From Pseudomonadota bacterium (lineage in GTDB: Bacteria > Pseudomonadota > Alphaproteobacteria > SHVZ01), in assembly GCA_016195085.1 (NCBI GenBank), contig JACQAG010000022.1:207918-271917 (forward strand): 64,000 nucleotides of DNA, given 5' to 3'. A program made the position numbers and the translations under genes. The notes beneath the pieces were generated by a model. The model made no database searches. It saw only the letters and a program-made list of their open reading frames with translations, and had not been told where the DNA came from. Below are positions 1 to 64,000 of the stretch, piece by piece (positions within the stretch are counted from its first letter, which is position 1; every line of letters begins with the position of its first letter).

Positions 1-756
1 TCCCATCAGGACCGTGATGGTCAATCCGATGACGGTCAGGATGGGGATGGCTGCGTTGCGCAGCGCATGCTTCAGGATGCCCCGATCTTCGGCCAGCCCT
101 TTTGCCCGGGCGGTGCGGATGTAATCTTCGCCAAGCACGTCCAGCATGCTGCTTCGGGTGAACCGCATGATCAAAGCGGAACTTGGAATTCCAAGCGCGA
201 AGGATGGCAAGATCAGGTATTGCAGCCGTTCGAGCAGGCTGGAGCCAGGCGGTCCGTAGCCCGCCACCGGAAACCACCTGAGGTCCACCGACAAATACTG
301 GATCAGCGTTAGGCCGATCCAGAAGCTCGGCAAGCTAGCCGCTAGCATCGCGCCAGCCGTCAGCGCCTGATCCGAGACCTTGCCGCGTTGAACCGCGGCA
401 ACGATGCCAATGGGAACGCCGATGGCCATCGCGATGCTCACTGCCAGCGCGGTTAGCAAGAGCGTCAGCTCGGCGCGATCGAGCATGGCCTGGGCGACCG
501 GCTGATCGAAGAAGATCGACCTTCCGAGGTTGCCAGCCAGGATGTTTCGCAGAAAGATGACGAATTGGATGGCAAGCGGCCGATTGAGGCCGAGTTCGGA
601 TCGGAGCTTGTCCACATCGGCCGGCGTCGCCATGTCGCCCAGCATCACGGCTGCCGGATCTCCTGGTACGACGCGGGCGATGATGAATGCCAAGGATGCG
701 ACGAGCAGCATGACAATGATCATCGCGCCCAATCGCCGAATGACGAATGTCAGCAT
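1..756 (-). CDS. Peptide-type ABC transporter permease, DppB family (3' end outside window)
   Basis: Inner-membrane permease of a family-5 peptide/nickel-type importer. The first 252 codons are visible and the gene runs off the left edge. The N-terminus (MLTFVIRRLG) leads into a hydrophobic helix and then VVPGDP, the typical start of DppB-type permeases. Further on are several membrane segments and the EAA loop region, with RTARAKG and HALRNAAIP, which docks on the ATPase. The ATG at 756 is the only upstream start before an in-frame stop (769-771). No strong ribosome site is visible. It points away from the binding-protein gene at 935, so the two may be divergently transcribed parts of one importer; that link is inferred from position only. 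Confidence 0.9.
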   Translation of the reverse strand, partial: MLTFVIRRLGAMIIVMLLVASLAFIIARVVPGDPAAVMLGDMATPADVDKLRSELGLNRPLAIQFVIFLRNILAGNLGRSIFFDQPVAQAMLDRAELTLLLTALAVSIAMAIGVPIGIVAAVQRGKVSDQALTAGAMLAASLPSFWIGLTLIQYLSVDLRWFPVAGYGPPGSSLLERLQYLILPSFALGIPSSALIMRFTRSSMLDVLGEDYIRTARAKGLAEDRGILKHALRNAAIPILTVIGLTITVLMG

Positions 757-821
757 TGCTGCATCAGTCTAGCACGGTCTGGCGAAGCGATCTTGCGCAA
801 GGAACCGCATTGGCGGAGGAT

Positions 822-839
822 CGGCCCGCGAGCGGGCCG
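822..839. other. Perfect inverted repeat between divergent transporter genes
   Basis: CGGCCCGC and GCGGGCCG face each other with 2 nt between. It lies in the 178-bp space between the divergent permease and binding-protein genes. It could be an operator or a stem in the leader of either mRNA. Nothing else in this interval was identifiable. Confidence 0.4.
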
Positions 840-934
840 GTCAGGCGGCAATCGGTCGCCATAGGACAGCCCCTCGATCAACCGGGAGAAGCGGCCTCGC
901 CAAAGCGCCGCGCCCGAAATCTAGGGAGATGGCC

Positions 935-2470
935 ATGAAGCTCGAGAGATGCCTTCGACTTGGCGCCGCATTGGCGCTCTTCGGCGGCAATGTTCTTGCT
1001 GCGCCGGCCCTGGCCGCGACGGCAATCGACGTCGCCCTCTACGGCGAGCCGCCGAACCTCGATCCGGTCATCTTCACCTCGGATTCGGCGACCATTATAA
1101 CGCATCACATATTTGAGGCGCTCTACACATTCAACTCGAAATGGGAGCTTCAGCCCGTGCTCGCCTCGGGCCCGGCGACCATTGCCGGGAACGGCACTGT
1201 GGTGACCATTCCGCTCCGCGCCGACGTCGTCTTTCACAACGGCAGGCGAATGACCGCCGAGGACGTGGTCGCCTCGCTGCAGCGTTGGGCCAGAGTATCG
1301 CCGCGCGGCAAGCTCGTCGGCGCGCTGGCCGAATCCATCACGATGAAGGATCCGAGCACGGTCGAGATCCGGATGAAGCAGGCATTTGCGCCGCTGCTGC
1401 CGCTGCTGGCCACCAACACCGCGGCCGCCGTGATCCTGCCGAAGGAATTGAACGCGACCGATACGCCCATAACCGAGTTCATCGGAACGGGACCGTACAA
1501 GTTTCTCGAGCGCAAGCCAGACCAATTCACGCGTGTCGTACGATTTGACCAGTACAAGTCACCGCCTGGGACGCCCGATGGCTATGCCGGCGAACGCAAG
1601 GCCATCATCGACGAAATCCGGTTCATCCCGGTAACCAATGCGATGACGCGCGTGGCGGGCGTGATCAGCGGCCAATACGCCTTTGCCGACACGCTGCCGA
1701 ACGAGTCCTATGCCCAGCTCAAGGCGGCGCGTGGTGTGACGCCGATCCTCGTGCGCCCGGACTGGGTGATCTTCATGGTGCTGAACACCAAGGCAGGGCC
1801 GACGGCGAACGTGAAGATCCGGCAAGCGATGCAGGCGGCGATCAGCCCGCGCGACATGCTGGCGGCCGCTTTTGGCGACCCTGCGCTCTTTGACCTCGAC
1901 GGCTCGATCTACGGCAAGGGTGCTGCCTACCACGACGGCGCCAATACCCAGGGCTTCAACCAGCACGATCCGAAGAAGGCCGCCCGGCTGCTGAAGGAGG
2001 CCGGCTACAAGGGCGAGCCGATCCGCCTGCTGACCTCGCAGCAATTCGACTATTTCTACAAGCAGACGCTCGTTGCCAAGGAAAACTTGGAGGAAGCCGG
2101 CTTCGCCGTCGATGTGAAGGTGCTGGACTGGGCGTCGGTGACGCAACTGCGCACCAACCCCAACAATTGGGAAGGCTTCATCGCCTATAACGGGTTCCAG
2201 CCCGATCCCAATGCGGTCACGTTCATCAGCCCGGACTATCCCGGCTGGTGGGACACCCCGGAGAAGACCGCGGCATTGAACGAGTTCAACCGGGAGATGG
2301 ACCCGGCCAAGCGCGTGCCGCTCTGGTCGAAGATCCAGACGCTTCTCTATGAGCAGGCGTCGACACTGATCACCGGCCATTTCTATAGCCTGACGGCGGT
2401 CAGCGATAAGCTGCAGGGATTCACCTCGATGCCCCAGCCGGCGTTCTGGAACGTCCGGTTGGCGCCGTGA
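935..2470 (+). CDS. ABC transporter substrate-binding protein, family 5 (SBP_bac_5)
   Basis: Periplasmic binding protein of the peptide/opine type, 511 residues, the usual length. It has a Sec signal peptide (MKLERCL, hydrophobic stretch, cleavage near APALAA) and then the family start pattern YGEPPNLDP. The middle contains the common FHNGRRMTAEDV and GTGPYKF segments. An ATG at 929 directly abuts the GGGAG ribosome site (924-928); the ATG at 935 has better spacing and is preferred. It overlaps the methyltransferase gene by one base at its 3' end. Substrate cannot be deduced. The neighbouring divergent permease is a plausible partner. Confidence 0.9.
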   Translation: MKLERCLRLGAALALFGGNVLAAPALAATAIDVALYGEPPNLDPVIFTSDSATIITHHIFEALYTFNSKWELQPVLASGPATIAGNGTVVTIPLRADVVFHNGRRMTAEDVVASLQRWARVSPRGKLVGALAESITMKDPSTVEIRMKQAFAPLLPLLATNTAAAVILPKELNATDTPITEFIGTGPYKFLERKPDQFTRVVRFDQYKSPPGTPDGYAGERKAIIDEIRFIPVTNAMTRVAGVISGQYAFADTLPNESYAQLKAARGVTPILVRPDWVIFMVLNTKAGPTANVKIRQAMQAAISPRDMLAAAFGDPALFDLDGSIYGKGAAYHDGANTQGFNQHDPKKAARLLKEAGYKGEPIRLLTSQQFDYFYKQTLVAKENLEEAGFAVDVKVLDWASVTQLRTNPNNWEGFIAYNGFQPDPNAVTFISPDYPGWWDTPEKTAALNEFNREMDPAKRVPLWSKIQTLLYEQASTLITGHFYSLTAVSDKLQGFTSMPQPAFWNVRLAP

Positions 2471-3114
2471 TGGCGGCAGCGGATAACGCTTCAGACCAGC
2501 CGCATCGTGCTTCGGAGGTGACGCTCGCCTATTACGATCGGCAGGCCGAGGCCTTCTGGGACGGGACCCGGGCGCACGACGTCAGCCAGAACTATGCGGC
2601 GCTCCTCGATGCGATCGAGGGCGATCCCCCGCACTCCATTCTCGATCTGGGGTGCGGGCCGGGCCGCGACCTTCGCCATTTCCGTTCCTTGGGGCATGAG
2701 GCCATCGGCTTGGACGGGTCGAAGGAGTTCGTCGCCATGGCGCGCGCCTATTCCGGCTGCGAGGTTCTGCACCAGGATTTCCTGGCGATGGATCTGCCGG
2801 CCGATCGCTTCCACGGGGTGTTTGCCAATGCCTCACTGTTCCACGTGCCGAGCCGGGAGCTGCCGAGGGTGTTGCTGGAGCTCGCCGGAACCTTGAGACC
2901 GCGGGGCGTCCTATTTTGCTCGAATCCTCGAGGCAACAACGAGGAAGGTATCCGCGGCGACCGCTATGGCTGTTTCCGCGATCTCGACGCTTGGCGCAAC
3001 TATGTGAGCGCTGCCGGATTCGTCGAAGTGCTGCACTACTACCGCCCGCCCGGACTCCCCCGCCCCCAGCAGCCCTGGCTCGCCATGGTATGGCGCAAAG
3101 GGGTAGCGGCCTAG
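2470..3114 (+). CDS. Class I SAM-dependent methyltransferase
   Basis: A soluble methyltransferase of 214 residues. The SAM-binding motif I is clear (LDLGCGPGRDL, about residues 58-68), followed by an acidic residue at the end of the second strand (GLDGS) and a motif resembling the catalytic-loop region (FANASLFHVP). This layout matches the Methyltransf_11/25 group of small-molecule methylases. Translation starts at ATG 2470, overlapping the stop of the binding-protein gene by one base, so the two are probably co-translated. The substrate is unknown. Its 3' end overlaps the convergent membrane-protein gene by four bases; both stops use the palindromic CTAG at 3111-3114. Confidence 0.85.
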   Translation: MAAADNASDQPHRASEVTLAYYDRQAEAFWDGTRAHDVSQNYAALLDAIEGDPPHSILDLGCGPGRDLRHFRSLGHEAIGLDGSKEFVAMARAYSGCEVLHQDFLAMDLPADRFHGVFANASLFHVPSRELPRVLLELAGTLRPRGVLFCSNPRGNNEEGIRGDRYGCFRDLDAWRNYVSAAGFVEVLHYYRPPGLPRPQQPWLAMVWRKGVAA

Positions 3115-3596
3115 TTTCGCGATCCCAGCAGGCGCAGCCCCACGGTCATCCATACGGCCCCACCCAGGCCGAAAATGCCGTTATAGGTCATGCCGCGAAG
3201 CATATTGACGAGCACGAAGCCATTACCGAGCGCCTGTCCGCGCAAGGGGGCCAGCACGAACCAATTGAACGTGGAAATGAATAGACCGCCGAAAACAATC
3301 GCGGCGATGAAGAAACCCGCACCGCTCCGCAGGGATTGCGGCAGCCGGCTGGAGACGGCGGCAAACACCGAAAACCAGACACCGCCCCAGAAGGCGAGGG
3401 AGATGACCTGCGGCACGCCCAGAGGCGGAACCGCGCGCATGGCGTAGGCCGGATTCGGATTCCAGCCCAACAGATAGGCAATGCTATTGGCACCCTGATG
3501 GAAAACCAGGACCGAGAGGAATCCGGCGACGAAGCCGAACAAGATCCACCTCGGCAAAGAGATTGAGGGTGCAGGGTCATCGAAGGTGACGGTCAT
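3111..3596 (-). CDS. Small hypothetical membrane protein (about four TM segments)
   Basis: 161 residues with about four hydrophobic segments (near residues 12-30, 57-77, 90-112 and 132-152). The reading frame extends upstream to 3698, but ATG 3596 follows a GAGGGGT ribosome site at good spacing and gives a sensible start, MTVTFDD. The sequence resembles uncharacterised membrane proteins seen in alphaproteobacteria; I cannot name a family. It is on the same strand as the isochorismatase and importer genes further right, with a 153-bp gap, so it may be the last gene of that transcription unit. Confidence 0.7.
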   Translation of the reverse strand: MTVTFDDPAPSISLPRWILFGFVAGFLSVLVFHQGANSIAYLLGWNPNPAYAMRAVPPLGVPQVISLAFWGGVWFSVFAAVSSRLPQSLRSGAGFFIAAIVFGGLFISTFNWFVLAPLRGQALGNGFVLVNMLRGMTYNGIFGLGGAVWMTVGLRLLGSRN

Positions 3597-3749
3597 CGTT
3601 ACCCCTCGAAGCGGTGGCCGGCCGCATGATCGTGAATGGCGTGACCATTGTAGCCAATATCGCGGCGGCGGGCGAGCAAGTGTCCCCGCTTCAGCCAATC
3701 TCGATATCCGTCTCGATTGCGTGCATCGGCCACCGGATCTCGTTCAAAC

Positions 3750-4502
3750 CTAGTGGGATTTCAAGGGGCTCGACGCGCCGATCGCATCCAAGACCTGCTC
3801 GGTGCTCCAGACCTGCCCGAAGACGCGCGCAAAACCGGAAAGCGCCGCGCGATGGTGCCGATCGAAAAACGTCGCGGATGCGTCCTCGACGATGATTGCA
3901 TTGAATCCGCGATCGGCGGCATCGCGCGCTGTCGTCTCGACACACATATCGGTCGCCATGCCGACGAACACGATCGACTCGATGCCCATATTTCTCAGCA
4001 GCCATTCGATCCCGGTCGAATTGAAAGCGCTCGAGGTATTCTTGTCGAGAACGAGGTCGCGCGCGGCGGGCGTCAGCTCCGCAATCACGTCGTGCTCGAA
4101 AGTCCCTCGATGCCAGAGCACCGGCGTATTTGTCGTCGTGATCGACTCGGCATCGCGCCGTCTTCGGCGTTCGATCATGTCCCGCCCATCGGGGAGCAAG
4201 GCTCCGTGTCGCGTGAACACGATCTGCGCGGAGTGGCTTCGAAACCGTTCCAACAATCGTTTGGCATTCGGAATGACGGTGTGGACCAAGCGCTCGACGT
4301 AGTAGTCCGCAATGGCGGGATAGCGCTGCGTCAGCATCTGGGCAACGCCGACCGCGGGATTGCATCCGTAGTTTTGCATGTCCACGACGACCAGGGCCGT
4401 CGAACGCCAGTCGATCGTGAAGCTGGGCCAAGGCATGTGCCAATCGGCAAATGTCTCGGGCGAGTCGATATGTCCCGACGGCTGATCCTTGGTTTGTTTC
4501 AT
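3750..4502 (-). CDS. Isochorismatase-family cysteine hydrolase
   Basis: 250-residue member of the isochorismatase-like alpha/beta hydrolase family, which cleaves C-N or vinyl-ether bonds using a cysteine. The triad is visible: Asp41 in VVVDMQN, Lys154 in LDKNTSSAF, Cys187 in ATDMCVETT. A basic run (ERRRRRD, about 111-117) lies in the variable lid region. It follows the importer operon on the same strand, 75 bp after the ATPase gene, so it may act on an imported amide or related nitrogen compound. That role is inferred from context. Family members include nicotinamidases, N-carbamoylsarcosine amidases and biuret hydrolases; the sequence does not allow a choice. Confidence 0.9.
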   Translation of the reverse strand: MKQTKDQPSGHIDSPETFADWHMPWPSFTIDWRSTALVVVDMQNYGCNPAVGVAQMLTQRYPAIADYYVERLVHTVIPNAKRLLERFRSHSAQIVFTRHGALLPDGRDMIERRRRRDAESITTTNTPVLWHRGTFEHDVIAELTPAARDLVLDKNTSSAFNSTGIEWLLRNMGIESIVFVGMATDMCVETTARDAADRGFNAIIVEDASATFFDRHHRAALSGFARVFGQVWSTEQVLDAIGASSPLKSH

Positions 4503-4577
4503 TGGTCACCCCAATCCGTCTGCGCGGCAGCACGTTACCCTGCTAGTGGAGCAGGGCGCCCCCCCGCCTGCGCGGCT

Positions 4578-6611
4578 TTACTCTAACTGTTTGATATCCA
4601 TGGTTCCCGAACGGTCGCCTGGATCCAGGTCGTTGCCGACAGGCTCGAGGTGGCACGCCCAGTCATGTCCGTCGACGGCACGCAGCGGCGGCGCCATCTC
4701 GGTACAGATCGGCATCGCAAGGGGGCAGCGCGTGCGATAGGTGCAGCCGGAGGGCAGCGCCAGCGCGCTTGGAGGCTCGCTCACTTGCATCGCCTCGAGG
4801 CCGGCCTCGGCGCTCGTCGCCAGCAGCATCTGCGAATAGGGATGCCGCGGCGTTTGGAGGACCTGTCGGGCGGATCCCGCCTCGACGATGGCGCCCAGGT
4901 ACATGACCACGATCCGGTCGGCGAGGTAGCGGATGACGTTGAGATCGTGGCTGATCACCACAGAAGTGAGGCCGAGCTCGGCGCGGAGGTCCTGCAGCAA
5001 ATTGAGGATCTGCGATTGCACCGAGACGTCGAGCGCGCTGGTCGGCTCGTCGCAGATGAGAATCGGCGGTCTGAGGATGACGGCGCTGGCGATGGCGACG
5101 CGCTGGCGCTGCCCGCCGGATAGCTCAGCTGGGTAGGACGAAGCGAGGCGTCTGGGCAGCCCGCACAAATCCATCATCCGCTCGACCGCGTGATCGCGCT
5201 CGGCCGGCGTGCCGATCCGGTGCACGTCGAGGGGAAGGCGGATGGTCGCCCCGACGGTGCGGCGCGGGTTGAGGGATGAGTAGGGATCTTGGAACACGGG
5301 TTGGATCGTGCGTGCAAGCGCCGCCCTGCCGAAAGTGCCGAGGTCGCGACCGAAAAGGCGAACCGTGCCGCTCCGCGGCCGTTCCAAGCCGAGCATGACT
5401 CTTGCCAGGGTGGACTTGCCGCTGCCGCTTTCTCCGACGACGCCGAGAGCAAGGCCTGGGGCGAGATCGAGCGCAATGCCGCGAAGTGCCTTCAGCGTTT
5501 TTGGCGGATCGAAGAGCCCCTGGCGCACCCGATAGATGACCGCGACGTCCATGAGCGTGATCGCGGAGGCCGCGGTACTCGTGCCGGTCTTCGCCGCTTG
5601 CGCCGCCGCTGGTTCCGCCAGCGCTTGGCTCCCGGTCGCCGCCGCGGGAGGGATGACGCAGCGGTAGTACCGATCCGGCGCGATCATGCGCTGCGGGATC
5701 GCTCGGGCGCAGGCTTCGGCGGCCTTGGGGCAGCGGTTGCGAAATTGGCAACCCGCGACCTCGCCGATGAGGCTCGGCACCTGTCCCTGCAAATAGCCGA
5801 GGCGGCTGCCGCCGCTCCGCACCCCCGGCATACAGGAGAGGAGCGCTTTTGTATAGGGATGCATCGGTTGCCTGAGCAGCGTCTCGGTCGGCGCCGTCTC
5901 CACGATCTCCCCTGCGTACATCACCGCGACCCGATCGCCGAAGCGGCTGACGACGCCGAAATCGTGGGTGATCAGGATGATGGCGAGGTCGAACCGATGC
6001 TGGAGCTGCCGCAGCAGGCCCAGGATCTGCGCTTGAATGGTGACGTCAAGGGCCGTCGTCGGCTCGTCGGCGATGAGCAGAGCCGGCTCGGTCATCAGCG
6101 CCATGGCGATCATGACCCGCTGGCGCATGCCGCCGGAGAGTTGATGCGGATATTGCCTGAGGCGCAGCCGCGCTTGGCCGATGCCGCAGGTTCCAAGGAG
6201 CTCGGCGGCACGCGCCACGGCGTCCCCGCGGCGGATCAGCTTCCGGTGGTGACGAATTCCCTCGATGAGCTGCTCGCCGACGGTATAGGCCGGGTTGAGC
6301 GCCGTCGTCGGCTCCTGGAAGATCATCGCCATCCTGTCGCCACGGAGCGCCTCTATGCGCGCCTCGTCGGCACCGCGGAGATCCTCGCCCTGGAGAATCA
6401 GCCGGTCGACCTCACGCACTGCCGAGCGCGGCAGCAGATTCATGAGCGCCAGCGACGTCATCGACTTGCCGCAGCCGCTCTCCCCGACGATGCACAAGGT
6501 CTCGCCGCGCCTGACATGGAGATCGACCCCCCGCACCACAAGCTGCGTGCCGTCGAGGGTTGGCAGGGACACGCGCAAGCCTTCGACCTCGAGCGTCGAT
6601 GGCTGGGTCAA
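4578..6611 (-). CDS. Peptide-type ABC transporter, fused double ATPase (DppD-DppF fusion)
   Basis: A 677-residue protein with two complete ABC ATPase domains, like GsiA. Domain 1 has Walker A GESGCGKS (about 43-50), signature LSGGMRQR and Walker B LLIADEP. Domain 2 has [16 protein letters not shown] and LICDEP. Each ends in the cysteine-containing oligopeptide C-terminal motif (FRNRCP and YRTRCP). An Ala/Pro-rich linker joins them. The start is TTG at 6611 with GGAG upstream; its frame overlaps the permease stop by four bases. Open frame continues upstream to 6824, but that part lies over the permease gene and shows no ABC similarity. It energises the importer encoded by the next two permease genes. 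Confidence 0.92.
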
Positions 6612-7495
6612 TGGCGTCGCTCCGGGGTCAATCTGGCGCGCAGTCCATCGCCGACGAGGTTGATCGCCAGCACCAGCAGCATGAGTGCCAGCCCGGCGGC
6701 GGTGGTGAGCCAGGGTGCGGTCGTAAGCCAGGTGCGGCCCTCGGCCATCATCAGGCCCCAGGACGGCTCCGGCGCCTGGATGCCGAGCCCGAGGAAGCTC
6801 AGGATCGCGGTCGCCAGGATGCACTGGGCCATCTCTAAGGTGAACACGACGACGAAATGGCTGAATACATTGGGCACGACATCACGGGTGATGATCCGCC
6901 AATCGGAGCACCCCATGGTGCGGGCACGCGTAATGTAGTCTTGGCTCTCCACCTGGCGCGTGACCGTGCGCATGACGACCGCGAAGCGGTCCCAGTGGGT
7001 CAGGCCCAGAACCAGGATCACGATGCCGAGGCCGCTGCCGCCGACCTGCAGGATCGCCAGCGCGATCAAGAGCGAGGGGAGTGCCAGCCGCGTGGAGATG
7101 ACGTAGGAGGCGACCCGGTCGACGATGCCGCCGGCATAGCCAGCGACGACGCCGAGGCTGGCCCCGATCAGGCCGGCGATGCTCGCCGCGGCGGCACCGA
7201 CGGCGAGCGAAATGCGGGTGCCGTGGATCAATCGGGAGAGATAGTCGCGCCCGAAGGCATCGGTGCCGAGCGGGTAGGTCCAGCTACCACCCGAGTACCA
7301 AACCGGAGGCCGCAAGCGCCGGATCAGGCTCTGAGAATAGGGATCGTGCGGGGCGATGACGTCCGCCAACACGGCGACCATTGCGAGGCCGGCGACGATC
7401 GCGCAGCCGACAAGGAAGCCCGCGTCGCGGAAAGCGGGATGGCGCCGGCCGATCGGGAGGCGGGCGATTGCAGCCTGTAGTGGGGCTTCCGCCAT
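6608..7495 (-). CDS. Peptide-type ABC transporter permease, DppC family
   Basis: 295-residue inner-membrane permease. The N-terminal helix is followed by the DppC hallmark segment with APHDPY and then the YPLGTDAFGRDYLSRL motif, which marks this subfamily. The EAA region appears near YITRARTMG. There are about six membrane segments. It sits one base after the DppB-type permease gene and overlaps the double-ATPase gene by four bases, so the three are translationally coupled. With the binding protein at 8440-9960 this completes one importer. Confidence 0.93.
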   Translation of the reverse strand: MAEAPLQAAIARLPIGRRHPAFRDAGFLVGCAIVAGLAMVAVLADVIAPHDPYSQSLIRRLRPPVWYSGGSWTYPLGTDAFGRDYLSRLIHGTRISLAVGAAAASIAGLIGASLGVVAGYAGGIVDRVASYVISTRLALPSLLIALAILQVGGSGLGIVILVLGLTHWDRFAVVMRTVTRQVESQDYITRARTMGCSDWRIITRDVVPNVFSHFVVVFTLEMAQCILATAILSFLGLGIQAPEPSWGLMMAEGRTWLTTAPWLTTAAGLALMLLVLAINLVGDGLRARLTPERRH

Positions 7496-7496
7496 C

Positions 7497-8414
7497 TCAG
7501 GTCATGCGAATGCGTGGATCCAAGAGGCCGTTCAACAGATCCGCCAGCAGATTGAGGAGCACGAACAAGGCCGCGACGATCATGACGATCGCCTGGGTCA
7601 CGGGAAAGTCCGAGCGCTGGATGGCGTTCCAGGCCAAGAGCCCGATGCCGTTCAGGGCGAACACGCTCTCGATCACGATCGAGCCGCCGAGCAGGAACCC
7701 GAATTGCACCATGGCGACCGACACGACCGGAAGGATGGCATTGCGGAGAGCGTGCTTGAAGAGGACGACGCGCGACGGCAAGCCCTTCGCCCGTGCGGTG
7801 CGGATGTAGTCCGATCCCAGCGCCTCGATCATCCCGGCGCGGGTGAGCCGCATGAGCACCGGCATGACGAACCAGGCGAGCGCCAGGCTGGGCAGAACGA
7901 AATTTCGCCAGCTATCGGTTCCGGATATGGGCAGGATCTGCAGCTTCACGCCGAACAAGAGGATGAGCAGCAACGCCGACCAGTAGGAGGGCATCGCTTG
8001 GCCGAGAACGCCGACGGCAAGGCATACCCGGTCGGTGAACGACCCCGTGCGGTTGGCGGCCAGCACGCCCAGCGGCACGGCCGCGATGAGGGCCAGCGAC
8101 AGGGACGCAACGGCGAGAATGACGGTGACCGGCAGCCTGCCGACAATCATCCGGAACACGTCTTCGTGCGAGAAGAACGAGGCGCCGAAGTCGCCCAGCA
8201 CCACCCGGCCGGCCCAGCCGAGATATTGGGCGATGAGGCTCCGGTCGAATCCGTAGAAGGCTCGAATGCGCTCGACCTCCTCGCGGCTGGCCTCCATCCC
8301 GCCGATCGACATCGCCAGATCGCCGGTCCAATGAATGAGCGCAAAGGTGGCGATCGACACCGTTATGCAGACGAGCAGGCTCTCCCAGATCTTGCGGACG
8401 ATGTAGTCGACCAT
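7497..8414 (-). CDS. Peptide-type ABC transporter permease, DppB family
   Basis: 305-residue permease with an N-terminal cytoplasmic basic stretch and first helix (MVDYIVRKIW) and a DppB-type fold. The EAA loop shows YIRTARAKGL followed by HALRNAILPVV, the coupling site for the ATPase. One difference from many relatives is WTGDLA where VPGDP is usual in the first periplasmic loop. It follows the binding-protein gene by 25 bp and precedes the DppC-type permease by one base, consistent with one operon. Confidence 0.93.
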   Translation of the reverse strand: MVDYIVRKIWESLLVCITVSIATFALIHWTGDLAMSIGGMEASREEVERIRAFYGFDRSLIAQYLGWAGRVVLGDFGASFFSHEDVFRMIVGRLPVTVILAVASLSLALIAAVPLGVLAANRTGSFTDRVCLAVGVLGQAMPSYWSALLLILLFGVKLQILPISGTDSWRNFVLPSLALAWFVMPVLMRLTRAGMIEALGSDYIRTARAKGLPSRVVLFKHALRNAILPVVSVAMVQFGFLLGGSIVIESVFALNGIGLLAWNAIQRSDFPVTQAIVMIVAALFVLLNLLADLLNGLLDPRIRMT

Positions 8415-8439
8415 CGAGAGGTGCTGCTATGCAGGCGCC

Positions 8440-9960
8440 TCACTGCTTCCAACCGGTCATATACATCAGCGGGTAGCCGTCGCCCGGCGTGACGAAGTCG
8501 AGGCCGGCGCGGAAGCCGTAGTTGGTGACGTTGGTCATCAGCGGCACGACCAGCGCCTCGCGCTCGATCTTGTCGAAGCCGAGCTTATAGAGGCGCGCGC
8601 GCTCGGCCGCATCGACGATCGAGCCCGCCTGCTTGAACCAGCCGGCAATCTCCTCGTCGCGCGCATAGTCGCCCTGGTCGCTCATGAAGAACAGCGGCAC
8701 CAGTGCCGAGACATCGTAGACGCCGTTCGAGGGCCAGGGCACCACCGCGGCGGTCAGCTTGCCACCGAAGAAATCCTTGATCCACGCGGAGGTCTCGCGG
8801 TAGTCGAGCTTGGCCCGAATGCCGATCTCGCGCAGATCGCCGATGATCGCCTCGGCCACCGGCCCGCTATCGGTGAAGGCCGAGATCGACGTCTCGAAGC
8901 CATTGGGATAGCCCGATGCCTTCATCAGGTCCTTCGCCTTCTTCGGATCGTGGCCGTAGGTCACGATGGCCGCCGGACAGCCGAATTGCAGGGGATGGCA
9001 AGGGACGTCGAGCACCACGCTGCTGCCGCCGCGCAGCACCTGGCTGATCGCGGCCCGGTCGATCGCATGCGTGATGGCGAGCCGCACATTCTTGTCCTGC
9101 ATCGGATTGGGCCCGCTGCGGCCGGCGGCATCGAGCGACAGGAAGCTGATGCTGGTCGACCCGCCGGCAAGGGTGGTGACGCCGGCGGCACCTTGAAGTT
9201 GCTGCTTCTGGTCGGCGCTGATGCTCCACAGGAAATCCACGCGCCCACTGGTGAGCTCGGCGATCTGCGTCTGCGAATCCGGGATCGAGGTGACGGTGAT
9301 CTTGTCGAGCCTGGGTTTCCCCCAGCCCGCCGCATAGTAGCCGTCATGCCGCGTGAGCTCGACGCTGCGGCCCGCCTCGAATGCGGTCACCATGTAAGGA
9401 CCGGTGCCGATCGGACTCTTGGCGAAGGCCTGCGCGCCCATCTGCGCATGGGCGGCATGGGGCAGGATGAACAGGGTTTGCGTCAGCCGGTCGATGGCCG
9501 AGGGCGTCGGCGCGTTCAGGATCAGGTGGACCGTGTAGGGGCCGATCTTCTCGGCGCGGTTGATGAAGCCGTAATCGGCCTGGCCGAAGGCGATCTGAGC
9601 CGCCGGATTCTTGATGTGCTGGACGGTGTAGACGACGTCGTCGGCATCGAAGGGCTGACGGTCATGGAAGCCCACACCCTGGCGGAGCGTGAACTCGATA
9701 GTCTTGTCGTCGATCCACGTCCAGGCGGTGGCGAGCGCCGGCTTCGCCTGGCCCGAGGTCGGATCGCGATAGAGCAGGTGCTCGAGCACATTGCGGATCA
9801 CCAGCTGCGAGGATCGCTTCGAGGTGCCGTAGGGATCGAGGGTCTCGATGTCGTTGGTGAACCCCCAGGTCAAGGCGTTCTTGGCCTGCTGCGCCGGGGC
9901 GAGGCTCGGGGCCAGCATGGCGATCCACAAGGCGGAGATGACAACGAGTCTCTTCAGCAT
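8440..9960 (-). CDS. ABC transporter substrate-binding protein, family 5
   Basis: 506-residue periplasmic binding protein with a Sec signal peptide (MLKRLVV, cleavage near APAQQ) and the family start WGFTNDIETLDP. It has the internal FHDRQPFDADDV and GTGPYMVTAFEAG segments typical of SBP_bac_5. ATG 9960 follows GGGAG at good spacing; an in-frame ATG 24 bases upstream lacks a ribosome site. It is the first transporter gene of the minus-strand operon, 45 bp after the M14 peptidase. The ligand is probably a peptide, judging from the peptidase next door. Confidence 0.92.
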   Translation of the reverse strand: MLKRLVVISALWIAMLAPSLAPAQQAKNALTWGFTNDIETLDPYGTSKRSSQLVIRNVLEHLLYRDPTSGQAKPALATAWTWIDDKTIEFTLRQGVGFHDRQPFDADDVVYTVQHIKNPAAQIAFGQADYGFINRAEKIGPYTVHLILNAPTPSAIDRLTQTLFILPHAAHAQMGAQAFAKSPIGTGPYMVTAFEAGRSVELTRHDGYYAAGWGKPRLDKITVTSIPDSQTQIAELTSGRVDFLWSISADQKQQLQGAAGVTTLAGGSTSISFLSLDAAGRSGPNPMQDKNVRLAITHAIDRAAISQVLRGGSSVVLDVPCHPLQFGCPAAIVTYGHDPKKAKDLMKASGYPNGFETSISAFTDSGPVAEAIIGDLREIGIRAKLDYRETSAWIKDFFGGKLTAAVVPWPSNGVYDVSALVPLFFMSDQGDYARDEEIAGWFKQAGSIVDAAERARLYKLGFDKIEREALVVPLMTNVTNYGFRAGLDFVTPGDGYPLMYMTGWKQ

Positions 9961-10005
9961 CGTGAGTCTCCCAAATGGTCGCATCGGGGCAGGGTCCGCT
10001 CGTCG

Positions 10006-11166
10006 TCAGCGCAATGAGTGGACCACGCCGTAAATGGCCGCTGGCAGTGTCGCGCCGAACCGCGTCGAGCGTTCCGGCGACCAGCCCTGCACCGCATCCT
10101 GCCACCACGAGGTATCCTTGAAGGGCTGCTCCAGCAACATCGAAAGGCAGTTGAACCGCTCTGCGATCCAATTCCAGGCCATGCTGAGATCGGCCTTCTC
10201 CGGCGAGCCGCCGGGATAGGGATGGCCCAGCTCATAGTCCGGCGACGCCGCGGCCCAGGCGCGCTCGAATTGGTTGAATAGGCCCTTGAGGCGCTCGGAC
10301 CTCGACGGAATTTCCAGCGGTCCGCCGAGGAAATTGCAGCGCAGCTCCGCGTCGGCGTGGCAATCGAGGCAGAAATCGACGCCGATCGCCTCCATGCGGT
10401 TGCGCACATGGAAGACCTCCGGGCTGCGCTCGAGGCTGGGGGCGGCCCATTCGCGGTTGAGATTGACGCCGAGCGCGTTGGTGCGGAAGCGAACTTGCTG
10501 CAAGCCATCGGGATTCATGTTGGGCACGACATGGAACACCGCCTCGTCCAGAAGCCGGCGCACGATCGGGTCATGCAGGTCCAGCATGCGCTCGAGGAAG
10601 CCCTCGAGGAAATAGCCGCTCTGGGTTTCCGAGGTGTGCTGGAAGGCGATGATCCACACATTCTTCTTGTCGGGCCCGGCCGTTCCGACGGTCAGCATAT
10701 CGATGTCGGCGCCGTTGACGGTGCGGCCGATCGAGGCCAAGCGGACCCGGGGCGAGAGCTGCGCGCGGGCGGTCAAATCGTGCATCCGCTCCAAGGAGTA
10801 GGGCGCCCAGGAGGCGTAGTAGCAGACGTCGAAGTCCGGCCGGTGGCGAAAGATGAAGGCTTGGCCGTCGAAACGTCCCGGCACCCGAAACCAACGGCGC
10901 CGGTCGTAGGAGGCGACGGCGCCGGTATTGGTCCAGCGGTTCTCGAGGTCGCGGTGGCTCGCCAACCGGTTGGCGAGCGTCTCGCCGGCATTCGTCAGGT
11001 GAAAGGTGCAGTCGACACCGCGGACGCCGATGGCCCTGAAATGGTAGCGGCCGAAATGCGGCGAGTCCTGATCGCGGACGAGCCGAAGCCTGATGTTGCC
11101 GGGGTCGGTCGCCTCGACCACCTCGATGGTCCCGTCGGGAATGGTGCCGTTCACTGAGATCGTCAT
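10006..11166 (-). CDS. M14-family zinc carboxypeptidase, cytosolic carboxypeptidase-like
   Basis: 386 residues without a signal peptide, so a cytoplasmic enzyme. The N-terminal 120 residues form a beta-rich region as in cytosolic carboxypeptidases of the Nna1/CCP group, and the catalytic domain follows. Zinc ligands are seen as His177 and Glu180 (HTSE) and His270 (DCHAD). Substrate residues Asn236 and Arg238 lie in NLNREW, and the general base is Glu346 in MLLEQP. The start ATG 11166 is chosen because it opens a compact domain (MTISVNG); upstream open frame covers a regulator gene. Placed between a GntR regulator and a peptide importer, it probably trims imported peptides or conjugated amino acids. 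Confidence 0.88.
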   Translation of the reverse strand: MTISVNGTIPDGTIEVVEATDPGNIRLRLVRDQDSPHFGRYHFRAIGVRGVDCTFHLTNAGETLANRLASHRDLENRWTNTGAVASYDRRRWFRVPGRFDGQAFIFRHRPDFDVCYYASWAPYSLERMHDLTARAQLSPRVRLASIGRTVNGADIDMLTVGTAGPDKKNVWIIAFQHTSETQSGYFLEGFLERMLDLHDPIVRRLLDEAVFHVVPNMNPDGLQQVRFRTNALGVNLNREWAAPSLERSPEVFHVRNRMEAIGVDFCLDCHADAELRCNFLGGPLEIPSRSERLKGLFNQFERAWAAASPDYELGHPYPGGSPEKADLSMAWNWIAERFNCLSMLLEQPFKDTSWWQDAVQGWSPERSTRFGATLPAAIYGVVHSLR

Positions 11167-11255
11167 CGCTTTTTGCTCGTCCGCCTGGTCCGAAGATTGC
11201 CCGGGGAGGGTCGGGGAGGGGGTGATCCTCACCTCCTCCCAAAGTCCTCCCCGCG

Positions 11256-11987
11256 TCACGCCCGCCCGAATGGCATCGCCTTGATTGGCGCTGGAGATAT
11301 GTCCACGGGCGCGTTTGGCTCCGGTTCGGCCGTCGCCAGAAGCAGGTCGAACGAACGGCCGATGTCGGCTTCGACACCGTCGCGTGCCGCTGTCGCATCG
11401 CCGCGCGCCATGGCAGCCAGAATTTTCTGGTGGTAGGCGGTGGCTTCGCCGGTACGGTTGTCGAACAGCATGGCCGCGCGCCGGAGATACGGCCCGAACT
11501 GAAGCCACAGGCTGTCGATGATCGGCAGCAGCACCGCAGAGCCCGACAAGCCATAGATGGTGAAGTGGAACTGCCAGTTCTTCTGGACGCTGGCTTCGAT
11601 GCGGTCCTTGGCATCGGCGTCGCGTTCGGCCTCGAGGATGGAGCCGAGCGTGTCGAGATCATCTGCCGTCGCCCGCGGCACGGCCAACGCCGTTGCCATG
11701 CCTTCGATCGCTCGGCGCACATTGCGGAGATCGCGAAGCCGGGTCGGCGACAGGTTGGGAACCCGCGCCGAGCGGTTGGGCAGGGATTCCAGGGCCCGCT
11801 CGGCGACCAGGCGGCTGAGCGCCTCTCTCACCGGCATGGCGCTGGTGCCGAAGGCCTTCGCCAGCTCGGCGACCTTCAGCACCTGGCCGGGCTCGAAGGC
11901 GCCGCTCATCAGACGGTCGCGGAGTACTGCATGCACCCGGCGTTGCACCGTGTCCCGTTCGATGGGGACGACGCCGAGTTCCCGCAT
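11256..11987 (-). CDS. GntR-family transcriptional regulator, FadR/FCD type
   Basis: 243-residue DNA-binding regulator. An N-terminal winged helix (about residues 12-75; RDRLMSGAFEPGQVL and the recognition part MPVREALSRL) is followed by an FCD ligand-binding domain with the acidic/His residues of that fold (NVRRAIEG, FHFTIY, YHQKIL). ATG 11987 lies behind AGGATTG; a TTG six bases upstream is also possible. It is the first gene of the minus-strand peptidase/importer unit, 89 bp from the peptidase. FCD regulators usually repress the adjacent catabolic operon and are released by its substrate, so local autoregulation is likely. Confidence 0.9.
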   Translation of the reverse strand: MRELGVVPIERDTVQRRVHAVLRDRLMSGAFEPGQVLKVAELAKAFGTSAMPVREALSRLVAERALESLPNRSARVPNLSPTRLRDLRNVRRAIEGMATALAVPRATADDLDTLGSILEAERDADAKDRIEASVQKNWQFHFTIYGLSGSAVLLPIIDSLWLQFGPYLRRAAMLFDNRTGEATAYHQKILAAMARGDATAARDGVEADIGRSFDLLLATAEPEPNAPVDISPAPIKAMPFGRA

Positions 11988-12080
11988 CGTCAATCCTGAT
12001 ATAAAATCTTTGATCGAAGATCGAATTTAGCGTAGTCAGGGTAGAGCGATGTGTCAACGGCCTGAGGGCAGGACACGCCG

Positions 12081-12521
12081 ATGCAATCGAAGCGAAGCCG
12101 CGGGCGACCCCAGCGACGGACCCCCATGCGCCGGCCTGATGACGGATTCGAGCTCTACGACCTCAGGGTCGAGGTGCTGGCACCGCCCGGTGCCAAGATC
12201 TATTGCAACAGCCGTCCGGGGGATTGGTTCGAGGTCAGGGGCGAGCTCCTGCTTTTTCAGCCCGGCATGCCGTTCAGCCTGTACACCCTGGCCGCACTGC
12301 TGCCGTTGCTGCCGGCCAAGCAGCGTCCGACCGAGGCGAATGACTGGATGACCACGGATGCGGAGATCGCCTGTCCCGATCCGAACTGTCCGACACGGTT
12401 TCGCATCAGCCGATTGGGCAAGCGGCGATTCCGCCATGCCGAAGTCACCGCTGTTCCGCTGCCGACGCTACGGTCCCCTGCCGGACGCGGTCCTGCGCGG
12501 CGAAAGCGAGGCCGGGCGTAG
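12081..12521 (+). CDS. TIGR04076 family protein
   Basis: 146-residue soluble protein of unknown biochemical role. The core (about residues 24-125) has the look of TIGR04076 proteins: a conserved Cys in KIYCN, a central QPGMPFSLYTLAALLPLLPAK helix area, and a second cysteine pair in CPDPNCP. The ends are Arg-rich and poorly conserved. The N-terminal start is uncertain; ATG 12126 would remove 15 basic residues and is equally plausible. It lies 20 bp upstream of an aldo/keto reductase on the same strand, so the two are probably co-expressed. Confidence 0.7.
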   Translation: MQSKRSRGRPQRRTPMRRPDDGFELYDLRVEVLAPPGAKIYCNSRPGDWFEVRGELLLFQPGMPFSLYTLAALLPLLPAKQRPTEANDWMTTDAEIACPDPNCPTRFRISRLGKRRFRHAEVTAVPLPTLRSPAGRGPARRKRGRA

Positions 12522-12541
12522 TTGGATGTGAGGAGGTGAAT

Positions 12542-13594
12542 GTGACCATCGAGCGCGCCCTGCTGGCGCCGGGCTATTCGATCTCGCGCCTTTTGAAGGG
12601 CGGTTGGCATCTCGCCGGCGGCCATGGGCGGATCGATCGCGATCAGGCGATCAAGGACATGGCCGCCTTCGTCGAAGCGGGGATCACCAGCTTCGACTGC
12701 GCCGACCACTATGTCGGCGTCGAAGAGCTCATCGGTGATTTTCGCAAGCAGTATCCAAGCCTCGCCAAGAGTCTGCAGGTGCATACCAAGTTCGTGCCGG
12801 ATTTGGCGGATTTGCCCACCGTGAACCGTGCGTATGTCGGGCGGATCATCGATCGCTCACTGCAGCGGCTTGGGCTCGAGCGGCTCGATCTCGTGCAGTA
12901 TTTCTGGTGGGATTGGTCGGTCCCCGGCGCCGTCGATACCGCCGTCGCGCTCAATGATCTCCTGCGCCAGGGCAAGATCGCGCGCCTCGGCGTGACCAAC
13001 TTCAACACCGATCAGTTCGCGGAGCTCGTGGATGCGGGCGTCCCGTTCGCGGCCCACCAGCTGCAATACTCCCTCGTCGATCGGCGGCCCGACTGGAAAA
13101 TGGCGGACTTTTGCCGCGAGCGCGGCATCGGGCTCCTGACCTATGGTCATCTTCTCGGCGGCTTCTTTTCCGAAGCCTGGCTCGACGCACCGGAGCCGAC
13201 GGGGCCGTTCGAAAACCGGTCGTTGACGAAATACAAGCTGATCATCGATGAATTCGGCGGCTGGGCGCTGTTCCAGCAGTTGCTACGGGCGCTGAAGAAG
13301 GTTGGCCAACGCCACGGTGTGGGCGTCGGCGAGGTGGCCGTGCGCTGGACGCTGGGTCGCCCGGGCGTCGTCGGGTGCATCGTCGGCGCCACCTCGACCC
13401 GTCATCTCGCGCAGAACCTGAAGATTTGCGACTTCGCGCTGACCCAAGAAGACCTTGCCGAGATCGCGCTGGTGACCGACAACCGCCGCGGCCCGCCCGG
13501 GGACTGCTATCAGCTCGAGAATGACCGCAATGGCCCGCATGGGCGCATCATGCGCTACAACCAGAACAAGATCGGCCAGCCCTCGGCAGCGTGA
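12542..13594 (+). CDS. Aldo/keto reductase
   Basis: 350-residue NAD(P)H-dependent oxidoreductase with the TIM-barrel AKR fold. Asp52 and Tyr57 of the active site are in FDCADHY and Lys83 is in HTKF. The usual catalytic His after strand 4 (as in QLHW) is replaced: the segment here reads VQYFWWD, giving Phe. The C-terminal cofactor region has GCIVGATS. GTG 12542 is chosen because it lies 5 nt after a perfect AGGAGG (12531-12536). It follows the TIGR04076 gene by 20 bp. Substrate unknown. Confidence 0.88.
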   Translation: MTIERALLAPGYSISRLLKGGWHLAGGHGRIDRDQAIKDMAAFVEAGITSFDCADHYVGVEELIGDFRKQYPSLAKSLQVHTKFVPDLADLPTVNRAYVGRIIDRSLQRLGLERLDLVQYFWWDWSVPGAVDTAVALNDLLRQGKIARLGVTNFNTDQFAELVDAGVPFAAHQLQYSLVDRRPDWKMADFCRERGIGLLTYGHLLGGFFSEAWLDAPEPTGPFENRSLTKYKLIIDEFGGWALFQQLLRALKKVGQRHGVGVGEVAVRWTLGRPGVVGCIVGATSTRHLAQNLKICDFALTQEDLAEIALVTDNRRGPPGDCYQLENDRNGPHGRIMRYNQNKIGQPSAA

Positions 13595-13679
13595 GCCCTG
13601 GCCGGGCCGAGCTCCTGACGTCGGCGGGGATCGGGCTCGGCAGAGTCGTCAGCATGCGAAGGTCGGAGCCAAGCGGATC

Positions 13680-15557
13680 ATGGAAATGAAGAAAGAGGCC
13701 GCAGGCGAGGCGAGTGCGGCCGAGGCAGCAGCGGCGGACGCGGCCGGTGATCGTCCGGGTGCCGCCCGGCATTACCGAAAGGCGCTGCTGCGGCAACCGG
13801 ACCAGGGAGAATGCCTGTTCCGTCTCGGACGGATCGCCAGCGACCTCGGCAATCTCGTTCTCACCCGGGCGCTTATCGGGCGCGCCGTCGCCTGCCGACC
13901 GGAAGCGAGCGCCTACCACTTGGAGCTCGCATCCCTCCGCGAGATGAGCGGCAACCTGCCAACTGCGATTGCGAGTCGGCGGCGGGCGCTGGCGCTCGCC
14001 CCGGATGACGCCGACGCGATAGCGCGCCTTGGCCACCTGCTGCGTCGGCTCCACGCGATCGATGCAGCCGATCGTCTCTACCGGAGAGCGCTTTCCGTGG
14101 TACCCAAGCTCGGCCAGGCGCATCTCGGCCTTGGCTTGCTTGCCGAAGCCAGAGCCGCGGTCGCGGAAGCGCGCATGCATTTCGAGCGCATGGCCGACCA
14201 AGTTCCAGGCGCGCTGGCGCGGATCGCCGACGTGGGCCTCCGGGATCATGCGGCCTTGGATCTGGGAACCGACGCGCCCAACCGCTTCACCGCCCTCGGC
14301 GAGACCTACTTCCGCGCGAATCGAATCCCGGAGGCCGTGACCGCGTTCTGCATTGCCCTTTCCATGGACGTTGATCACGCGCGGGCGAAGGCCATGCTCA
14401 ATGCCGTGATGCGGCGCCAGGGCCGCACTGCGGTGTTGTTTCGTCTGCTCGTGCATCCCTCGTTCGGGATCATCGCGGTCGAGGCCGATCTGCTGCTGCG
14501 GCACATCCAAGCAGGCTCCGTGCCGCGGGAATTCCTATGCATCCTGCTCTCCGGCAACCGCCCAGCCAACCGGCAGCTGACACGCTTGATTCAGCGGGCG
14601 ACCTCGCTGGTCGAGGATGATCTCCTCTACTACGCCGCGCTCGAGGTCCTGGCACCCCGCTACATGCTGCCGGAGGGGGTGGTCCGGCTCATGGAATTCG
14701 ACGTGGGGTTCAATGCACGTACGCGCCCGCCGCTCACCTTCAGCGCCGAAGAGCTCGCCGAGGGCCAAGCCTATCTCGAGGCCAACGGGCTCAATCCCAA
14801 GCAAGATTGGTTCGTGTGCATCTATGCCCGCGACATCAGCTATTCGCAAAACGTCTTCAGCGGCGCCCGCCTCGCCACCACCGATTTTCGCAACGCCGAC
14901 ATCGCCACTTTCGTGCCGGCGATCCAGGCGATCATTGCAGCCGGCGGCTGGGTCTTCCGCATCGGCAAGGATGTCGCGCGGCCATTACCGTTGCAGCATG
15001 AGCGCGTCATAGATTATGCGGCGAGCGGCCGCAGCGATCTGCTCGATCTCTTTCTGCTGGCGCATTGCCGCTTTTTCCTCGGCACGCCCGCCGGGCCCGG
15101 CGATGCCGGACGGCTCTTCAACATGCCCTGCCTTTACGTGAATGCCGTGCCGCCGGGCTTTTGCCCATTCGGTGCTCAGACGATCTACATTTCGAAGAAA
15201 CTGCGGCACCGCAACGGCGGGGCGCCGGTGCGGTTGGCCGACTACCTGGCGCTCGTCGCCCAAGATCCTTCGATGCTGGCGTTCTTCAGCGACGATGGGC
15301 TCGCCTCGGCTGGTCTCGTCTACGAGGACAACACACCGGAGGAGATCGAGGCGGCGACCAAGGAGATGCTGGCGCGGGTCGCAGGCTCCTTCAGCGAGAC
15401 CGAATTGGACCAGTCCCTGCGTCAGCGCTACCTCGATGCCTTTCGGGCGGGCAGCTGGTCCGGAGCCGCGAAACGCGTTTCAATGTCGAGCGAGGCAGGA
15501 ATGCCGCTCGGCGCCGCTTTCCTGCGCCGGTATCAGGACCTGCTGTTACCGGACTGA
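13680..15557 (+). CDS. TPR-repeat protein with TIGR04372-type glycosyltransferase domain
   Basis: 625 residues. The N-terminal part (about 25-260) is made of tetratricopeptide-like helix pairs (for example AARHYRKALLRQP and AIDAADRLYRRALS). The C-terminal part (about 350-600) resembles the TIGR04372 putative glycosyltransferase family: YSQNVFSGARL, DFRNADIATF, GGWVFRIGKD, VIDYA and a CRFFLGTPAG segment, the last two typical of sugar-nucleotide binding folds. The start ATG 13680 is weakly supported (GGAG 11 nt upstream); ATG 13686 is an alternative. No signal peptide. It probably modifies a surface polysaccharide or protein, but no sugar-synthesis genes are adjacent. Confidence 0.8.
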   Translation: MEMKKEAAGEASAAEAAAADAAGDRPGAARHYRKALLRQPDQGECLFRLGRIASDLGNLVLTRALIGRAVACRPEASAYHLELASLREMSGNLPTAIASRRRALALAPDDADAIARLGHLLRRLHAIDAADRLYRRALSVVPKLGQAHLGLGLLAEARAAVAEARMHFERMADQVPGALARIADVGLRDHAALDLGTDAPNRFTALGETYFRANRIPEAVTAFCIALSMDVDHARAKAMLNAVMRRQGRTAVLFRLLVHPSFGIIAVEADLLLRHIQAGSVPREFLCILLSGNRPANRQLTRLIQRATSLVEDDLLYYAALEVLAPRYMLPEGVVRLMEFDVGFNARTRPPLTFSAEELAEGQAYLEANGLNPKQDWFVCIYARDISYSQNVFSGARLATTDFRNADIATFVPAIQAIIAAGGWVFRIGKDVARPLPLQHERVIDYAASGRSDLLDLFLLAHCRFFLGTPAGPGDAGRLFNMPCLYVNAVPPGFCPFGAQTIYISKKLRHRNGGAPVRLADYLALVAQDPSMLAFFSDDGLASAGLVYEDNTPEEIEAATKEMLARVAGSFSETELDQSLRQRYLDAFRAGSWSGAAKRVSMSSEAGMPLGAAFLRRYQDLLLPD

Positions 15558-15600
15558 GACGCGGGAATCGCCGCAGGTAATCGACTGCCCTGAGCGGCAC

Positions 15601-15712
15601 CTAGTACCGACTTTCGTAGAAAGTCGGTACAAATCGTTTTGGGCAAGTACCTGATTCACGTGCAAATTCGTGAGTCGACTACGACTCACGAATTTGCGCG
15701 ATCAGGTACTAG
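15601..15712. repeat. CTAG-bounded double-hairpin element (copy A)
   Basis: A 112-bp element with CTAG at both ends. Hairpin 1: a perfect 12-bp stem, 15604-15615 with 15619-15630, loop GTA. Hairpin 2: a 10-bp outer stem, 15646-15655 with 15701-15710, enclosing a perfect 16-bp inner stem, 15662-15677 with 15682-15697. The right CTAG supplies the TAG stop codon of the isochorismatase-like gene. The same architecture, with different stem sequences, recurs at 47929-48047. There is no coding potential and no T-tract, so it is not an ordinary terminator. Confidence 0.75.
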
Positions 15713-16407
15713 GTCGCCAGCTGCAGGATTTCCTCGACCGGCCGGACATCGGCGAAGGTCTGCATGATGCTGCGCAATCCGGCGAGGTGCGCATCTTCCG
15801 TCGGCGCCGCCACACTGTCATGGGGCATGAAGGTGCGAAAGCCGCGCATCATCGCATCGCGAATGGTGGACTCGCAGCAGACATTGGTGGCCGTACCTGC
15901 CACCACGACCGTATCGATGCCCTTGTCGCGGAGGAGGGTTTCCAGGTCGTGGGGGTTCTTCATGAAGGCGCTGAAACGGTATTTCGGCAATACGATGTCG
16001 CTTGGCCGGCGATCGAGGCGGTCGCTCAGCGCCTGAAACGGGGTGCCCGCCGTTAGCGCCGCCACCGCCGTTCGGCGTTTATCCTCGGCGATGAAGTTGT
16101 CAAAATATGTACCCCAATACTCCGGTGTCCCCGGCGCGCCGGCGGTGTGCTGGAACCAGAAGATCGCCGCGCCCAGACCGCGGAGATGCGAGACGAGGTG
16201 ATTGACCTTGGGCAAAATAGCGCTGGCCGCACCGGCTCTGTCGAAGGGCGCGCCGTCGGCTAGCCATGCATTCTGCATGTTCAAGACACAGACAGCCGTG
16301 CGCTTGGCATCGAGCCGATCGAAGACCGCCAGCGTGTCGCGCCGATAGACGGCGCGCCGGATCAGCTCGCTGGGAAGGCCTGAAGTGAAGCCCTTATCGT
16401 CTGCCAT
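15709..16407 (-). CDS. Isochorismatase-family protein with Asn in place of the catalytic Asp
   Basis: 232-residue member of the cysteine hydrolase fold. Lys142 (LPKYRFSAF) and Cys177 (TATNVCCEST) are in the expected places, but the first strand reads CVLNMQNAW, so the usual catalytic Asp of the DMQ motif is Asn43. Activity may be altered or the protein may have another role. ATG 16407 has an AGG eight bases upstream; a GTG nine bases further up is possible. The stop codon TAG lies inside the CTAG end of the double-hairpin element, so the original C-terminus could have been slightly different. Confidence 0.85.
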   Translation of the reverse strand: MADDKGFTSGLPSELIRRAVYRRDTLAVFDRLDAKRTAVCVLNMQNAWLADGAPFDRAGAASAILPKVNHLVSHLRGLGAAIFWFQHTAGAPGTPEYWGTYFDNFIAEDKRRTAVAALTAGTPFQALSDRLDRRPSDIVLPKYRFSAFMKNPHDLETLLRDKGIDTVVVAGTATNVCCESTIRDAMMRGFRTFMPHDSVAAPTEDAHLAGLRSIMQTFADVRPVEEILQLAT

Positions 16408-16532
16408 GGCGGTCACCTGCCGAGGATCTGAGACGTTCCGAGTCCGGGAAGCGCCTCAGCGTTGATACAAAGCGCGGGCGACGACGGACGATCCATATGG
16501 CCGCGCACGGTCCATCGTATGTCGATCGAGAG

Positions 16533-16571
16533 TGGCTCGCCACGGGTGATGAAACTGCGAACTGGACGGAG
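16533..16571 (+). repeat. Dispersed 39-bp repeat, copy 1
   Basis: Matches 30855-30893 in the same orientation at 36 of 39 positions by eye (shared core CTCGCCACG.GTGATGAAACT). Both copies sit in gene-free intervals. It may be the remnant of a longer repeat or mobile element; similarity outside the core is weak. Confidence 0.55.
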
Positions 16572-16826
16572 CCGGTCCCACTGAGCCGTTAGATGCTGAA
16601 GCTTTAGACGAGCGATCGCACCGTTGAAGCGGCCGTGGCCAAACCGCCGCTTTACAGCGCGTGCCCGCGTGGCTAGGTTCGATCGCAGGCGTATTGGCAC
16701 CAAGCTCTGCAGGACCATTCCTATGTCCATGGCCACCCAACATCGCTGGAGCATTGTTCTCCAGACCCACATCGGGGGGCCATCGAGGCTGATGACGCGC
16801 TGAGTTTCGCGGCATATGCATAAGAC

Positions 16827-16857
16827 AGGCCCCGCCGGAGATCGACCGGGCCTTTTT
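16827..16857 (+). terminator. Rho-independent terminator-like hairpin
   Basis: AGGCCC (16827-16832) pairs with GGGCCT (16848-16853), followed by TTTTT. Oriented to stop plus-strand transcription. No plus-strand gene ends within 1.2 kb upstream, so it may end a small RNA or act as an attenuator for the small frame at 16905. Confidence 0.5.
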
Positions 16858-16904
16858 ACTTGGCTGACGCTGTCGCATCTCCAGCTCAAACAACGGAGAG
16901 CGAC

Positions 16905-17081
16905 ATGACACGAATACACGTATCGCATGCCGCGAATGCGCTGGGTTCGCCCTTGGGACTGCGCCGGGCGGCGTCGGCGCCGATGCGCTTCCTCCAGCGC
17001 TTCGGAGCCTGGCTGCTGCGCCCGCGCCCGCATCGTGCTGCGCCTCACCAACAGGGTTCAGTTTGGCACGAAGAAGATTAG
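16905..17081 (+). CDS. Possible small basic protein (58 aa)
   Basis: A 58-codon frame starting at ATG 16905 with GGAG about six bases upstream. The product (MTRIHVSHAAN start) has a basic amphipathic middle (MRFLQRFGAWLLRPRP) with six arginines and several histidines. No family recognised. It begins 47 bp after a terminator-like hairpin, which would fit an attenuated leader arrangement. It could equally be a chance frame in GC-rich DNA. Confidence 0.3.
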   Translation: MTRIHVSHAANALGSPLGLRRAASAPMRFLQRFGAWLLRPRPHRAAPHQQGSVWHEED

Positions 17082-17090
17082 CTTCCGGGG

Positions 17091-17119
17091 GATCCGCGAG
17101 CGCGTCGCGCTCGCGGATC
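17091..17119 (-). terminator. Strong hairpin downstream of the orphan binding-protein gene
   Basis: A perfect 13-bp stem (17091-17103 with 17107-17119) with a 3-nt loop, 16 bases after the stop of the minus-strand binding-protein gene. There is no U-tract, so it may protect the mRNA 3' end or terminate with help. It also lies just after the small plus-strand frame. Confidence 0.45.
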
Positions 17120-17134
17120 GGGGCATAAGTGAGG

Positions 17135-18739
17135 CTAATTCCTGACGATATTCCAGTAGACGAGCTCGGGCGCATCGAGCACGCCCTCGACGTTCTTGCG
17201 ATAGGCGATCGGATTCAGCATCTGGCCGAGGACCCGGTAGGGGAGAACCTCGAAGAATTTGCGCTGGAAGGCTTCCAGCGCCGTCTTGCGTTGCTGAGGC
17301 GTCGCGGCGTCGAGGAAATCGATGCGCATCTTCTCCATCGACTCGTCGCAGGCCCAACCGAACCAATTCTTGCCGTCGCACGGCGTTGCCGCGGAGATGT
17401 TGAGGAACGGATGCGATTGCAGGCTAGAGGGCCAGGTGGTCTGGAAGATGTGCCAGCCGCCTTTGTTGGTCTGCGGATCGTCCTTGACGGTGCGCCGCTG
17501 CACCAGCGTTGCCCAGTCGGTCGCCTGCAGGTCGGCATTAAGGCCGATCTGCCTGAGCAGGTCGGCGGTATAGACTGTCATGTTGTGGAGCACCGGCAGG
17601 TCGGTCGGCGTCATGATCGCGATCGGCCGCCCGTCATATCCGGCCTCCTTCATCAGCTGCTTTGCCTTCTCCGGATCGGGCTTGAGGTATGGCTCGGCGC
17701 CGACGAGACTCTCGTTCTCGGTGCCGCACACAAAGGGCGCGTGACAGACCTTCTGCATCTCCGGGTCCGATCCGACCATAGCCGTTAGGTACTCCTGCTG
17801 GCTGCCGACCAGCATGAGGGCTTGGCGCGCCTTCACGTTATTGAATGGCGGCACCAGATGATTGGGGCGCAGCACGGCTTGGCGACCAAGCGGGTTGATG
17901 ACCCGGACAACGATGTCGGAGCTCTTCCTTAGCTGCGGAATCAAGTCGTGGGCTGGCGCCTCGATCATGTCCATCTCGCCGCGGATCAGGGCCGAGGCTT
18001 GCGTGGCTACCTCTGGGATGTTGTACCACTCGACACGGTCGACCTTGGCGGCCTTGCCGCCAGCATATCCGTTGGGTGGGTCCGAGCGCGGCACATAGCC
18101 CGGGTTCTTCCGGTAGACCACCTTAGCGCCAGGCACCCATTCCTCTCGAATGAAGATGAACGGTCCAGAACCGATCGACTCCTTGATCTCGGCGAAGGCG
18201 TCGGTCTTGGCCTCCTCTTCGCGGAAGATGAAGGGAGTGGTCGCGATACCGGCGAGGCTCTGCAGCATCAACGGATAAGCCTTCTTCAGCGTCATGGCGA
18301 AGGTCTTGTCGTCCTTCGTCTCGAGGCTCGCCATCCGCTCCATCAGCACGCGGCCGTCGGGCGCGCGCTGGCCCCAGCGCTTCAACGAGGCGACGACATC
18401 GGCGCTGGTGACGACCTTGCCGTCGCTGAACTTGAGTCCCGGTCTGAGCGTGAAGGTCCAAGTGAGCTGGTCCTGGCTCACCGTGTGCGTCTCGATCATC
18501 TGCGGATGCGCGTTCAAGTTCGTGTCGAGCGAAAACAGCGTGTCGAGCACCATGTTGCCGTAGTTGAACGCGATCAGGCTGGTGGTCCAGATCGGGTCCA
18601 GGTTTCGCAATTCGGCATGGATGACGACTTTGAGCGTGCTCTCGGCCCGCGCGGTGGATACGGGCCAGTAGCTTGTGGCACCCATGATGCAGGTCAGGGC
18701 AAGCAGAGGCGACCAGCAACGGCGGCTGCGTCGAGCCAT
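17135..18739 (-). CDS. ABC transporter substrate-binding protein, family 5 (orphan)
   Basis: 534-residue periplasmic binding protein. A long Sec signal peptide starts MARRSRRCW and cleaves near STARAES. The mature start has HAELRNLDPIW, and the interior has FSDGKVVTSADVVASLKRW and a GSGPFIF segment typical of SBP_bac_5. The start is supported by GGAGGAGG upstream. No permease or ATPase gene is adjacent, so it must feed another importer or have lost its partners. It shows clear family resemblance to the protein at 935-2470 (both contain the TSADVVASL/AEDVVASLQRW type segment and a ...P..GYAG... motif). Confidence 0.9.
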   Translation of the reverse strand: MARRSRRCWSPLLALTCIMGATSYWPVSTARAESTLKVVIHAELRNLDPIWTTSLIAFNYGNMVLDTLFSLDTNLNAHPQMIETHTVSQDQLTWTFTLRPGLKFSDGKVVTSADVVASLKRWGQRAPDGRVLMERMASLETKDDKTFAMTLKKAYPLMLQSLAGIATTPFIFREEEAKTDAFAEIKESIGSGPFIFIREEWVPGAKVVYRKNPGYVPRSDPPNGYAGGKAAKVDRVEWYNIPEVATQASALIRGEMDMIEAPAHDLIPQLRKSSDIVVRVINPLGRQAVLRPNHLVPPFNNVKARQALMLVGSQQEYLTAMVGSDPEMQKVCHAPFVCGTENESLVGAEPYLKPDPEKAKQLMKEAGYDGRPIAIMTPTDLPVLHNMTVYTADLLRQIGLNADLQATDWATLVQRRTVKDDPQTNKGGWHIFQTTWPSSLQSHPFLNISAATPCDGKNWFGWACDESMEKMRIDFLDAATPQQRKTALEAFQRKFFEVLPYRVLGQMLNPIAYRKNVEGVLDAPELVYWNIVRN

Positions 18740-18933
18740 AGGGAGTCCTCCTCCGGAATTGATTCCCAGGAGAAAAGGCTAAACCGTCCGGCCTGAGCCG
18801 CAAACGACATTATCCATGCCCGACCGACCGCTTATGCGCGCGTCGCCGTGTCGGCGCCGGGGTAATGCAGGGTAACGCCCACAACCGGCTGAGGAATTTC
18901 GCGTATATTATTCACGGCAGCAAGCTGACATGC

Positions 18934-19143
18934 ATGGAAAAGATCCAGGTTTACCTTCGCAAGGAAGAGCTGGATGCGCTGCGCAAAGCGGCGGCCCGGT
19001 CCGGACGCAGCGTTGCGGAGCTGATCCGCGAGGCAATCCGAACGGTTGTGCTCAAGCCTGAGGCCGCAGGTCCGGTCGCTATCTGGGACGGGAAGCCAAA
19101 GCGGTCCTCCATGGAACACGATGGCGTTCACGACGAGCCCTGA
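18934..19143 (+). CDS. Ribbon-helix-helix antitoxin (CopG/Arc type)
   Basis: 69 residues. The N-terminal beta strand (KIQVYLRKEEL) and two helices (LDALRKAAARSG and SVAELIREAIRTVV) form a ribbon-helix-helix fold that binds DNA as a dimer. The C-terminal tail would wrap the toxin. ATG 18934 starts the domain directly; upstream codons in frame look non-coding. The 3' end overlaps the start of a PIN-domain toxin gene by 23 bases, the normal toxin-antitoxin layout, but that toxin frame is broken. Confidence 0.8.
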   Translation: MEKIQVYLRKEELDALRKAAARSGRSVAELIREAIRTVVLKPEAAGPVAIWDGKPKRSSMEHDGVHDEP

Positions 19144-19485
19144 TGCAGTGGGGGAGGCGGCCTTCGTCGACAGCGGAGCGTGGATCGCGCTGGCGCTGCC
19201 ACGAGATCCGCTCCATGGGCGAGTGCGAGAGCAATGGCTCCTGTGCACGGGACGGGCGCGAAGCTTCATGCGTCGGTTCCCATGGTGATCGAGACCTTCA
19301 TATATCTTTATCACAACGCCAATCGGGATGTGGTGCTGACTTGGAAAGACTCCATCTATGAACCCGGCATCGTAAAAATCCTCCCCAGCGATCACGGTGC
19401 ATTCGAAGGCGAAGTCAGTTTTCACGATGGCGATGACGCCCAATTCAAAGCGTGGCAACAATCAATTCCTCGCGACGCAGTCTGA
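19121..19485 (+). pseudogene. PIN-domain (VapC-like) toxin, frameshifted
   Basis: The first frame (ATG 19121) encodes a PIN start with Asp17 in FVDSGAW and a helix ending VREQWLL, then runs into a stop at 19286-19288. The expected continuation, including the conserved Glu in MVIETFIYLYH and LTWKDSIY, is in another frame that is open to 19485. The shift lies in about 19230-19275. The last 35 residues (after IVKILPSDHG) do not show the acidic PIN motifs expected at the C-terminus. So the RNase is probably dead by frameshift and by loss of its C-terminal acidic residues. Confidence 0.7.
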
Positions 19486-19673
19486 TGAACGTCGCTTCTG
19501 GCGCGTCGTTAACCAAATAGGTGCGCCTGCCGCTACCGTTCACAGTCGACATTGAGCAGGTTGGCGTTGTCGTTGGCATGATCGGATCGGAGTTCGCTCC
19601 GTTCGACGCCCGTCGGTGCCTAGTACGCTGCGGGGGCCTATGCTAGATTTCGCGTAAGGCCGGTGGGGGTGCC

Positions 19674-20219
19674 ATGAAGGGGGTGGTATTCACCGAATTC
19701 TTGGAGATGGTCGAGGCGACCTTCCCTGAGGACATGGTCGACCGCATGATTAGTCGCGCCGATCTTCCATCCGGCGGGGCGTATACCTCCGTTGGGTTCT
19801 ACGATCATGGCGAAATGGTGCAGCTCGTGGCGGCGTTGAGCGAGCTCACGGGCAAGCCGGTCGCCGAGTTGATCCGAACATTCGGCCGCTATCTGTTTGG
19901 CCGTTTCGTCAAGACCTTTCCGGGGTTCTTTGTCGGCATTTCCGACTCCTTCGAGTTCCTCACCGGGATCGAGACCCGAGTCCATTCGGAAGTCCGAAAG
20001 CTCTACCCCGACGCCGAGTTGCCGAACTTCGTTGTAACCCAACATGGAATCGAGCGTCTCGTCCTCGACTACAAGTCGCGGCGCCCCTTCGCCGACCTCG
20101 CCCACGGCCTGATCGAAGGCTGCATCGATCATTATCGAGAGACGATTGCGCTCAACCGCGAAGATCGCCCCTCTGCGGACGTGCAAGCGCGGTTCACTCT
20201 GATCAGGCATTCCGGGTGA
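19674..20219 (+). CDS. H-NOX haem nitric-oxide-binding protein
   Basis: 181-residue stand-alone HNOB domain, a cytoplasmic haem sensor. The proximal haem ligand is His104 (RVHSEV), the haem-distorting proline is Pro117 (AELPNF), and the porphyrin-carboxylate motif Y-x-S-x-R is Tyr133-Ser135-Arg137. These are all shifted by +2 relative to the Thermoanaerobacter protein (His102, Pro115, Tyr131-Ser133-Arg135). The position of its oxygen-stabilising Tyr140 is Leu142 here, which points to a NO sensor that excludes oxygen. The hybrid kinase gene follows within about 35 bp, so H-NOX probably controls that kinase, as in other H-NOX/kinase pairs. Confidence 0.92.
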   Translation: MKGVVFTEFLEMVEATFPEDMVDRMISRADLPSGGAYTSVGFYDHGEMVQLVAALSELTGKPVAELIRTFGRYLFGRFVKTFPGFFVGISDSFEFLTGIETRVHSEVRKLYPDAELPNFVVTQHGIERLVLDYKSRRPFADLAHGLIEGCIDHYRETIALNREDRPSADVQARFTLIRHSG

Positions 20220-20252
20220 TCGAGCGCGTCCGTGGCATCGGGCCAAGGAGGC

Positions 20253-22388
20253 ATGGAGCGATCGGCACAGATGACATCACCTGAGGGCGCACAGGAAGAG
20301 TTGGGCCGGCGACGCCGGCGGGTCGCGCGGGAGAAGCGGGCTCGCATCGAGGCCGAGACGCTGCTCGAACAGAAGAGCCTGGCGCTCTATGAAGCGAACC
20401 AGGCGCTGAAGGCTGCGCTAGAGACGCTCGAGCGCCGGGTCGAAGAGCGCACGAGCGAGCTGCGCCAGGCAATGGAGCACGCGAATACCGCCAACAATGC
20501 CAAGTCGGAGTTCCTCGCTACCATCAGCCATGAGATCCGCACGCCGCTCAACGGCATCCTCGGCATGTGCGCGCTCTTGGTTGACGAACAGCTTCTTGCA
20601 GAGCCGAGAGGCTACGTCCGCACCATCCACAACTCGGCCATAGCGCTGCTCGGCATCATCAACGACGTGCTCGATTTCGCGAAGATCGAGTCGGGACGCA
20701 TCGACCTCGAGATGGTCGCTTTCGAGCTGGCCCCGCTGATCGAGAGCGTGGCAGAAACTCTCGCGCCGACGGCCTACGGCAAGGGGATCGAGATTGTGGC
20801 GGTGCTCCCCTCGGATCTGCCCCGCCGTATCATCGGTGATCCCGGGCGGCTCCGGCAGATCCTGCTCAATCTGGCGAATAACGCCGTCAAGTTTACGCGG
20901 AAGGGATCGGTGCGGATCGAAGCTTCGGCGATGGCGCTTGGATCCGATCGCTGCGAGCTTCGCGTCGATGTGATCGATACGGGTATCGGTATCGCAGCAG
21001 GGGACCGCGCCCGGGTCTTCGAGAGGTTTGCCCAGGCCGACTCGTCCATCACGCGGCGTTTTGGTGGAACCGGGCTAGGACTCGGAATTTGTCGTCAACT
21101 CGTGACGCTCATGGGCGGCGTCATTGAGTTTGACAGCTTCCCTGGTCGCGGCACCCGCTTTTGGATTGTCTTGCCGGTGCAGACCGCCCCCAGTGCGGCG
21201 AGCGAAATCGATCCAGACCTGCCAGCGTTGAAGACCCTGGTAGCGACCGGCAATACGGCGACCGCGATCGCAATCGGGCAGGCTTTCGAGGCCTGGAAGG
21301 TGCCGCACGAGACCGCGACCAACGACGCAGCCGCACTGGCTCTGCTCAACAACGCGGAACGCAGCGGTACGCCGTTCCGGATCGCAATCATCGATCGCTC
21401 CTTCGGTGCGGTCGATGGAGAGGAACTCGGCCATCTCATCCGCCGCGAGGTGGGCCTGACCCAGCCGCATTTGGTGCTCCTGGTGCCGCCGGGCGGAACC
21501 GCGCCTCGCCACTTCGATGGCATGTTGGCGAAGCCAATCCGGCAATCCCCGCTCTATAACTGCCTGGTGCAGTTTGTCTCGATGTACGATGCGATTGGCG
21601 CGGCATCGATCGAGGGCGGCCAACCAACGACGCGATCACTTCAAATCCTGGTCGTCGATGACAACGCGACCAATCTGATGGTCGCGGGCAAGCTCATGGA
21701 GAAACTCGGGCACCGCGTCAATGTCACTACCTCGGGTGAGGAAGCGCTGATGGCGCTCGAGGTGCTGGAGTACGACCTCGTTTTCATGGACTTGCACATG
21801 CCCGAGATGGATGGCTTCACCGCCGTCAAAAGAGTCCGCGAAAAGCACGGCAATGTTGCGCATGTACCGATCATTGCTCTCAGCGCTAACGTCACGCGTG
21901 GGATCGACGAACGTTGCCGTGGAGCCGGCTTCAATGGTTACCTGCCGAAGCCATTGATCCCCAATCAGCTGAGGCAGATGCTTGCTCGGTTTTCAGGACA
22001 ATCTGCCGTGCCGCATGAGGCGGCCGACGCACCGGTGCTGGCGCAGCTCGCCGAGCATCTCGGTCGCGATGCCGTGCTAGATCTGATTCAACGCTTTCGC
22101 CGCAATGCCGAAGAGCAGCTCGCCGCGATCAGCGTCGCGATCACCTCTGGCAATCTGGTGCAACTCGGCGTTGTCGCTCACGCGATTGCAGGAACCTCGG
22201 CTTACCTTGGCTTGACCAATATCGTGGAGATCGCCCGCGCCATCGAGGAATCCTGCACTGCGGAGAATCCCAGCACTGCCTCTGCGGCGGCCAAGCGGCT
22301 GGCCGACAGCATGGCCTCGGCTGACCGAGAGTTAATGGCTTATGTCACTCGCGGCGCGCCGGAAGTCACTCCGGCGTCCAAATCGTAG
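20253..22388 (+). CDS. Soluble hybrid histidine kinase with REC and Hpt domains (H-NOX-associated)
   Basis: About 711 residues, no membrane segments. Order: N-terminal coiled coil (about 15-85), HisKA with phospho-His in [12 protein letters not shown], HATPase with DTGIGIA and FGGTGLGLG, a degenerate receiver-like region (about 320-440) lacking the phospho-Asp pattern, a true receiver with the acidic pair in VVDDN and Asp in [11 protein letters not shown] and Lys in LPKPL, and an Hpt domain with His in [11 protein letters not shown]. This is a full phosphorelay in one chain. It probably takes its input from the H-NOX protein encoded just upstream. The start is uncertain: ATG 20253 is very close to AAGGAGG, while GTG 20232 and ATG 20271 are alternatives. 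Confidence 0.92.
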
Positions 22389-22401
22389 CGGCCTCGAATT
22401 C

Positions 22402-23334
22402 ATGCCGGCGGGTCTCATTCTTCTCATCGAGGACGATGCGCTGCAACAACGCTTCTACTCGGGCACGCTGCAAGCGGCGGGGTATTCCGTAGTCGCCTGC
22501 AACTCGGGCGAGGAGGCGCCGAAGCTCTGCGACCTACATGCGCCGCGGCTGCTTGTCCTCGACATCAATTTGCCGGGCATCACCGGAATCGAGACCTGCA
22601 AGCGCATCCGAAGAGAACATGTCGGCACGGCGCCCATAATCTTCGTGACCGCGGTCGACAAGCTCGAGATCTTGCGCGAGTGCATCGAAGTCGGCGGCGA
22701 CGATTTCATGGTCAAGGGCGCTGACATCAAGTCCTATCTCGAGCGCGTCGGCTACTGGATGCACCGACGTTGCCTGAGCGCGATGGAACGCAACGGGATT
22801 CTGCGCAAGGTCACCGCCAAGATCGACGCGGCACCAGAGGCAGAGATCCAACCTGCTCCACCCGGCCCCTCGCACCCTGCGATGGAGCCTGTCGGGACGG
22901 TGAAGCCGACGCATCCGCTTGTGGAGCCGCAACCGACCCATACTCCGATCCGCCAAGAGGCAGCCAGCCCTTCCGCGGTCGCCTCCATGGTCGCCTTCAT
23001 CGATGAGGCAAGATCCGGAGCTCCTGCGGACTTCGGGAGGGACGTGAAGGAGAGGTTCACATTGCTGGGATATGCCTCAGGCGTTGTGAACGCCTTTGCC
23101 AATACGAGCCTGGAGGCCAAGCTTCGTTTCGCCGAACACCTGCGCTCAGTTCTGGGCGGCGCGCGACTGATGACGGAGAGCGAGATCGATGCGGCGATCG
23201 AGCGCTGGTACAGGCTCTATGACGTGCCGGTCTTTCGCGAGGCCTGCCTCCTTGGAGAGGCGGAGTTCCAGCGCCGTCTCAGCAGCGGAAGGAGCGTCCG
23301 TCCGACTCCAATCCATAACCTCATGACGGCTTGA
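22402..23334 (+). CDS. Response regulator with unassigned C-terminal helical domain (paralogue 1)
   Basis: 310 residues. The receiver domain (about 1-125) has IEDD, phospho-Asp in LVLDINLPG, a VTA switch Thr and MVKG. A Pro-rich linker (about 150-195) follows. The C-terminal domain (about 200-295) is helical and is shared with the regulator at 29895-30776: F..EAR, FGR.V, LLGY..G.VN..AN.SL..K.RF, EI...I..W..LY, AC..GE..FQ. I do not recognise it as a DNA-binding, GGDEF, EAL or other known output. ATG 22402 begins at the receiver; the gene lies 13 bp after the kinase and is its likely phospho-acceptor. Confidence 0.88.
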   Translation: MPAGLILLIEDDALQQRFYSGTLQAAGYSVVACNSGEEAPKLCDLHAPRLLVLDINLPGITGIETCKRIRREHVGTAPIIFVTAVDKLEILRECIEVGGDDFMVKGADIKSYLERVGYWMHRRCLSAMERNGILRKVTAKIDAAPEAEIQPAPPGPSHPAMEPVGTVKPTHPLVEPQPTHTPIRQEAASPSAVASMVAFIDEARSGAPADFGRDVKERFTLLGYASGVVNAFANTSLEAKLRFAEHLRSVLGGARLMTESEIDAAIERWYRLYDVPVFREACLLGEAEFQRRLSSGRSVRPTPIHNLMTA

Positions 23335-23552
23335 CCACGGTCACGGCGGTCGCTCGGAGGCTGGCCTCTTCATTCGCTCCAGCTTCGCCGCCCGACACGC
23401 CGTTCGGTTGGCTCAGCATCAATGCGTCCTCAAAGAAGTTGCAGGCACGAAGTCCCCAATCGCGGTCTCGACCAGCGCTGGTCCTCGACCTACAATGAAA
23501 TCTTTCACACGGCAGAGCCGTCCAGGGGGCCGAGGCCGGGCGTCCGGCTCCG

Positions 23553-23568
23553 TTAACGTATCGTTAAC
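23553..23568. promoter_or_regulatory. CtrA-type binding box upstream of the PAS_5 gene
   Basis: The sequence matches TTAA-N7-TTAAC exactly (TTAA at 23553, TTAAC at 23564-23568) and sits in a larger palindrome, CGTTAACG/CGTTAACG. It lies 49 bp before the ATG at 23617. CtrA is the conserved alphaproteobacterial cell-cycle and motility regulator. Cell-cycle control is inferred. Confidence 0.6.
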
Positions 23569-23616
23569 GTTCCGGCGCCATTTAGCCGGGCTACCCTGCC
23601 CGACAAGTTTCGGTGA

Positions 23617-24270
23617 ATGAGCAAGATCGTCTGGAAGTTCTCCGACATGACCGGCCCGGACGGCGTTGGACCCGAGCCGATGCTTTTGGAGAGCGAGCTT
23701 GACGGCCCGGTCGAACCTGCGGGGCAGGCCGCCGAGGCTATCGGCCATCCCGAGCTGATTCGGCTGCATGCGTATTGGGCAGCAAAGTGCCGACCTAGCT
23801 GTCTCCCCTCGCCACGCGATCTCAATCCGGCTGAGCTTGCCGACTTTCTGGGCAACGCGCTTTTGGCCGACATTGTCGAAAGCGAGCCTTTGCGCATCCG
23901 CTACCGGCTCGTCGGCACCAGGCTGGTCGAGTTGTGGGGTCGCGATCCGAGCGGCAAGGATTTGGAGGAGCTATACTATCGGCCCTTCCGGCAAGCGCTC
24001 TACGGTGTCTACAGGAACGTGATTGAGCGTCGGCGGTGGCGATATGACGAGGTGAATTTTCGATTTCTGTGGACGGTGATCGCCTATCATCGACTACTGC
24101 TACCATTGTCCACGGACGGTGTGCGGGTCGACAGCGTGCTGACCGCGATCTATCCGAACGACCCCGGATTGAAACGCGCCAGCCAGTGGCGGCTCACCGA
24201 CGACATCGTCCGCATCTTCGACAACCTGTCGAACACCGCTGCCAAGATAAAGCGCCAGCCGCATCGCTGA
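23617..24270 (+). CDS. PAS_5-family domain protein
   Basis: 217 residues. The middle (about 45-180) matches the alphaproteobacterial PAS_5 pattern: HPELIRLHAYW, CLPSPRDLNPAELADFLGN, IRYRLVGTRLVELWGRDPSGKDL and a later LPLSTDG segment. These are small soluble proteins with a single PAS-like domain and unknown output. It lies between the two phosphorelay modules, on the same strand, behind a perfect CtrA-type box. Its role in the island is not known; it may be a stand-alone sensor or adaptor. Confidence 0.8.
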   Translation: MSKIVWKFSDMTGPDGVGPEPMLLESELDGPVEPAGQAAEAIGHPELIRLHAYWAAKCRPSCLPSPRDLNPAELADFLGNALLADIVESEPLRIRYRLVGTRLVELWGRDPSGKDLEELYYRPFRQALYGVYRNVIERRRWRYDEVNFRFLWTVIAYHRLLLPLSTDGVRVDSVLTAIYPNDPGLKRASQWRLTDDIVRIFDNLSNTAAKIKRQPHR

Positions 24271-24517
24271 TCTGCCGGCCCGGCGCTGCCGCGAATGCGA
24301 TCCGGATCGCGCTTAAGCCCACACGTTAAGGCTGCGCGCCGAGCGTTAACTGCAACACTTGGTGCGCTGCAGCGGAATCGCTCGCATTTCCACCGGCAAA
24401 TGGGTTGCCATCGCCGCCACTTCGGCGAAGACTGGGTCATTTCTTCAGCATTGGCGGTGCAAACAAAGTCAGCGCACGAGAGCAGCGCCTTCGGTCCGAG
24501 GCGTTCCAGGGGGGGAC

Positions 24518-26557
24518 ATGCGTGACCATTGTGCAGTTCGCGGCCACGTGGCGGTCGCCTTCCTCTGCGTGGGTCTGCTCGCTACGCCCTGTGCGCGGGC
24601 CGAGGATTCATCCTTCGACGATTTGACCAAGCTCTCGCTCGAAGAGCTCCTCAACATCGAAGTGACGTCGGCTGCCAAGCGACCGCAAAAGCTCGGTGAC
24701 GCTACCTCCGCCATCTTCGTGCTCACCCAGGAGGATATCCGCCGATCGGGCGCCACCAGCATCCCCGAGGCGCTGCGTATGGTGCCGGGACTCCAAGTCG
24801 CCAGGATCGACGCCAACTCCTGGGCGATCACCGCGCGCGGCTTCGCGAGCCGCTTCGCCAACAAGCTGCTGGTGCTGATCGACGGCCGCACGGTCTACAC
24901 GCCGTTGTTCTCCGGCGTATTCTGGGATCGGCAGGATACGATGATGGAGGACGTCGAGCGCATCGAGATCATTCGCGGTCCTGGCGCTGCGCTCTGGGGC
25001 GCGAACGCGGTCAACGGCGTCATCAACGTCATCACCAAGCACTCCAAGGAGACGCAAGGCGATCTTGCCAGCGTCGCCGTGGGGACGGCCGAGCGCGTCT
25101 CGGGTGCATTCCGCCATGGCGGTGCGATTGGCGACAGCGCCACCTACCGAGCCTACGCCAAATATTTTGATCGCTACGACAGCACCACAGCTAGCAATGG
25201 ACCGGGCCGAGATGGCTGGCGTTATGGGCGCGCCGGCCTTCGCTCCGACGGAGAGACCGCCACCCGCGATACTTGGACGCTCGATGCCGACGCGTATCGC
25301 GGGCGGCTCGGCGAGACGTTCATGACCCCCTCGTTCGCTGCTCCGTTCATCTCGACCACGAATGGCAAGACCGATACCGATGGCGGCCATGTCCTTGGTC
25401 GTTGGAACCATAGCTTGGCGGAAGGTTCCGACTTCACCCTACAGAGCTATTACGACCGAACCGGCTTTTCCGATCCCAGATTGTCGGAGTCGAGAGATAC
25501 CGCCGACGTGCAGCTGGAGCATCGGCTGGCGATTGCGGAGCGGCACGAGGTCGTGTGGGGCGCGGGCTACCGCGTCACTCATGACGACGTCAACAATAGC
25601 GCCGCCTTGGCGCTCATACCGACGAGCCGTACGGCGCAGTTGCTCAGCGCCTTCGGTCAGGACACAGTGACGATCGTTGCGGACAGGTTCTATCTCACCG
25701 GCGGCGCGAAGATCGAGTACAACACATACACTTCGGTCGAATTCCAACCGACCGCGCGCCTTCTCTGGACGCCAAACGCGTCGGAAAGCGTATGGACGGC
25801 AGTCTCGCGCGCAGTGCGCACGCCCTCGCGCGCCGAAGAGGATGTCCGCCTGATCAGTTCGGTGCTGCCGCCGGGAGCGCCGGGCAACCCGTCGCCGCTG
25901 CCACTAGAAACGCTCATTTCCGGCAGCCATGCCTTGCGGGCGGAAACCTTGACCGCCTACGAGGTCGGCTATCGCCTACAGGCGACGTCTTCGCTCTCCT
26001 TCGACCTTGCGGGCTTCTATAACGACTACCGCAATTTGCTCTCCGAGGAGCCTGGCGCGCCCACACTCGTCTTGTCGCCAGTGCCGCACTTCGTCGTTCC
26101 GCTGACCGCCGCAAACAAGCTTCACGGCGACACCTACGGCTTAGAGCTGGTCAGTACTTGGCAGCCACGGCATTGGTGGCGTCTGCAGGGCTCCTACACA
26201 TTCCTCAAGGTCGATCTGCGCCGGGATGCTGACAGCCTCGCGCCCGCCGCGATCGAAGCTCAGCGGGGCCAAAGTCCTCGACATCAATTCGGCCTACGCT
26301 CGCTCATCGACGTAACCTCGAACGTCTCCTTCGACAGCTTTCTCCGATACGTCGATGCGCTGCCGTCGCTCGGCGTTCCCCGCTATGTCGAGCTCAACCT
26401 CCGGCTTGGGTGGCGTCCTGTGCCGAATGTCGAGCTCGCGATCGTCGGCGAGAGTCTGATCCGCCCGGCCCATTTGGAATTCGGCTCTGAAACTCTGCCG
26501 GTCGTGCCGACCCGGGTCGAGCGCGCCGTCCTCTTTCAGACCCTCGTGAAGTTCTGA
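24518..26557 (+). CDS. TonB-dependent outer-membrane receptor
   Basis: 679 residues. A Sec signal peptide (MRDHCAVRGH, cleavage near CARAED) is followed by a plug domain (about 40-165) with the signature SLEELLNIEVTSA, RSGATSIPEALRMVPG, VLIDGRTVY, VERIEIIRGPGAALWGANAVNGVINVITK, and a beta-barrel ending in the aromatic residue VKF. The start follows a run of seven G. It begins a four-gene set with a YfiR-like protein, a CHASE8 kinase and a response regulator, so it may act as an uptake-linked sensor and not only a nutrient receptor. The ligand is not evident. Confidence 0.92.
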   Translation: MRDHCAVRGHVAVAFLCVGLLATPCARAEDSSFDDLTKLSLEELLNIEVTSAAKRPQKLGDATSAIFVLTQEDIRRSGATSIPEALRMVPGLQVARIDANSWAITARGFASRFANKLLVLIDGRTVYTPLFSGVFWDRQDTMMEDVERIEIIRGPGAALWGANAVNGVINVITKHSKETQGDLASVAVGTAERVSGAFRHGGAIGDSATYRAYAKYFDRYDSTTASNGPGRDGWRYGRAGLRSDGETATRDTWTLDADAYRGRLGETFMTPSFAAPFISTTNGKTDTDGGHVLGRWNHSLAEGSDFTLQSYYDRTGFSDPRLSESRDTADVQLEHRLAIAERHEVVWGAGYRVTHDDVNNSAALALIPTSRTAQLLSAFGQDTVTIVADRFYLTGGAKIEYNTYTSVEFQPTARLLWTPNASESVWTAVSRAVRTPSRAEEDVRLISSVLPPGAPGNPSPLPLETLISGSHALRAETLTAYEVGYRLQATSSLSFDLAGFYNDYRNLLSEEPGAPTLVLSPVPHFVVPLTAANKLHGDTYGLELVSTWQPRHWWRLQGSYTFLKVDLRRDADSLAPAAIEAQRGQSPRHQFGLRSLIDVTSNVSFDSFLRYVDALPSLGVPRYVELNLRLGWRPVPNVELAIVGESLIRPAHLEFGSETLPVVPTRVERAVLFQTLVKF

Positions 26558-26570
26558 GCGCCGTCTCCCT

Positions 26571-27131
26571 ATGCGCCACGCCAGGTTACGAGGCATCGCC
26601 GGAATAAGCATGACAGCGCTTGCGCTCGTCTTGCTGCCACCAACCTCTGGTTGGGCGCAAGCTGCCGGTGTAGATGAGAACGCGTTGAAGGCCGCCTTCC
26701 TCTATAACTTCATCACGTTTACCGAATGGCCGCATCAAAAGCTGCAACCGAACGACGACGCGCCGTTCCGCCTGTGCGTGTACGGGCAGGACGCACTGGG
26801 CGCAGCGCTGCGAGCTCTAGAAGCAAAAACCGTCAACGGCAGGTCCTTGTCGACAGCCCGAGTGGGTTCAACTGCCGAGGCACACAAGTGCAACCTCCTC
26901 TATATCGAGAATTTCGACGGAAGGCCAGCTGAGGCCATGTTGAGCGAGCTGAGCGCCGATGGGGTTTTGACGGTGGGGGAAGAGGCGAGATTCGCAGAGC
27001 TGGGCGGCATCATAGCGCTGGTCAAGCGCAACAACCGTGTGGCCTTCGTGATCAACATGGACGCGGCGTCTCGCGCCGGTCTCAAGTTCAGCTCGAAATT
27101 GCTGAGCCTGGCGACCGTCATTCAGAGATAG
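26571..27131 (+). CDS. YfiR-family periplasmic protein
   Basis: 186 residues with a signal peptide (MRHARLRG, hydrophobic core, cleavage near GWAQA). The mature protein has the YfiR/DUF4154 pattern: ENALKAAFLYNFITFTEWP, FRLCVYGQD, a cysteine in HKCNLLYI, and the C-terminal GGIIALVKRNNRVAFVINMDAA-like region. In Pseudomonas, YfiR binds the periplasmic CHASE8 domain of the cyclase YfiN and holds it inactive. Here the neighbouring CHASE8 protein, 13 bp downstream, is a histidine kinase, so the protein probably controls phosphorelay activity. This is inference from family and order. Confidence 0.88.
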   Translation: MRHARLRGIAGISMTALALVLLPPTSGWAQAAGVDENALKAAFLYNFITFTEWPHQKLQPNDDAPFRLCVYGQDALGAALRALEAKTVNGRSLSTARVGSTAEAHKCNLLYIENFDGRPAEAMLSELSADGVLTVGEEARFAELGGIIALVKRNNRVAFVINMDAASRAGLKFSSKLLSLATVIQR

Positions 27132-27143
27132 CGATCGGATGGC

Positions 27144-29840
27144 ATGATGCTGCTGAGGCTGATCAGAAACCTCTCCATACGCAACAAGCTGATTCTGATC
27201 GTCATGCTGACGACGGGCGTCGTCCTCGTGCTGTCAGCGCTCGTCCTCATCAATGATCAGACGCGTTACTTTCGAAGCGCGGCCCTGTCCGAGCTCGCGA
27301 CCTTGGCCAACGTCATCGGGGCCAACAGCACGGCTGCGATCGCCTTTGGCGATGCCGCTGCGGCTGAGGAGACCCTGGCAAGCCTCGCCGCCAAGCCGCA
27401 GGTTTCTGGCGCCCAAATCCATACTCGCGACAAGCAGGTATTCGCCAGCTATCCCAGGCAGTCCGCAGAGGCGGCATCAACGGAACCACGACCGCGGCGG
27501 CCGCGCGACGAGATGATCAGCGTCGACCGACCCATCCTGCACAACGGCGAACGGATCGGCACGGTCTTTGTGGAAGCGAGCTCGGAAGAGCTCGATCAGA
27601 GCATTCGCCGCTCGGAGACGTTGGTGCTGATGATCTTGGGCGCATCTCTTGTCGTTGCTTATCTTCTCTGTGTCGGCCTGCAGCGCATCATCTCGCAGCC
27701 GATTCTGTCGCTGGCGCGGACTATGTCGGCCGTCTCCCAGGAGCAAGACTATTCGGTTCGTTCGATCAAGACCTCGAACGACGAGATCGGGATCCTTGTT
27801 GACGGCTTCAATGCGATGCTGGGCCAGATCGAGACCCGCACCGATGACCTTCGTCGTACCCAGACGCTGACGCGGGATGCCATCGAAGCGCTGAACGACG
27901 GCTTTGCGCTGTTCGACGCCAAGGGCGAGCTGCTGCTCTTCAATCAGAGGTTCCGAGAGTTCTTCGCAGCGATGCTCGATCAGCTTCGGCCCGGAATGCA
28001 GTTCCACAGACTCCTGGAGGCGGCGGTGTGGCGCGACCAGTTGGGTGGAGTGCTCGAGGATGAGGAGCGAGCGATACGCCGCAGGGTGGAATGGGTGACG
28101 GCTCCTGGCGGGGCGCCTCTCATCTATCAACTTGCCGATGGGCGTTGGATCCAGAGCCGCGACTATCCGACGAGCGACGGCGGCTCGGTCTCGCTCTACA
28201 GCGACGTGACCGCGCTCAGGGCGAAGGAGCAGGAACTCGAGCTGGCGAAGGAAGGGGCAGAGGCCGCAAGCCAGGCGAAGTCCGATTTTCTCGCCAATAT
28301 GAGCCACGAGATCCGAACGCCGATGAACGGCATCATCGGCATGGCCAATCTCCTGCTCGGAACCGAGCTTTCCCGCGAGCAGCAGGACTATGTGACGACG
28401 CTCAGGGAATCGGGCGCTTCGCTGCTTGCGATCATCGACGATATCCTCGATTACAGCAAGATCGAGAGTGGGCAGCTGCAGCTGGAGAACGCCGACTTCC
28501 CGCTGCATCGCATGATGGGGAGCGTCATCGATTTATTGAAGCCGACGGCAAGCCAGAAGGGCCTGCTGCTCACCCTGCATCTGGCACCCGAAGTCTCGGC
28601 TTGGGCGCATGGCGATCAATTTCGTTTGCGCCAGGTGATGGTCAACTTGATCACGAACGCCATCAAATTCACCAAGACGGGTTCCGTGCGCGTGCTCGTC
28701 ACGCAGGAATCGTCGGATGCCTCGAGGGCGGTGCTGTGTTGCAAGATCGTTGACACCGGGATCGGCATATCGGCTGATGATCAAAACCGTCTCTTTCAAA
28801 GGTTCAGCCAAGTGGATGGCTCCGTCGCCCGCCGGTTCGGGGGGACCGGCCTCGGCCTCAGTATCAGCCGCCATTTGGTGGAGCTGATGGGTGGCGAGAT
28901 CGGGGTGGAGAGCGAGCCCGGGTCCGGCAGCGAATTCTGGTTCAAGGTGCCCTTCGGCCATTCCAAACCGGCGGCAGAAACGCAAGCGAGCGCCTCCTTC
29001 CAGCCGGGCAAGGCTGCGACGCGCCCGATGCACATCCTCCTGGCTGAGGACAACCGCATCAATCAGAAGGTCGTAGTTCCGCTCCTCGAAAAGGCGGGCC
29101 ACCGGGTCGACACCGCCGAAAACGGCCGCGACGCGGTGGAGGCTGTGCGCTTCATGCACTACGACCTCGTGCTCATGGACGTGCAGATGCCGGGAATGGA
29201 TGGTTTTCAAGCCTCCAAGGCGATCCGAGACCTCGGCGGACACAAGGCGGAGGTGCCGATCATCGCCATGACCGCCAACGTGCTGCAGGGCATCGTCGAG
29301 CGTTGCTTCGCTGCCGGTATGACCGACTATCTGGCGAAGCCGGTCGCGCCGAGCGCATTGTTCGAAGCGATCGAGAGATGCGCGCGCCCGAGCGATACAC
29401 CGTCCCGCCGCGGGATCGCCGCAGATGTTCTCACACGGTCTGATGACGAGACGGCCGCCGGCCCGCTTGACCTGGTCGCGATCGACCGGCTCATCGGGTA
29501 TCTCACTGCGGCCCGTGTCGTCGAATTGATAGAGGATTTCGCCGATGAGATTCTCGACCGCGTCGATGCTCTTGAAAGGGCGGTCTCGGCCGGCGCGCTT
29601 GATGAGCTGCGGCGGGTGGCGCATGACCTGGCCGGAGCCTCCGCGGCGCTCGGCCTCTCCGAACTGGTAGAGAGGGGGCGCAAGATCGAGGCTGCCTGCG
29701 CGGCCGTGGAGTGGGAGCACGTGCGGGAGTTGGTTGCCGGCACATTCCCCTTGCAGTTGCGTGCAATCGCAGCGCTTGCTGACGCCCGGGCGCGCATACT
29801 CGCAACCGGGGCCACGGCCCAACCCGCGGTGGCGCGCTGA
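27144..29840 (+). CDS. Membrane hybrid histidine kinase: CHASE8-HAMP-PAS-HisKA-HATPase-REC-Hpt
   Basis: 898 residues. Helix 1 (about 14-35) and helix 2 (about 155-177) bracket a periplasmic CHASE8 domain ([29 protein letters not shown]). HAMP follows, then a PAS domain ([10 protein letters not shown]), HisKA with phospho-His in [12 protein letters not shown], HATPase with DTGIGIS and FGGTGLGLS, a receiver with LAEDN, phospho-Asp in [11 protein letters not shown] and Lys in LAKPV, and an Hpt domain with His in [15 protein letters not shown]. It is encoded between a YfiR-like partner and a response regulator. Its cytoplasmic part parallels the H-NOX-associated kinase at 20253, pointing to duplication and a swap of input domains. 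Confidence 0.93.
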
Positions 29841-29894
29841 ACCGCCAGAGAGGGCAGAGCTAGATTCGATAGCGACTCGTGAAGGCAAAGACGC

Positions 29895-30776
29895 ATGGCC
29901 CGTGGTCTGATCTTGGTCGTCGAAGACGACTCATTGCAGCGGAAGCTCTATGTCGATGCCTTGACCGCCAATGGATATCAGGCGGTGAACGCGCAGACCG
30001 GTGAACGTGCCATCAGCTTGCTTGCGCATTATGTTCCGAAGCTCGTCATCCTCGATATCAATTTGCCGGGGATCGGCGGAGTCGAGGTCTGCCGACGCAT
30101 CCGGGCTCAGCTTGGCTCGGCGGTTTCGGTCATCTTCTTCACCTCCAGCGACCGTCTGGCAGTCTTGCGGCAAGGCATCGAGGCGGGCGGCGACGATTTC
30201 CTCACGAAAGGCGTCGGCGTTTCCGGCATGCTGGAGCGGGTCGGCTATTGGATGCATGCGCGCGCGCGCTCCCTCGAGCCGGCGCAGCGTGACAACATAC
30301 TTAAAAACGTCACTAATGCCATTGCCGCCGCCGGACCGGCCCAGGCGGCGATGAATGCGCTGCCGCCCTCGCACGATTGGCGCCAGCTCGATCCGCAGAC
30401 CGATGAGAACGTGGCGACGCTGCAACGCTTCGTCGGCGAGGCGCGCACGCTTGCGCCCGGTGCATTCGGCCGCATCGTCGACCAGAAGCTATATCTCTTG
30501 GGCTACATCACCGGCGCGGTCAATCACCTGGCCAACTCGAGCCTCGTCCTAAAGATCCGGTTCCTCGACTATCTCAAGTCCACGCTCCGTGGCTCCGAGA
30601 TCCTGGAGGACAATGAGATCGAACGCCTCATCGACAATTGGCACGAGCTCTACGGCCAATCCACCTTCGAGGCAGCCTGTCATCGCGGCGAAGCCGATTT
30701 CCAATCTTGGAACGCGAGCCTGCTGCCGCCCGCCGGTCTGCAGGAGTTCGCAAGCGCATCGCAACCGGAGGCCTAG
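29895..30776 (+). CDS. Response regulator with unassigned C-terminal helical domain (paralogue 2)
   Basis: 293 residues. The receiver (about 1-120) has VVEDD, phospho-Asp in VILDINLPGIGG, FTS at the switch position and LTKG, and then a VGYWMH segment also present in paralogue 1. The C-terminal domain (about 175-275) matches the one in the protein at 22402-23334: RFVGEAR, APGAFGR, LLGYITGAVNHLANSSL, KIRF, EIERLIDNW, ACHRGEADFQ. The output is unknown. It follows the CHASE8 kinase by 54 bp and is its likely partner. ATG 29895 directly starts the receiver. Confidence 0.88.
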   Translation: MARGLILVVEDDSLQRKLYVDALTANGYQAVNAQTGERAISLLAHYVPKLVILDINLPGIGGVEVCRRIRAQLGSAVSVIFFTSSDRLAVLRQGIEAGGDDFLTKGVGVSGMLERVGYWMHARARSLEPAQRDNILKNVTNAIAAAGPAQAAMNALPPSHDWRQLDPQTDENVATLQRFVGEARTLAPGAFGRIVDQKLYLLGYITGAVNHLANSSLVLKIRFLDYLKSTLRGSEILEDNEIERLIDNWHELYGQSTFEAACHRGEADFQSWNASLLPPAGLQEFASASQPEA

Positions 30777-30854
30777 CTCATTCATGTCTGGCGGAGTCCG
30801 GCGACCGAGCGCTAGTGCCATGGTCGACGGGGCTGTGCCGGCAAAAGCGAAAAT

Positions 30855-30893
30855 TGGCTCGCCACGAGTGATGAAACTGGGAACTGGGCGGAG
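30855..30893 (+). repeat. Dispersed 39-bp repeat, copy 2
   Basis: Matches 16533-16571 with three mismatches by eye. A short frame begins inside it (ATG 30871, ends near 30972), but the other copy stops after 11 codons, so coding is unlikely. Confidence 0.55.
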
Positions 30894-31055
30894 AACATCC
30901 CGCTCTCGACCAACAGCCTATGAACCGGATTTGAAAACACCCCATCGAGAACGGCTCAGCTTTGACGGATAGCCAATGCTCCCGCGCCATGACGGAGTCT
31001 TGCCGGGCTCGCATTCAGGTTTGTACGGGCGCGTCCAAGCGCCCGCGCCGTTCCC

Positions 31056-31106
31056 TTGACCGAGCCCGGCGCTGGATATACATTATTTCTGAAGTATATC
31101 TAAGGA
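31056..31106 (+). promoter_or_regulatory. Promoter and palindromic operator of the MazE/VapC-type pair
   Basis: TTGACC (31056-31061) and TATACA (31077-31082) form a sigma-70-like promoter with about 15 bp spacing. ATATAC (31076-31081) and GTATAT (31094-31099) form an inverted repeat overlapping the -10, well placed for autorepression by the antitoxin. AAGGAG follows before the ATG at 31115. Confidence 0.55.
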
Positions 31107-31114
31107 GTCTGCGC

Positions 31115-31345
31115 ATGCAGGTCGCGAAATGGGGCAACAGCCTCGCCGTTCGCCTTCCCGCGGCGGTCGTCGAGGTGTTGGATCTGAAAGAGGGCGACGA
31201 CATCGAAATTCGCGTCGCCGATGCACGGGAATTCGTGGTCACACGTAAGCCCGGACGAGAAGACTTGTTGAAGCGTCTTCGCGCATTCCGCGGGCGACTT
31301 CCCGCCGACTTCAAGTTCGACCGGGAAGAGGCCAATGCCCGGTAA
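31115..31345 (+). CDS. AbrB/MazE-type antitoxin
   Basis: 76 residues. The N-terminal swapped-hairpin DNA-binding domain is clear: MQVAKWGNSLAVRLPAAVV, then a hydrophobic LDLKEGDDIEIRV core. The C-terminal tail (LLKRLRAFRGRLPADFKF) is the likely toxin-binding part. ATG 31115 has AAGGAG upstream; longer frames begin in non-coding sequence. It overlaps the toxin gene by 11 bases. A palindrome overlaps its promoter, consistent with autoregulation. Confidence 0.88.
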   Translation: MQVAKWGNSLAVRLPAAVVEVLDLKEGDDIEIRVADAREFVVTRKPGREDLLKRLRAFRGRLPADFKFDREEANAR

Positions 31346-31742
31346 TTTCTTCGACACCAACGTGTTGCTCTACGTCGCATCGGGCGATCCGGAAAAGGCG
31401 GACCGCGCCGAGAAGCTGATCGGCGACGGCGGCATGATCAGCGTCCAGGTGCTGAATGAGGTTGCCAGTGTGGCCCGTCGCAAGATGAGGATGTCCTGGG
31501 CGGAAACCCATGGGTTTCTCTCCACGATCCGCGGCCTTCTGCCGGTCCAACCGATCACCATCGAAACCCACGAGACCGGACTTGACCTCGCCGAGCGCTA
31601 CGGGCTCCCGATTTACGACGCGATGATCGCCGCCTCGGCGCTGCACGGCGGTTGCGACACGCTCTGGTCGGAAGATTTTCAGGATGGGGCCGTGCTCGAT
31701 AACCGGCTTCGCATCAGCAATCCGTTTCGAGCGGAGGGCTGA
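31335..31742 (+). CDS. PIN-domain toxin (VapC family)
   Basis: 135-residue putative RNase. The PIN acidic residues are present: Asp7 (FFDTNVLLY), Glu42 (VLNEVA), Asp95 (IYDAMIAASAL) and Asp114 (LWSEDFQDG). Length and motifs are complete, in contrast to the broken PIN gene at 19121. It is translationally coupled to the upstream AbrB-type antitoxin through an 11-base overlap. VapC toxins cut tRNA or rRNA; a tRNA gene happens to lie 80 bp downstream, which need not be related. Confidence 0.9.
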   Translation: MPGNFFDTNVLLYVASGDPEKADRAEKLIGDGGMISVQVLNEVASVARRKMRMSWAETHGFLSTIRGLLPVQPITIETHETGLDLAERYGLPIYDAMIAASALHGGCDTLWSEDFQDGAVLDNRLRISNPFRAEG

Positions 31743-31821
31743 GCATGAAGGAGCTGACGGAGCATCCGTCGCTCTCTATCTCAAGCAATGGATCGCGACG
31801 CGACCGCAGGTTCGCTAAAGG

Positions 31822-31896
31822 TGGCTCCCGGGGAGGGATTCGAACCCCCGACCAAGCGGTTAACAGCCGCTTGCTCTACCGCTGAGCTACCCGGGA
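31822..31896 (-). tRNA. tRNA-Asn (GTT)
   Basis: Full cloverleaf on the minus strand: acceptor TCCCGGG with CCCGGGA, D-arm GCTCAGCGGTAGAGC, anticodon loop CTGTTAA giving GTT, T-arm with GGTTCGAAT, and an encoded CCA (31822-31824). Confidence 0.97.
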
Positions 31897-31972
31897 ACAG
31901 GGCCCTTGGAATGGCCGCGGTATATATCAGCGCAACCGACGTGGCGCCAGGGATAATTCCCCGGCGCTCCCC

Positions 31973-33058
31973 TCAGCTTGCCGCCAAACCGGCGATCGCC
32001 TGGCGGGTGATCTGCGCCGCGCGGAACAGCACCATCTCCTTCCAATCATCGGTGTCGGGGAAGAAGGCGCGGCGGATTTGCGCCTTGATGCGCTTGGCGT
32101 CCGGCGCATGAAAGTTGCTGTGGGCGTGCAGCCAGGCGTCCTCGCGGAGCGCCTTGCGCACGAAGGTCCTGGGGAAAGTGCCGTATTCAAGTGCCACATA
32201 GGTGAAGGCGGCGTGCGGCAAGAGCCGCGTCCAGCCATGGGGGGTCAAGCCGACCTTGACCGTGGAAGACGAGGTGCCGAGCGCCGGTTCGGTCACCGAC
32301 TCCCCGAACCACGCCTTGGCACGGGCGGTCCCGTCGCTGCCGGGCGGGTGGTCGCAGATGGGCTCGCCATAGCCATAAGGGCCGAGCCCGGTATGGAGGT
32401 CGATCGCCGCCACATGCTTCGCCCGGCCGAGATGCTGCTGGATGATCGCCTCGCTGGTGCGCCTCGCCCAAGTCGGCGCCTCGCCGCCGTAGAAGAGGCC
32501 GGTCTTGTGCTTGTATTGGCCCTGACCGACCGCCGCGTAATAGGCCATGTCGCCATGCTTCTCGCGCCAGGCCTGGATAGTATTCTCCGCCGTCTCGAAG
32601 GCGGGGCCGGAGAGCGACGGCGGCACCAAGGCCTGGGCGAGCTCGTCATAGCCGGGATTGGCCGGCAAAGCCTCGGCGTAGTCGACCCAGTTGCGGTTGA
32701 GATCGACATTCTCCTCGGTCGTACGCCGCAGCCAGGCAAAGCCGTGGCAGTTGACGCCATGCACCAGCAGCACCGCCATGTCCTTCTGCCGCCGTCCGTA
32801 CCCGCCGGAGATGAGCCCGTCGATCTGGCAGCCCGAGCCGCAGAAGCCTTCGACGCCATGGGTGGCCGAGAGCACCACCAGCACCTTCGGCGCGTCCTCG
32901 GGGCCGAGCCAAGCCGTGTCGGTCGAGACCTCCTCGCCCCCCGGCCCCGTGTTCGGGTTGAGGTGGTGGCCGATGGTGGCACCGGCGGCCTTCGCGGCGC
33001 ATAGAAACTTGTCGCGCGCTTCCCAATAGGTCGCCGAAAACTGGAACTCGAACGCCAT
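31973..33058 (-). CDS. DUF2817 family M14-like metallopeptidase/deacylase
   Basis: 361 residues, no signal peptide. It belongs to the DUF2817 group of zinc carboxypeptidase-like enzymes. The zinc motif is ATHGVEGFCGS (His and Glu three apart), with a third ligand probably in AIDLHTGLG. NVDLNRNWVDY is the substrate-side Asn-Arg motif seen in M14 enzymes. It is the last gene of a minus-strand cluster with an enolase-superfamily enzyme, an AbrB-type membrane protein and an aspartoacylase-like protein. Another zinc hydrolase in the same cluster suggests breakdown of an N-acyl or peptide-like compound; this is inferred. Confidence 0.85.
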   Translation of the reverse strand: MAFEFQFSATYWEARDKFLCAAKAAGATIGHHLNPNTGPGGEEVSTDTAWLGPEDAPKVLVVLSATHGVEGFCGSGCQIDGLISGGYGRRQKDMAVLLVHGVNCHGFAWLRRTTEENVDLNRNWVDYAEALPANPGYDELAQALVPPSLSGPAFETAENTIQAWREKHGDMAYYAAVGQGQYKHKTGLFYGGEAPTWARRTSEAIIQQHLGRAKHVAAIDLHTGLGPYGYGEPICDHPPGSDGTARAKAWFGESVTEPALGTSSSTVKVGLTPHGWTRLLPHAAFTYVALEYGTFPRTFVRKALREDAWLHAHSNFHAPDAKRIKAQIRRAFFPDTDDWKEMVLFRAAQITRQAIAGLAAS

Positions 33059-33092
33059 CTTTGTCTCCGGAAGAACGTGGATCGGGAAGCCG

Positions 33093-34199
33093 TTAACCCA
33101 GGCGCGTCAGCTCCAGGCGCTTTTCGTCCAGGCGCGCACCGAGGCCTGGGCGCTCGGAGAGCTCGATCCAGCCGCCCTTGTGCTGGAGCGGCTCCTCCAT
33201 GATGAAGTCGCGGCGCTCCAACGACCATTCCGGCGGATCGAACGGGAATTCGAGGAAGGGCGATCCGGCGATGCCGACCGCGAGATGCGCGTTGGCGAGC
33301 ACGCCCAACCCATTGGTCCAGGTGTGGGGGGTGAAGAGGAGGTGATGGCTGCGGGCGAGCTCAGCCACCCGGGCAAGGCCGGTGATGCCGCCGACCAATG
33401 CCGCGTCGGGCTGCAGCACGTCGAGGCAACCGCGCTCGATCATCAGACGGAACTCGTAGAGCTCCCGCGTCATCTCGCCGCCGGCGATGCGCAGCCGGGT
33501 CGCCTGGCGGAGGGCGGCCATGCCGGCATGGTCGCCGCGGTGGAGCGGTTCCTCCATCCAATAGGCGCCGAGCTCTTCCAAGGCGCCCGCCACCTCGAGC
33601 GCGTCCTTCAGTGTCCACGGGTCGGCCACATCCCAGGGCATGCGCCAGCCTTGGTTGCAATCGACCATGAGGGCGAGCCCATCGCCCACACGTTTTCTGA
33701 CCGCCGCGACCGCGGCAACGTCGTCGCGCCAGTTCGGGCGGTGGAAGCGGAGCTTGAGCGCCACGAAGCCTTGCTCCCGGTAGCGCTCGGCCGCTTCGGC
33801 GAGCTCGCCCGGATCGCGCAGCGTGCCGGACGAGGCATAGGCTCTTACCCGGTTCGAGCGGCCGCCCAGCAGCCGCCAAATCGGCTGTCCCGCGGCTTGG
33901 CCCGCCAGATCCCAGAGTGCCATGTCCACCGGCCAGCAGCGGCCGTAATGGAACTGGATGTTGTCGAGCACGCGGTAATGGCGATCGATCTCACGCGGGT
34001 CATGGCCGATGAACAGGGGTTCGTGCCCCTGAAAGCCAAGCATGCGATCGCCCGAGCCGATGCCGACAAGACCGTCGTCGGTCGTGATCCTGACCACGCT
34101 TGCGTCGAAATGCCGCCGGGGCCGGCTGTCCCAACTGGCATTGAAGGGCGGATCCAGCTCGAGGCGGTGATGGGTGATGGCGATGTCGGTTATTTTCAT
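33093..34199 (-). CDS. Mandelate racemase/muconate lactonizing enzyme family protein
   Basis: 368 residues of the enolase superfamily. The N-terminal capping domain (about 1-125) is followed by the barrel with the base-bearing LKLRF strand, metal ligands in VDCNQ, MEEP and GGE, and a C-terminal PHTW motif typical of the MR subgroup. In LKLRF the usual K-x-K becomes K-x-R. Members racemise, dehydrate or cycloisomerise carboxylic acids; the substrate cannot be told. It is 34 bp from both neighbours on the same strand, so it is part of one transcription unit. Confidence 0.92.
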   Translation of the reverse strand: MKITDIAITHHRLELDPPFNASWDSRPRRHFDASVVRITTDDGLVGIGSGDRMLGFQGHEPLFIGHDPREIDRHYRVLDNIQFHYGRCWPVDMALWDLAGQAAGQPIWRLLGGRSNRVRAYASSGTLRDPGELAEAAERYREQGFVALKLRFHRPNWRDDVAAVAAVRKRVGDGLALMVDCNQGWRMPWDVADPWTLKDALEVAGALEELGAYWMEEPLHRGDHAGMAALRQATRLRIAGGEMTRELYEFRLMIERGCLDVLQPDAALVGGITGLARVAELARSHHLLFTPHTWTNGLGVLANAHLAVGIAGSPFLEFPFDPPEWSLERRDFIMEEPLQHKGGWIELSERPGLGARLDEKRLELTRLG

Positions 34200-34232
34200 G
34201 GGGCGCGGGGCGCTGCCGCTCTGCTGGGTCGG

Positions 34233-35333
34233 TCAGTCGTCGGCGGGAGCGGCGCGCTGGACGCGCCGGCGATGGGCGAGGTGCCGGATCAGCCGAAAGC
34301 TGATGGGCACGCACAAGATCACGATCATGATGCGCGCCACATGGTGGGTGGAGACGAAGGCGGCGTCCTTGTGCAAGGCGAGCGCCACCAGGCTCATCTC
34401 GGCCAAGCCCCCCGGCGCATAGGCAAGCGTCACCTCGGCGATCGGCACGCCCGACGCCAAGGACAGGATCTCGGCCAAGACCACCGTAATCGCCAGCAGC
34501 ACCACGGTGGCGCCGAGCGATTTCAGGATCACCGAGCGGATTTTTTGCCAGGGCACGCCGGAAAACCGGCATCCGACCGAGGTGCCGATCACCACCTGGG
34601 CGGTCGCCACCAGCAGCGCCGGCGGCTTGCTGGCGGAGATGCCGGCGAGATGCACGGCGGCGCTGAGTGCCAGCGGGCCCAAGAGTGTCGCGGCCGGCAG
34701 CCGGAGGCGCGCGGCGCCGATGCCGCCGACGATGCCGCAGGCGAGCAGCAGGGCGACATCGAACCAGCCGAGCGGCGCCCCGCCGATCGCCGGCAATGCC
34801 GAGGTTGAGGGGGTATAGTCGCCGAAGAAGCGGAACCAGAACGGAATCACCAGCACCACCAGCAGGACCCGGCTCGCATGGGTGAGCGCGATCAGCCGCT
34901 CATCGCCGCCATACGCCGTTCCGAACATCACCATCTCGTTGAAGCCGCCGGGGCTGGCCGCGAAGAATGCCGTCACCGGGTCATAGCCTCCGATGCGCAC
35001 GAAATACATGGTGAGCAAGCCGGTGGCGATCGCGACATAGGCGAAGAGGCCGCCCAGGGTGATCAGCCACTCGCCGACATGATCGAAGATGCCTGGCATG
35101 AAGCTGCCGCCCAGCATCACGCCCAGCACCACGATCATAAAGTTGCGAAAGCTGAGCGGCAGCCTGACCGGCAATCCCATCATCGATGCCACGGTCACCA
35201 CGCACATCGGGCCCAGCATCCAGGCGAGAGGAAACCGTGCCAGCGCGAAGGCGAGCCCGCCCAGCGTTCCCAAGGCGAGGGCCAGAACCAGTGGATAGGC
35301 CTCGCGGGTCAGAGCCGGCAGGCGTTGGATCAA
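34233..35333 (-). CDS. AbrB-family duplicated-domain membrane protein
   Basis: 366 residues with about ten membrane segments arranged as two similar halves (PLAWMLGPM in the first, LPAATLLGPLAL in the second), as in the Gneg_AbrB_dup family formerly labelled ammonia monooxygenase-like. Conserved loops FFAASPGGFNEMV and LAYAPGGLAEMSL occur once per half. It is probably a transporter or regulator-linked membrane protein. It overlaps the aspartoacylase-like gene by four bases, so it could export or import that enzyme's substrate. Confidence 0.9.
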   Translation of the reverse strand: MIQRLPALTREAYPLVLALALGTLGGLAFALARFPLAWMLGPMCVVTVASMMGLPVRLPLSFRNFMIVVLGVMLGGSFMPGIFDHVGEWLITLGGLFAYVAIATGLLTMYFVRIGGYDPVTAFFAASPGGFNEMVMFGTAYGGDERLIALTHASRVLLVVLVIPFWFRFFGDYTPSTSALPAIGGAPLGWFDVALLLACGIVGGIGAARLRLPAATLLGPLALSAAVHLAGISASKPPALLVATAQVVIGTSVGCRFSGVPWQKIRSVILKSLGATVVLLAITVVLAEILSLASGVPIAEVTLAYAPGGLAEMSLVALALHKDAAFVSTHHVARIMIVILCVPISFRLIRHLAHRRRVQRAAPADD

Positions 35334-36307
35334 CCAAAGTCTCCTGCGACGTAGCGGCCGAGGCGAACGGCCGTCTGCCCCCGATGCAACCGGCGCGAAG
35401 GCATGATCAGCACGCAGTTATCGTAGGGGCTGAGCACCGGGCGGTCGTCGTCGCGGGCGATCTCGGTGCCGGCCTTGGCGATCACTTCCATGCCGTGAAA
35501 CGCCGTGGCAAAGCGGAACGCATCGGTGGTCACGGTCACCGCCTGAGTCACCTCGATGACCCGTTGGCGCGCCGGTGCGCCGGGCTTGAGATGCTTTGCG
35601 AGGAAAGCAGCGGGCACCACATCGAGGTGCTTGAGGAACCGCAGCGTCGTCTCGATGGCGACCGCGGCCGATTCCGGCTCCCAATGCTGGCCGCACTCCA
35701 CCAGAAGGGCATTGCGCGGATCGGCCTCTCTGCCGAAGAACGCATAGTCCCGGAGCCGCTTGCCGGCGGCATGACCCTCATCGCAGACGACCGTCGCCGG
35801 ATAGCCCACGGCCTGGGCGAAGGCGCGACCCTTGGCCAGCGGCCCCGCCAGCATCAAAGGCGGGGTTCGATGCTGCATCGAGTGGATATCGAGCAGGTAG
35901 TCGATGCCATCGATGATCCGCCGGTATTGGCGCGCGCGCCGGAGCTCGACCGAGTTCCGGGTGCCGTCGAGGATGAGCTCCGACCAGACCCGGTTGATGT
36001 CCTCCTCCACGAAACGCGACGCGCTGGGCTTGGCCGGATCGAAGCGCTGATAGGCGGCGACGTTGAGGAATCCCAGGGTCAGCCTGCCGCGGGTCGGACG
36101 CACCGCTTCGCGCAGCAAAAGGTCGAGCGCAATCGCGCCGCACACCTCGTTGCCGTGGGTGATGGCGTTCACCATCACATGCGGACCCGGGCGGCCGCTG
36201 TCGAAGGTGCTGACATAGTCGACGCCGGTATTGCCCTGCTTGTAGGCAGAGAGGTCAGGGGCGGTGAGCTTCACGGGATATTCGTCGTCGGGCAGGGGCG
36301 CGGCCAT
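35330..36307 (-). CDS. Succinylglutamate desuccinylase/aspartoacylase family protein
   Basis: 325-residue zinc-dependent deacylase of the AstE/ASPA fold. THGNEVCG supplies the His and Glu zinc ligands and DIHSMQ the third His. A C-terminal beta domain follows. ATG 36307 is preceded by AAGG at good spacing; 36 bases of open frame upstream are unlikely to be translated. It is the first gene of the minus-strand cluster that ends at 31973. Family members hydrolyse N-acyl amino acids, fitting the other hydrolases of the cluster. Confidence 0.88.
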   Translation of the reverse strand: MAAPLPDDEYPVKLTAPDLSAYKQGNTGVDYVSTFDSGRPGPHVMVNAITHGNEVCGAIALDLLLREAVRPTRGRLTLGFLNVAAYQRFDPAKPSASRFVEEDINRVWSELILDGTRNSVELRRARQYRRIIDGIDYLLDIHSMQHRTPPLMLAGPLAKGRAFAQAVGYPATVVCDEGHAAGKRLRDYAFFGREADPRNALLVECGQHWEPESAAVAIETTLRFLKHLDVVPAAFLAKHLKPGAPARQRVIEVTQAVTVTTDAFRFATAFHGMEVIAKAGTEIARDDDRPVLSPYDNCVLIMPSRRLHRGQTAVRLGRYVAGDFG

Positions 36308-36401
36308 GGGACCTTGGCATGGAGTGTCGGAGGATCGTCGCAATAGTAAATGTGATGCGGCGCCGTCACACCCGCAAAATTGCGGTCTCGGGCTTTCTGG
36401 T

Positions 36402-36779
36402 CTACCCCCTCCCCCGCGTCAGCGGGGGAGGGCAGGGGTGGGGGCATTCCGCAGTGATGCGCTCCAATACACCCTCGATGTTTGCCAGCACCTCATTGTT
36501 CCAAAATCTTAGTACCCGCCAACCAACTTTCTCAAGAAATGCTGTACGGGCGTTCTCTCGAGGGCCCATCGCGTGTTGACCTCCGTCGATCTCGACGACC
36601 AGACCCATCTCTAGGCACGCGAAGTCCACGATGTAGGGCGGAACTGGATGCTGCCGGCGGAATCTGAGGCCGTGCAGCTGACGGAACCTGATGCGGCGCC
36701 AAAGAACACGCTCTGCTTCGGTCGGAGTTGTCCGCAGCGTCCGCGCGCGCGTCCTGGTCCGTGCGTTGATCCTGGCCAT
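36402..36779 (-). CDS. DUF559 family nuclease-like protein bracketed by palindromic repeats
   Basis: 125 residues of the DUF559 group, related to Vsr-type PD-(D/E)xK endonucleases. Typical features are RRIRFRQLHGLRFRRQHP, IVDFACLEMGLVVEIDGGQH and GWRVLRFWNNEV, with Asp and Glu of the nuclease core in VDF and VEIDG. The last 14 residues (PHPCPPPLTRGRG end) are encoded by a palindromic repeat, and an inverted copy of the same repeat lies just upstream of the gene. This suggests a small mobile unit of nuclease plus repeats. It is transcribed on the same strand as dcd, about 100 bp away. Confidence 0.85.
   Translation of the reverse strand: MARINARTRTRARTLRTTPTEAERVLWRRIRFRQLHGLRFRRQHPVPPYIVDFACLEMGLVVEIDGGQHAMGPRENARTAFLEKVGWRVLRFWNNEVLANIEGVLERITAECPHPCPPPLTRGRG
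36407..36445. repeat. GC-rich palindromic repeat, copy 1
   Basis: An 11-bp perfect stem (36407-36417 with 36422-36432, loop GTCA), followed by CA and GGGGTGGGGGC (36435-36445). It is the inverse of copy 2 and encodes the C-terminus of the DUF559 protein. Confidence 0.75.
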
Positions 36780-36811
36780 TTCGTCGGCATCTCATCTGGC
36801 GATGACGGCGG

Positions 36812-36850
36812 GCCCCCACCCCGACCCTCCCCCACACACGTGGGGGAGGG
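36812..36850. repeat. GC-rich palindromic repeat, copy 2 (inverted)
   Basis: GCCCCCACCCC (36812-36822), then GA and an 11-bp stem (36825-36835 with 36840-36850, loop ACAC). With copy 1 it forms terminal inverted repeats around the DUF559 gene, with the hairpins at the outer ends. Confidence 0.75.
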
Positions 36851-36880
36851 TGGTTGGAGCAGGTGGATTTTGCCCGTTTC

Positions 36881-38035
36881 CTAGCCGCGCTTGAACTGCT
36901 TGCCCAAGGTCAGGCCCTGGCGTTGGTAGGAGGAGCCGATGCCCTGGCCGTAGAGCTTGTCCGGCTTGGCGATCAAGCGCTCATAGACCAGCCGTCCGAT
37001 GATCTGGCCATCCTCAATGAGGAACGGCACCTCATGCGAGCGCACCTCGAGCACGGCGCGGGTGCCGGCGGCGCCGATCTCCGGATCGCCGAAGCCGGGA
37101 TCGAAGAACCCGGCATAGTGCACCCGGAACTCGCCCACCGAAGTATCGTAGGCGAGCATCTCGGCGGCGTAGGCGGTGGGGATGGTGATGCTTTCCTTGG
37201 ACGCCAAGATATAGAAGTCATGCGGGTCGAGGATGATGCCGCGGCCGGCGCGCGCCTGCATCGGCTCCCAGAAATCGAGCGGGTCGTAGAACTCGCGCTT
37301 GTCCACGTCGATGACGCCGGCATTCTTGCGGGCGCGGTAGCCGACGATCTGCGCCGGTCCGGCTCCATCGATATCGACCGAAAGGGCGATGCCGCCCTTG
37401 ATGTCGGCCATGCCCATCGGCGCATCGATGAGCGGTCTTTGCTCGTGCAGCTCGCGCATGGAGCTGTCGCTGGGCGTGGGCGAGCCGCGCTTGATCCTGA
37501 GCTGCATCAGCCGCGAACCGCGCCGGACCAGGATCGGAAACGCCCGCGGGCTCACCTCGGCGTAAAGCGGCCCCTCGTAGCGCTCGCGCACGCTATCGAA
37601 CTCCGTGCCGTAGTCGGTGATGAGCCGGGTGAACACATCGAGCCGGCCGGTGGAGCTCTTCGGGTTGGCGATGGCGGAGATGCGCTTGCGGAGGCTGAGA
37701 TGCTCCAAAAGCGGAATGATATAGACGCAGTCCCTTTCCAGGACGGCACCGCCGGTGAGGTCGAAGCGATGCAGCTCGAGCTGGTCCAGCTTCGCTTTCA
37801 CGGTGGCGGATCGGCCGGGAAGAAAGCTCGCCTTCACCCGGTAGGCCTGGGGGCCCAGCCGCAAATCCAGGCTCGCCGGCTGGATCTGCTCCTCGAGGAT
37901 GGGATCGGGCGCCTGCACCAGATGATTGGCGATCGCGTGCCGGAGGCTCTGCGAGGGCAGGATGCCGGTCGTGTGCTCCGCGGCCGGCGGTTCGTCTTGA
38001 GGCGCAAACAGGGGGGCGATGGCGGGCTCGCTCAT
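36881..38035 (-). CDS. dcd: 2'-deoxycytidine 5'-triphosphate deaminase, two-domain type
   Basis: 384 residues. This long form, with two dUTPase/dCTP-deaminase-fold halves, is typical of alphaproteobacteria. Seen are SLDLRLG in the first half, NPKSSTGRLDVFTRLI (the deaminase loop Ser-Ser-x-x-Arg) and, in the second half, HYAGFFDPGFG with AVLEVRSHEVPF. It converts dCTP to dUTP for thymidylate synthesis. ATG 38035 is taken, since the upstream 14 codons look non-coding. The C-terminal tail GSSYQRQGLTLG resembles the flexible lid over the nucleotide. It is unlinked in function to its neighbours. Confidence 0.9.
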   Translation of the reverse strand: MSEPAIAPLFAPQDEPPAAEHTTGILPSQSLRHAIANHLVQAPDPILEEQIQPASLDLRLGPQAYRVKASFLPGRSATVKAKLDQLELHRFDLTGGAVLERDCVYIIPLLEHLSLRKRISAIANPKSSTGRLDVFTRLITDYGTEFDSVRERYEGPLYAEVSPRAFPILVRRGSRLMQLRIKRGSPTPSDSSMRELHEQRPLIDAPMGMADIKGGIALSVDIDGAGPAQIVGYRARKNAGVIDVDKREFYDPLDFWEPMQARAGRGIILDPHDFYILASKESITIPTAYAAEMLAYDTSVGEFRVHYAGFFDPGFGDPEIGAAGTRAVLEVRSHEVPFLIEDGQIIGRLVYERLIAKPDKLYGQGIGSSYQRQGLTLGKQFKRG

Positions 38036-38259
38036 GGCCCTTGATTTAGCCCAACCGGCCGGGCGCGACACGCGCAAAGTTGCGGCCTCGACTTATCCAC
38101 AGTGAGCGGCGCCAACCGTCTGCCGGGGCGACATTGCCAGCCCCCCGGAAAGGCGCTATCAGAACCGGTAAATCCGGCGGTAACGGCCGGAAACGGCAAT
38201 ACAATGGCAAGGGAGCGTGCCCGCACGGGCGCGCTTGCCCTTGGGAACCGGGAGCTACC

Positions 38260-39828
38260 ATGAGGAAGCTGATTCGGGGCGCGGCGCTGGCCGTCGTCCT
38301 CTCGTTCTTCGCACCCACCATCCACGCCAGAGAGCTTGCGGTCGGGCTCGGCGCCTCGGTCACCTCGGCCGATCCGCATTTTCACGCGCTCAATCCCAAC
38401 GTGGCGCTGCACGACCACATCTTCGAATACCTCATCAACCAGGATGCCGAGCAGCGGCTGGTGCCGGCGCTGGCGACGTCATGGAAGGCGATCGACGCGA
38501 CGACGTGGGAGGTAAAGCTCCGCCAAGGAGTCAAGTTCCACGACGGCTCAACCTTCGATGCCGAGGATGTGCTGGCGACCTTGAAGCGCGTGCCCTGGGT
38601 TCCGAATAGCCCATCGGCCTTCACCATCTATACGAAGTCGATCGCCCAGACGATCGTCGTCGATCCCTACACCATCCGCTTCAAGACCGCTTCACCCTAT
38701 CCGTTGCTGCCGAACGACCTCAGCAACTTCTTCATCATCAACCGCAAATACGTCGAAGCCTCGACCGAGGACTTCAACCGCCTCAAGGCCACCATCGGCA
38801 CCGGCCCCTACAAGCTCGTTGAGTTCGTGCTCGGCGAACGCTACGTGCTCGAGCGCTTCGATGGCTACTGGGGCCCGGAGGAGCCGTGGGAGAAGGTGAC
38901 CTTCCGCCAGATCAACAGCGCGCCCTCCCGCGTGGCCGCCCTGCTCGCCGGCGACGTGCAGCTGATCGAGAATGTGCCGACCGCCGATATCGAGAGCCTG
39001 AAGAAGAATCCCGACATCGTGCTCTCCCAGGGCGTGTCCAACCGGGTGATCTACTTCCATATGGATCACCAGCGCCCGACCACGCCTTTTATCACCGACA
39101 AGCAAGGCAAGCCCCTGGACAAGAATCCCTTGCAGGATCTGCGCGTGCGCCAGGCCTTGTCGAAGGCGATCAACCGCAACGGCATCGTGGCGCGCGTCAT
39201 GGAAGGGGTGGCGATCCCGGCGGGACAGCTCCTGCCCGAGAGCTTCTTCGGCACCTCGCCCAACCTCAAGCCGATGGAGTTCGATCCCGAGGGGGCGAAG
39301 AAGCTTCTGGCCGAAGCCGGATACCCCAATGGCTTCCGCCTGACCTTGCACGCCTCCAACGACCGCTACATCAACGATAGCCGCATCGTGCAGACGGTGG
39401 CGCAGATGTACAGCCGTATCGGCATCGACGCCCAGGTCGAGGTCATGCCGTGGGCGACCTATGCCACCCGCGCCACCAACCGGGAATTCTCGGTGTTCCT
39501 GGTCGGCTGGGGCTCGGGTACCGGCGAGACCTCGGGCTCGCTGCGGGCGCTCTTGGCTTGCTGGGACCCGGCGCGCGGCATGGGTACGGCCAATCGCGGC
39601 CGCTATTGCAGCAAGGAGATGGACGGTCTTCTGGCGGACGCGCTCAGCACCATCGACGAGAAGAAGCGGGCGCAGATCTTGGCCAAAGCGTCCGAGATCG
39701 CCATGAACGACGTCGGCATCATCCCGCTGCATTACGAGGTCACGACCTGGGCCACCCGCAAGGGCCTCAAATACAATGCGCGGGTCGGCCAGGAGACCCT
39801 CGCCATGGAAGTCCGGCCGACGAAGTGA
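38260..39828 (+). CDS. ABC transporter substrate-binding protein, family 5
   Basis: 522-residue periplasmic binding protein. The signal peptide begins MRKLIRG and cleaves near IHARE. The mature start, VGLGASVTSADPHFHAL, and the internal FHDGSTFDAEDVLATLKRV and GTGPYKLVEF motifs mark SBP_bac_5. ATG 38260 is five bases after GGAG; upstream open frame to 38080 lacks any protein features. It is the first gene of a five-gene importer (binding protein, two permeases, two ATPases). A palindromic repeat fills the gap to the first permease gene. Confidence 0.93.
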   Translation: MRKLIRGAALAVVLSFFAPTIHARELAVGLGASVTSADPHFHALNPNVALHDHIFEYLINQDAEQRLVPALATSWKAIDATTWEVKLRQGVKFHDGSTFDAEDVLATLKRVPWVPNSPSAFTIYTKSIAQTIVVDPYTIRFKTASPYPLLPNDLSNFFIINRKYVEASTEDFNRLKATIGTGPYKLVEFVLGERYVLERFDGYWGPEEPWEKVTFRQINSAPSRVAALLAGDVQLIENVPTADIESLKKNPDIVLSQGVSNRVIYFHMDHQRPTTPFITDKQGKPLDKNPLQDLRVRQALSKAINRNGIVARVMEGVAIPAGQLLPESFFGTSPNLKPMEFDPEGAKKLLAEAGYPNGFRLTLHASNDRYINDSRIVQTVAQMYSRIGIDAQVEVMPWATYATRATNREFSVFLVGWGSGTGETSGSLRALLACWDPARGMGTANRGRYCSKEMDGLLADALSTIDEKKRAQILAKASEIAMNDVGIIPLHYEVTTWATRKGLKYNARVGQETLAMEVRPTK

Positions 39829-39849
39829 TCGTCGGGCGACCGCAGAAGT

Positions 39850-39920
39850 GCCCCCACCCTCCCGCTTCCGCGGGTCCCTCCCTCCCCCGCCATATGGCGG
39901 GGGAGGGCTGGGGTGGGGGC
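39850..39920. repeat. GC-rich palindromic repeat, copy 3, between importer genes
   Basis: GCCCCCACCCT on the left and GGGGTGGGGGC on the right flank a perfect 12-bp stem (39880-39891 with 39896-39907, loop ATAT). The same family as the repeats around the DUF559 gene. It sits between the binding-protein and permease genes, where a hairpin would favour high binding-protein mRNA levels. Confidence 0.75.
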
Positions 39921-39943
39921 TCGGCCGCAATTAGATACCAGTC

Positions 39944-40921
39944 ATGACCGTCTTCGTCATCCGGCGGCTGATGCAGAGCGTGGTCGTTCTGTTCATCATG
40001 TCGGTGGTGGTCTTCGTCGGCGTGTTCGCCATCGGCAATCCCGTCGATATCCTGATCTCGCCGCAAGCCGATCAGCTCGACCGCGAGCGGGCAATCCATG
40101 AGTTGGGCCTCGATCTGCCGCTCTGGGAGCAGTACCTGGTCTTTCTCTGGAACGCGCTCCACGGCAATCTCGGCCGCTCCTTTGCCATGAGCGAGCCGGC
40201 GCTCCGGCTCATCGTCGAGCGCCTGCCGGCGAGCCTGGAGCTGGCCTTGACCGCTTTTCTCCTGTCGCTCGTCGTGGGATTGCCCTTGGGCCTGTGGGCG
40301 GGTCTCAGGCCCAAGGCGGTCTCGTCGAAGACCATCATGGCCGGCTCGATCCTGGGCTTCAGCCTGCCAACCTTCTGGCAGGGCCTGGTGCTCATCATGG
40401 TGTTTGCGGTGATGCTGGGCTGGCTGCCCTCGACCGGCCGCGGCGAAGCGGTGGTCGTGCTCGGCATCCGCTCGAGCCTGTTCACGCTTGACGGCTGGTC
40501 GCACCTGGTCCTGCCGGCGCTCAATCTGGCGCTGGCCAACACCGCCTTGATCATCCGCTTGACCCGGGCGGGCGTGCGCGAGGCCGTCCACCAGGACTAT
40601 GTGCGCTTCGCTCGCGCCAAAGGCTTGCAACCCAGCCGGATCGTCTTCGTGCATGTGCTGAGAAATATCCTGATTCCGCTGGTGACCGTGCTCGGGCTCG
40701 AGCTCGGCGGGCTCATTGCCTTCGGCGTGGTGACGGAGACCATCTTCGCCTGGCCCGGCATGGGCAAGCTGCTCATCGATTCGATCTACCGCCTCGATCG
40801 GCCGGTGGTCGTGGCGTATCTCATGATGATCGTGTTCCTGTTCATCATCATCAATCTCGCGGTCGACATCCTTTATTCGATCATCGATCCAAGGGTGCGG
40901 CTGACGGACGTGAAATCGTGA
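39944..40921 (+). CDS. Peptide-type ABC transporter permease, DppB family
   Basis: 325 residues. N-terminal helix MTVFVIRRLMQS, then a first periplasmic loop with FAIGNPVDIL in the place of VPGDP, and the EAA loop DYVRFARAKGL followed by HVLRNILIPLV, which contacts the ATPase. About six membrane segments. It follows the binding-protein gene after a 115-bp gap filled by a palindromic repeat and overlaps the next permease gene by four bases (GTGA). Confidence 0.93.
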   Translation: MTVFVIRRLMQSVVVLFIMSVVVFVGVFAIGNPVDILISPQADQLDRERAIHELGLDLPLWEQYLVFLWNALHGNLGRSFAMSEPALRLIVERLPASLELALTAFLLSLVVGLPLGLWAGLRPKAVSSKTIMAGSILGFSLPTFWQGLVLIMVFAVMLGWLPSTGRGEAVVVLGIRSSLFTLDGWSHLVLPALNLALANTALIIRLTRAGVREAVHQDYVRFARAKGLQPSRIVFVHVLRNILIPLVTVLGLELGGLIAFGVVTETIFAWPGMGKLLIDSIYRLDRPVVVAYLMMIVFLFIIINLAVDILYSIIDPRVRLTDVKS

Positions 40922-41838
40922 GCGCACTCGGCGACGATCTGGCTGCGAGCGAAGGTCCCGGCATGGTGGAGACGCCGTTTCGGCGCTTCCTTTCCGAATT
41001 CCTCGAGAGCCCGGTCGCCGTCGGCGCGCTCATCGTGCTGGCCCTTCTCATCGCCGCCGCCTTCACCAGCCCCTGGATCGCGCCGCAGAACCCCTACGAT
41101 CTAACCAAGCTCGACATCTTGGACAGCCGGTTGCCGCCGGGCTCGGTCGGCGCCGACGGCCTCAGCTACATCCTCGGCACCGACGGCCAGGGCCGCGACA
41201 TGCTGAGCGCCATTCTCTACGGGCTCCGCATCAGCCTTTCGGTCGGCGTCATGTCGGGCCTGGCGGCTCTCGTCCTCGGCATGTCGGTGGGCCTGGCCGC
41301 TGCCTATTTCGGCGGCCGCGTCGACACGCTGGTCATGCGCGCGGTCGATCTGCAGCTGAGCTTTCCGGCGATCCTGATCGCGCTCATCCTGGTGGCCGTG
41401 CTCGGCAGCGGCACCGAGAAGATCATTTTGGCGCTCATCATCGTGCAATGGTCCTACTATGCCCGCACCGTGCGAGGCACCGCCTTGGTCGAGCGCCGCC
41501 GGGAATACATCGAGGCGGCGCATTGCTTGGCGCTGTCCAAGCCGCGCATCATCTTCCGCCACTTGCTGCCCAACTGCCTGCCGCCCTTGATCGTGGTCGG
41601 CACCGTCAATGTCGCCGGTGCGATCGCGCTGGAGGCGACCTTGTCCTTCCTCGGCATCGGCCTCCCCATCACCGAGCCGTCCTTGGGCCTGCTCATCGCC
41701 AATGGCTTCGAATATCTGCTCAGCGGCACCTATTGGATCAGCTTCTTTCCCGGCATCGCCTTGGTCATGACCATCGTCTCGATCAATCTCGTGGCCGATC
41801 ACCTCCGCGACATCCTCAATCCCAGGCTGAAGCGATGA
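40918..41838 (+). CDS. Peptide-type ABC transporter permease, DppC family
   Basis: 306 residues. An N-terminal cytoplasmic stretch with FRRFLSEFLESPVAV, a first helix, WIAPQNPYD, and the DppC hallmark LGTDGQGRDMLSAILYG. The EAA region carries YIEAAHCLALSKPRIIFRHLLPN. GTG start at 40918 inside the previous gene's stop; it overlaps the ATPase gene downstream by four bases. Part of the tightly coupled importer operon. Confidence 0.93.
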   Translation: MSALGDDLAASEGPGMVETPFRRFLSEFLESPVAVGALIVLALLIAAAFTSPWIAPQNPYDLTKLDILDSRLPPGSVGADGLSYILGTDGQGRDMLSAILYGLRISLSVGVMSGLAALVLGMSVGLAAAYFGGRVDTLVMRAVDLQLSFPAILIALILVAVLGSGTEKIILALIIVQWSYYARTVRGTALVERRREYIEAAHCLALSKPRIIFRHLLPNCLPPLIVVGTVNVAGAIALEATLSFLGIGLPITEPSLGLLIANGFEYLLSGTYWISFFPGIALVMTIVSINLVADHLRDILNPRLKR

Positions 41839-42815
41839 GTGCGGCCACGCTGGTGGTGGAAGGCCTGAAGACGCATTTCTTCACCCGGGCGGGCGTGGTG
41901 AAGGCCGTCGACGACGTGTCGTTCGCGGTCGACGCGGGCCGCATCTTGGGTCTGGTGGGCGAGTCCGGCTCCGGCAAGACCGTGACCGGCTTCTCCATCC
42001 TCGGCCTGGTGGATCCGCCGGGGCGCATCGTCGCCGGCCAAGTCCGTTTCAAGGGCGAAGAACTCGTCGGCTTGCCGGAGGAGCGCCTGCGCCGGCTCCG
42101 CGGCAATCGCATCGCCATGATCTTCCAAGATCCGATGATGACCTTGAACCCGGTGCTGCGCATCGACACGCAGATGATCGAGGCGGTCACGGCGCATGAG
42201 ACGGTGAGCGACAAGGCGGCGCGCGCCCGGGCTCTCGACGTTCTGGCGCGGGTCGGCATTCCCGCACCCGAGCAGCGCCTTGCCGCCTATCCTCACCAAT
42301 TTTCCGGCGGCATGCGCCAGCGCGTGGCGATCGCCATCGCCCTCATCAACGGGCCCGACCTCATCATCGCCGACGAGCCGACGACCGCGCTTGACGTCAC
42401 CATCCAGGGACAGATCCTCTACGAGGTGCAGAAGCTCGCCCGGGAAACCGGCACGGCGTTGGTGTGGATCACCCACGACCTCTCCGTCGTCGCCGGTCTC
42501 GCCGATGAAGTCTCGGTCATGTATGCCGGGCGCATCGTCGAGCGCGGCAGCGTGGATGAGATCCTGGACCGGCCGCTGCATCCCTATACGCGCGGGCTCA
42601 TCGACAGCGTGCCCAGCCGCAACCGCCGCGGCGAGCCCTTGCGGCAGATCCCGGGGATGACCCCGTCCCTGCTCAACCTCGAGCCGGGCTGTGCCTTCCG
42701 GACACGCTGCGCGCGCGCGGATGCGGCTTGCCTCATTGAGCCGCCGGAGAGCGAGGTCGCGGCCGGAAGGCAATTCCGCTGCTTCCACCCCCACCGCGAG
42801 GCGGCGCTGACGTGA
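41835..42815 (+). CDS. Peptide-type ABC transporter ATPase, DppD family
   Basis: 326 residues. Walker A GESGSGKT (about 43-50), Q-loop [12 protein letters not shown], signature FSGGMRQR, Walker [13 protein letters not shown], switch His in WITHDLS, and the C-terminal oligopeptide motif with [12 protein letters not shown]. It starts at ATG 41835 within the ATGA overlap with the DppC-type gene. The open frame extends left over the permease gene, but that part is not ABC sequence. It forms the ATPase pair with the next gene. Confidence 0.93.
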
Positions 42816-43807
42816 GCCCGCCGCTGATCGAGCTGGCCCAGATCAGCAAGCGCTTCGTGCGCCCGCTCGACGCGGCGGCGAAGCTCGCCCGCAGGTTGGG
42901 CGCCGAGGTCAGAGAAGAAGTCGTACATGCGGTCGACGGTGTCGACCTCGCGGTGATGGAAGGCGAGGTCGTCGGCCTCGTGGGCGAGTCCGGTTGCGGC
43001 AAGTCGACCTTGGGCCGCATCGCCGCCGGCATCTTGGCGCAGAGCGAAGGGATTGTTCGCTATCGCGGCGTCGACGTGGCGGGCCTCAAAGGGGCGGAGG
43101 CGAAACGCGCCACGCTCGCCGCGCAAATGATCTTCCAAGACCCCTTCGCCTCGCTCAACCCGAGAATGCGGGTGAGCGCCATCGTCGGCGAGGCGCCGCT
43201 GGTGCACGGCATCGCCGCCAGGCACGAGATCGACTCCTATGTCGATGACGTCATGCGCCGGGTCGGCCTCGATCCAGCCTATAAGCGCCGCTACCCGCAT
43301 CAATTCTCCGGCGGCCAGCGCCAGCGCATCGGCGTTGCCCGGGCGCTTGCGGTCAAGCCGGAGTTTCTGGTCTGCGACGAGGCGGTGGCCGCACTCGACG
43401 TCTCGATCCAGGCGCAGGTCCTGAACCTGTTCATGCAGCTCCGGCGCGAGCTCGACCTGACCTATCTCTTCATCAGCCATGATCTGGGCGTGGTCGAGCA
43501 TCTGAGCGACCGGGTGGTGATCATGTATTTGGGCCGCATCGTCGAAAGCGGGCCCGCCGAGGCGCTGTTCAAGGATCCGAACCACCCCTATACCGTGGCG
43601 CTCTTGGCGGAAGTGCCGCGGCTGGGGGCAAGGCGCCGCCACTTCGTGCCGGTCAAGGGCGAGATTCCTTCGCCCCTCGATCCGCCGCCCGGCTGCCACT
43701 TCCACCCGCGTTGCCCGCACGCGATGGAGCGCTGCCGCGTCGAGGTTCCGACGCTGATAGCAATCGCCCCCGGACGGCTATCGGCCTGCCATCTCAATGA
43801 TGGATGA
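42812..43807 (+). CDS. Peptide-type ABC transporter ATPase, DppF family, with altered Walker B context
   Basis: 331 residues. Walker [10 protein letters not shown]-loop [12 protein letters not shown], signature FSGGQRQR, and a C-terminal [12 protein letters not shown] cluster. After the Walker B the sequence reads [10 protein letters not shown] where DEPVSALD is usual: the catalytic Glu is kept but Pro and Ser are both Ala. An extra insertion ([19 protein letters not shown], about 14-32) precedes the first strand, as in OppF-like proteins. GTG 42812 overlaps the DppD-type stop by four bases. It is the last gene of the operon. Confidence 0.92.
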
Positions 43808-43862
43808 GGGTTCTGGGGGCCCGAAGTCACGAAGCCGCGATGCGACGGACAGCCTGACTTGT

Positions 43863-44669
43863 CTATCGCGGAACGACTCCTCGCACGGCCCAGGCACTTG
43901 CCGCATAGGAACGCGGGCCATCGGCTTCGCCATCCAGATAGGCGCGTCGCACATGTTCCTTCAGAGTCACCCTCGGCTCCGTGTCGAGGCCCGCAACGTA
44001 CTCTGCTGCAGGGCCTTGGCCGCCGACATAGGGACCCCAGTAGTCCTCGAAACAGGAGAACTCCATTCTGATGCTCAGCAATGTCTGACTGATCTCCTGT
44101 AATCCCGCTCTGCTCCACGCGGCTTCAAGTTCGCCCGGACGGGACATCGGACGCGTGCATTGGCGCGCACGAAACGCATCCGCTCGCGCATCGATCGCGG
44201 CGGCGGTGTCAGAGAACATTCGATGCGCCACCACGCCACCTCTGGCATCCCAGACGGCGGCGGCTACGATTGCGCCTGGGCGACCCACACGCCGCATTTC
44301 CGAAATTGCACGATCCGTCTGCGGAACGAAGTGCAGCATCAGGAGCGAGAGCACACGATCGAAGCTCGCCTCGGGAAACGGCAATGCGCATGCGTCCCCA
44401 ACCTGAAAGTCGACCCGGGTATCGGTATTTTGTCGACGCGCATACTCGACATAGACCGGAGAAAAATCGACCCCACGGATTTGTCTAGCGGTCGTTCTTT
44501 GCGCCAGCGTTCGTGCGAGGCTTCCCGTGCCGCAGCCAAGATCGAGAACCACATCGCCGACGGCGACATCGGCGAATTCAACGAAGCGCTCCGCCAGTCG
44601 GCGACTCCAGCGACCCATCTGCAGCTCATAGGCGTCGCCATCCGTGGCCTTAAACTCCGAGGATTGCAT
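43863..44669 (-). CDS. Class I SAM-dependent methyltransferase (Methyltransf_11 type)
   Basis: 268 residues. Motif I is LDLGCGTGSLART (about 42-54), acidic residue at GVDFS, motif II-like VGDACALPFPEASFD and a LLMLHFVPQ helix region, all as in small-molecule methylases of the UbiE/Methyltransf_11 type. The C-terminal third (MSRPGELEAAWSRAGLQ) is the variable substrate lid. It stands alone on the minus strand, 57 bp after the flavoprotein gene, and converges on the importer operon. Substrate unknown. Confidence 0.87.
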   Translation of the reverse strand: MQSSEFKATDGDAYELQMGRWSRRLAERFVEFADVAVGDVVLDLGCGTGSLARTLAQRTTARQIRGVDFSPVYVEYARRQNTDTRVDFQVGDACALPFPEASFDRVLSLLMLHFVPQTDRAISEMRRVGRPGAIVAAAVWDARGGVVAHRMFSDTAAAIDARADAFRARQCTRPMSRPGELEAAWSRAGLQEISQTLLSIRMEFSCFEDYWGPYVGGQGPAAEYVAGLDTEPRVTLKEHVRRAYLDGEADGPRSYAASAWAVRGVVPR

Positions 44670-44725
44670 TGCTTGCCCCCGAGAACCTATTCCTCTTCCG
44701 CCGGTATATTGCTGGCAGGATCACG

Positions 44726-47179
44726 TCAGCTCTTCACCTTCTCATTTATCGGATCGTAGAGCGGGCGGAGGTGGAGCGTCGCCGGCACGCGGCTGGTGGC
44801 GACTTCGAGCTCGTAGTGTCCACCGGCGAGATAGGCATCGTCGACTCCCGCCTGATTGCGCACATAGCCCAGGCCGATGCCGCAGCCCAGCGTATAGCCC
44901 CAGCCGCCGCTGGTGAGCCAGCCGACCCGCTCATCGTCGCGGTAGATCGTCTCGCGTCCGAGGAGGACGATGTCCGGGTCGGCGACGGTGAAGGTGGCGA
45001 GGCGTTTCTTGAGCGGCTTCCCGCGCGCAGCCTCGATCGCCGCCCGCCCGAGATAGTCGGTGTTGCCGCGCTTCAAGGCCCAGCCGAGGCCGGCTTCGAT
45101 GGGCGTGTGGTCCGGTCCGATGTCGCTGCCCCAGGCGCGATAGCCCTTTTCCAGGCGCAAGGACTCGATGGCGCGATAGCCGGCGTTGGCGAGGCCATGC
45201 CGGGCGCCGGCTTCGACCAAGGCGTCGTAGATTGCGAGCGCGCTTCCGACGGGAATGTGCAGCTCCCAGCCGAGCTCGCCCACATAGGTGACGCGAAGCG
45301 CACGCAGGCTGATTCCGCCAACGCTGATCCGACGCCAGGTGCCGAAGGGAAACGCGGCATTCGAGAGCTCGCCCTCGGCCACCGCAGCGAGAATGTCGCG
45401 GGCGCTAGGGCCCATGAGCGCCAGCACGGCGAAGGCGGTGGTGACATCGCTGAGGCGCGCATCCAGGCCCGGCTTGATGCCGCGTCGGATCCAATGGAAG
45501 TCGTGGATGGCGAAGCCGGTGCCGGTCACGATGTAGAACCGGTCCGGCGCCAGCCTTGCCACCGTCAGATCGCATTCGATGCCGCCGCGGGAATTGAGGA
45601 GCTGAGTATAGGTGAGCTTGCCCGGCGGCTTGGCCACATCGTTGGCTGAGATCCAGCCGAGTGCCGCCTCGGCATCGGGGCCCGAGAGTTCGAATTTTGC
45701 AAACGAGCTCTGATCGAAGAGGGCGGCCCGCTCGCGGCAGGCCCGATGCTCCTCCCCGACATGGGGGAACCAGTTCTGCCTTCCATAGGAATAGATGTCG
45801 CGGGGCAGGATTCCCGGCGGGGCAAACCAGTTCGGCCGCTCCCATCCGAGCTTCTCGCCGAATGAGGCGCCGGCCTCCTTGAGGCGGAGATAGAGGGGCG
45901 AGGTGCGCGTCGGCCGCGCGCTGCCGTTCTCTTCGAAGGGCCAGGCCATGGTGTAGTGCTTGGCATAGGCTTCGTGAGTGCGTTTTCTGACCCAGCCGAG
46001 GTCGCGCTGCGGCGGGCCGAAGCGCCTGATGTCGACGGGCCAGAGATCGAAGGGCGGCTCGCCGCCGGCGATCCATTCGGCCAAGGCGCGCCCCGCACCC
46101 CCGGCCGACGCAATGCCGAAGGCATTGAATCCGGCGCCGACGAAGAATCCGTCGAGCTCCGGCGCCTCGCCCAGGATGAAGTTGCCGTCGGGGGTGAAGC
46201 TCTCGGGCCCGTTGATCAGCTGCTTGATGCCGGCTTCAGCCAGCGCGGGAACGCGGGCGAGCGCCGCCTCCATCATCGGCTCGAAGTGATCCCAATCGGG
46301 ATTGAGGAGGGTAAAATGGAAGCCCTCGGGAATCCCGGTCTCCGCCCATCCCAGGGGATTGGGCTCATAGCCGCCCATGACCAGCCCGCCGACCTCTTCC
46401 TTGAAGTAGATGAGCCGATCCGGATCGCGGAGCGTCGGCAGGTTCCGGGGCACGCCCATGGGCTCGGTCACCACATATTGGTGCTGGATGGAGACGAGCG
46501 GCACCGAGACGCCCGCCAAGGCGCCGAGCTCGCGCGCCCATTGACCGGCACAGTTGACGACCACGTCCGCCGCGATCGTGCCGTGAGCTGTCGCCACGCC
46601 GGCCGCGCGTCCGTTCTCGATCTGGATGCCCGTGACCGGGCAATCCTCGACGATCCTGACGCCGGCTTGGCGCGCGCCCTTGGCGAGGGCTTGGGCGATG
46701 TCGGCGGGGTTTGCCTGCCCATCGGTCGGCAGGAAGGCCGCACCCACGAGATCGTCGATGTGCATCGGCGGCCAGAGCGTCTTTGCCTCGCTCGGTGACA
46801 GGAGATGCATCTCCAGGCCGAAGCTTCTGGCTGTGGTTGCTTGACGCTTGATCTCGGTCAGGCGCTCGGCGTTGCAGGCAAGCCTGAGGCCGCCATTGCG
46901 CTTCCATCCCGTCGCCTGTCCGGTCTCCGCCTCCAATCGGTCGTAAAGCTCGACGCTGTATTTGAGGAGCTGGGTGATGCTGGCGGAGCTGCGGAGCTGT
47001 CCCACCAGGCCGGCTGCGTGGAAGGTCGAGCCGCTGGTGAGCTTGGCGCGTTCCAAGAGCAGGATGTCGCGCCATCCCAGGCGGGCCAGGTGGTAGGCCA
47101 CGCTGCAGCCGATGATGCCGCCGCCGACGATGATGCAGCGCGCGGCAGCCGGCAGGCCCGAAGCCGGATCAGCCGCCAT
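44726..47179 (-). CDS. Sarcosine/dimethylglycine dehydrogenase-like FAD protein with GcvT domain
   Basis: 817 residues. The N-terminal DAO domain has the FAD Rossmann motif IIVGGGIIGCSVAYHLA and a His in GSTFHAAGL that corresponds to the covalent FAD link in this family. The central FAO_M segment follows, then a C-terminal aminomethyltransferase (GcvT) folate domain (from about 430) with RAALFDQSSFAKFE and a C-terminal GWLTSGGWG-type barrel. Such enzymes demethylate N-methyl glycines and pass the methyl group to folate. ATG 47179 lies at the end of the kinase-like gene (11-base overlap); 181 codons of upstream open frame are the kinase gene in another frame. Confidence 0.9.
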   Translation of the reverse strand: MAADPASGLPAAARCIIVGGGIIGCSVAYHLARLGWRDILLLERAKLTSGSTFHAAGLVGQLRSSASITQLLKYSVELYDRLEAETGQATGWKRNGGLRLACNAERLTEIKRQATTARSFGLEMHLLSPSEAKTLWPPMHIDDLVGAAFLPTDGQANPADIAQALAKGARQAGVRIVEDCPVTGIQIENGRAAGVATAHGTIAADVVVNCAGQWARELGALAGVSVPLVSIQHQYVVTEPMGVPRNLPTLRDPDRLIYFKEEVGGLVMGGYEPNPLGWAETGIPEGFHFTLLNPDWDHFEPMMEAALARVPALAEAGIKQLINGPESFTPDGNFILGEAPELDGFFVGAGFNAFGIASAGGAGRALAEWIAGGEPPFDLWPVDIRRFGPPQRDLGWVRKRTHEAYAKHYTMAWPFEENGSARPTRTSPLYLRLKEAGASFGEKLGWERPNWFAPPGILPRDIYSYGRQNWFPHVGEEHRACRERAALFDQSSFAKFELSGPDAEAALGWISANDVAKPPGKLTYTQLLNSRGGIECDLTVARLAPDRFYIVTGTGFAIHDFHWIRRGIKPGLDARLSDVTTAFAVLALMGPSARDILAAVAEGELSNAAFPFGTWRRISVGGISLRALRVTYVGELGWELHIPVGSALAIYDALVEAGARHGLANAGYRAIESLRLEKGYRAWGSDIGPDHTPIEAGLGWALKRGNTDYLGRAAIEAARGKPLKKRLATFTVADPDIVLLGRETIYRDDERVGWLTSGGWGYTLGCGIGLGYVRNQAGVDDAYLAGGHYELEVATSRVPATLHLRPLYDPINEKVKS

Positions 47180-47981
47180 CGAACTCTCTCCATGCCGCAT
47201 CGAAGCGTTCGAGGTTTTGCTTGGTGTAGAGGGCGTAGTCGAAGGCGAGGGTGGAATGCAGCTCCGAGACCATGCTCCACATCGCTTCACGCAAGAGCGA
47301 GGCGCAGCGCATCGCCGCCGCACTGCGGGCGAGCCCGGGCTGCAGCGGCTTGTCGAAATACGCCTCCAGCAGACGATCGCGCTCACGGCTCGTAAATTCG
47401 TTGTTGGTGGCAAGTCCGCCCAAATCGAAGAGCGGGCTGTTGTAGCCCGCATATTCCCAATCGATGAGCCAAAGACGCTTGCCGTCGTCGATGATGTTGG
47501 CGGCGAGGAGGTCGTTGTGGGCAAAGACCACGTCGATGGGGCCGGTCGCCGTTTCCAGCGCCTCGGCGATGCGAGACAGCTCGGGCACGAGCGATCGGTA
47601 CGGTGAATCGGCCGCCGCGAGCCGGGCCGCATAGTCGCGGATGGCGTGGTAGACCCAGAAGAACGGCGCCGGTCCGCGCAGATGGCGTGGAATCTCCCGG
47701 TGGCAGCGATGCAGCAACGCAACCAGGCGCCGCAGCATCGCCTCGGCCCTCACATCCGCCGGTGTCAGCGTGCGTCCCTCGATGAAGCGAAGCACCAGCG
47801 CGCCGGCTTCGGCGTGGACGAGCTCGGGTGCCAGCCCGGCTGCATGCGCTGCGCGATGGCATTGCACCTCGCGGTGACGGGACACGCCGTGCTCCGGGCG
47901 ATCCGCGCCGGTCCCTGCCAATGCGGCCCTAGTGTCCCGCCCCTGAAATTCGTCCGCGAATTTCAGGGATGAGCGGGCCAC
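47169..47981 (-). pseudogene. Choline/ethanolamine kinase-like phosphotransferase, N-terminally truncated
   Basis: The kinase part begins near 47928 with PEHGVSRHREVQCHRAAHAAGLAPE and continues with VLRFIEGRTLT, the catalytic loop FAHNDLLAANII (Brenner His-x-Asp, with Asn) and the metal motif LIDWEYAGYN, all as in choline kinase-like proteins. About 40 residues with the nucleotide-binding glycine loop and Lys are missing. The break coincides with the end of a CTAG double-hairpin element (47929-48047); the open frame to GTG 47981 is inside that element. No missing 5' part was found beyond it. It overlaps the flavoprotein gene by 11 bases, so it belonged to a choline/betaine-type operon. Confidence 0.7.
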
Positions 47982-48047
47982 TAATCTATTGACTAGTGTG
48001 ATTCAGATTCCGAAGTTCGCCGACGAACTTCGGAACCATCACACTAG
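47929..48047. repeat. CTAG-bounded double-hairpin element (copy B)
   Basis: 119 bp with CTAG at 47929, 47993 and 48044. Hairpin 1 has a 12-bp stem (47941-47952 with 47957-47968, loop TCCG) inside further pairing of CCCGC/GCGGG and TAGTG/CACTA. Hairpin 2 has a 10-bp outer stem (47993-48002 with 48038-48047) and a perfect 12-bp inner stem (48008-48019 with 48024-48035). Same layout as copy A at 15601-15712. It adjoins the truncated kinase gene. Confidence 0.75.
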
Positions 48048-48129
48048 CGGCCGCTGGCTAGATTAGCGATTGAGGCAAAGCGCGGCTATGCGCGCCTGCC
48101 AACTGACTGCGAGACCGAGGGCAGGCGCG

Positions 48130-48384
48130 TCACAGTGCGTTGGCGATGATGTGCTCGTCCGATGGGTCGAGCGCGTTGCCGTCCTCATCGACCGGGCAGT
48201 GGCGTCCGGCGACCAAGGCTCTGACCTCGACCGCGCCGCGATAGGCATGTGCCAGCCGATCGATCCAGCGGGTAAGGTCGGTGTAGCTGGTGAAGCTCAC
48301 CAGCGAGTTGTCGAGGCCGGCGACGGGCTGTCGCTGATCGGCGGGGAGGCAGACTTCATAGTGATCGATGCGCATCAATTCCAT
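48130..48384 (-). CDS. Small hypothetical protein (84 aa)
   Basis: 84 residues (81 if ATG 48375 is used). The product is soluble and fairly acidic, with two Cys (YEVCLP and RHCPVD), WIDRLAHAYRG and a C-terminal DPSDEHIIANAL. Composition and hydrophobic spacing look like a real small protein, but I recognise no family. It stands alone between the CTAG element and the importer operon at 48.7 kb. Confidence 0.4.
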   Translation of the reverse strand: MELMRIDHYEVCLPADQRQPVAGLDNSLVSFTSYTDLTRWIDRLAHAYRGAVEVRALVAGRHCPVDEDGNALDPSDEHIIANAL

Positions 48385-48718
48385 CCCGAGGCCTATGGGG
48401 CTCCGCCGGGAGCGAAGCTACCGGCCAAGGGTTAACAACTGGTTATTTAGTGGTCTTGCCGGCACCCGGCGGGCCCGCTCCGGGGCTCTCGGATGCGCTC
48501 GCCGAGGGAATGCTCCGCTGATGCTCCCGAGGTCATGAGAAGTTAAATATCACAAGAGGTTGCAAGCCAAAGCGGCAACCCGGAAAGGTTGCGCGACCCG
48601 GACATTTGACGCCGTGCACGCGAAGATGGTCAAGCCGAGGCGCTTGGTCTATCAATAGCCGCAAGTCGGCCGGCGCGAGCTTGCGTGGGCCGCGAATCAG
48701 ACCAAAGGGAGAGCAATC
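48385..48718. promoter_or_regulatory. Leader/promoter region of the third importer operon
   Basis: 334 bp without a gene. It includes an A/T-rich patch (about 48425-48450 and 48540-48552), and GGTTGC (48558), GCAACC (48575) and GGTTGC (48587), which can form two alternative hairpins. Function unknown; it may be part of the leader mRNA for the binding-protein gene. Confidence 0.4.
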
Positions 48719-50323
48719 TTGAATAAGAAACTCGCCACGCTCGCGGCGGGCACGGTCCTATCGGTGCTGGTTGCCGCCGGCACCGGTGCCGACGCCAAGA
48801 CTCTGGTGTTCTGCTCGGAAGGCAGCCCGGAGAATTTCAACCCCCAGATCAACACCACCGGTACCTCGTTCGATGCCGCGTTCCCGGCCTACAATCGGCT
48901 GGTGGAGTTCGAGCGCGGCTCGACCAAGGTCATCCCGGGCCTGGCCGAGTCCTGGAGCGCCTCGGAGGACGGCAAGACCTTCACCTTCAAGCTGCGCAAG
49001 GGCGTGAAGTTCCATTCGACCAACAGCTTCAAGCCGACGCGCGACTTCAACGCCGACGACGTGCTGTTCTCCTTCAACCGCCAGTGGAAGGATGACCACC
49101 CGTATCACAAGGTCTCGGGCGGCAGTTACGACTACTTCGGCGACATGGACATGCCGAAGCTGCTGAAGGCGATCACCAAGGTCGACGACTACACGGTCAA
49201 GATCGAGCTCAACGATCCCGAAGCGCCGTTCATCTCCAACCTCGCCATGGATTTCGCCGCGATCCTGTCGGCGGAGTATGGCGACGTGATGCTGAAGGCG
49301 GGCACGCCGGAGAAGATGGACCAGGAGCCGGTCGGCACCGGGCCGTTCGTCTTCGTGCAGTACCAAAAGGACTCGCAGATCCGCTACCGCGCCAACGAGC
49401 AGTATTTCGGCGGCAAGCCCAAGCTGGATCAGCTCGTCTACTCGATCACCAAGGACGCGGCCGTTCGCTATGCCAAGCTCAAGGCCGGCGAATGCCACCT
49501 CATGCCCTATCCGAATCCTGCCGATCTGCCGAAGATGCGCGAGGACAAGGACCTCACGCTCATGTCCCAGGAAGGCCTCAACATCGGCTATCTCGCCTTC
49601 AACACCCAGAAGAAGCCCTTCGACGACAAGCGCGTGCGCCAGGCCCTCAACATGGCGATCGACAAGAAGGCGATCATCGATGCGGTCTACCAGGGTGCCG
49701 GCGTCGGCGCCGTCAACCCGATCCCGCCGACCATGTGGTCCTACAACAAGGACGTGAAGGATTATGCCTTCGACCAGGCGAAGGCGAAGCAGCTCCTGGC
49801 CGAGGCCGGCTATGCCAACGGCTTCGAAACCGATCTCTGGGCGATGCCGGTGCAACGGCCCTATAACCCGAACGCGCAGCGGATCGGCGAGATGATGCAG
49901 GCGGACCTCGCCAAGGTCGGGATCAAGGCGAAGATCGTCAGCTTCGAGTGGGGCGAGTACCGCAAGCGCGCGGCCGCCGGCGAGCATCAGATGGCCCAGC
50001 TCGGCTGGACCGGGGACAATGGCGATCCCGACAACTTCCTCTATGTGCTGCTTGGTTGCCCCGGCGCCCGCGTGGGCGGCTCGAACATCGCCAAGTGGTG
50101 CAACAAGCCCTTCGACGATCTCTTGATCGCGGCCAAGCGCACCAACAGCATCACCGAGCGCACCAAGCTCTATGAGCAGGCGCAGGTGATCTTCAAGGAA
50201 GAGGCGCCCTGGTTCACCATCGCGCATTCCGTCGTCTACAAGCCGATGCGCAAGGAAGTCATCGACTTCCGCTTGAGCCCCTTCGGGCGCCATCAGTTCG
50301 ACGGCGTCGATCTGAAGGAGTAG
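48719..50323 (+). CDS. ABC transporter substrate-binding protein, family 5 (DppA-like)
   Basis: 534-residue periplasmic binding protein, closest in look to dipeptide-binding proteins. Signal peptide MNKKLATLAAG with cleavage near GADAKT; mature start LVFCSEGSPENFNPQ; internal RKGVKFH, FNADDVLFSFNRQW and GTGPFVFVQYQKD; C-terminal FTIAHS region. TTG 48719 is used because GGGAGAG precedes it and it starts the signal peptide exactly. It heads a complete importer operon with two permeases and two ATPases, followed by an M20 peptidase, so peptides are a good guess. Confidence 0.92.
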   Translation: MNKKLATLAAGTVLSVLVAAGTGADAKTLVFCSEGSPENFNPQINTTGTSFDAAFPAYNRLVEFERGSTKVIPGLAESWSASEDGKTFTFKLRKGVKFHSTNSFKPTRDFNADDVLFSFNRQWKDDHPYHKVSGGSYDYFGDMDMPKLLKAITKVDDYTVKIELNDPEAPFISNLAMDFAAILSAEYGDVMLKAGTPEKMDQEPVGTGPFVFVQYQKDSQIRYRANEQYFGGKPKLDQLVYSITKDAAVRYAKLKAGECHLMPYPNPADLPKMREDKDLTLMSQEGLNIGYLAFNTQKKPFDDKRVRQALNMAIDKKAIIDAVYQGAGVGAVNPIPPTMWSYNKDVKDYAFDQAKAKQLLAEAGYANGFETDLWAMPVQRPYNPNAQRIGEMMQADLAKVGIKAKIVSFEWGEYRKRAAAGEHQMAQLGWTGDNGDPDNFLYVLLGCPGARVGGSNIAKWCNKPFDDLLIAAKRTNSITERTKLYEQAQVIFKEEAPWFTIAHSVVYKPMRKEVIDFRLSPFGRHQFDGVDLKE

Positions 50324-50343
50324 CAGCTTCCAGCGTCGAGGCG

Positions 50344-50374
50344 GCCGGCGGACGGGATTGACCCGTCCGCCGGC
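50344..50374 (+). other. Perfect hairpin between binding-protein and permease genes
   Basis: A 13-bp perfect stem (50344-50356 with 50362-50374) with a 5-nt loop and no U-tract, 20 bases after the binding-protein stop. Such hairpins commonly protect the upstream mRNA so the binding protein is made in excess. Confidence 0.6.
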
Positions 50375-50394
50375 GTCCTTGCCGATTTGCGAGA

Positions 50395-51399
50395 ATGCTC
50401 AGGTTCGTCCTTACCCGCGTCAGCCTGGTGATCCCGACCTTCTTCGGCATCACGCTTCTCAGCTTCATGCTCATCCATCTGGTGCCCGGCGACCCGATCG
50501 AGGTGCGCATGGGCGAGCGCGGCATCCTGCCCGAGCGTCTGGCGATGCTGCGGGCGGAGATGGGGCTCGACCAGCCCCTGTGGTGGCAGTTCCTCGTCTA
50601 TCTGGGCGACCTCGCCCATGGCGACCTCGGCATCTCGATCATCACCAAGAAACCGGTCCTGACCGAGTTCGTTACGCTGTTTCCCGCCACCCTCGAGCTC
50701 GCCACGGCGGCGATGCTCTTCGCCCTCTTGTTTGGCCTGCCGGCCGGGATCGTCGCCGCGGTCAAGCGCGGCTCCATCTTCGACCACGGCCTCATGGGCG
50801 TGTCGCTCACCGGCTATTCCATGCCGATCTTCTGGTGGGGGCTTCTGCTCATTCTCCTGTTCTCGGTACAGCTCGGCTGGACCCCGGTCTCCGGCCGCAT
50901 CGCGGCCTTGTTCTTCATCGAGCCGCGATCCGGATTCATGCTGATCGATACCCTCTTCTCGACCGAGAAGGGCTCCTTCGTCTCGGCTTTGCGCTATTTG
51001 ACTTTGCCGATGATCGTGCTCGGCACCATTCCCTTGGCGGTGATCGCCCGTATGACCCGCTCCTCCATGCTGGAGGTTCTGCATGAGGACTACATCCGCA
51101 CGGCGCGCGCCAAGGGCCTGGGCGTGGCCCGCGTCATCGGCATGCATGCGCTCCGCAATGCGCTGATTCCCGTCGTCACCGTCATCGGCCTGCAGGTGGG
51201 CTCGCTCATGGGCGGCGCCATCCTGACCGAGACGATCTTCTCCTGGCCCGGTATCGGCAGCTGGCTCATCGAGTCGATCAACCGGCGCGACTATCCCGTG
51301 CTGCAGGGTGGCGTGCTCTTGGTGGCGAGCCTGGTAATGGCGGTCAATCTCGCGGTCGATCTGCTCTACGGCGTGCTCAATCCCAGGATCCGGCACTGA
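50395..51399 (+). CDS. Peptide-type ABC transporter permease, DppB family
   Basis: 334 residues. Starts MLRFVLTRVSLVIPTFFG, then HLVPGDPIEVRMG, a textbook DppB N-terminus. The EAA loop reads DYIRTARAKGLG then HALRNALIPVVTVIG. About six membrane segments plus an extra loop (FFIEPRSGFMLID, about 180-195). Second gene of the operon, 71 bp after the binding protein; its stop overlaps the next ATG by one base. Confidence 0.94.
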   Translation: MLRFVLTRVSLVIPTFFGITLLSFMLIHLVPGDPIEVRMGERGILPERLAMLRAEMGLDQPLWWQFLVYLGDLAHGDLGISIITKKPVLTEFVTLFPATLELATAAMLFALLFGLPAGIVAAVKRGSIFDHGLMGVSLTGYSMPIFWWGLLLILLFSVQLGWTPVSGRIAALFFIEPRSGFMLIDTLFSTEKGSFVSALRYLTLPMIVLGTIPLAVIARMTRSSMLEVLHEDYIRTARAKGLGVARVIGMHALRNALIPVVTVIGLQVGSLMGGAILTETIFSWPGIGSWLIESINRRDYPVLQGGVLLVASLVMAVNLAVDLLYGVLNPRIRH

Positions 51400-52310
51400 T
51401 GGTCGGCGTTCCCGCCGATCCTCCGCGGGCGGCATCCGCCATTAGTGAGCCGCCCGGCCCGCTGAAGGAGCTTTGGCTCTCCTTCTCGGAGAACAAGGGT
51501 GCGGTCGCCGGTCTCGTCGTCATCGTCTGCCTTGCCCTCATCGCCATCTTCGCCGACGCGCTCTCACCGTTGTCGCCGATCGAGCAATTCCGCGACTTCC
51601 GCCTGCTGCCGCCCTTCTGGCAGCAGGGCGGCAGCATGGCTTATCCGTTGGGCACCGACGATATCGGCCGCGACATCTTCTCCCGGCTCATCCACGGCGC
51701 ACGCCTGTCGCTGCTGATCGGTCTCATCGTGGTCACCTTGTCGCTCTTCACCGGCACGGTGCTGGGCCTCATCGCCTCCTTCACCGGCGGGGCGGTCGAG
51801 ATCCTGATCATGCGCTTCATGGACATCATGCTGGCGCTGCCGGGCCTGCTGCTGGCGATCGTCATCGTCGCCATCCTCGGCCCCGGCCTCTTCAATGCCA
51901 TGCTCGCGGTCTCGATCGTGACGCTACCGCATTTCACCCGTCTCGCCCGCGCCGCGGCCTTGAGCGAGCTCACCCGCGAATATGTGGCATCATCGCGATT
52001 GGCCGGCGCCGGCCCCCTCCGGCTCATGTTCCAGACCGTGCTGCCCAATTGCATGGCGCCCCTGATCGTGCAGGCGACGTTGGGGTTCTCGAACGCCATC
52101 ATCGATGCGGCGGCCTTGGGCTTTCTCGGCCTCGGCGCTCAGCCGCCGACTCCTGAATGGGGCACCATGCTCGCGGGCTCGCTGCAATACGTGCAGCGGG
52201 CCTGGTGGGTGGTGACCATACCCGGCCTGGCGATCCTGGTGACCGTGCTCTCTTTTAATCTCATGGGCGACGGTTTGCGCGACGCCCTCGATCCAAAATT
52301 GAAACGCTGA
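51399..52310 (+). CDS. Peptide-type ABC transporter permease, DppC family
   Basis: 303 residues. An N-terminal stretch with [15 protein letters not shown], the first helix, then [12 protein letters not shown] and [19 protein letters not shown], the DppC hallmark. The EAA region is [24 protein letters not shown]. Coupled by one-base overlaps to the genes on both sides. Confidence 0.94.
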
Positions 52311-53286
52311 TGTCCCTCCTCGAAATCCGCGGGTTGACGGTCGAGTTCGTGACCTCGCGCGGCCTCTTCCGCGCGGTCGACGGGGTCGATCTCGACGTGG
52401 CCGAGGGCGAGGTTCTGGGCGTGGTCGGCGAATCCGGCTCCGGCAAGAGCGTGTCCATGCTGGCGGTCATGGGCCTGCTCGCGGCCAACGCGCGGGTCTC
52501 GGCCGAGCGTCTTGCCTTCGACGGCCGCGATCTCCTCGGCCTGTCGGCTTCCGAGCGGCGCGCCATCGTCGGCAAGGACATGGCGATGATCTTCCAGGAG
52601 CCGACTACCAGCCTCAACCCGTGCTTCACCATCGGCTTCCAGATCATGGAAAGCCTCAAGGTGCATGAGGGCGGTACCGGCAGGAGCCGCCGCGAGCGCG
52701 CGATCGAGCTCCTGACCCAGGTCGGCATCCCCGATCCGGGCTCGCGGCTCGGCTCATTCCCGCACCAGCTCTCCGGCGGCATGAATCAGCGTGCTATGAT
52801 CGCCATGGCGATCGCCTGCAATCCCAGGCTGCTGATCGCAGACGAGCCGACCACCGCGCTGGACGTGACGATCCAGGCGCAGATCCTGGATCTCCTGGTC
52901 TCGCTGCAGAGCCGCTACGGCATGGCCATGGTCCTGATCACCCACGACATGGCGGTGGTCGCCGAGACCGCCCAGCGCGTGCAGGTCATGTATGCGGGCC
53001 AGCTGGTGGAGCAGCGGCCGGTCGAAGCCTTGTTCCAGGCGCCGCGTCATCCCTATACCGCAGCCTTGCTGGACTCGCTCCCCGACCGCACGCCGAGGCG
53101 CACGCGGCTGCCGACCATCTCCGGTCTCGTGCCGGGGATCGGCGACCGGCCGGAAGGATGCCTCTTTAACCCGCGCTGCCGCTTCGTCTTCGATCGCTGC
53201 TTGAGCGAGCCGCCGGCGCTCACCGCCGACGGCAATGGCCGCGTGCGCTGCCATGCGCCGATACGAGCCGGCGACAGGAGCGCCCC

Positions 53287-53290
<4 letters not shown>
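52310..53290 (+). CDS. Peptide-type ABC transporter ATPase, DppD family
   Basis: 326 residues. Walker [10 protein letters not shown]-loop [12 protein letters not shown], signature LSGGMNQR, Walker [13 protein letters not shown], switch His in LITHDMA, and the C-terminal cluster [12 protein letters not shown]. The signature has Asn where Arg is usual, a minor change. It starts on the last base of the DppC-type stop and overlaps the DppF-type gene by four bases. Confidence 0.94.
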
Positions 53291-54267
<977 letters not shown>

Positions 54268-54317
54268 GCGCGGCGACGGTGGTGATCTAGGGTCAATTGC
54301 TGAGAGGTAGACGAGTC

Positions 54318-55475
54318 ATGGTGGCGAGGCGCGAGACGGCATCCAATCTGCCCAAGGTCGATGCAGAGGAGATCCTGGAAGGCATCCGCCTGTGGGTCGA
54401 CATCGAGAGCCCGAGCCATGATGCCGCGGCCGTCAACCGGATGGTCGACAAGGTCGAGGGCGAGCTGGCGCCGCTTGGCGCCGGCATCGAGCGCGTGCCG
54501 GGGCGCGACGGCTTCGGCGATGTGTTGATGGCGCGGACACCTTGGGGCGGCGACGGGCCGGGAATCCTGGTGCTGAGCCATCTCGACACCGTGCATCCCA
54601 TCGGCTTCAAGGAAAAGACGCTCCCCTTCCGCCGCGACGGCGACAAGGTCTACGGACCCGGCATCTACGACATGAAGGCGGGCGCGCATCTCGCCTTCTA
54701 TGCCTACCGTCACCTCGTGCGCAGCGGCAAGGAAAGCCCGCTGCCGATCACCTTTCTCTATGTGCCGGAGGAGGAGGTCGGCAGCCCCACCAGCCGCGCC
54801 ATCATCGAGGCCGAGGCGAAGAAGAACAAATACGTTCTGGTGACCGAGCCGGCCCGCGACGGCGGCAAGATCGTCACCTCGCGCAAGGGCGTGGGGCGTT
54901 TCGTGCTCGCGATCGAAGGCCGTCCTGCCCATGCCGGAGCCCGCCATCAAGACGGAAGGAGCGCCATCAAGGAGATGGCACGGCTCATCCTCGCGATCGA
55001 AGGCATGACCGACTATGAGCGCGGGATCACCACCAATGTCGGATTGGTCGAGGGCGGTACCGGCGTCAACGTCGTGCCGCAATTCTGCACGGCCGAGATC
55101 GATCTCCGCGTGCCCGACGCCGCCATCGGCGAAGAGATGGTGGCGAAGCTCCATGGGCTTGGCGCCAGCGATCCGCAGCTCAAGGTCAAGGTCACCGGCG
55201 GGATGAACCGGCCGCCCTACCGCAAGGACGAAAAGATCCAGGCGCTGTTCGACCATGCCAAGGAGGTCTGCGCCGGGATCGGCTTCGATCTGGAGGACGT
55301 GAAGCTGACCGGCGGCGGCAGCGACGGAAACTTCACCGCGGCCCTCGGCATCCCCACCCTCGACGGGCTCGGTGCCGACGGCTATGGCGCGCATACCGAT
55401 TACGAGCACATCTTCTATTCCTCGCTCGAGCCCAGGGCGAAAATGTGGATCCGCCTGTTCGAGACGCTGCGGTGA
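54318..55475 (+). CDS. M20-family metallopeptidase (glutamate carboxypeptidase-like)
   Basis: 385 residues, no signal peptide. Di-zinc site: His88 and Asp90 (SHLDTVHP), bridging Asp118 (IYDMKAG), catalytic Glu in PEEEVGSP (151-153), Glu178 (TEPARDGG) and a late His in GAHTDYEHI. The dimerisation lid starts near residue 190 with HAGARHQDG. This pattern is closest to carboxypeptidase G2/ArgE-like enzymes. ATG 54318 is preferred over a TTG 21 bases upstream. Following a peptide importer, it probably releases amino acids from imported peptides or conjugates. Confidence 0.92.
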   Translation: MVARRETASNLPKVDAEEILEGIRLWVDIESPSHDAAAVNRMVDKVEGELAPLGAGIERVPGRDGFGDVLMARTPWGGDGPGILVLSHLDTVHPIGFKEKTLPFRRDGDKVYGPGIYDMKAGAHLAFYAYRHLVRSGKESPLPITFLYVPEEEVGSPTSRAIIEAEAKKNKYVLVTEPARDGGKIVTSRKGVGRFVLAIEGRPAHAGARHQDGRSAIKEMARLILAIEGMTDYERGITTNVGLVEGGTGVNVVPQFCTAEIDLRVPDAAIGEEMVAKLHGLGASDPQLKVKVTGGMNRPPYRKDEKIQALFDHAKEVCAGIGFDLEDVKLTGGGSDGNFTAALGIPTLDGLGADGYGAHTDYEHIFYSSLEPRAKMWIRLFETLR

Positions 55476-55482
55476 CAGAGGT

Positions 55483-55545
55483 CAGGTTTCAGGTGTCAGT
55501 GATCAAATTCCCGATACGCCTGAAACCTGACACCTGAAACCTGAC
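55483..55545. repeat. Inverted and tandem short repeat before DUF1491
   Basis: An 18-bp arm (55483-55500) is perfectly inverted at 55528-55545, and the right side also repeats CCTGAAACCTGACA in tandem. It lies between the M20 and DUF1491 genes, ending 5 bases before the ATG. It could fold as a hairpin that masks the DUF1491 ribosome site. Confidence 0.6.
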
Positions 55546-55550
55546 ACCTG

Positions 55551-55889
55551 ATGACTGGCTCCCGTCTTCCAACCGAGCTCTGGGTCATGGCCCATGTCCG
55601 CCGTCTGATCGGCGAGGGCATCCCTGCCACCATCGTGCACCGGGGCGATGCCGATGCCGGCGGCGTCCTCATCAAGCTCTATCTCGGCAAGGAAGGGTGC
55701 CGGGTGCTGACTCAGGTGAGCGACGCCGAGGGAAAAATCGCCTGGATGGGGGCGCTCCAAGGCAAGACCGTGCCGGAAGCCGAGGCCGATGCCTATATCG
55801 CCCGCCAGAGATCCCGCGACAGCGACCTCTGGGTCGTCGAAATCGAGGACCGCCTCGGCCGCCATCCGTTCGAGGGCAAGATCATCTGA
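55551..55889 (+). CDS. DUF1491 family protein
   Basis: 112 residues, soluble, of the alphaproteobacterial DUF1491 family. Seen are the N-terminal RLPTELWVMAHVRRLIGEGIP, VVHRGDADAGG-like centre (IVHRGDADAGG here), and C-terminal ADAYIARQRSRDSDLWVVEIEDR-type end with HPFEGK. No biochemical function is established. The start ATG 55551 directly follows a large inverted repeat and lacks a clear ribosome site. Confidence 0.88.
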   Translation: MTGSRLPTELWVMAHVRRLIGEGIPATIVHRGDADAGGVLIKLYLGKEGCRVLTQVSDAEGKIAWMGALQGKTVPEAEADAYIARQRSRDSDLWVVEIEDRLGRHPFEGKII

Positions 55890-55905
55890 ATGGGGGCCGC
55901 GTTGC

Positions 55906-56955
55906 TTAGCTGCGCACAGGCGTCAGCAGGTCGCGGAACTCGGTGAAGCGCTGGATCTTGGCGAGGAGATAGTCGCCGTAGCGGATGGGTGCGGCGGCGA
56001 GCTCCGCATCGGCGGCCAAGCCCGGGATCGGGCGGATAATCGCATCAAGTGCGGGCTCGAAGAAGAAGGGGATGGAAAAGCGCGGGATCCTGCTGCCGAG
56101 ATCGTCGCCGAGCACCCGGTGCTGGGTGGCGAGGAAGGCCCCGCCGGTCCAGCGCTGCATGAGATCGCCGAGATTGACCACCAGCGCATGCTCCCTCGGC
56201 GGTACGTCGATCCAATGCCCGGCGGTGTTGCGCACCTGCAGCCCGCCGACGCGGTCCTGGTAGAGGAGGGTGAGGCAACCGGAATCCGTATGCGCGGCGG
56301 TCATGATCGTGCGTTTGAGGCCGTGATGGACGCAAAGCGTCGCCTCTTCGACGCCAGCGACGGATTCCGGCGTTCTGGGCGGGTAGTGCAGCAGGCGAAG
56401 GGTCGATGCACCTTGGCCGAACGCCGCATCGAACCAGGCCTCCTCCAGGCCGAGATGGCGGGCGATCGCGTGCAGCAGCAGAAAGCCCAGATCCTCCATC
56501 TCGGCGGCATAGGCGCACATGGCCGCACGCCATCCCGGAAGCGAGGTTTCCTCGGGCCAGACATTGGGCTCGTTCAGAATGTCGTCCTTCGCTGCGGCGG
56601 ATGGACGGTCGCGCTCGACTCCGAGATCGATGCCTTCCTTGTAGGAGGGCATCCGGTCGAGGGGATGGTAGTAGCCGCGATAGACGTTGCGGTTCGCCGG
56701 CTCATAGCGCCGCCGTGCCAGACGTCGCTTTGCTTCTGCTGCGAGGTCGAAGAACCGGAGCAGACGCTGCTGCCGGCGCGCGAGGGCACCGGGCTCGGCG
56801 GAATGGCCGGTGATGAGGAAGAAGCCGACATCGCGACACGCAGCTCCGAGTGCTGCATCGACGGCGGCTCTTGCCGCCGCACTGCGCCCGCGCAACGGCG
56901 CCACGTCGATAATGGGAATCGAATCAAAGCCGATTCTGCGATTCTGGCCGGTCAT
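55906..56955 (-). CDS. Isopenicillin N synthase-family 2OG-Fe(II) oxygenase
   Basis: 349 residues. The N-terminal DIOX_N part (IPIIDVAPLRG, GFFLITGH) is followed by the jelly-roll core with Fe(II) ligands His222 and Asp224 (AHTDSG) and His279 (TQHRVL), and Arg292-x-Ser294 (PRFSIPFF) for the 2-oxoglutarate carboxylate. Length and motifs fit the family of plant-like and bacterial dioxygenases. ATG 56955 is used; ATG 56967 is possible. It converges on DUF1491 with a 16-bp gap. The substrate is unknown. Confidence 0.9.
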   Translation of the reverse strand: MTGQNRRIGFDSIPIIDVAPLRGRSAAARAAVDAALGAACRDVGFFLITGHSAEPGALARRQQRLLRFFDLAAEAKRRLARRRYEPANRNVYRGYYHPLDRMPSYKEGIDLGVERDRPSAAAKDDILNEPNVWPEETSLPGWRAAMCAYAAEMEDLGFLLLHAIARHLGLEEAWFDAAFGQGASTLRLLHYPPRTPESVAGVEEATLCVHHGLKRTIMTAAHTDSGCLTLLYQDRVGGLQVRNTAGHWIDVPPREHALVVNLGDLMQRWTGGAFLATQHRVLGDDLGSRIPRFSIPFFFEPALDAIIRPIPGLAADAELAAAPIRYGDYLLAKIQRFTEFRDLLTPVRS

Positions 56956-57195
56956 TCCATTTTCCATCCACGCGCTCGCTGCATCGTGCGGTTGCCGATC
57001 GCCAGTGCCTATCGCCGGTCGGAAGCCATGCAAGAGTCAAGCATCACCTGGACTTACAGGCAGTCCGGGAAAAGTATCCACAGGTCAAAAATATTTGCCG
57101 CAATTTCGAGGAAAATTCCGCTTAACATCACTTTTTATGCTAGCGATAATTGTGGCTCTGTCGCAGTCGGCAGCGAGACAGGAGGTGATCGATCC

Positions 57196-57465
57196 ATGTT
57201 TGAACGCATCGAGGTCCGTGTCGGCCAAGTCTACCAGGAAGCGGATCGCCTCAAGGGCAAATGGCAGGTCGAAGCCTTCGTTCGCGTCCCCGGCATCGGC
57301 CCCCATGTCCGCCTTACCAGCCTCGACGATCGCTCGACGAAGCGCACCTTGGCCGCGAGCGCCGTCGGCGATCCCAGACGCTTTCATCCCATCGGCGATG
57401 CCGAGCCGGCGTGGACGCCGGGCATCAGCGGGCCGGGCGAGCTCATCGCCAAAGCGCAGGCTTAG
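57196..57465 (+). CDS. Small hypothetical protein with full-length Shine-Dalgarno
   Basis: 89 residues, soluble. The sequence has a beta-rich N-terminus (FERIEVRVGQVYQEADRLKG), a KWQVEAFVRV strand, and a C-terminal GPGELIAKAQ. No family recognised. The ribosome site AGGAGGTGATC (57180-57190) matches the 16S tail over 11 bases, five bases before ATG 57196, so a high translation rate is expected. An AT-rich promoter-like region precedes it (about 57085-57145). It reads away from the oxygenase gene. Confidence 0.65.
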   Translation: MFERIEVRVGQVYQEADRLKGKWQVEAFVRVPGIGPHVRLTSLDDRSTKRTLAASAVGDPRRFHPIGDAEPAWTPGISGPGELIAKAQA

Positions 57466-57869
57466 CCGCCACGACCTGTCGAGCCGGCGCAAAGGCCGCC
57501 GGCTCGCGACCTCGTCCGCCGCCTTGTTGCCGGCGATGACGCGCACTCCGTCTCGAACCTGCGCCGGTCCCATACGGGCACCGGCCCGAAAAACGAGTTG
57601 GGGTGCTGGCGAAGGGCTTTAAAAGAAAGACGTGCAAATCCCGAGCAGAAGCCGCTTTCGTAGCAGTGTGCTAGCGAAGGGCGGCCGACTTTCCAAGCGA
57701 CCCCAAGGGTTTGCGCGGGCAGGCAGGGGTGTGGCCCGCGTCGGAGCCGACGCCGATTTGCTGCGTCGTGGGCGCTGTTCTAGTCTGTACGTTCGACAAA
57801 TCTGATCGGACTAGAACCGGCGCCCGCGGGACGCGGCGACCGGCGTCAATAGTCCGCCAAGGTGAGGCA
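57466..57869. promoter_or_regulatory. Region upstream of aioX with inverted repeat
   Basis: 404 bp without a gene. GTTCTAGTC (57777-57785) and GACTAGAAC (57809-57817) are a perfect 9-bp inverted repeat with 23 bp between, 53 bp before aioX. It may be an operator or part of a promoter. No sigma-54 site was seen here, so aioXSR is probably driven separately from aioBA. Confidence 0.45.
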
Positions 57870-58769
57870 ATGCCCAGTACATGGTTGGATGCCGGCAGGT
57901 TGCCACGCCTGCCTCGCCGGCAATTCATCAAGGGAGTCTTAGGCGGAGTCCTAGCGACCGCGGCCACTGCCGGCGCGCCTGCGCGTGCTTCGGAGAACGT
58001 CAGTTTCGGCCTCACTCCGGTCTTCCTCGACAATGATATCGAGCTGCTCGCGAAGCTGCAGGCGTATCTCGCACGCAAGCTCGAGCGACCGGTGACCCTG
58101 GTGAAGCGGCGGACATACCAGGAGATCACCGCGATGCTGTTGTCGGGACAGCTCAATGCGGCGTGGATCTGCGACGATCCGTATGTCCAGTACCAGGACC
58201 AGCTAGCGTTGCTCGCCGTACCAGTCTACCGGGGTCATCCGCTGTATCAAACCTATGTGACGGTGAGCGAGCGTAGCCGTGCGCGGACCTTTGACGAGAT
58301 TCGCGGCACGGTCCACGCATTCTCCGATCCCGACAGCACGTCAGGCTACCTGATCACTCGCTGGCTCCTGGCACTTCGTCAGACCACGCCGGCGGATTTC
58401 TTCCATAGCTTCTTCTTCACCTATGGCCACCGCAATGTGATCCGCGCCGTCCGAGCGGGCCTGGCGGAGAGCGGCAGCATTGATGGCTATGTGTGGGATG
58501 TCATGCAGGAGAGGGAGCCCGACCTGGTTAGGAACACACGGATCGTCTATCGCTCTGAATGGCTTGGCTTTCCTCCCATCGTCGCCTTGCAGGCGATGCG
58601 GGACGCCCCGGTCGTCAAGGCAATCGAGGCGGCGCTTCTTGGCATGCATTTGGACGAGCTCGGCCGCGAGATTCTGTCGATCCTAGCGCTGGACAAATTC
58701 GGACCGGGGACGCCCGACATGTATGAGAGCACCATGGAGAAATGGCTCTTGGTGAAAGCGCAGGTGTGA
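57870..58769 (+). CDS. aioX: Periplasmic arsenite-sensing protein AioX
   Basis: 299 residues of the phosphonate-type (PhnD-like) periplasmic binding family. The signal peptide has a Tat-like RRQFIKG (16-22) and cleaves near PARASE. The mature protein has a single cysteine, Cys101 in AAWICDDP, matching the position expected for the arsenite-binding Cys of known AioX (Cys108 in the Rhizobium NT-26 protein). It binds As(III) and presents it to AioS. ATG 57870 has AGGTGAGG upstream; earlier in-frame starts lie in non-coding sequence. It overlaps aioS by one base. Confidence 0.9.
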   Translation: MPSTWLDAGRLPRLPRRQFIKGVLGGVLATAATAGAPARASENVSFGLTPVFLDNDIELLAKLQAYLARKLERPVTLVKRRTYQEITAMLLSGQLNAAWICDDPYVQYQDQLALLAVPVYRGHPLYQTYVTVSERSRARTFDEIRGTVHAFSDPDSTSGYLITRWLLALRQTTPADFFHSFFFTYGHRNVIRAVRAGLAESGSIDGYVWDVMQEREPDLVRNTRIVYRSEWLGFPPIVALQAMRDAPVVKAIEAALLGMHLDELGREILSILALDKFGPGTPDMYESTMEKWLLVKAQV

Positions 58770-60220
58770 TGCTACGCCTCCTGAGCGTCACGAGCTGGCC
58801 TCTTGCGCTCAAGGTTCCGCTCCTTGTTGCCGCGCTGATGGTGGCGATTGCCGTAACCATCTCGCAAGTCGTGCTCTCGCGCCTCGTCAAGGATCAGGAA
58901 AGCAATCTCGCCCTTCTGACGGGAGCCTATCTCGACGGGCTCTCGGCGGCCGTGCTGCCCGCTGTGATCCGCGGCGACGTTTGGGAGGCATTTGACTCTC
59001 TCGACCGAGCGCGTGGCCAGTATGCGGGTGTCGAAGCGCGCTACGCTATTGTGGAACTGCCAAACGGCGCAGTGCTCGCCGCCTCCGATCCAGTTCGCTT
59101 TCCCACGCAGAGTGCAGTGCCGGACGAGCTGCGCAAGCGGTTCGGTGCGGATGACGGTCTCGTCATCGATGATGCGTCTGGGCTGGCATGGCTCGCGCGA
59201 ACGCTACGGACGAAGGGATTTGCCGTCGGCCGGTTGCTGGCGGAAATCGACATTGTCGATCTACTGCGCGTGCGGCACCAGGTCCTGGCAACTCTGATCC
59301 TCGTGAACGGTGGATTGACGCTTGCCTTCGCTATCGGCGGCTATCTCATGCTGAAACGCATGCTTCAGCCCCTGGGTGTGCTGGCTCGCTATGTCGAAAG
59401 CATCCGGGAGGGCCGCATTGAGTCGATCCCCGAGCGCCATCGCCGACGCTTCAAAAGTGAGTTCGGCCAGCTCTTCGACCGGTTCAATGCAATGGCCCGC
59501 GCGGTCAGCGAGCGCGAGACGCTGGCCTCGCATCTGGCCGAGCAGGAGAAGTACGCCATGCTTGGAAGGCTCGCCTCCGGCATGGCGCACGAGGTCAACA
59601 ATCCGCTCGGGGGCATGTTGAACGCGATCGACACCATCCAGGCGCATGGCGACGACCCTGAGGTGCTCCGGAAGTCCCTGGAATTCCTGAAACGCGGACT
59701 TGCCGGTATCCGCAATGTCGCGCGCGCGACCCTCGTCACCTACAAGGGCGGGGCTGACGCCGCTCTCCTCACGCCGGGCGACCTCGACGATCTGCCGTTC
59801 CTGGTGCAGCACGAGACAGGCGTCCGCCAGCTCCGCCTTGAATGGCGAAACCGGATCGAGGAGCCGCTCGCAATCGACGGTCCGGCGGTGCGACAGATCA
59901 CGCTCAATCTCCTTCTCAACGCGTGCGGCGCTTCGCCGGCGGGGGGATGCGTCACGGTCGACGCCTTATCTTCCGGCGGCGCGTTGCGGATTGTCGTTTC
60001 GGATGAAGGGCCGGGCCTACCCAGTGACATGGCCGCGCTCCTCGACCAGGCCGACGAGGTGCCGCCTCCGCGCGCGAGCAAGGGCCTGGGGCTCTGGACG
60101 ACCGGGCACTTGGTCCGTCGGCTCAAAGGCAGCGTCGCGGTCGAGCGTCCGACCGGCGGCACGCGCGTACTCGTAACTCTGCCGGTCGTGGTGGGTAAGG
60201 AGACGCTCCATGCCGCGTGA
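58769..60220 (+). CDS. aioS: Sensor histidine kinase AioS
   Basis: 483 residues. Membrane helices near 14-38 and 178-203 enclose a periplasmic sensor (about 39-177) that should contact AioX. A HAMP-like segment follows, then HisKA with phospho-His in GMAHEVNNPLGGML and a HATPase with NLLLNAC, DEGPGLP and KGLGLW. ATG 58769 overlaps the aioX stop by one base; ATG 58742 would add nine residues. The 11-base overlap with aioR at the 3' end supports coupling. Together they form the arsenite two-component system. Confidence 0.9.
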   Translation: MLRLLSVTSWPLALKVPLLVAALMVAIAVTISQVVLSRLVKDQESNLALLTGAYLDGLSAAVLPAVIRGDVWEAFDSLDRARGQYAGVEARYAIVELPNGAVLAASDPVRFPTQSAVPDELRKRFGADDGLVIDDASGLAWLARTLRTKGFAVGRLLAEIDIVDLLRVRHQVLATLILVNGGLTLAFAIGGYLMLKRMLQPLGVLARYVESIREGRIESIPERHRRRFKSEFGQLFDRFNAMARAVSERETLASHLAEQEKYAMLGRLASGMAHEVNNPLGGMLNAIDTIQAHGDDPEVLRKSLEFLKRGLAGIRNVARATLVTYKGGADAALLTPGDLDDLPFLVQHETGVRQLRLEWRNRIEEPLAIDGPAVRQITLNLLLNACGASPAGGCVTVDALSSGGALRIVVSDEGPGLPSDMAALLDQADEVPPPRASKGLGLWTTGHLVRRLKGSVAVERPTGGTRVLVTLPVVVGKETLHAA

Positions 60221-61541
60221 GAAGGGCCAAATCGGAGTCATCGAGGATGATCCGGTGATTGGAGGAACGCTCGTACATCGGCTTGAGCTCGAGGGCTATG
60301 CGCCATATTGGTGGCGGACCGGAGCACAGGCGGTTGATGGTTTGCGAACAGCGCGTCCGGATCTCATCGTTTGCGACATCCGGCTCCCCGACATGAGTGG
60401 AGAGGATGTATTTCTAAAGGTGTTGCCTTTGCTCGGAGGCACACCCTTCCTCTTCGTGACGGCTTTCGGCCAGATCGAGCAGGCGGTCCGGCTCACGAAA
60501 GCAGGGGCGGTCGATTACATTGCGAAGCCCTACGCGCTACTGGACTTGCTTCAACGCATTCCGCGGCTGATCGCCCAGCGCCCCGGATCCGAGGGCGTGC
60601 TCGGAACGTCCGAGGCGATGCGCCGCGTCGAGGCGCTGCTGATGCGGGTTGCCGATGTCGACAGCTCGCTCCTCTTCATCGGCGAGAGCGGGGTCGGCAA
60701 GGAGGTCGCAGCGCGCTTCATACATCGCCTCTCCACGCGTGCTGGGGCACCGTTCATGGCGGTGAACTGCGCGGCAGTCCCGAGCGAGCTCATCGAAAGC
60801 GAGCTCTTCGGCCATGAGCGAGGCGCTTTCACCGGCGCTCAGACGAGGCACCATGGATATGTCGAGCGTGCAAGGGAAGGAACGCTGTTCCTGGACGAGG
60901 TTAGCGAACTCGCGATTCCGGTTCAGGCAAAGCTCCTCCGTCTCCTTCAGGAGCGCGCCTTTACCCGCGTCGGCGGCGAAGCGGCGATCAAGGCCAATGC
61001 TAGGATCATGTGCGCGAGCAACTCCGACCTAGAGCGTGCTGTTGCAGATGGCCGGTTCCGGCGCGACCTCTATTACCGGATAAACGTGATCTCGGTGGCG
61101 ATTCCGCCGTTGCGCGAGCGGTCCGATGACGTTCTTCCGCTCGCGCGGTTCTTCTTGCGAGAGTTTGCAGAGTCGTTTAACCGCGAAATTCATGGCTTCA
61201 CCCCTGAGGCCGAGCAAGCGCTACTGGCGCACGACTGGCCTGGAAACGTTCGCGAACTGCGAAACCGGGTCGAGCGAGCGGTGGCGCTTGCGCCTGCGCC
61301 ATGGATCGGCGCCGGCGCGCTATTCCCTGAGGCGCACGAACAAGCCGAGTCCGATGGTCTCTTGCCAAGCCTAGCCGAGATCCGAGATCGCGCCGAGCGC
61401 CAGCACATCCGTGCCGCACTCTCCAGAACCTCTGGCCGTGTCGAGGATGCGGCTAAGCTGCTCGGCATATCCCGTTCCACACTCTTCGAAAAAATGCGCA
61501 AGCTCGACATTCGGTCAGGCGCGAACGCCTCCAGTCATTGA
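60210..61541 (+). CDS. aioR: Sigma-54-dependent response regulator AioR
   Basis: 443 residues of the NtrC type. The receiver has IEDD, phospho-Asp56 (VCDIRLPDMSG) and Lys in IAKPY. The AAA+ domain has Walker A GESGVGKE, the sigma-54 contact loop GAFTGA, and Walker B LFLDEVSE. A Fis-type helix-turn-helix ends the protein (VEDAAKLLGISRSTLFEKM). Start ATG 60210 follows AAGGAG. It should bind upstream of the sigma-54 promoter at 61814 and switch on aioBA when arsenite is present. Confidence 0.92.
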   Translation: MPREKGQIGVIEDDPVIGGTLVHRLELEGYAPYWWRTGAQAVDGLRTARPDLIVCDIRLPDMSGEDVFLKVLPLLGGTPFLFVTAFGQIEQAVRLTKAGAVDYIAKPYALLDLLQRIPRLIAQRPGSEGVLGTSEAMRRVEALLMRVADVDSSLLFIGESGVGKEVAARFIHRLSTRAGAPFMAVNCAAVPSELIESELFGHERGAFTGAQTRHHGYVERAREGTLFLDEVSELAIPVQAKLLRLLQERAFTRVGGEAAIKANARIMCASNSDLERAVADGRFRRDLYYRINVISVAIPPLRERSDDVLPLARFFLREFAESFNREIHGFTPEAEQALLAHDWPGNVRELRNRVERAVALAPAPWIGAGALFPEAHEQAESDGLLPSLAEIRDRAERQHIRAALSRTSGRVEDAAKLLGISRSTLFEKMRKLDIRSGANASSH

Positions 61542-61868
61542 GCAGCGCATGGCCCCGACGATTCCGCGAAGATAGCGCTCTGACGCACCCTCCCGTCTTC
61601 AGGCCAGCTCGCCCAACCAGTCCCCCGACGACGGCGACCCGCCGGTAGCGGTGACCGACAAGATTTGTCGCCCTACTGAAGGGCTTCGATCTGCGCTGCG
61701 GGCTTGGTGGCCGCTCCGAGGAACCGGACTGTGATTGGCCCCAAAGTCCAGAAGTTCGGACGGGGCAGAGTTACAAGCTCTTCAAAATAAAGCGTTTACC
61801 CGTTGTTTTGGCATGGCATGGCCATTGCTGCTGCGTGGCCAAGAGAAACCTTGGGGAGGACAGTTCCG
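61542..61868 (+). promoter_or_regulatory. aioBA control region
   Basis: 327 bp between aioR and aioB. It should hold the AioR enhancer sites, which I could not identify with confidence, and carries the sigma-54 promoter and ribosome site listed separately. No gene was seen. Confidence 0.6.
61814..61829 (+). promoter_or_regulatory. Sigma-54 (-24/-12) promoter of aioBA
   Basis: TGGCAT-N5-TTGCT: GG at 61815-61816 and GC at 61827-61828 are exactly 10 bases apart, the required spacing. Transcription would start near 61840, about 30 bases before the aioB ATG. The GGGGAGGA ribosome site is at 61853-61860. Confidence 0.85.
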
Positions 61869-62408
61869 ATGAAGACGTGCAGCAAGATGGCCAATATCGG
61901 CCGTCGGCAATTCCTTGGAGGAGGTGCCACGGCCGCGATTGCGACAGCAGCGGGAAGCGCGTTTTCGACGGGAGAGGCCCAAGCGACACCGGCTCTGGCG
62001 CGGGTCGACTATCCAAGTCAAAAGCTCGCCAATCTCCGGGACCTCAAGGTCGACCAGCCAACCCAGATCACCTACCCCGACAAAGATTCCCCGGGCGTCC
62101 TGCTCAAGCTCGGGCGGACCGTCGAGGGCGGCATCGGCCCGGATCGCGACATCGTGGCGTTCTCGACTCTGTGCCCGCACAAGGGTTTCCCCCTCAACTA
62201 CAGCGCAGCGGACAAGTCGTTGAACTGCCCAGGCCACTACTCGCGCTTTGACTGCGAGAAGGGGGGTCAGGAGATCTTCGGCCACGCAACGCAGAACCTC
62301 GCGCAGTTCCGGCTGCGCGTCGACTCCATGGGCGACATCTTCGCCGAGGCGGTCGACGAGATGATCTATGGCCGCTACAGCAACATCCTTTCTGCAGCGA
62401 GGGGCTAG
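61869..62408 (+). CDS. aioB: Arsenite oxidase Rieske subunit AioB
   Basis: 179-residue small subunit. A Tat signal (GRRQFLGGG, residues 11-19) exports it folded with its partner. The Rieske [2Fe-2S] ligands are Cys102 and His104 (CPHKG) and Cys120 and His123 (CPGH). The two positions that form a disulphide in the Alcaligenes enzyme are Phe107 and Gly122 here, as in the Rhizobium NT-26 type. It passes electrons from AioA to a cytochrome. It is two bases before aioA and directly after a sigma-54 promoter. Confidence 0.95.
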   Translation: MKTCSKMANIGRRQFLGGGATAAIATAAGSAFSTGEAQATPALARVDYPSQKLANLRDLKVDQPTQITYPDKDSPGVLLKLGRTVEGGIGPDRDIVAFSTLCPHKGFPLNYSAADKSLNCPGHYSRFDCEKGGQEIFGHATQNLAQFRLRVDSMGDIFAEAVDEMIYGRYSNILSAARG

Positions 62409-62410
62409 CC

Positions 62411-64000
62411 ATGACCTACAAGCGCAACGTCGATCGGCTCCCGATCCCTCCCCGGGATGCCAATGTCCAGAACGTCGTCTGCCACTACTGCATCGTCGGG
62501 TGCGGGTACAAGGCGATCTCCTGGGACGTGAACAAGCAAGGTGGCACGAAACCCAATCAGAATTTCTTCAAGCAGGACCTCTCCAAGCAGCAAAGCGCCG
62601 AGTCCACCGCCTGGTACTCGCCTGCGATGTACAACATCGTGAAGCAGGACGGACGCGACGTTCATCTCATCTTGATGCCTGACCATGCCTGCGAAGTGAA
62701 CTCCGGCCTGGGCTCGATCCGAGGTGCGCGCCAGGGCGAGAATTCCTATTCGCAGGTGACCGGAACCCAGTCGCAGCGCCTGACCGATCCCCTGGTCTAT
62801 CGCTACTCGGGCATGTATCCGACCTCCTGGGATGACGCGCTTTCGCTCGTCGCCGAAGTGACCAGGCGCGTCGTGGAAGAGCAGGGTGAGGACGGGCTCA
62901 TCGTCTCGGCCTTCGATCACGGCGGCGCCGGCGGCGGGTATGAGAACACCTGGGCGACCGGGAAGCTCTATTTCGAGAGCATGAAGATCAAGAACATCCG
63001 CATCCACAACCGACCTGCCTACAACTCGGAGGTTCATGGTACCCGCGATATGGGCGTGGGCGAGCTCAACAACTGCTACGAGGACGCAGAGCTCTCCGAC
63101 ACCATCGTGGCGGTCGGCACTAATGCACTCGAAACCCAGACCAACTATTTCCTGAACCACTGGGTCCCAAATCTCCGTGGGACCTCGATGCAGAAGAAGC
63201 AGCAGCAGCTCGCGGGCGAGCCTCATGCGCCGGCGCGCGTGATCATCGTCGACCCACGCAGGACGACCACAGTCAATGCCTGCGAGGTCGAGGCAGGCAA
63301 GGACAAGGTCCTGCATCTCGCCATCGAGCCCGGGACCGACCTCATTCTCTTCAATGCCATCATGACCGAAATCGCGGCGAAGGGCTGGGTCGACAAGACG
63401 TTCATCCAGGCATCGACTTCGGACTATGACGCCATGGTCGCCGCGAACAACGTCAGCCTCGCGGATGCGGCCAAGCTGACTGGTCTCTCGACCGATCAGA
63501 TCAGCAAGGCGGCGGCCTGGATCGCAGAGCCGAAAGAAGGCAAGCGCCGGCGGACCATGTTCGCCTATGAGAAGGGACTGATCTGGGGCAACGACAACTA
63601 CCGCACCAACCAGGCCCTGGTGAACATCGCGCTTGCCACCGGCAACATTGGCCGGCCAGGTGGTGGCTGCGTGCGCATGGGTGGCCACCAGGAAGGCTAT
63701 GTGCGCCCGTCGGATGCGCATGTCGGCCGCCCCGCCGCCTACGTCGACCAGCTTCTGATCGGCGGCAAGGGCGGGGTCCACCACATCTGGGCCTGCGACC
63801 ACTACAAGACGACGCTGAACGCGCTCGAGTTCAAGCGCATCTACAAGAAGCGCACGGCCATGGTCAAAGCAGCCATGGCAAGCGTGCCCTATGGTGATCG
63901 CGCCGCCCTGGTGAACGCCATCACAGCCGCGATTAGCCAGGGTGGCCTCTTCAGCGTCAATGTGGACCTCATCCCGAGCAAGATTGGCGAAGACGCCCAT
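62411..64000 (+). CDS. aioA: Arsenite oxidase molybdopterin subunit AioA (3' end outside window)
   Basis: The first 530 residues of the large catalytic subunit, out of a usual length of about 820-850. The N-terminal [3Fe-4S] site has Cys24, Cys27 and Cys31 (CHYCIVGC) with Ser102 in the fourth place (SIRG), the mark of AioA as opposed to other molybdopterin oxidoreductases. No signal peptide; it travels with AioB. Molybdopterin-binding segments are visible (VIIVDPRRTT and ATGNIGRPGGG). It oxidises periplasmic arsenite to arsenate. GAGGGG precedes ATG 62411, inside the end of aioB. Confidence 0.96.
   Translation, partial: MTYKRNVDRLPIPPRDANVQNVVCHYCIVGCGYKAISWDVNKQGGTKPNQNFFKQDLSKQQSAESTAWYSPAMYNIVKQDGRDVHLILMPDHACEVNSGLGSIRGARQGENSYSQVTGTQSQRLTDPLVYRYSGMYPTSWDDALSLVAEVTRRVVEEQGEDGLIVSAFDHGGAGGGYENTWATGKLYFESMKIKNIRIHNRPAYNSEVHGTRDMGVGELNNCYEDAELSDTIVAVGTNALETQTNYFLNHWVPNLRGTSMQKKQQQLAGEPHAPARVIIVDPRRTTTVNACEVEAGKDKVLHLAIEPGTDLILFNAIMTEIAAKGWVDKTFIQASTSDYDAMVAANNVSLADAAKLTGLSTDQISKAAAWIAEPKEGKRRRTMFAYEKGLIWGNDNYRTNQALVNIALATGNIGRPGGGCVRMGGHQEGYVRPSDAHVGRPAAYVDQLLIGGKGGVHHIWACDHYKTTLNALEFKRIYKKRTAMVKAAMASVPYGDRAALVNAITAAISQGGLFSVNVDLIPSKIGEDAH

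Follow-up and report, generated by a model that had tools for sequence, protein, structure and literature searches.

DUF559 nuclease genes between inverted REPs: a candidate REP-nuclease unit in Alphaproteobacteria

Introduction

Few bacterial repeats are as common as REPs, for whose spread RAYTs (REP-associated tyrosine transposases) have been the only explanation. In RAYT systems the gene for the enzyme is bracketed by inverted REPs, enzyme and REP coevolve, the abundance of the REP follows the cognate gene, and evolution is fast (Nunvar et al. 2010, PMC2817692). RAYTs are missing, as described below, from most of the REP-rich Alphaproteobacteria that we examined.

DUF559 is a widespread domain of unknown function. 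Caulobacter VsrA (CCNA_02930), a DUF559 protein, is reported to be a putative mismatch-repair endonuclease and to cause DNA damage in cells without the cytosine methylase ScmA (PMC12907096). By analogy with this in vivo damage, the DUF559 family is probably able to cut DNA in vivo. Here we describe a DUF559 gene that lies between two inverted REPs, and we compare it with DUF559 genes and REPs of other alphaproteobacterial genomes.

Results

Anatomy of the DUF559 unit

The window (the whole stretch of DNA that was analysed, 64,000 nucleotides) contains a DUF559 gene between two inverted REP arms (Table 1). The unit reads hairpin, CAGGGGTGGGGGC, gene, GCCCCCACCCCGA, hairpin. Specifically, each arm has a perfect or near-perfect hairpin of the form CCCTCCCCC..GGGGGAGGG on the outside and the G-rich tag GGGGTGGGGGC on the gene side; the arms are 39 nt each, 85% complementary and 366 nt apart. 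This arrangement bears out a sequence-only reading of the locus, which had placed the gene between inverted palindromes and had one palindrome encode the end of the protein. Indeed, the C-terminus of the protein, ...PHPCPPPLTRGRG (the last ~13 residues), is read from the left REP. Judged against the criteria for DDE insertion sequences, the unit codes for DUF559 only.

A third copy, which the same reading had described as standing alone, exists but is built differently: its tags, GCCCCCACCC/GGGTGGGGGC, point outward in REPIN style, unlike those of the unit arms. It is probably a non-autonomous derivative. The surrounding region (window 38260-42815) is an ordinary peptide-type ABC transporter operon, and the copy lies between its binding-protein gene and its first permease gene.

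Table 1. Positions of the DUF559 unit, its neighbours and the solo copy in the window
Feature	Positions	Strand	Details
DUF559 (PD-(D/E)XK / EDxHD, Vsr-like) nuclease gene	36402-36779	minus	125 aa; PF04480, E 2.6e-38
Left REP: hairpin 36407-36432 (CCCTCCCCC..GGGGGAGGG) and inward tag AGGGGTGGGGGC	36407-36445	+	inverted repeat, sequence
Right REP, inverted: inward tag GCCCCCACCCC and hairpin 36825-36850	36812-36850	-	inverted repeat
REPIN-like solo copy with outward tags, in the gap between an ABC binding-protein gene and a permease gene	39850-39920	.	sequence, inverted repeats
Neighbour: dCTP deaminase, empty-site marker in relatives	36881-38077	-	PF06559/PF22569
Neighbour: AstE/AspA-type deacylase; in relatives it comes immediately downstream of dCTP deaminase	35330-36343	-	PF24827

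In the genome of the window, the pattern CCCTCCCCN{2,20}GGGGAGGG (strict type) occurs 187 times, versus 60 times in the reversed control, and 321 palindromes versus 63 are found when both hairpin types are counted. The solo copies that we inspected mostly have the REPIN form, namely tag, hairpin, 20 to 35 nt, hairpin, tag. The genome has three DUF559 genes, and each lies between inverted REPs, which are of the GGGGGAGGG type at the window gene and of the GGGAGAGG type with GGGGTGAGGGG tags at the other two (L001 and L003). L003 (G000:C22:36189-36482) has an in-frame TAG inside the DUF559 domain and looks decayed, while its REPs remain. The RAYT model NF047646 has no match in the window's own genome.

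Bracketing across genomes

We defined the bracket score of a gene as the best reverse-complement alignment between its 250-bp flanks, and a gene as bracketed if the score is at least 16. Controls were intervals of equal size taken from the same loci as the DUF559 genes. The window unit has an arm score of 24, above all ~2000 control intervals (control maximum 18.5). The survey drew on about 62 genomes of Alphaproteobacteria, in most cases one to three from each family. Of their DUF559 genes 76/107 are bracketed, versus 4/1070 control intervals; about 29% have no bracket at this threshold. When the left flank of one unit is combined with the right flank of another, 11% of such pairs reach the bracket score. 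The genus of genome G018 (41 species) gives 89/94 bracketed genes versus 3/940 controls, and a further set of units from the genus gives 34/39, so that the genus total is 123/133. Palindromes and DUF559 genes thus show a strong association across genomes. Lack of such an association was one of two conditions that the sequence-only reading had set for its own refutation; the other, an absence of empty sites, did not hold either (see below). The genomes are a sample, and the REP counts depend on fixed patterns.

A gene between two complete REPINs was considered as the usual form of the unit and was dropped, as full REPINs are present on both outer sides in only 1/165 units.

Bracketing extends to GIY-YIG, another homing nuclease family. 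In the genus of G018, 21/27 GIY-YIG genes are bracketed (loci L257-L286, e.g. L265, L271, L275, L282 and L285; also L135 near 1000-1500), apparently representing a second kind of REP-nuclease unit. Their palindromes (CCGTTCG..CTGAGC..GTCGAAGG; GTCATGCTGAA..TTCAGCAT; CCCCGGCGAAGGCCGGGG) belong to families that differ from those of DUF559. ParE toxin genes of the same genus, which are likewise small and scattered, are bracketed in only 1/28 cases. These results indicate that the pattern is tied to nucleases of homing-type folds and not to small accessory genes generally.

Cognate arms and coevolution

The two arms of a unit belong together. In the genus of G018, the best match to the left arm of a unit, among the right arms of the same genome, is the right arm of that very unit in 72/76 cases. 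For pairs of units that differ in both site and genome, arm similarity is 0.34 below 35% protein identity and 0.72-0.82 at 55-75% protein identity; sites were judged to be different from 1.3-kb flanks. Protein identity correlates with arm similarity (Spearman 0.34; 0.03 +/- 0.05 for arms shuffled within genomes, p 0.001), and the correlation also holds with sites defined by flanking proteins. It could partly reflect co-inheritance.

The nuclease tree of 93 units carries six REP types with only about 9 changes of type. For one REP type, 28 of 30 distinct inner hairpins taken from the matches listed keep at least 3 stem pairs, versus a shuffled expectation of 7%. The letters of the inner hairpins change while their pairing is kept, so conservation appears to act on the hairpin as such.

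Occupied and empty sites

In one nuclease clade, whose REP type is CCCCTCCCTNNNAGGGAGGGG...GGGGGTGGGT, each of the 15 units, spread over 12 genomes of one genus, occupies a site of its own. Other nuclease clades are old residents, each at one site common to 13-15 genomes, with losses, indicating that movement of these lineages is not frequent. Presence/absence polymorphism at orthologous sites, as known for EDxHD homing endonucleases, is observed.

The site of the window unit is empty in 11/11 relatives that keep both neighbours (six sister-genus genomes and five named MAGs). In these relatives the AstE/AspA gene directly follows the dCTP deaminase gene, with neither REP nor DUF559 between. 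As near and more distant relatives are all empty, the unit is most simply read, from these comparisons, as a gain in the window's lineage.

Empty sites were also found elsewhere, for example at a dnaG-like site, where some congeners have REP-DUF559-REP and where, in G267, the neighbours are a mere 13 bp apart, without a REP. This intergenic site lies beside a primase-like gene and is a hot spot: depending on the genome, it is empty or is occupied by a GIY-YIG unit or by a DUF559 unit from one of several clades; neighbour names at the site were assigned by eye. In the genus of G018, the site is represented by L131, L134, L143, L154, L160 and L169-L173, and four congeners have GIY-YIG there (G264:C2:651752, G269:C49:22830, G293:C4:218477 and G302:C66:14864). 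No clear target-site duplication was seen by eye at the site of the window unit or at the dnaG-like site; close empty alleles are too diverged for a firm reading.

REP abundance and absence of RAYT

For genome-wide counts we used 241 genomes of the same draw and called a genome REP-rich if its excess is at least 10 REPs. Full-length DUF559 is present in 39/45 REP-rich genomes and in 21/196 others (39 with and 6 without, versus 21 with and 175 without; Fisher p 2e-23). In families where some genomes have DUF559 and others do not, REPs are more numerous in the carriers in 24 families and less numerous in 2 (p 1e-5). No RAYT passes the curated cut-off in 43/45 REP-rich genomes.

The link was also tested by type. 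After subtraction of two REPs per nuclease for the units themselves, the median number of T2 REPs is 17.5 where a T2-clade nuclease is present and 2 where it is absent (p 0.0009). The T2 REP number correlates with other DUF559 units too (rho 0.52 against 0.67), and G287 is an exception, with 100 T2 REPs and no T2-clade nuclease. Six genomes (G061, G133, G194, G195, G225 and G227) are REP-rich without full-length DUF559; for REP-rich genomes without a matching full-length DUF559, a lost nuclease, an assembly gap or another mover are options.

The nuclease

The sequence-only reading had called the protein a Vsr-like DUF559 nuclease, and both its PF04480 match (Table 1) and its predicted fold agree. 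Specifically, a profile search finds 3hrl and the homing endonuclease I-Bth0305I, 3r3p (E 7e-5), and the AlphaFold model (pLDDT 88) matches 3hrl, 3r3p (Foldseek E 1.3e-4) and Vsr (1vsr). Among 57 aligned relatives, E23, Q43, D52, D65, G66 and R91 are invariant, and E63, H69, D75 and R78 are nearly so. The protein thus has an EDxHD / Vsr-like fold with the conserved acidic and His residues, except at codon 75 (window 36555-36557, minus strand), which encodes Glu in the window copy and Asp in about 98% of relatives. The window copy may have reduced activity or none.

The nuclease is under purifying selection (dN/dS 0.06-0.24, median 0.14). At the same site, nucleotide identity is 69% for DUF559 genes versus 79% for flanks, and the gene is lower in 293/294 pairs. 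A role in a defence system was considered and dropped, as PADLOC returned weak partial matches only.

Discussion

We favour, with a probability of about 0.6, the reading that DUF559 gene and REPs form a unit that is spread by its own nuclease. According to this model, a ~440-bp block, made of the nuclease gene and two inverted cognate REPs with the hairpin outside and the tag inside, would be inherited and moved together. The nuclease would recognise the hairpin and the G-rich tag of its own REP and would cut or nick a REP-like or intergenic target; copying repair would then install the whole unit or just a REP/REPIN. Scattered REPs/REPINs of matching type would be non-autonomous derivatives of the unit. 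The nuclease would thereby fill the part that RAYT has in other REP systems, with homing-endonuclease-type chemistry.

Recognition of the REP by the nuclease, cleavage and a causal role in movement are inferred, as there are no binding or cutting data. Bracketing, cognate arms, the tracking of nuclease clade by REP type, mobility, empty sites, the link between REP and nuclease abundance and purifying selection are observed, to the extent that genome comparison can establish them. That the REP-nuclease unit moves and coevolves is well supported, again at the level of sequence.

Of the alternatives, it seems unlikely that DUF559 is a host DNA-repair or surveillance enzyme (VSP-repair-like), with the REPs either mobilised by another enzyme that is lost or was not seen (RAYT in trans) or serving as insulating hairpin terminators. 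Such an enzyme would be in keeping with the fold match to Vsr, the putative mismatch-repair function of VsrA (a DUF559 protein; PMC12907096) and purifying selection, but it would have no need for cognate palindromes that track its clade at unrelated sites. Nor does it fit well with empty sites that also lack REPs, with the absence of RAYT above the cut-off from nearly all REP-rich genomes, including the window's, or with the patchy presence of a gene that evolves faster than its neighbours.

Slightly less likely still is homing alone, in which the nuclease would cut the empty allele at a fixed site and the unit would be copied from a relative, with the REPs as borders or regulators and the genome-wide REPs independent. 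The relation to I-Bth0305I in sequence and fold, the equal anatomy of the GIY-YIG units and the stable sites with losses are all compatible with it. However, 15 different sites are taken by a single clade, copies of a given REP type are more numerous where the matching nuclease is present, and REP abundance tracks DUF559 presence within families.

Passive capture, in which REP-rich intergenic spaces are permissive and trap small accessory genes by chance as functionless hitchhikers, is very unlikely and already disfavoured: units do sit in intergenic spaces and the dnaG-like site takes both DUF559 and GIY-YIG units, but control intervals and ParE genes are almost never bracketed, unit arms match each other and not other units of their genome, neither G267 nor the relatives empty at the window site have a REP there, and GIY-YIG and DUF559 palindrome families differ within one genus.

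A non-transposase nuclease with its own REP family is a testable answer to the question of who moves REPs. The pairing also suggests a role for DUF559 and ties REPs to homing-type nucleases of two folds. A wider generalisation, for and against which we would give even odds, is that the REP is a general parasitic format, used by three or more unrelated nuclease folds (HuH RAYTs, PD-(D/E)XK DUF559 and GIY-YIG), each with its own palindromes; DUF559 and GIY-YIG units would then be autonomous, would spread by nuclease-triggered copying and would have given rise to most REPs in Alphaproteobacteria that lack RAYT. A search of the literature, preprints outside its scope, found nothing relevant linking DUF559, Vsr or GIY-YIG to REPs or palindromes. 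The DUF559-REP pairing suggests a previously undescribed way for bacterial repeats to spread.

I-Bth0305I, a selfish nuclease that propagates its own reading frame, resembles the DUF559 unit as we infer it to act. We know of no flanking inverted palindromes of I-Bth0305I and of no link to a genome-wide repeat family. DUF559 is homologous to it (3r3p) by sequence profile and fold; unlike the DUF559 unit, I-Bth0305I is a mobile-intron protein (PDB title). Vsr and Caulobacter VsrA share the fold class, and VsrA has a DUF559 domain (PMC12907096), but the known role is the repair of T:G mismatches alongside a cytosine methylase, and no connection to REPs is reported. The solo copies have the same build as REPINs (tag, hairpin, ~20-35 nt, hairpin, tag), but known REPINs depend on RAYT (PMC3116915), whereas the solo copies here go with DUF559 or GIY-YIG nucleases.

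The likeness to REP elements with their enzyme, drawn in the sequence-only reading, holds for a nuclease of another fold. As in RAYT / TnpA-REP systems, the DUF559 gene lies between two inverted REPs, nuclease and REP coevolve, REP abundance tracks the gene, the gene evolves faster than its neighbours, and REPs/REPINs are dispersed in intergenic spaces. Unlike in RAYT systems, the enzyme is PF04480 DUF559 (PD-(D/E)XK / EDxHD fold) without a HuH Y1 (IS200/IS605-type) transposase domain, the foot of the palindrome has no GTAG/CGTC tag, the tags seen being G-rich (GGGGTGGGGGC, GGGTGAGGGG and similar), and most REP-rich genomes have no RAYT above the cut-off. Because both the Y1 domain and the GTAG/CGTC tag are missing, the DUF559 unit is not a RAYT system, though it seems to work like one.
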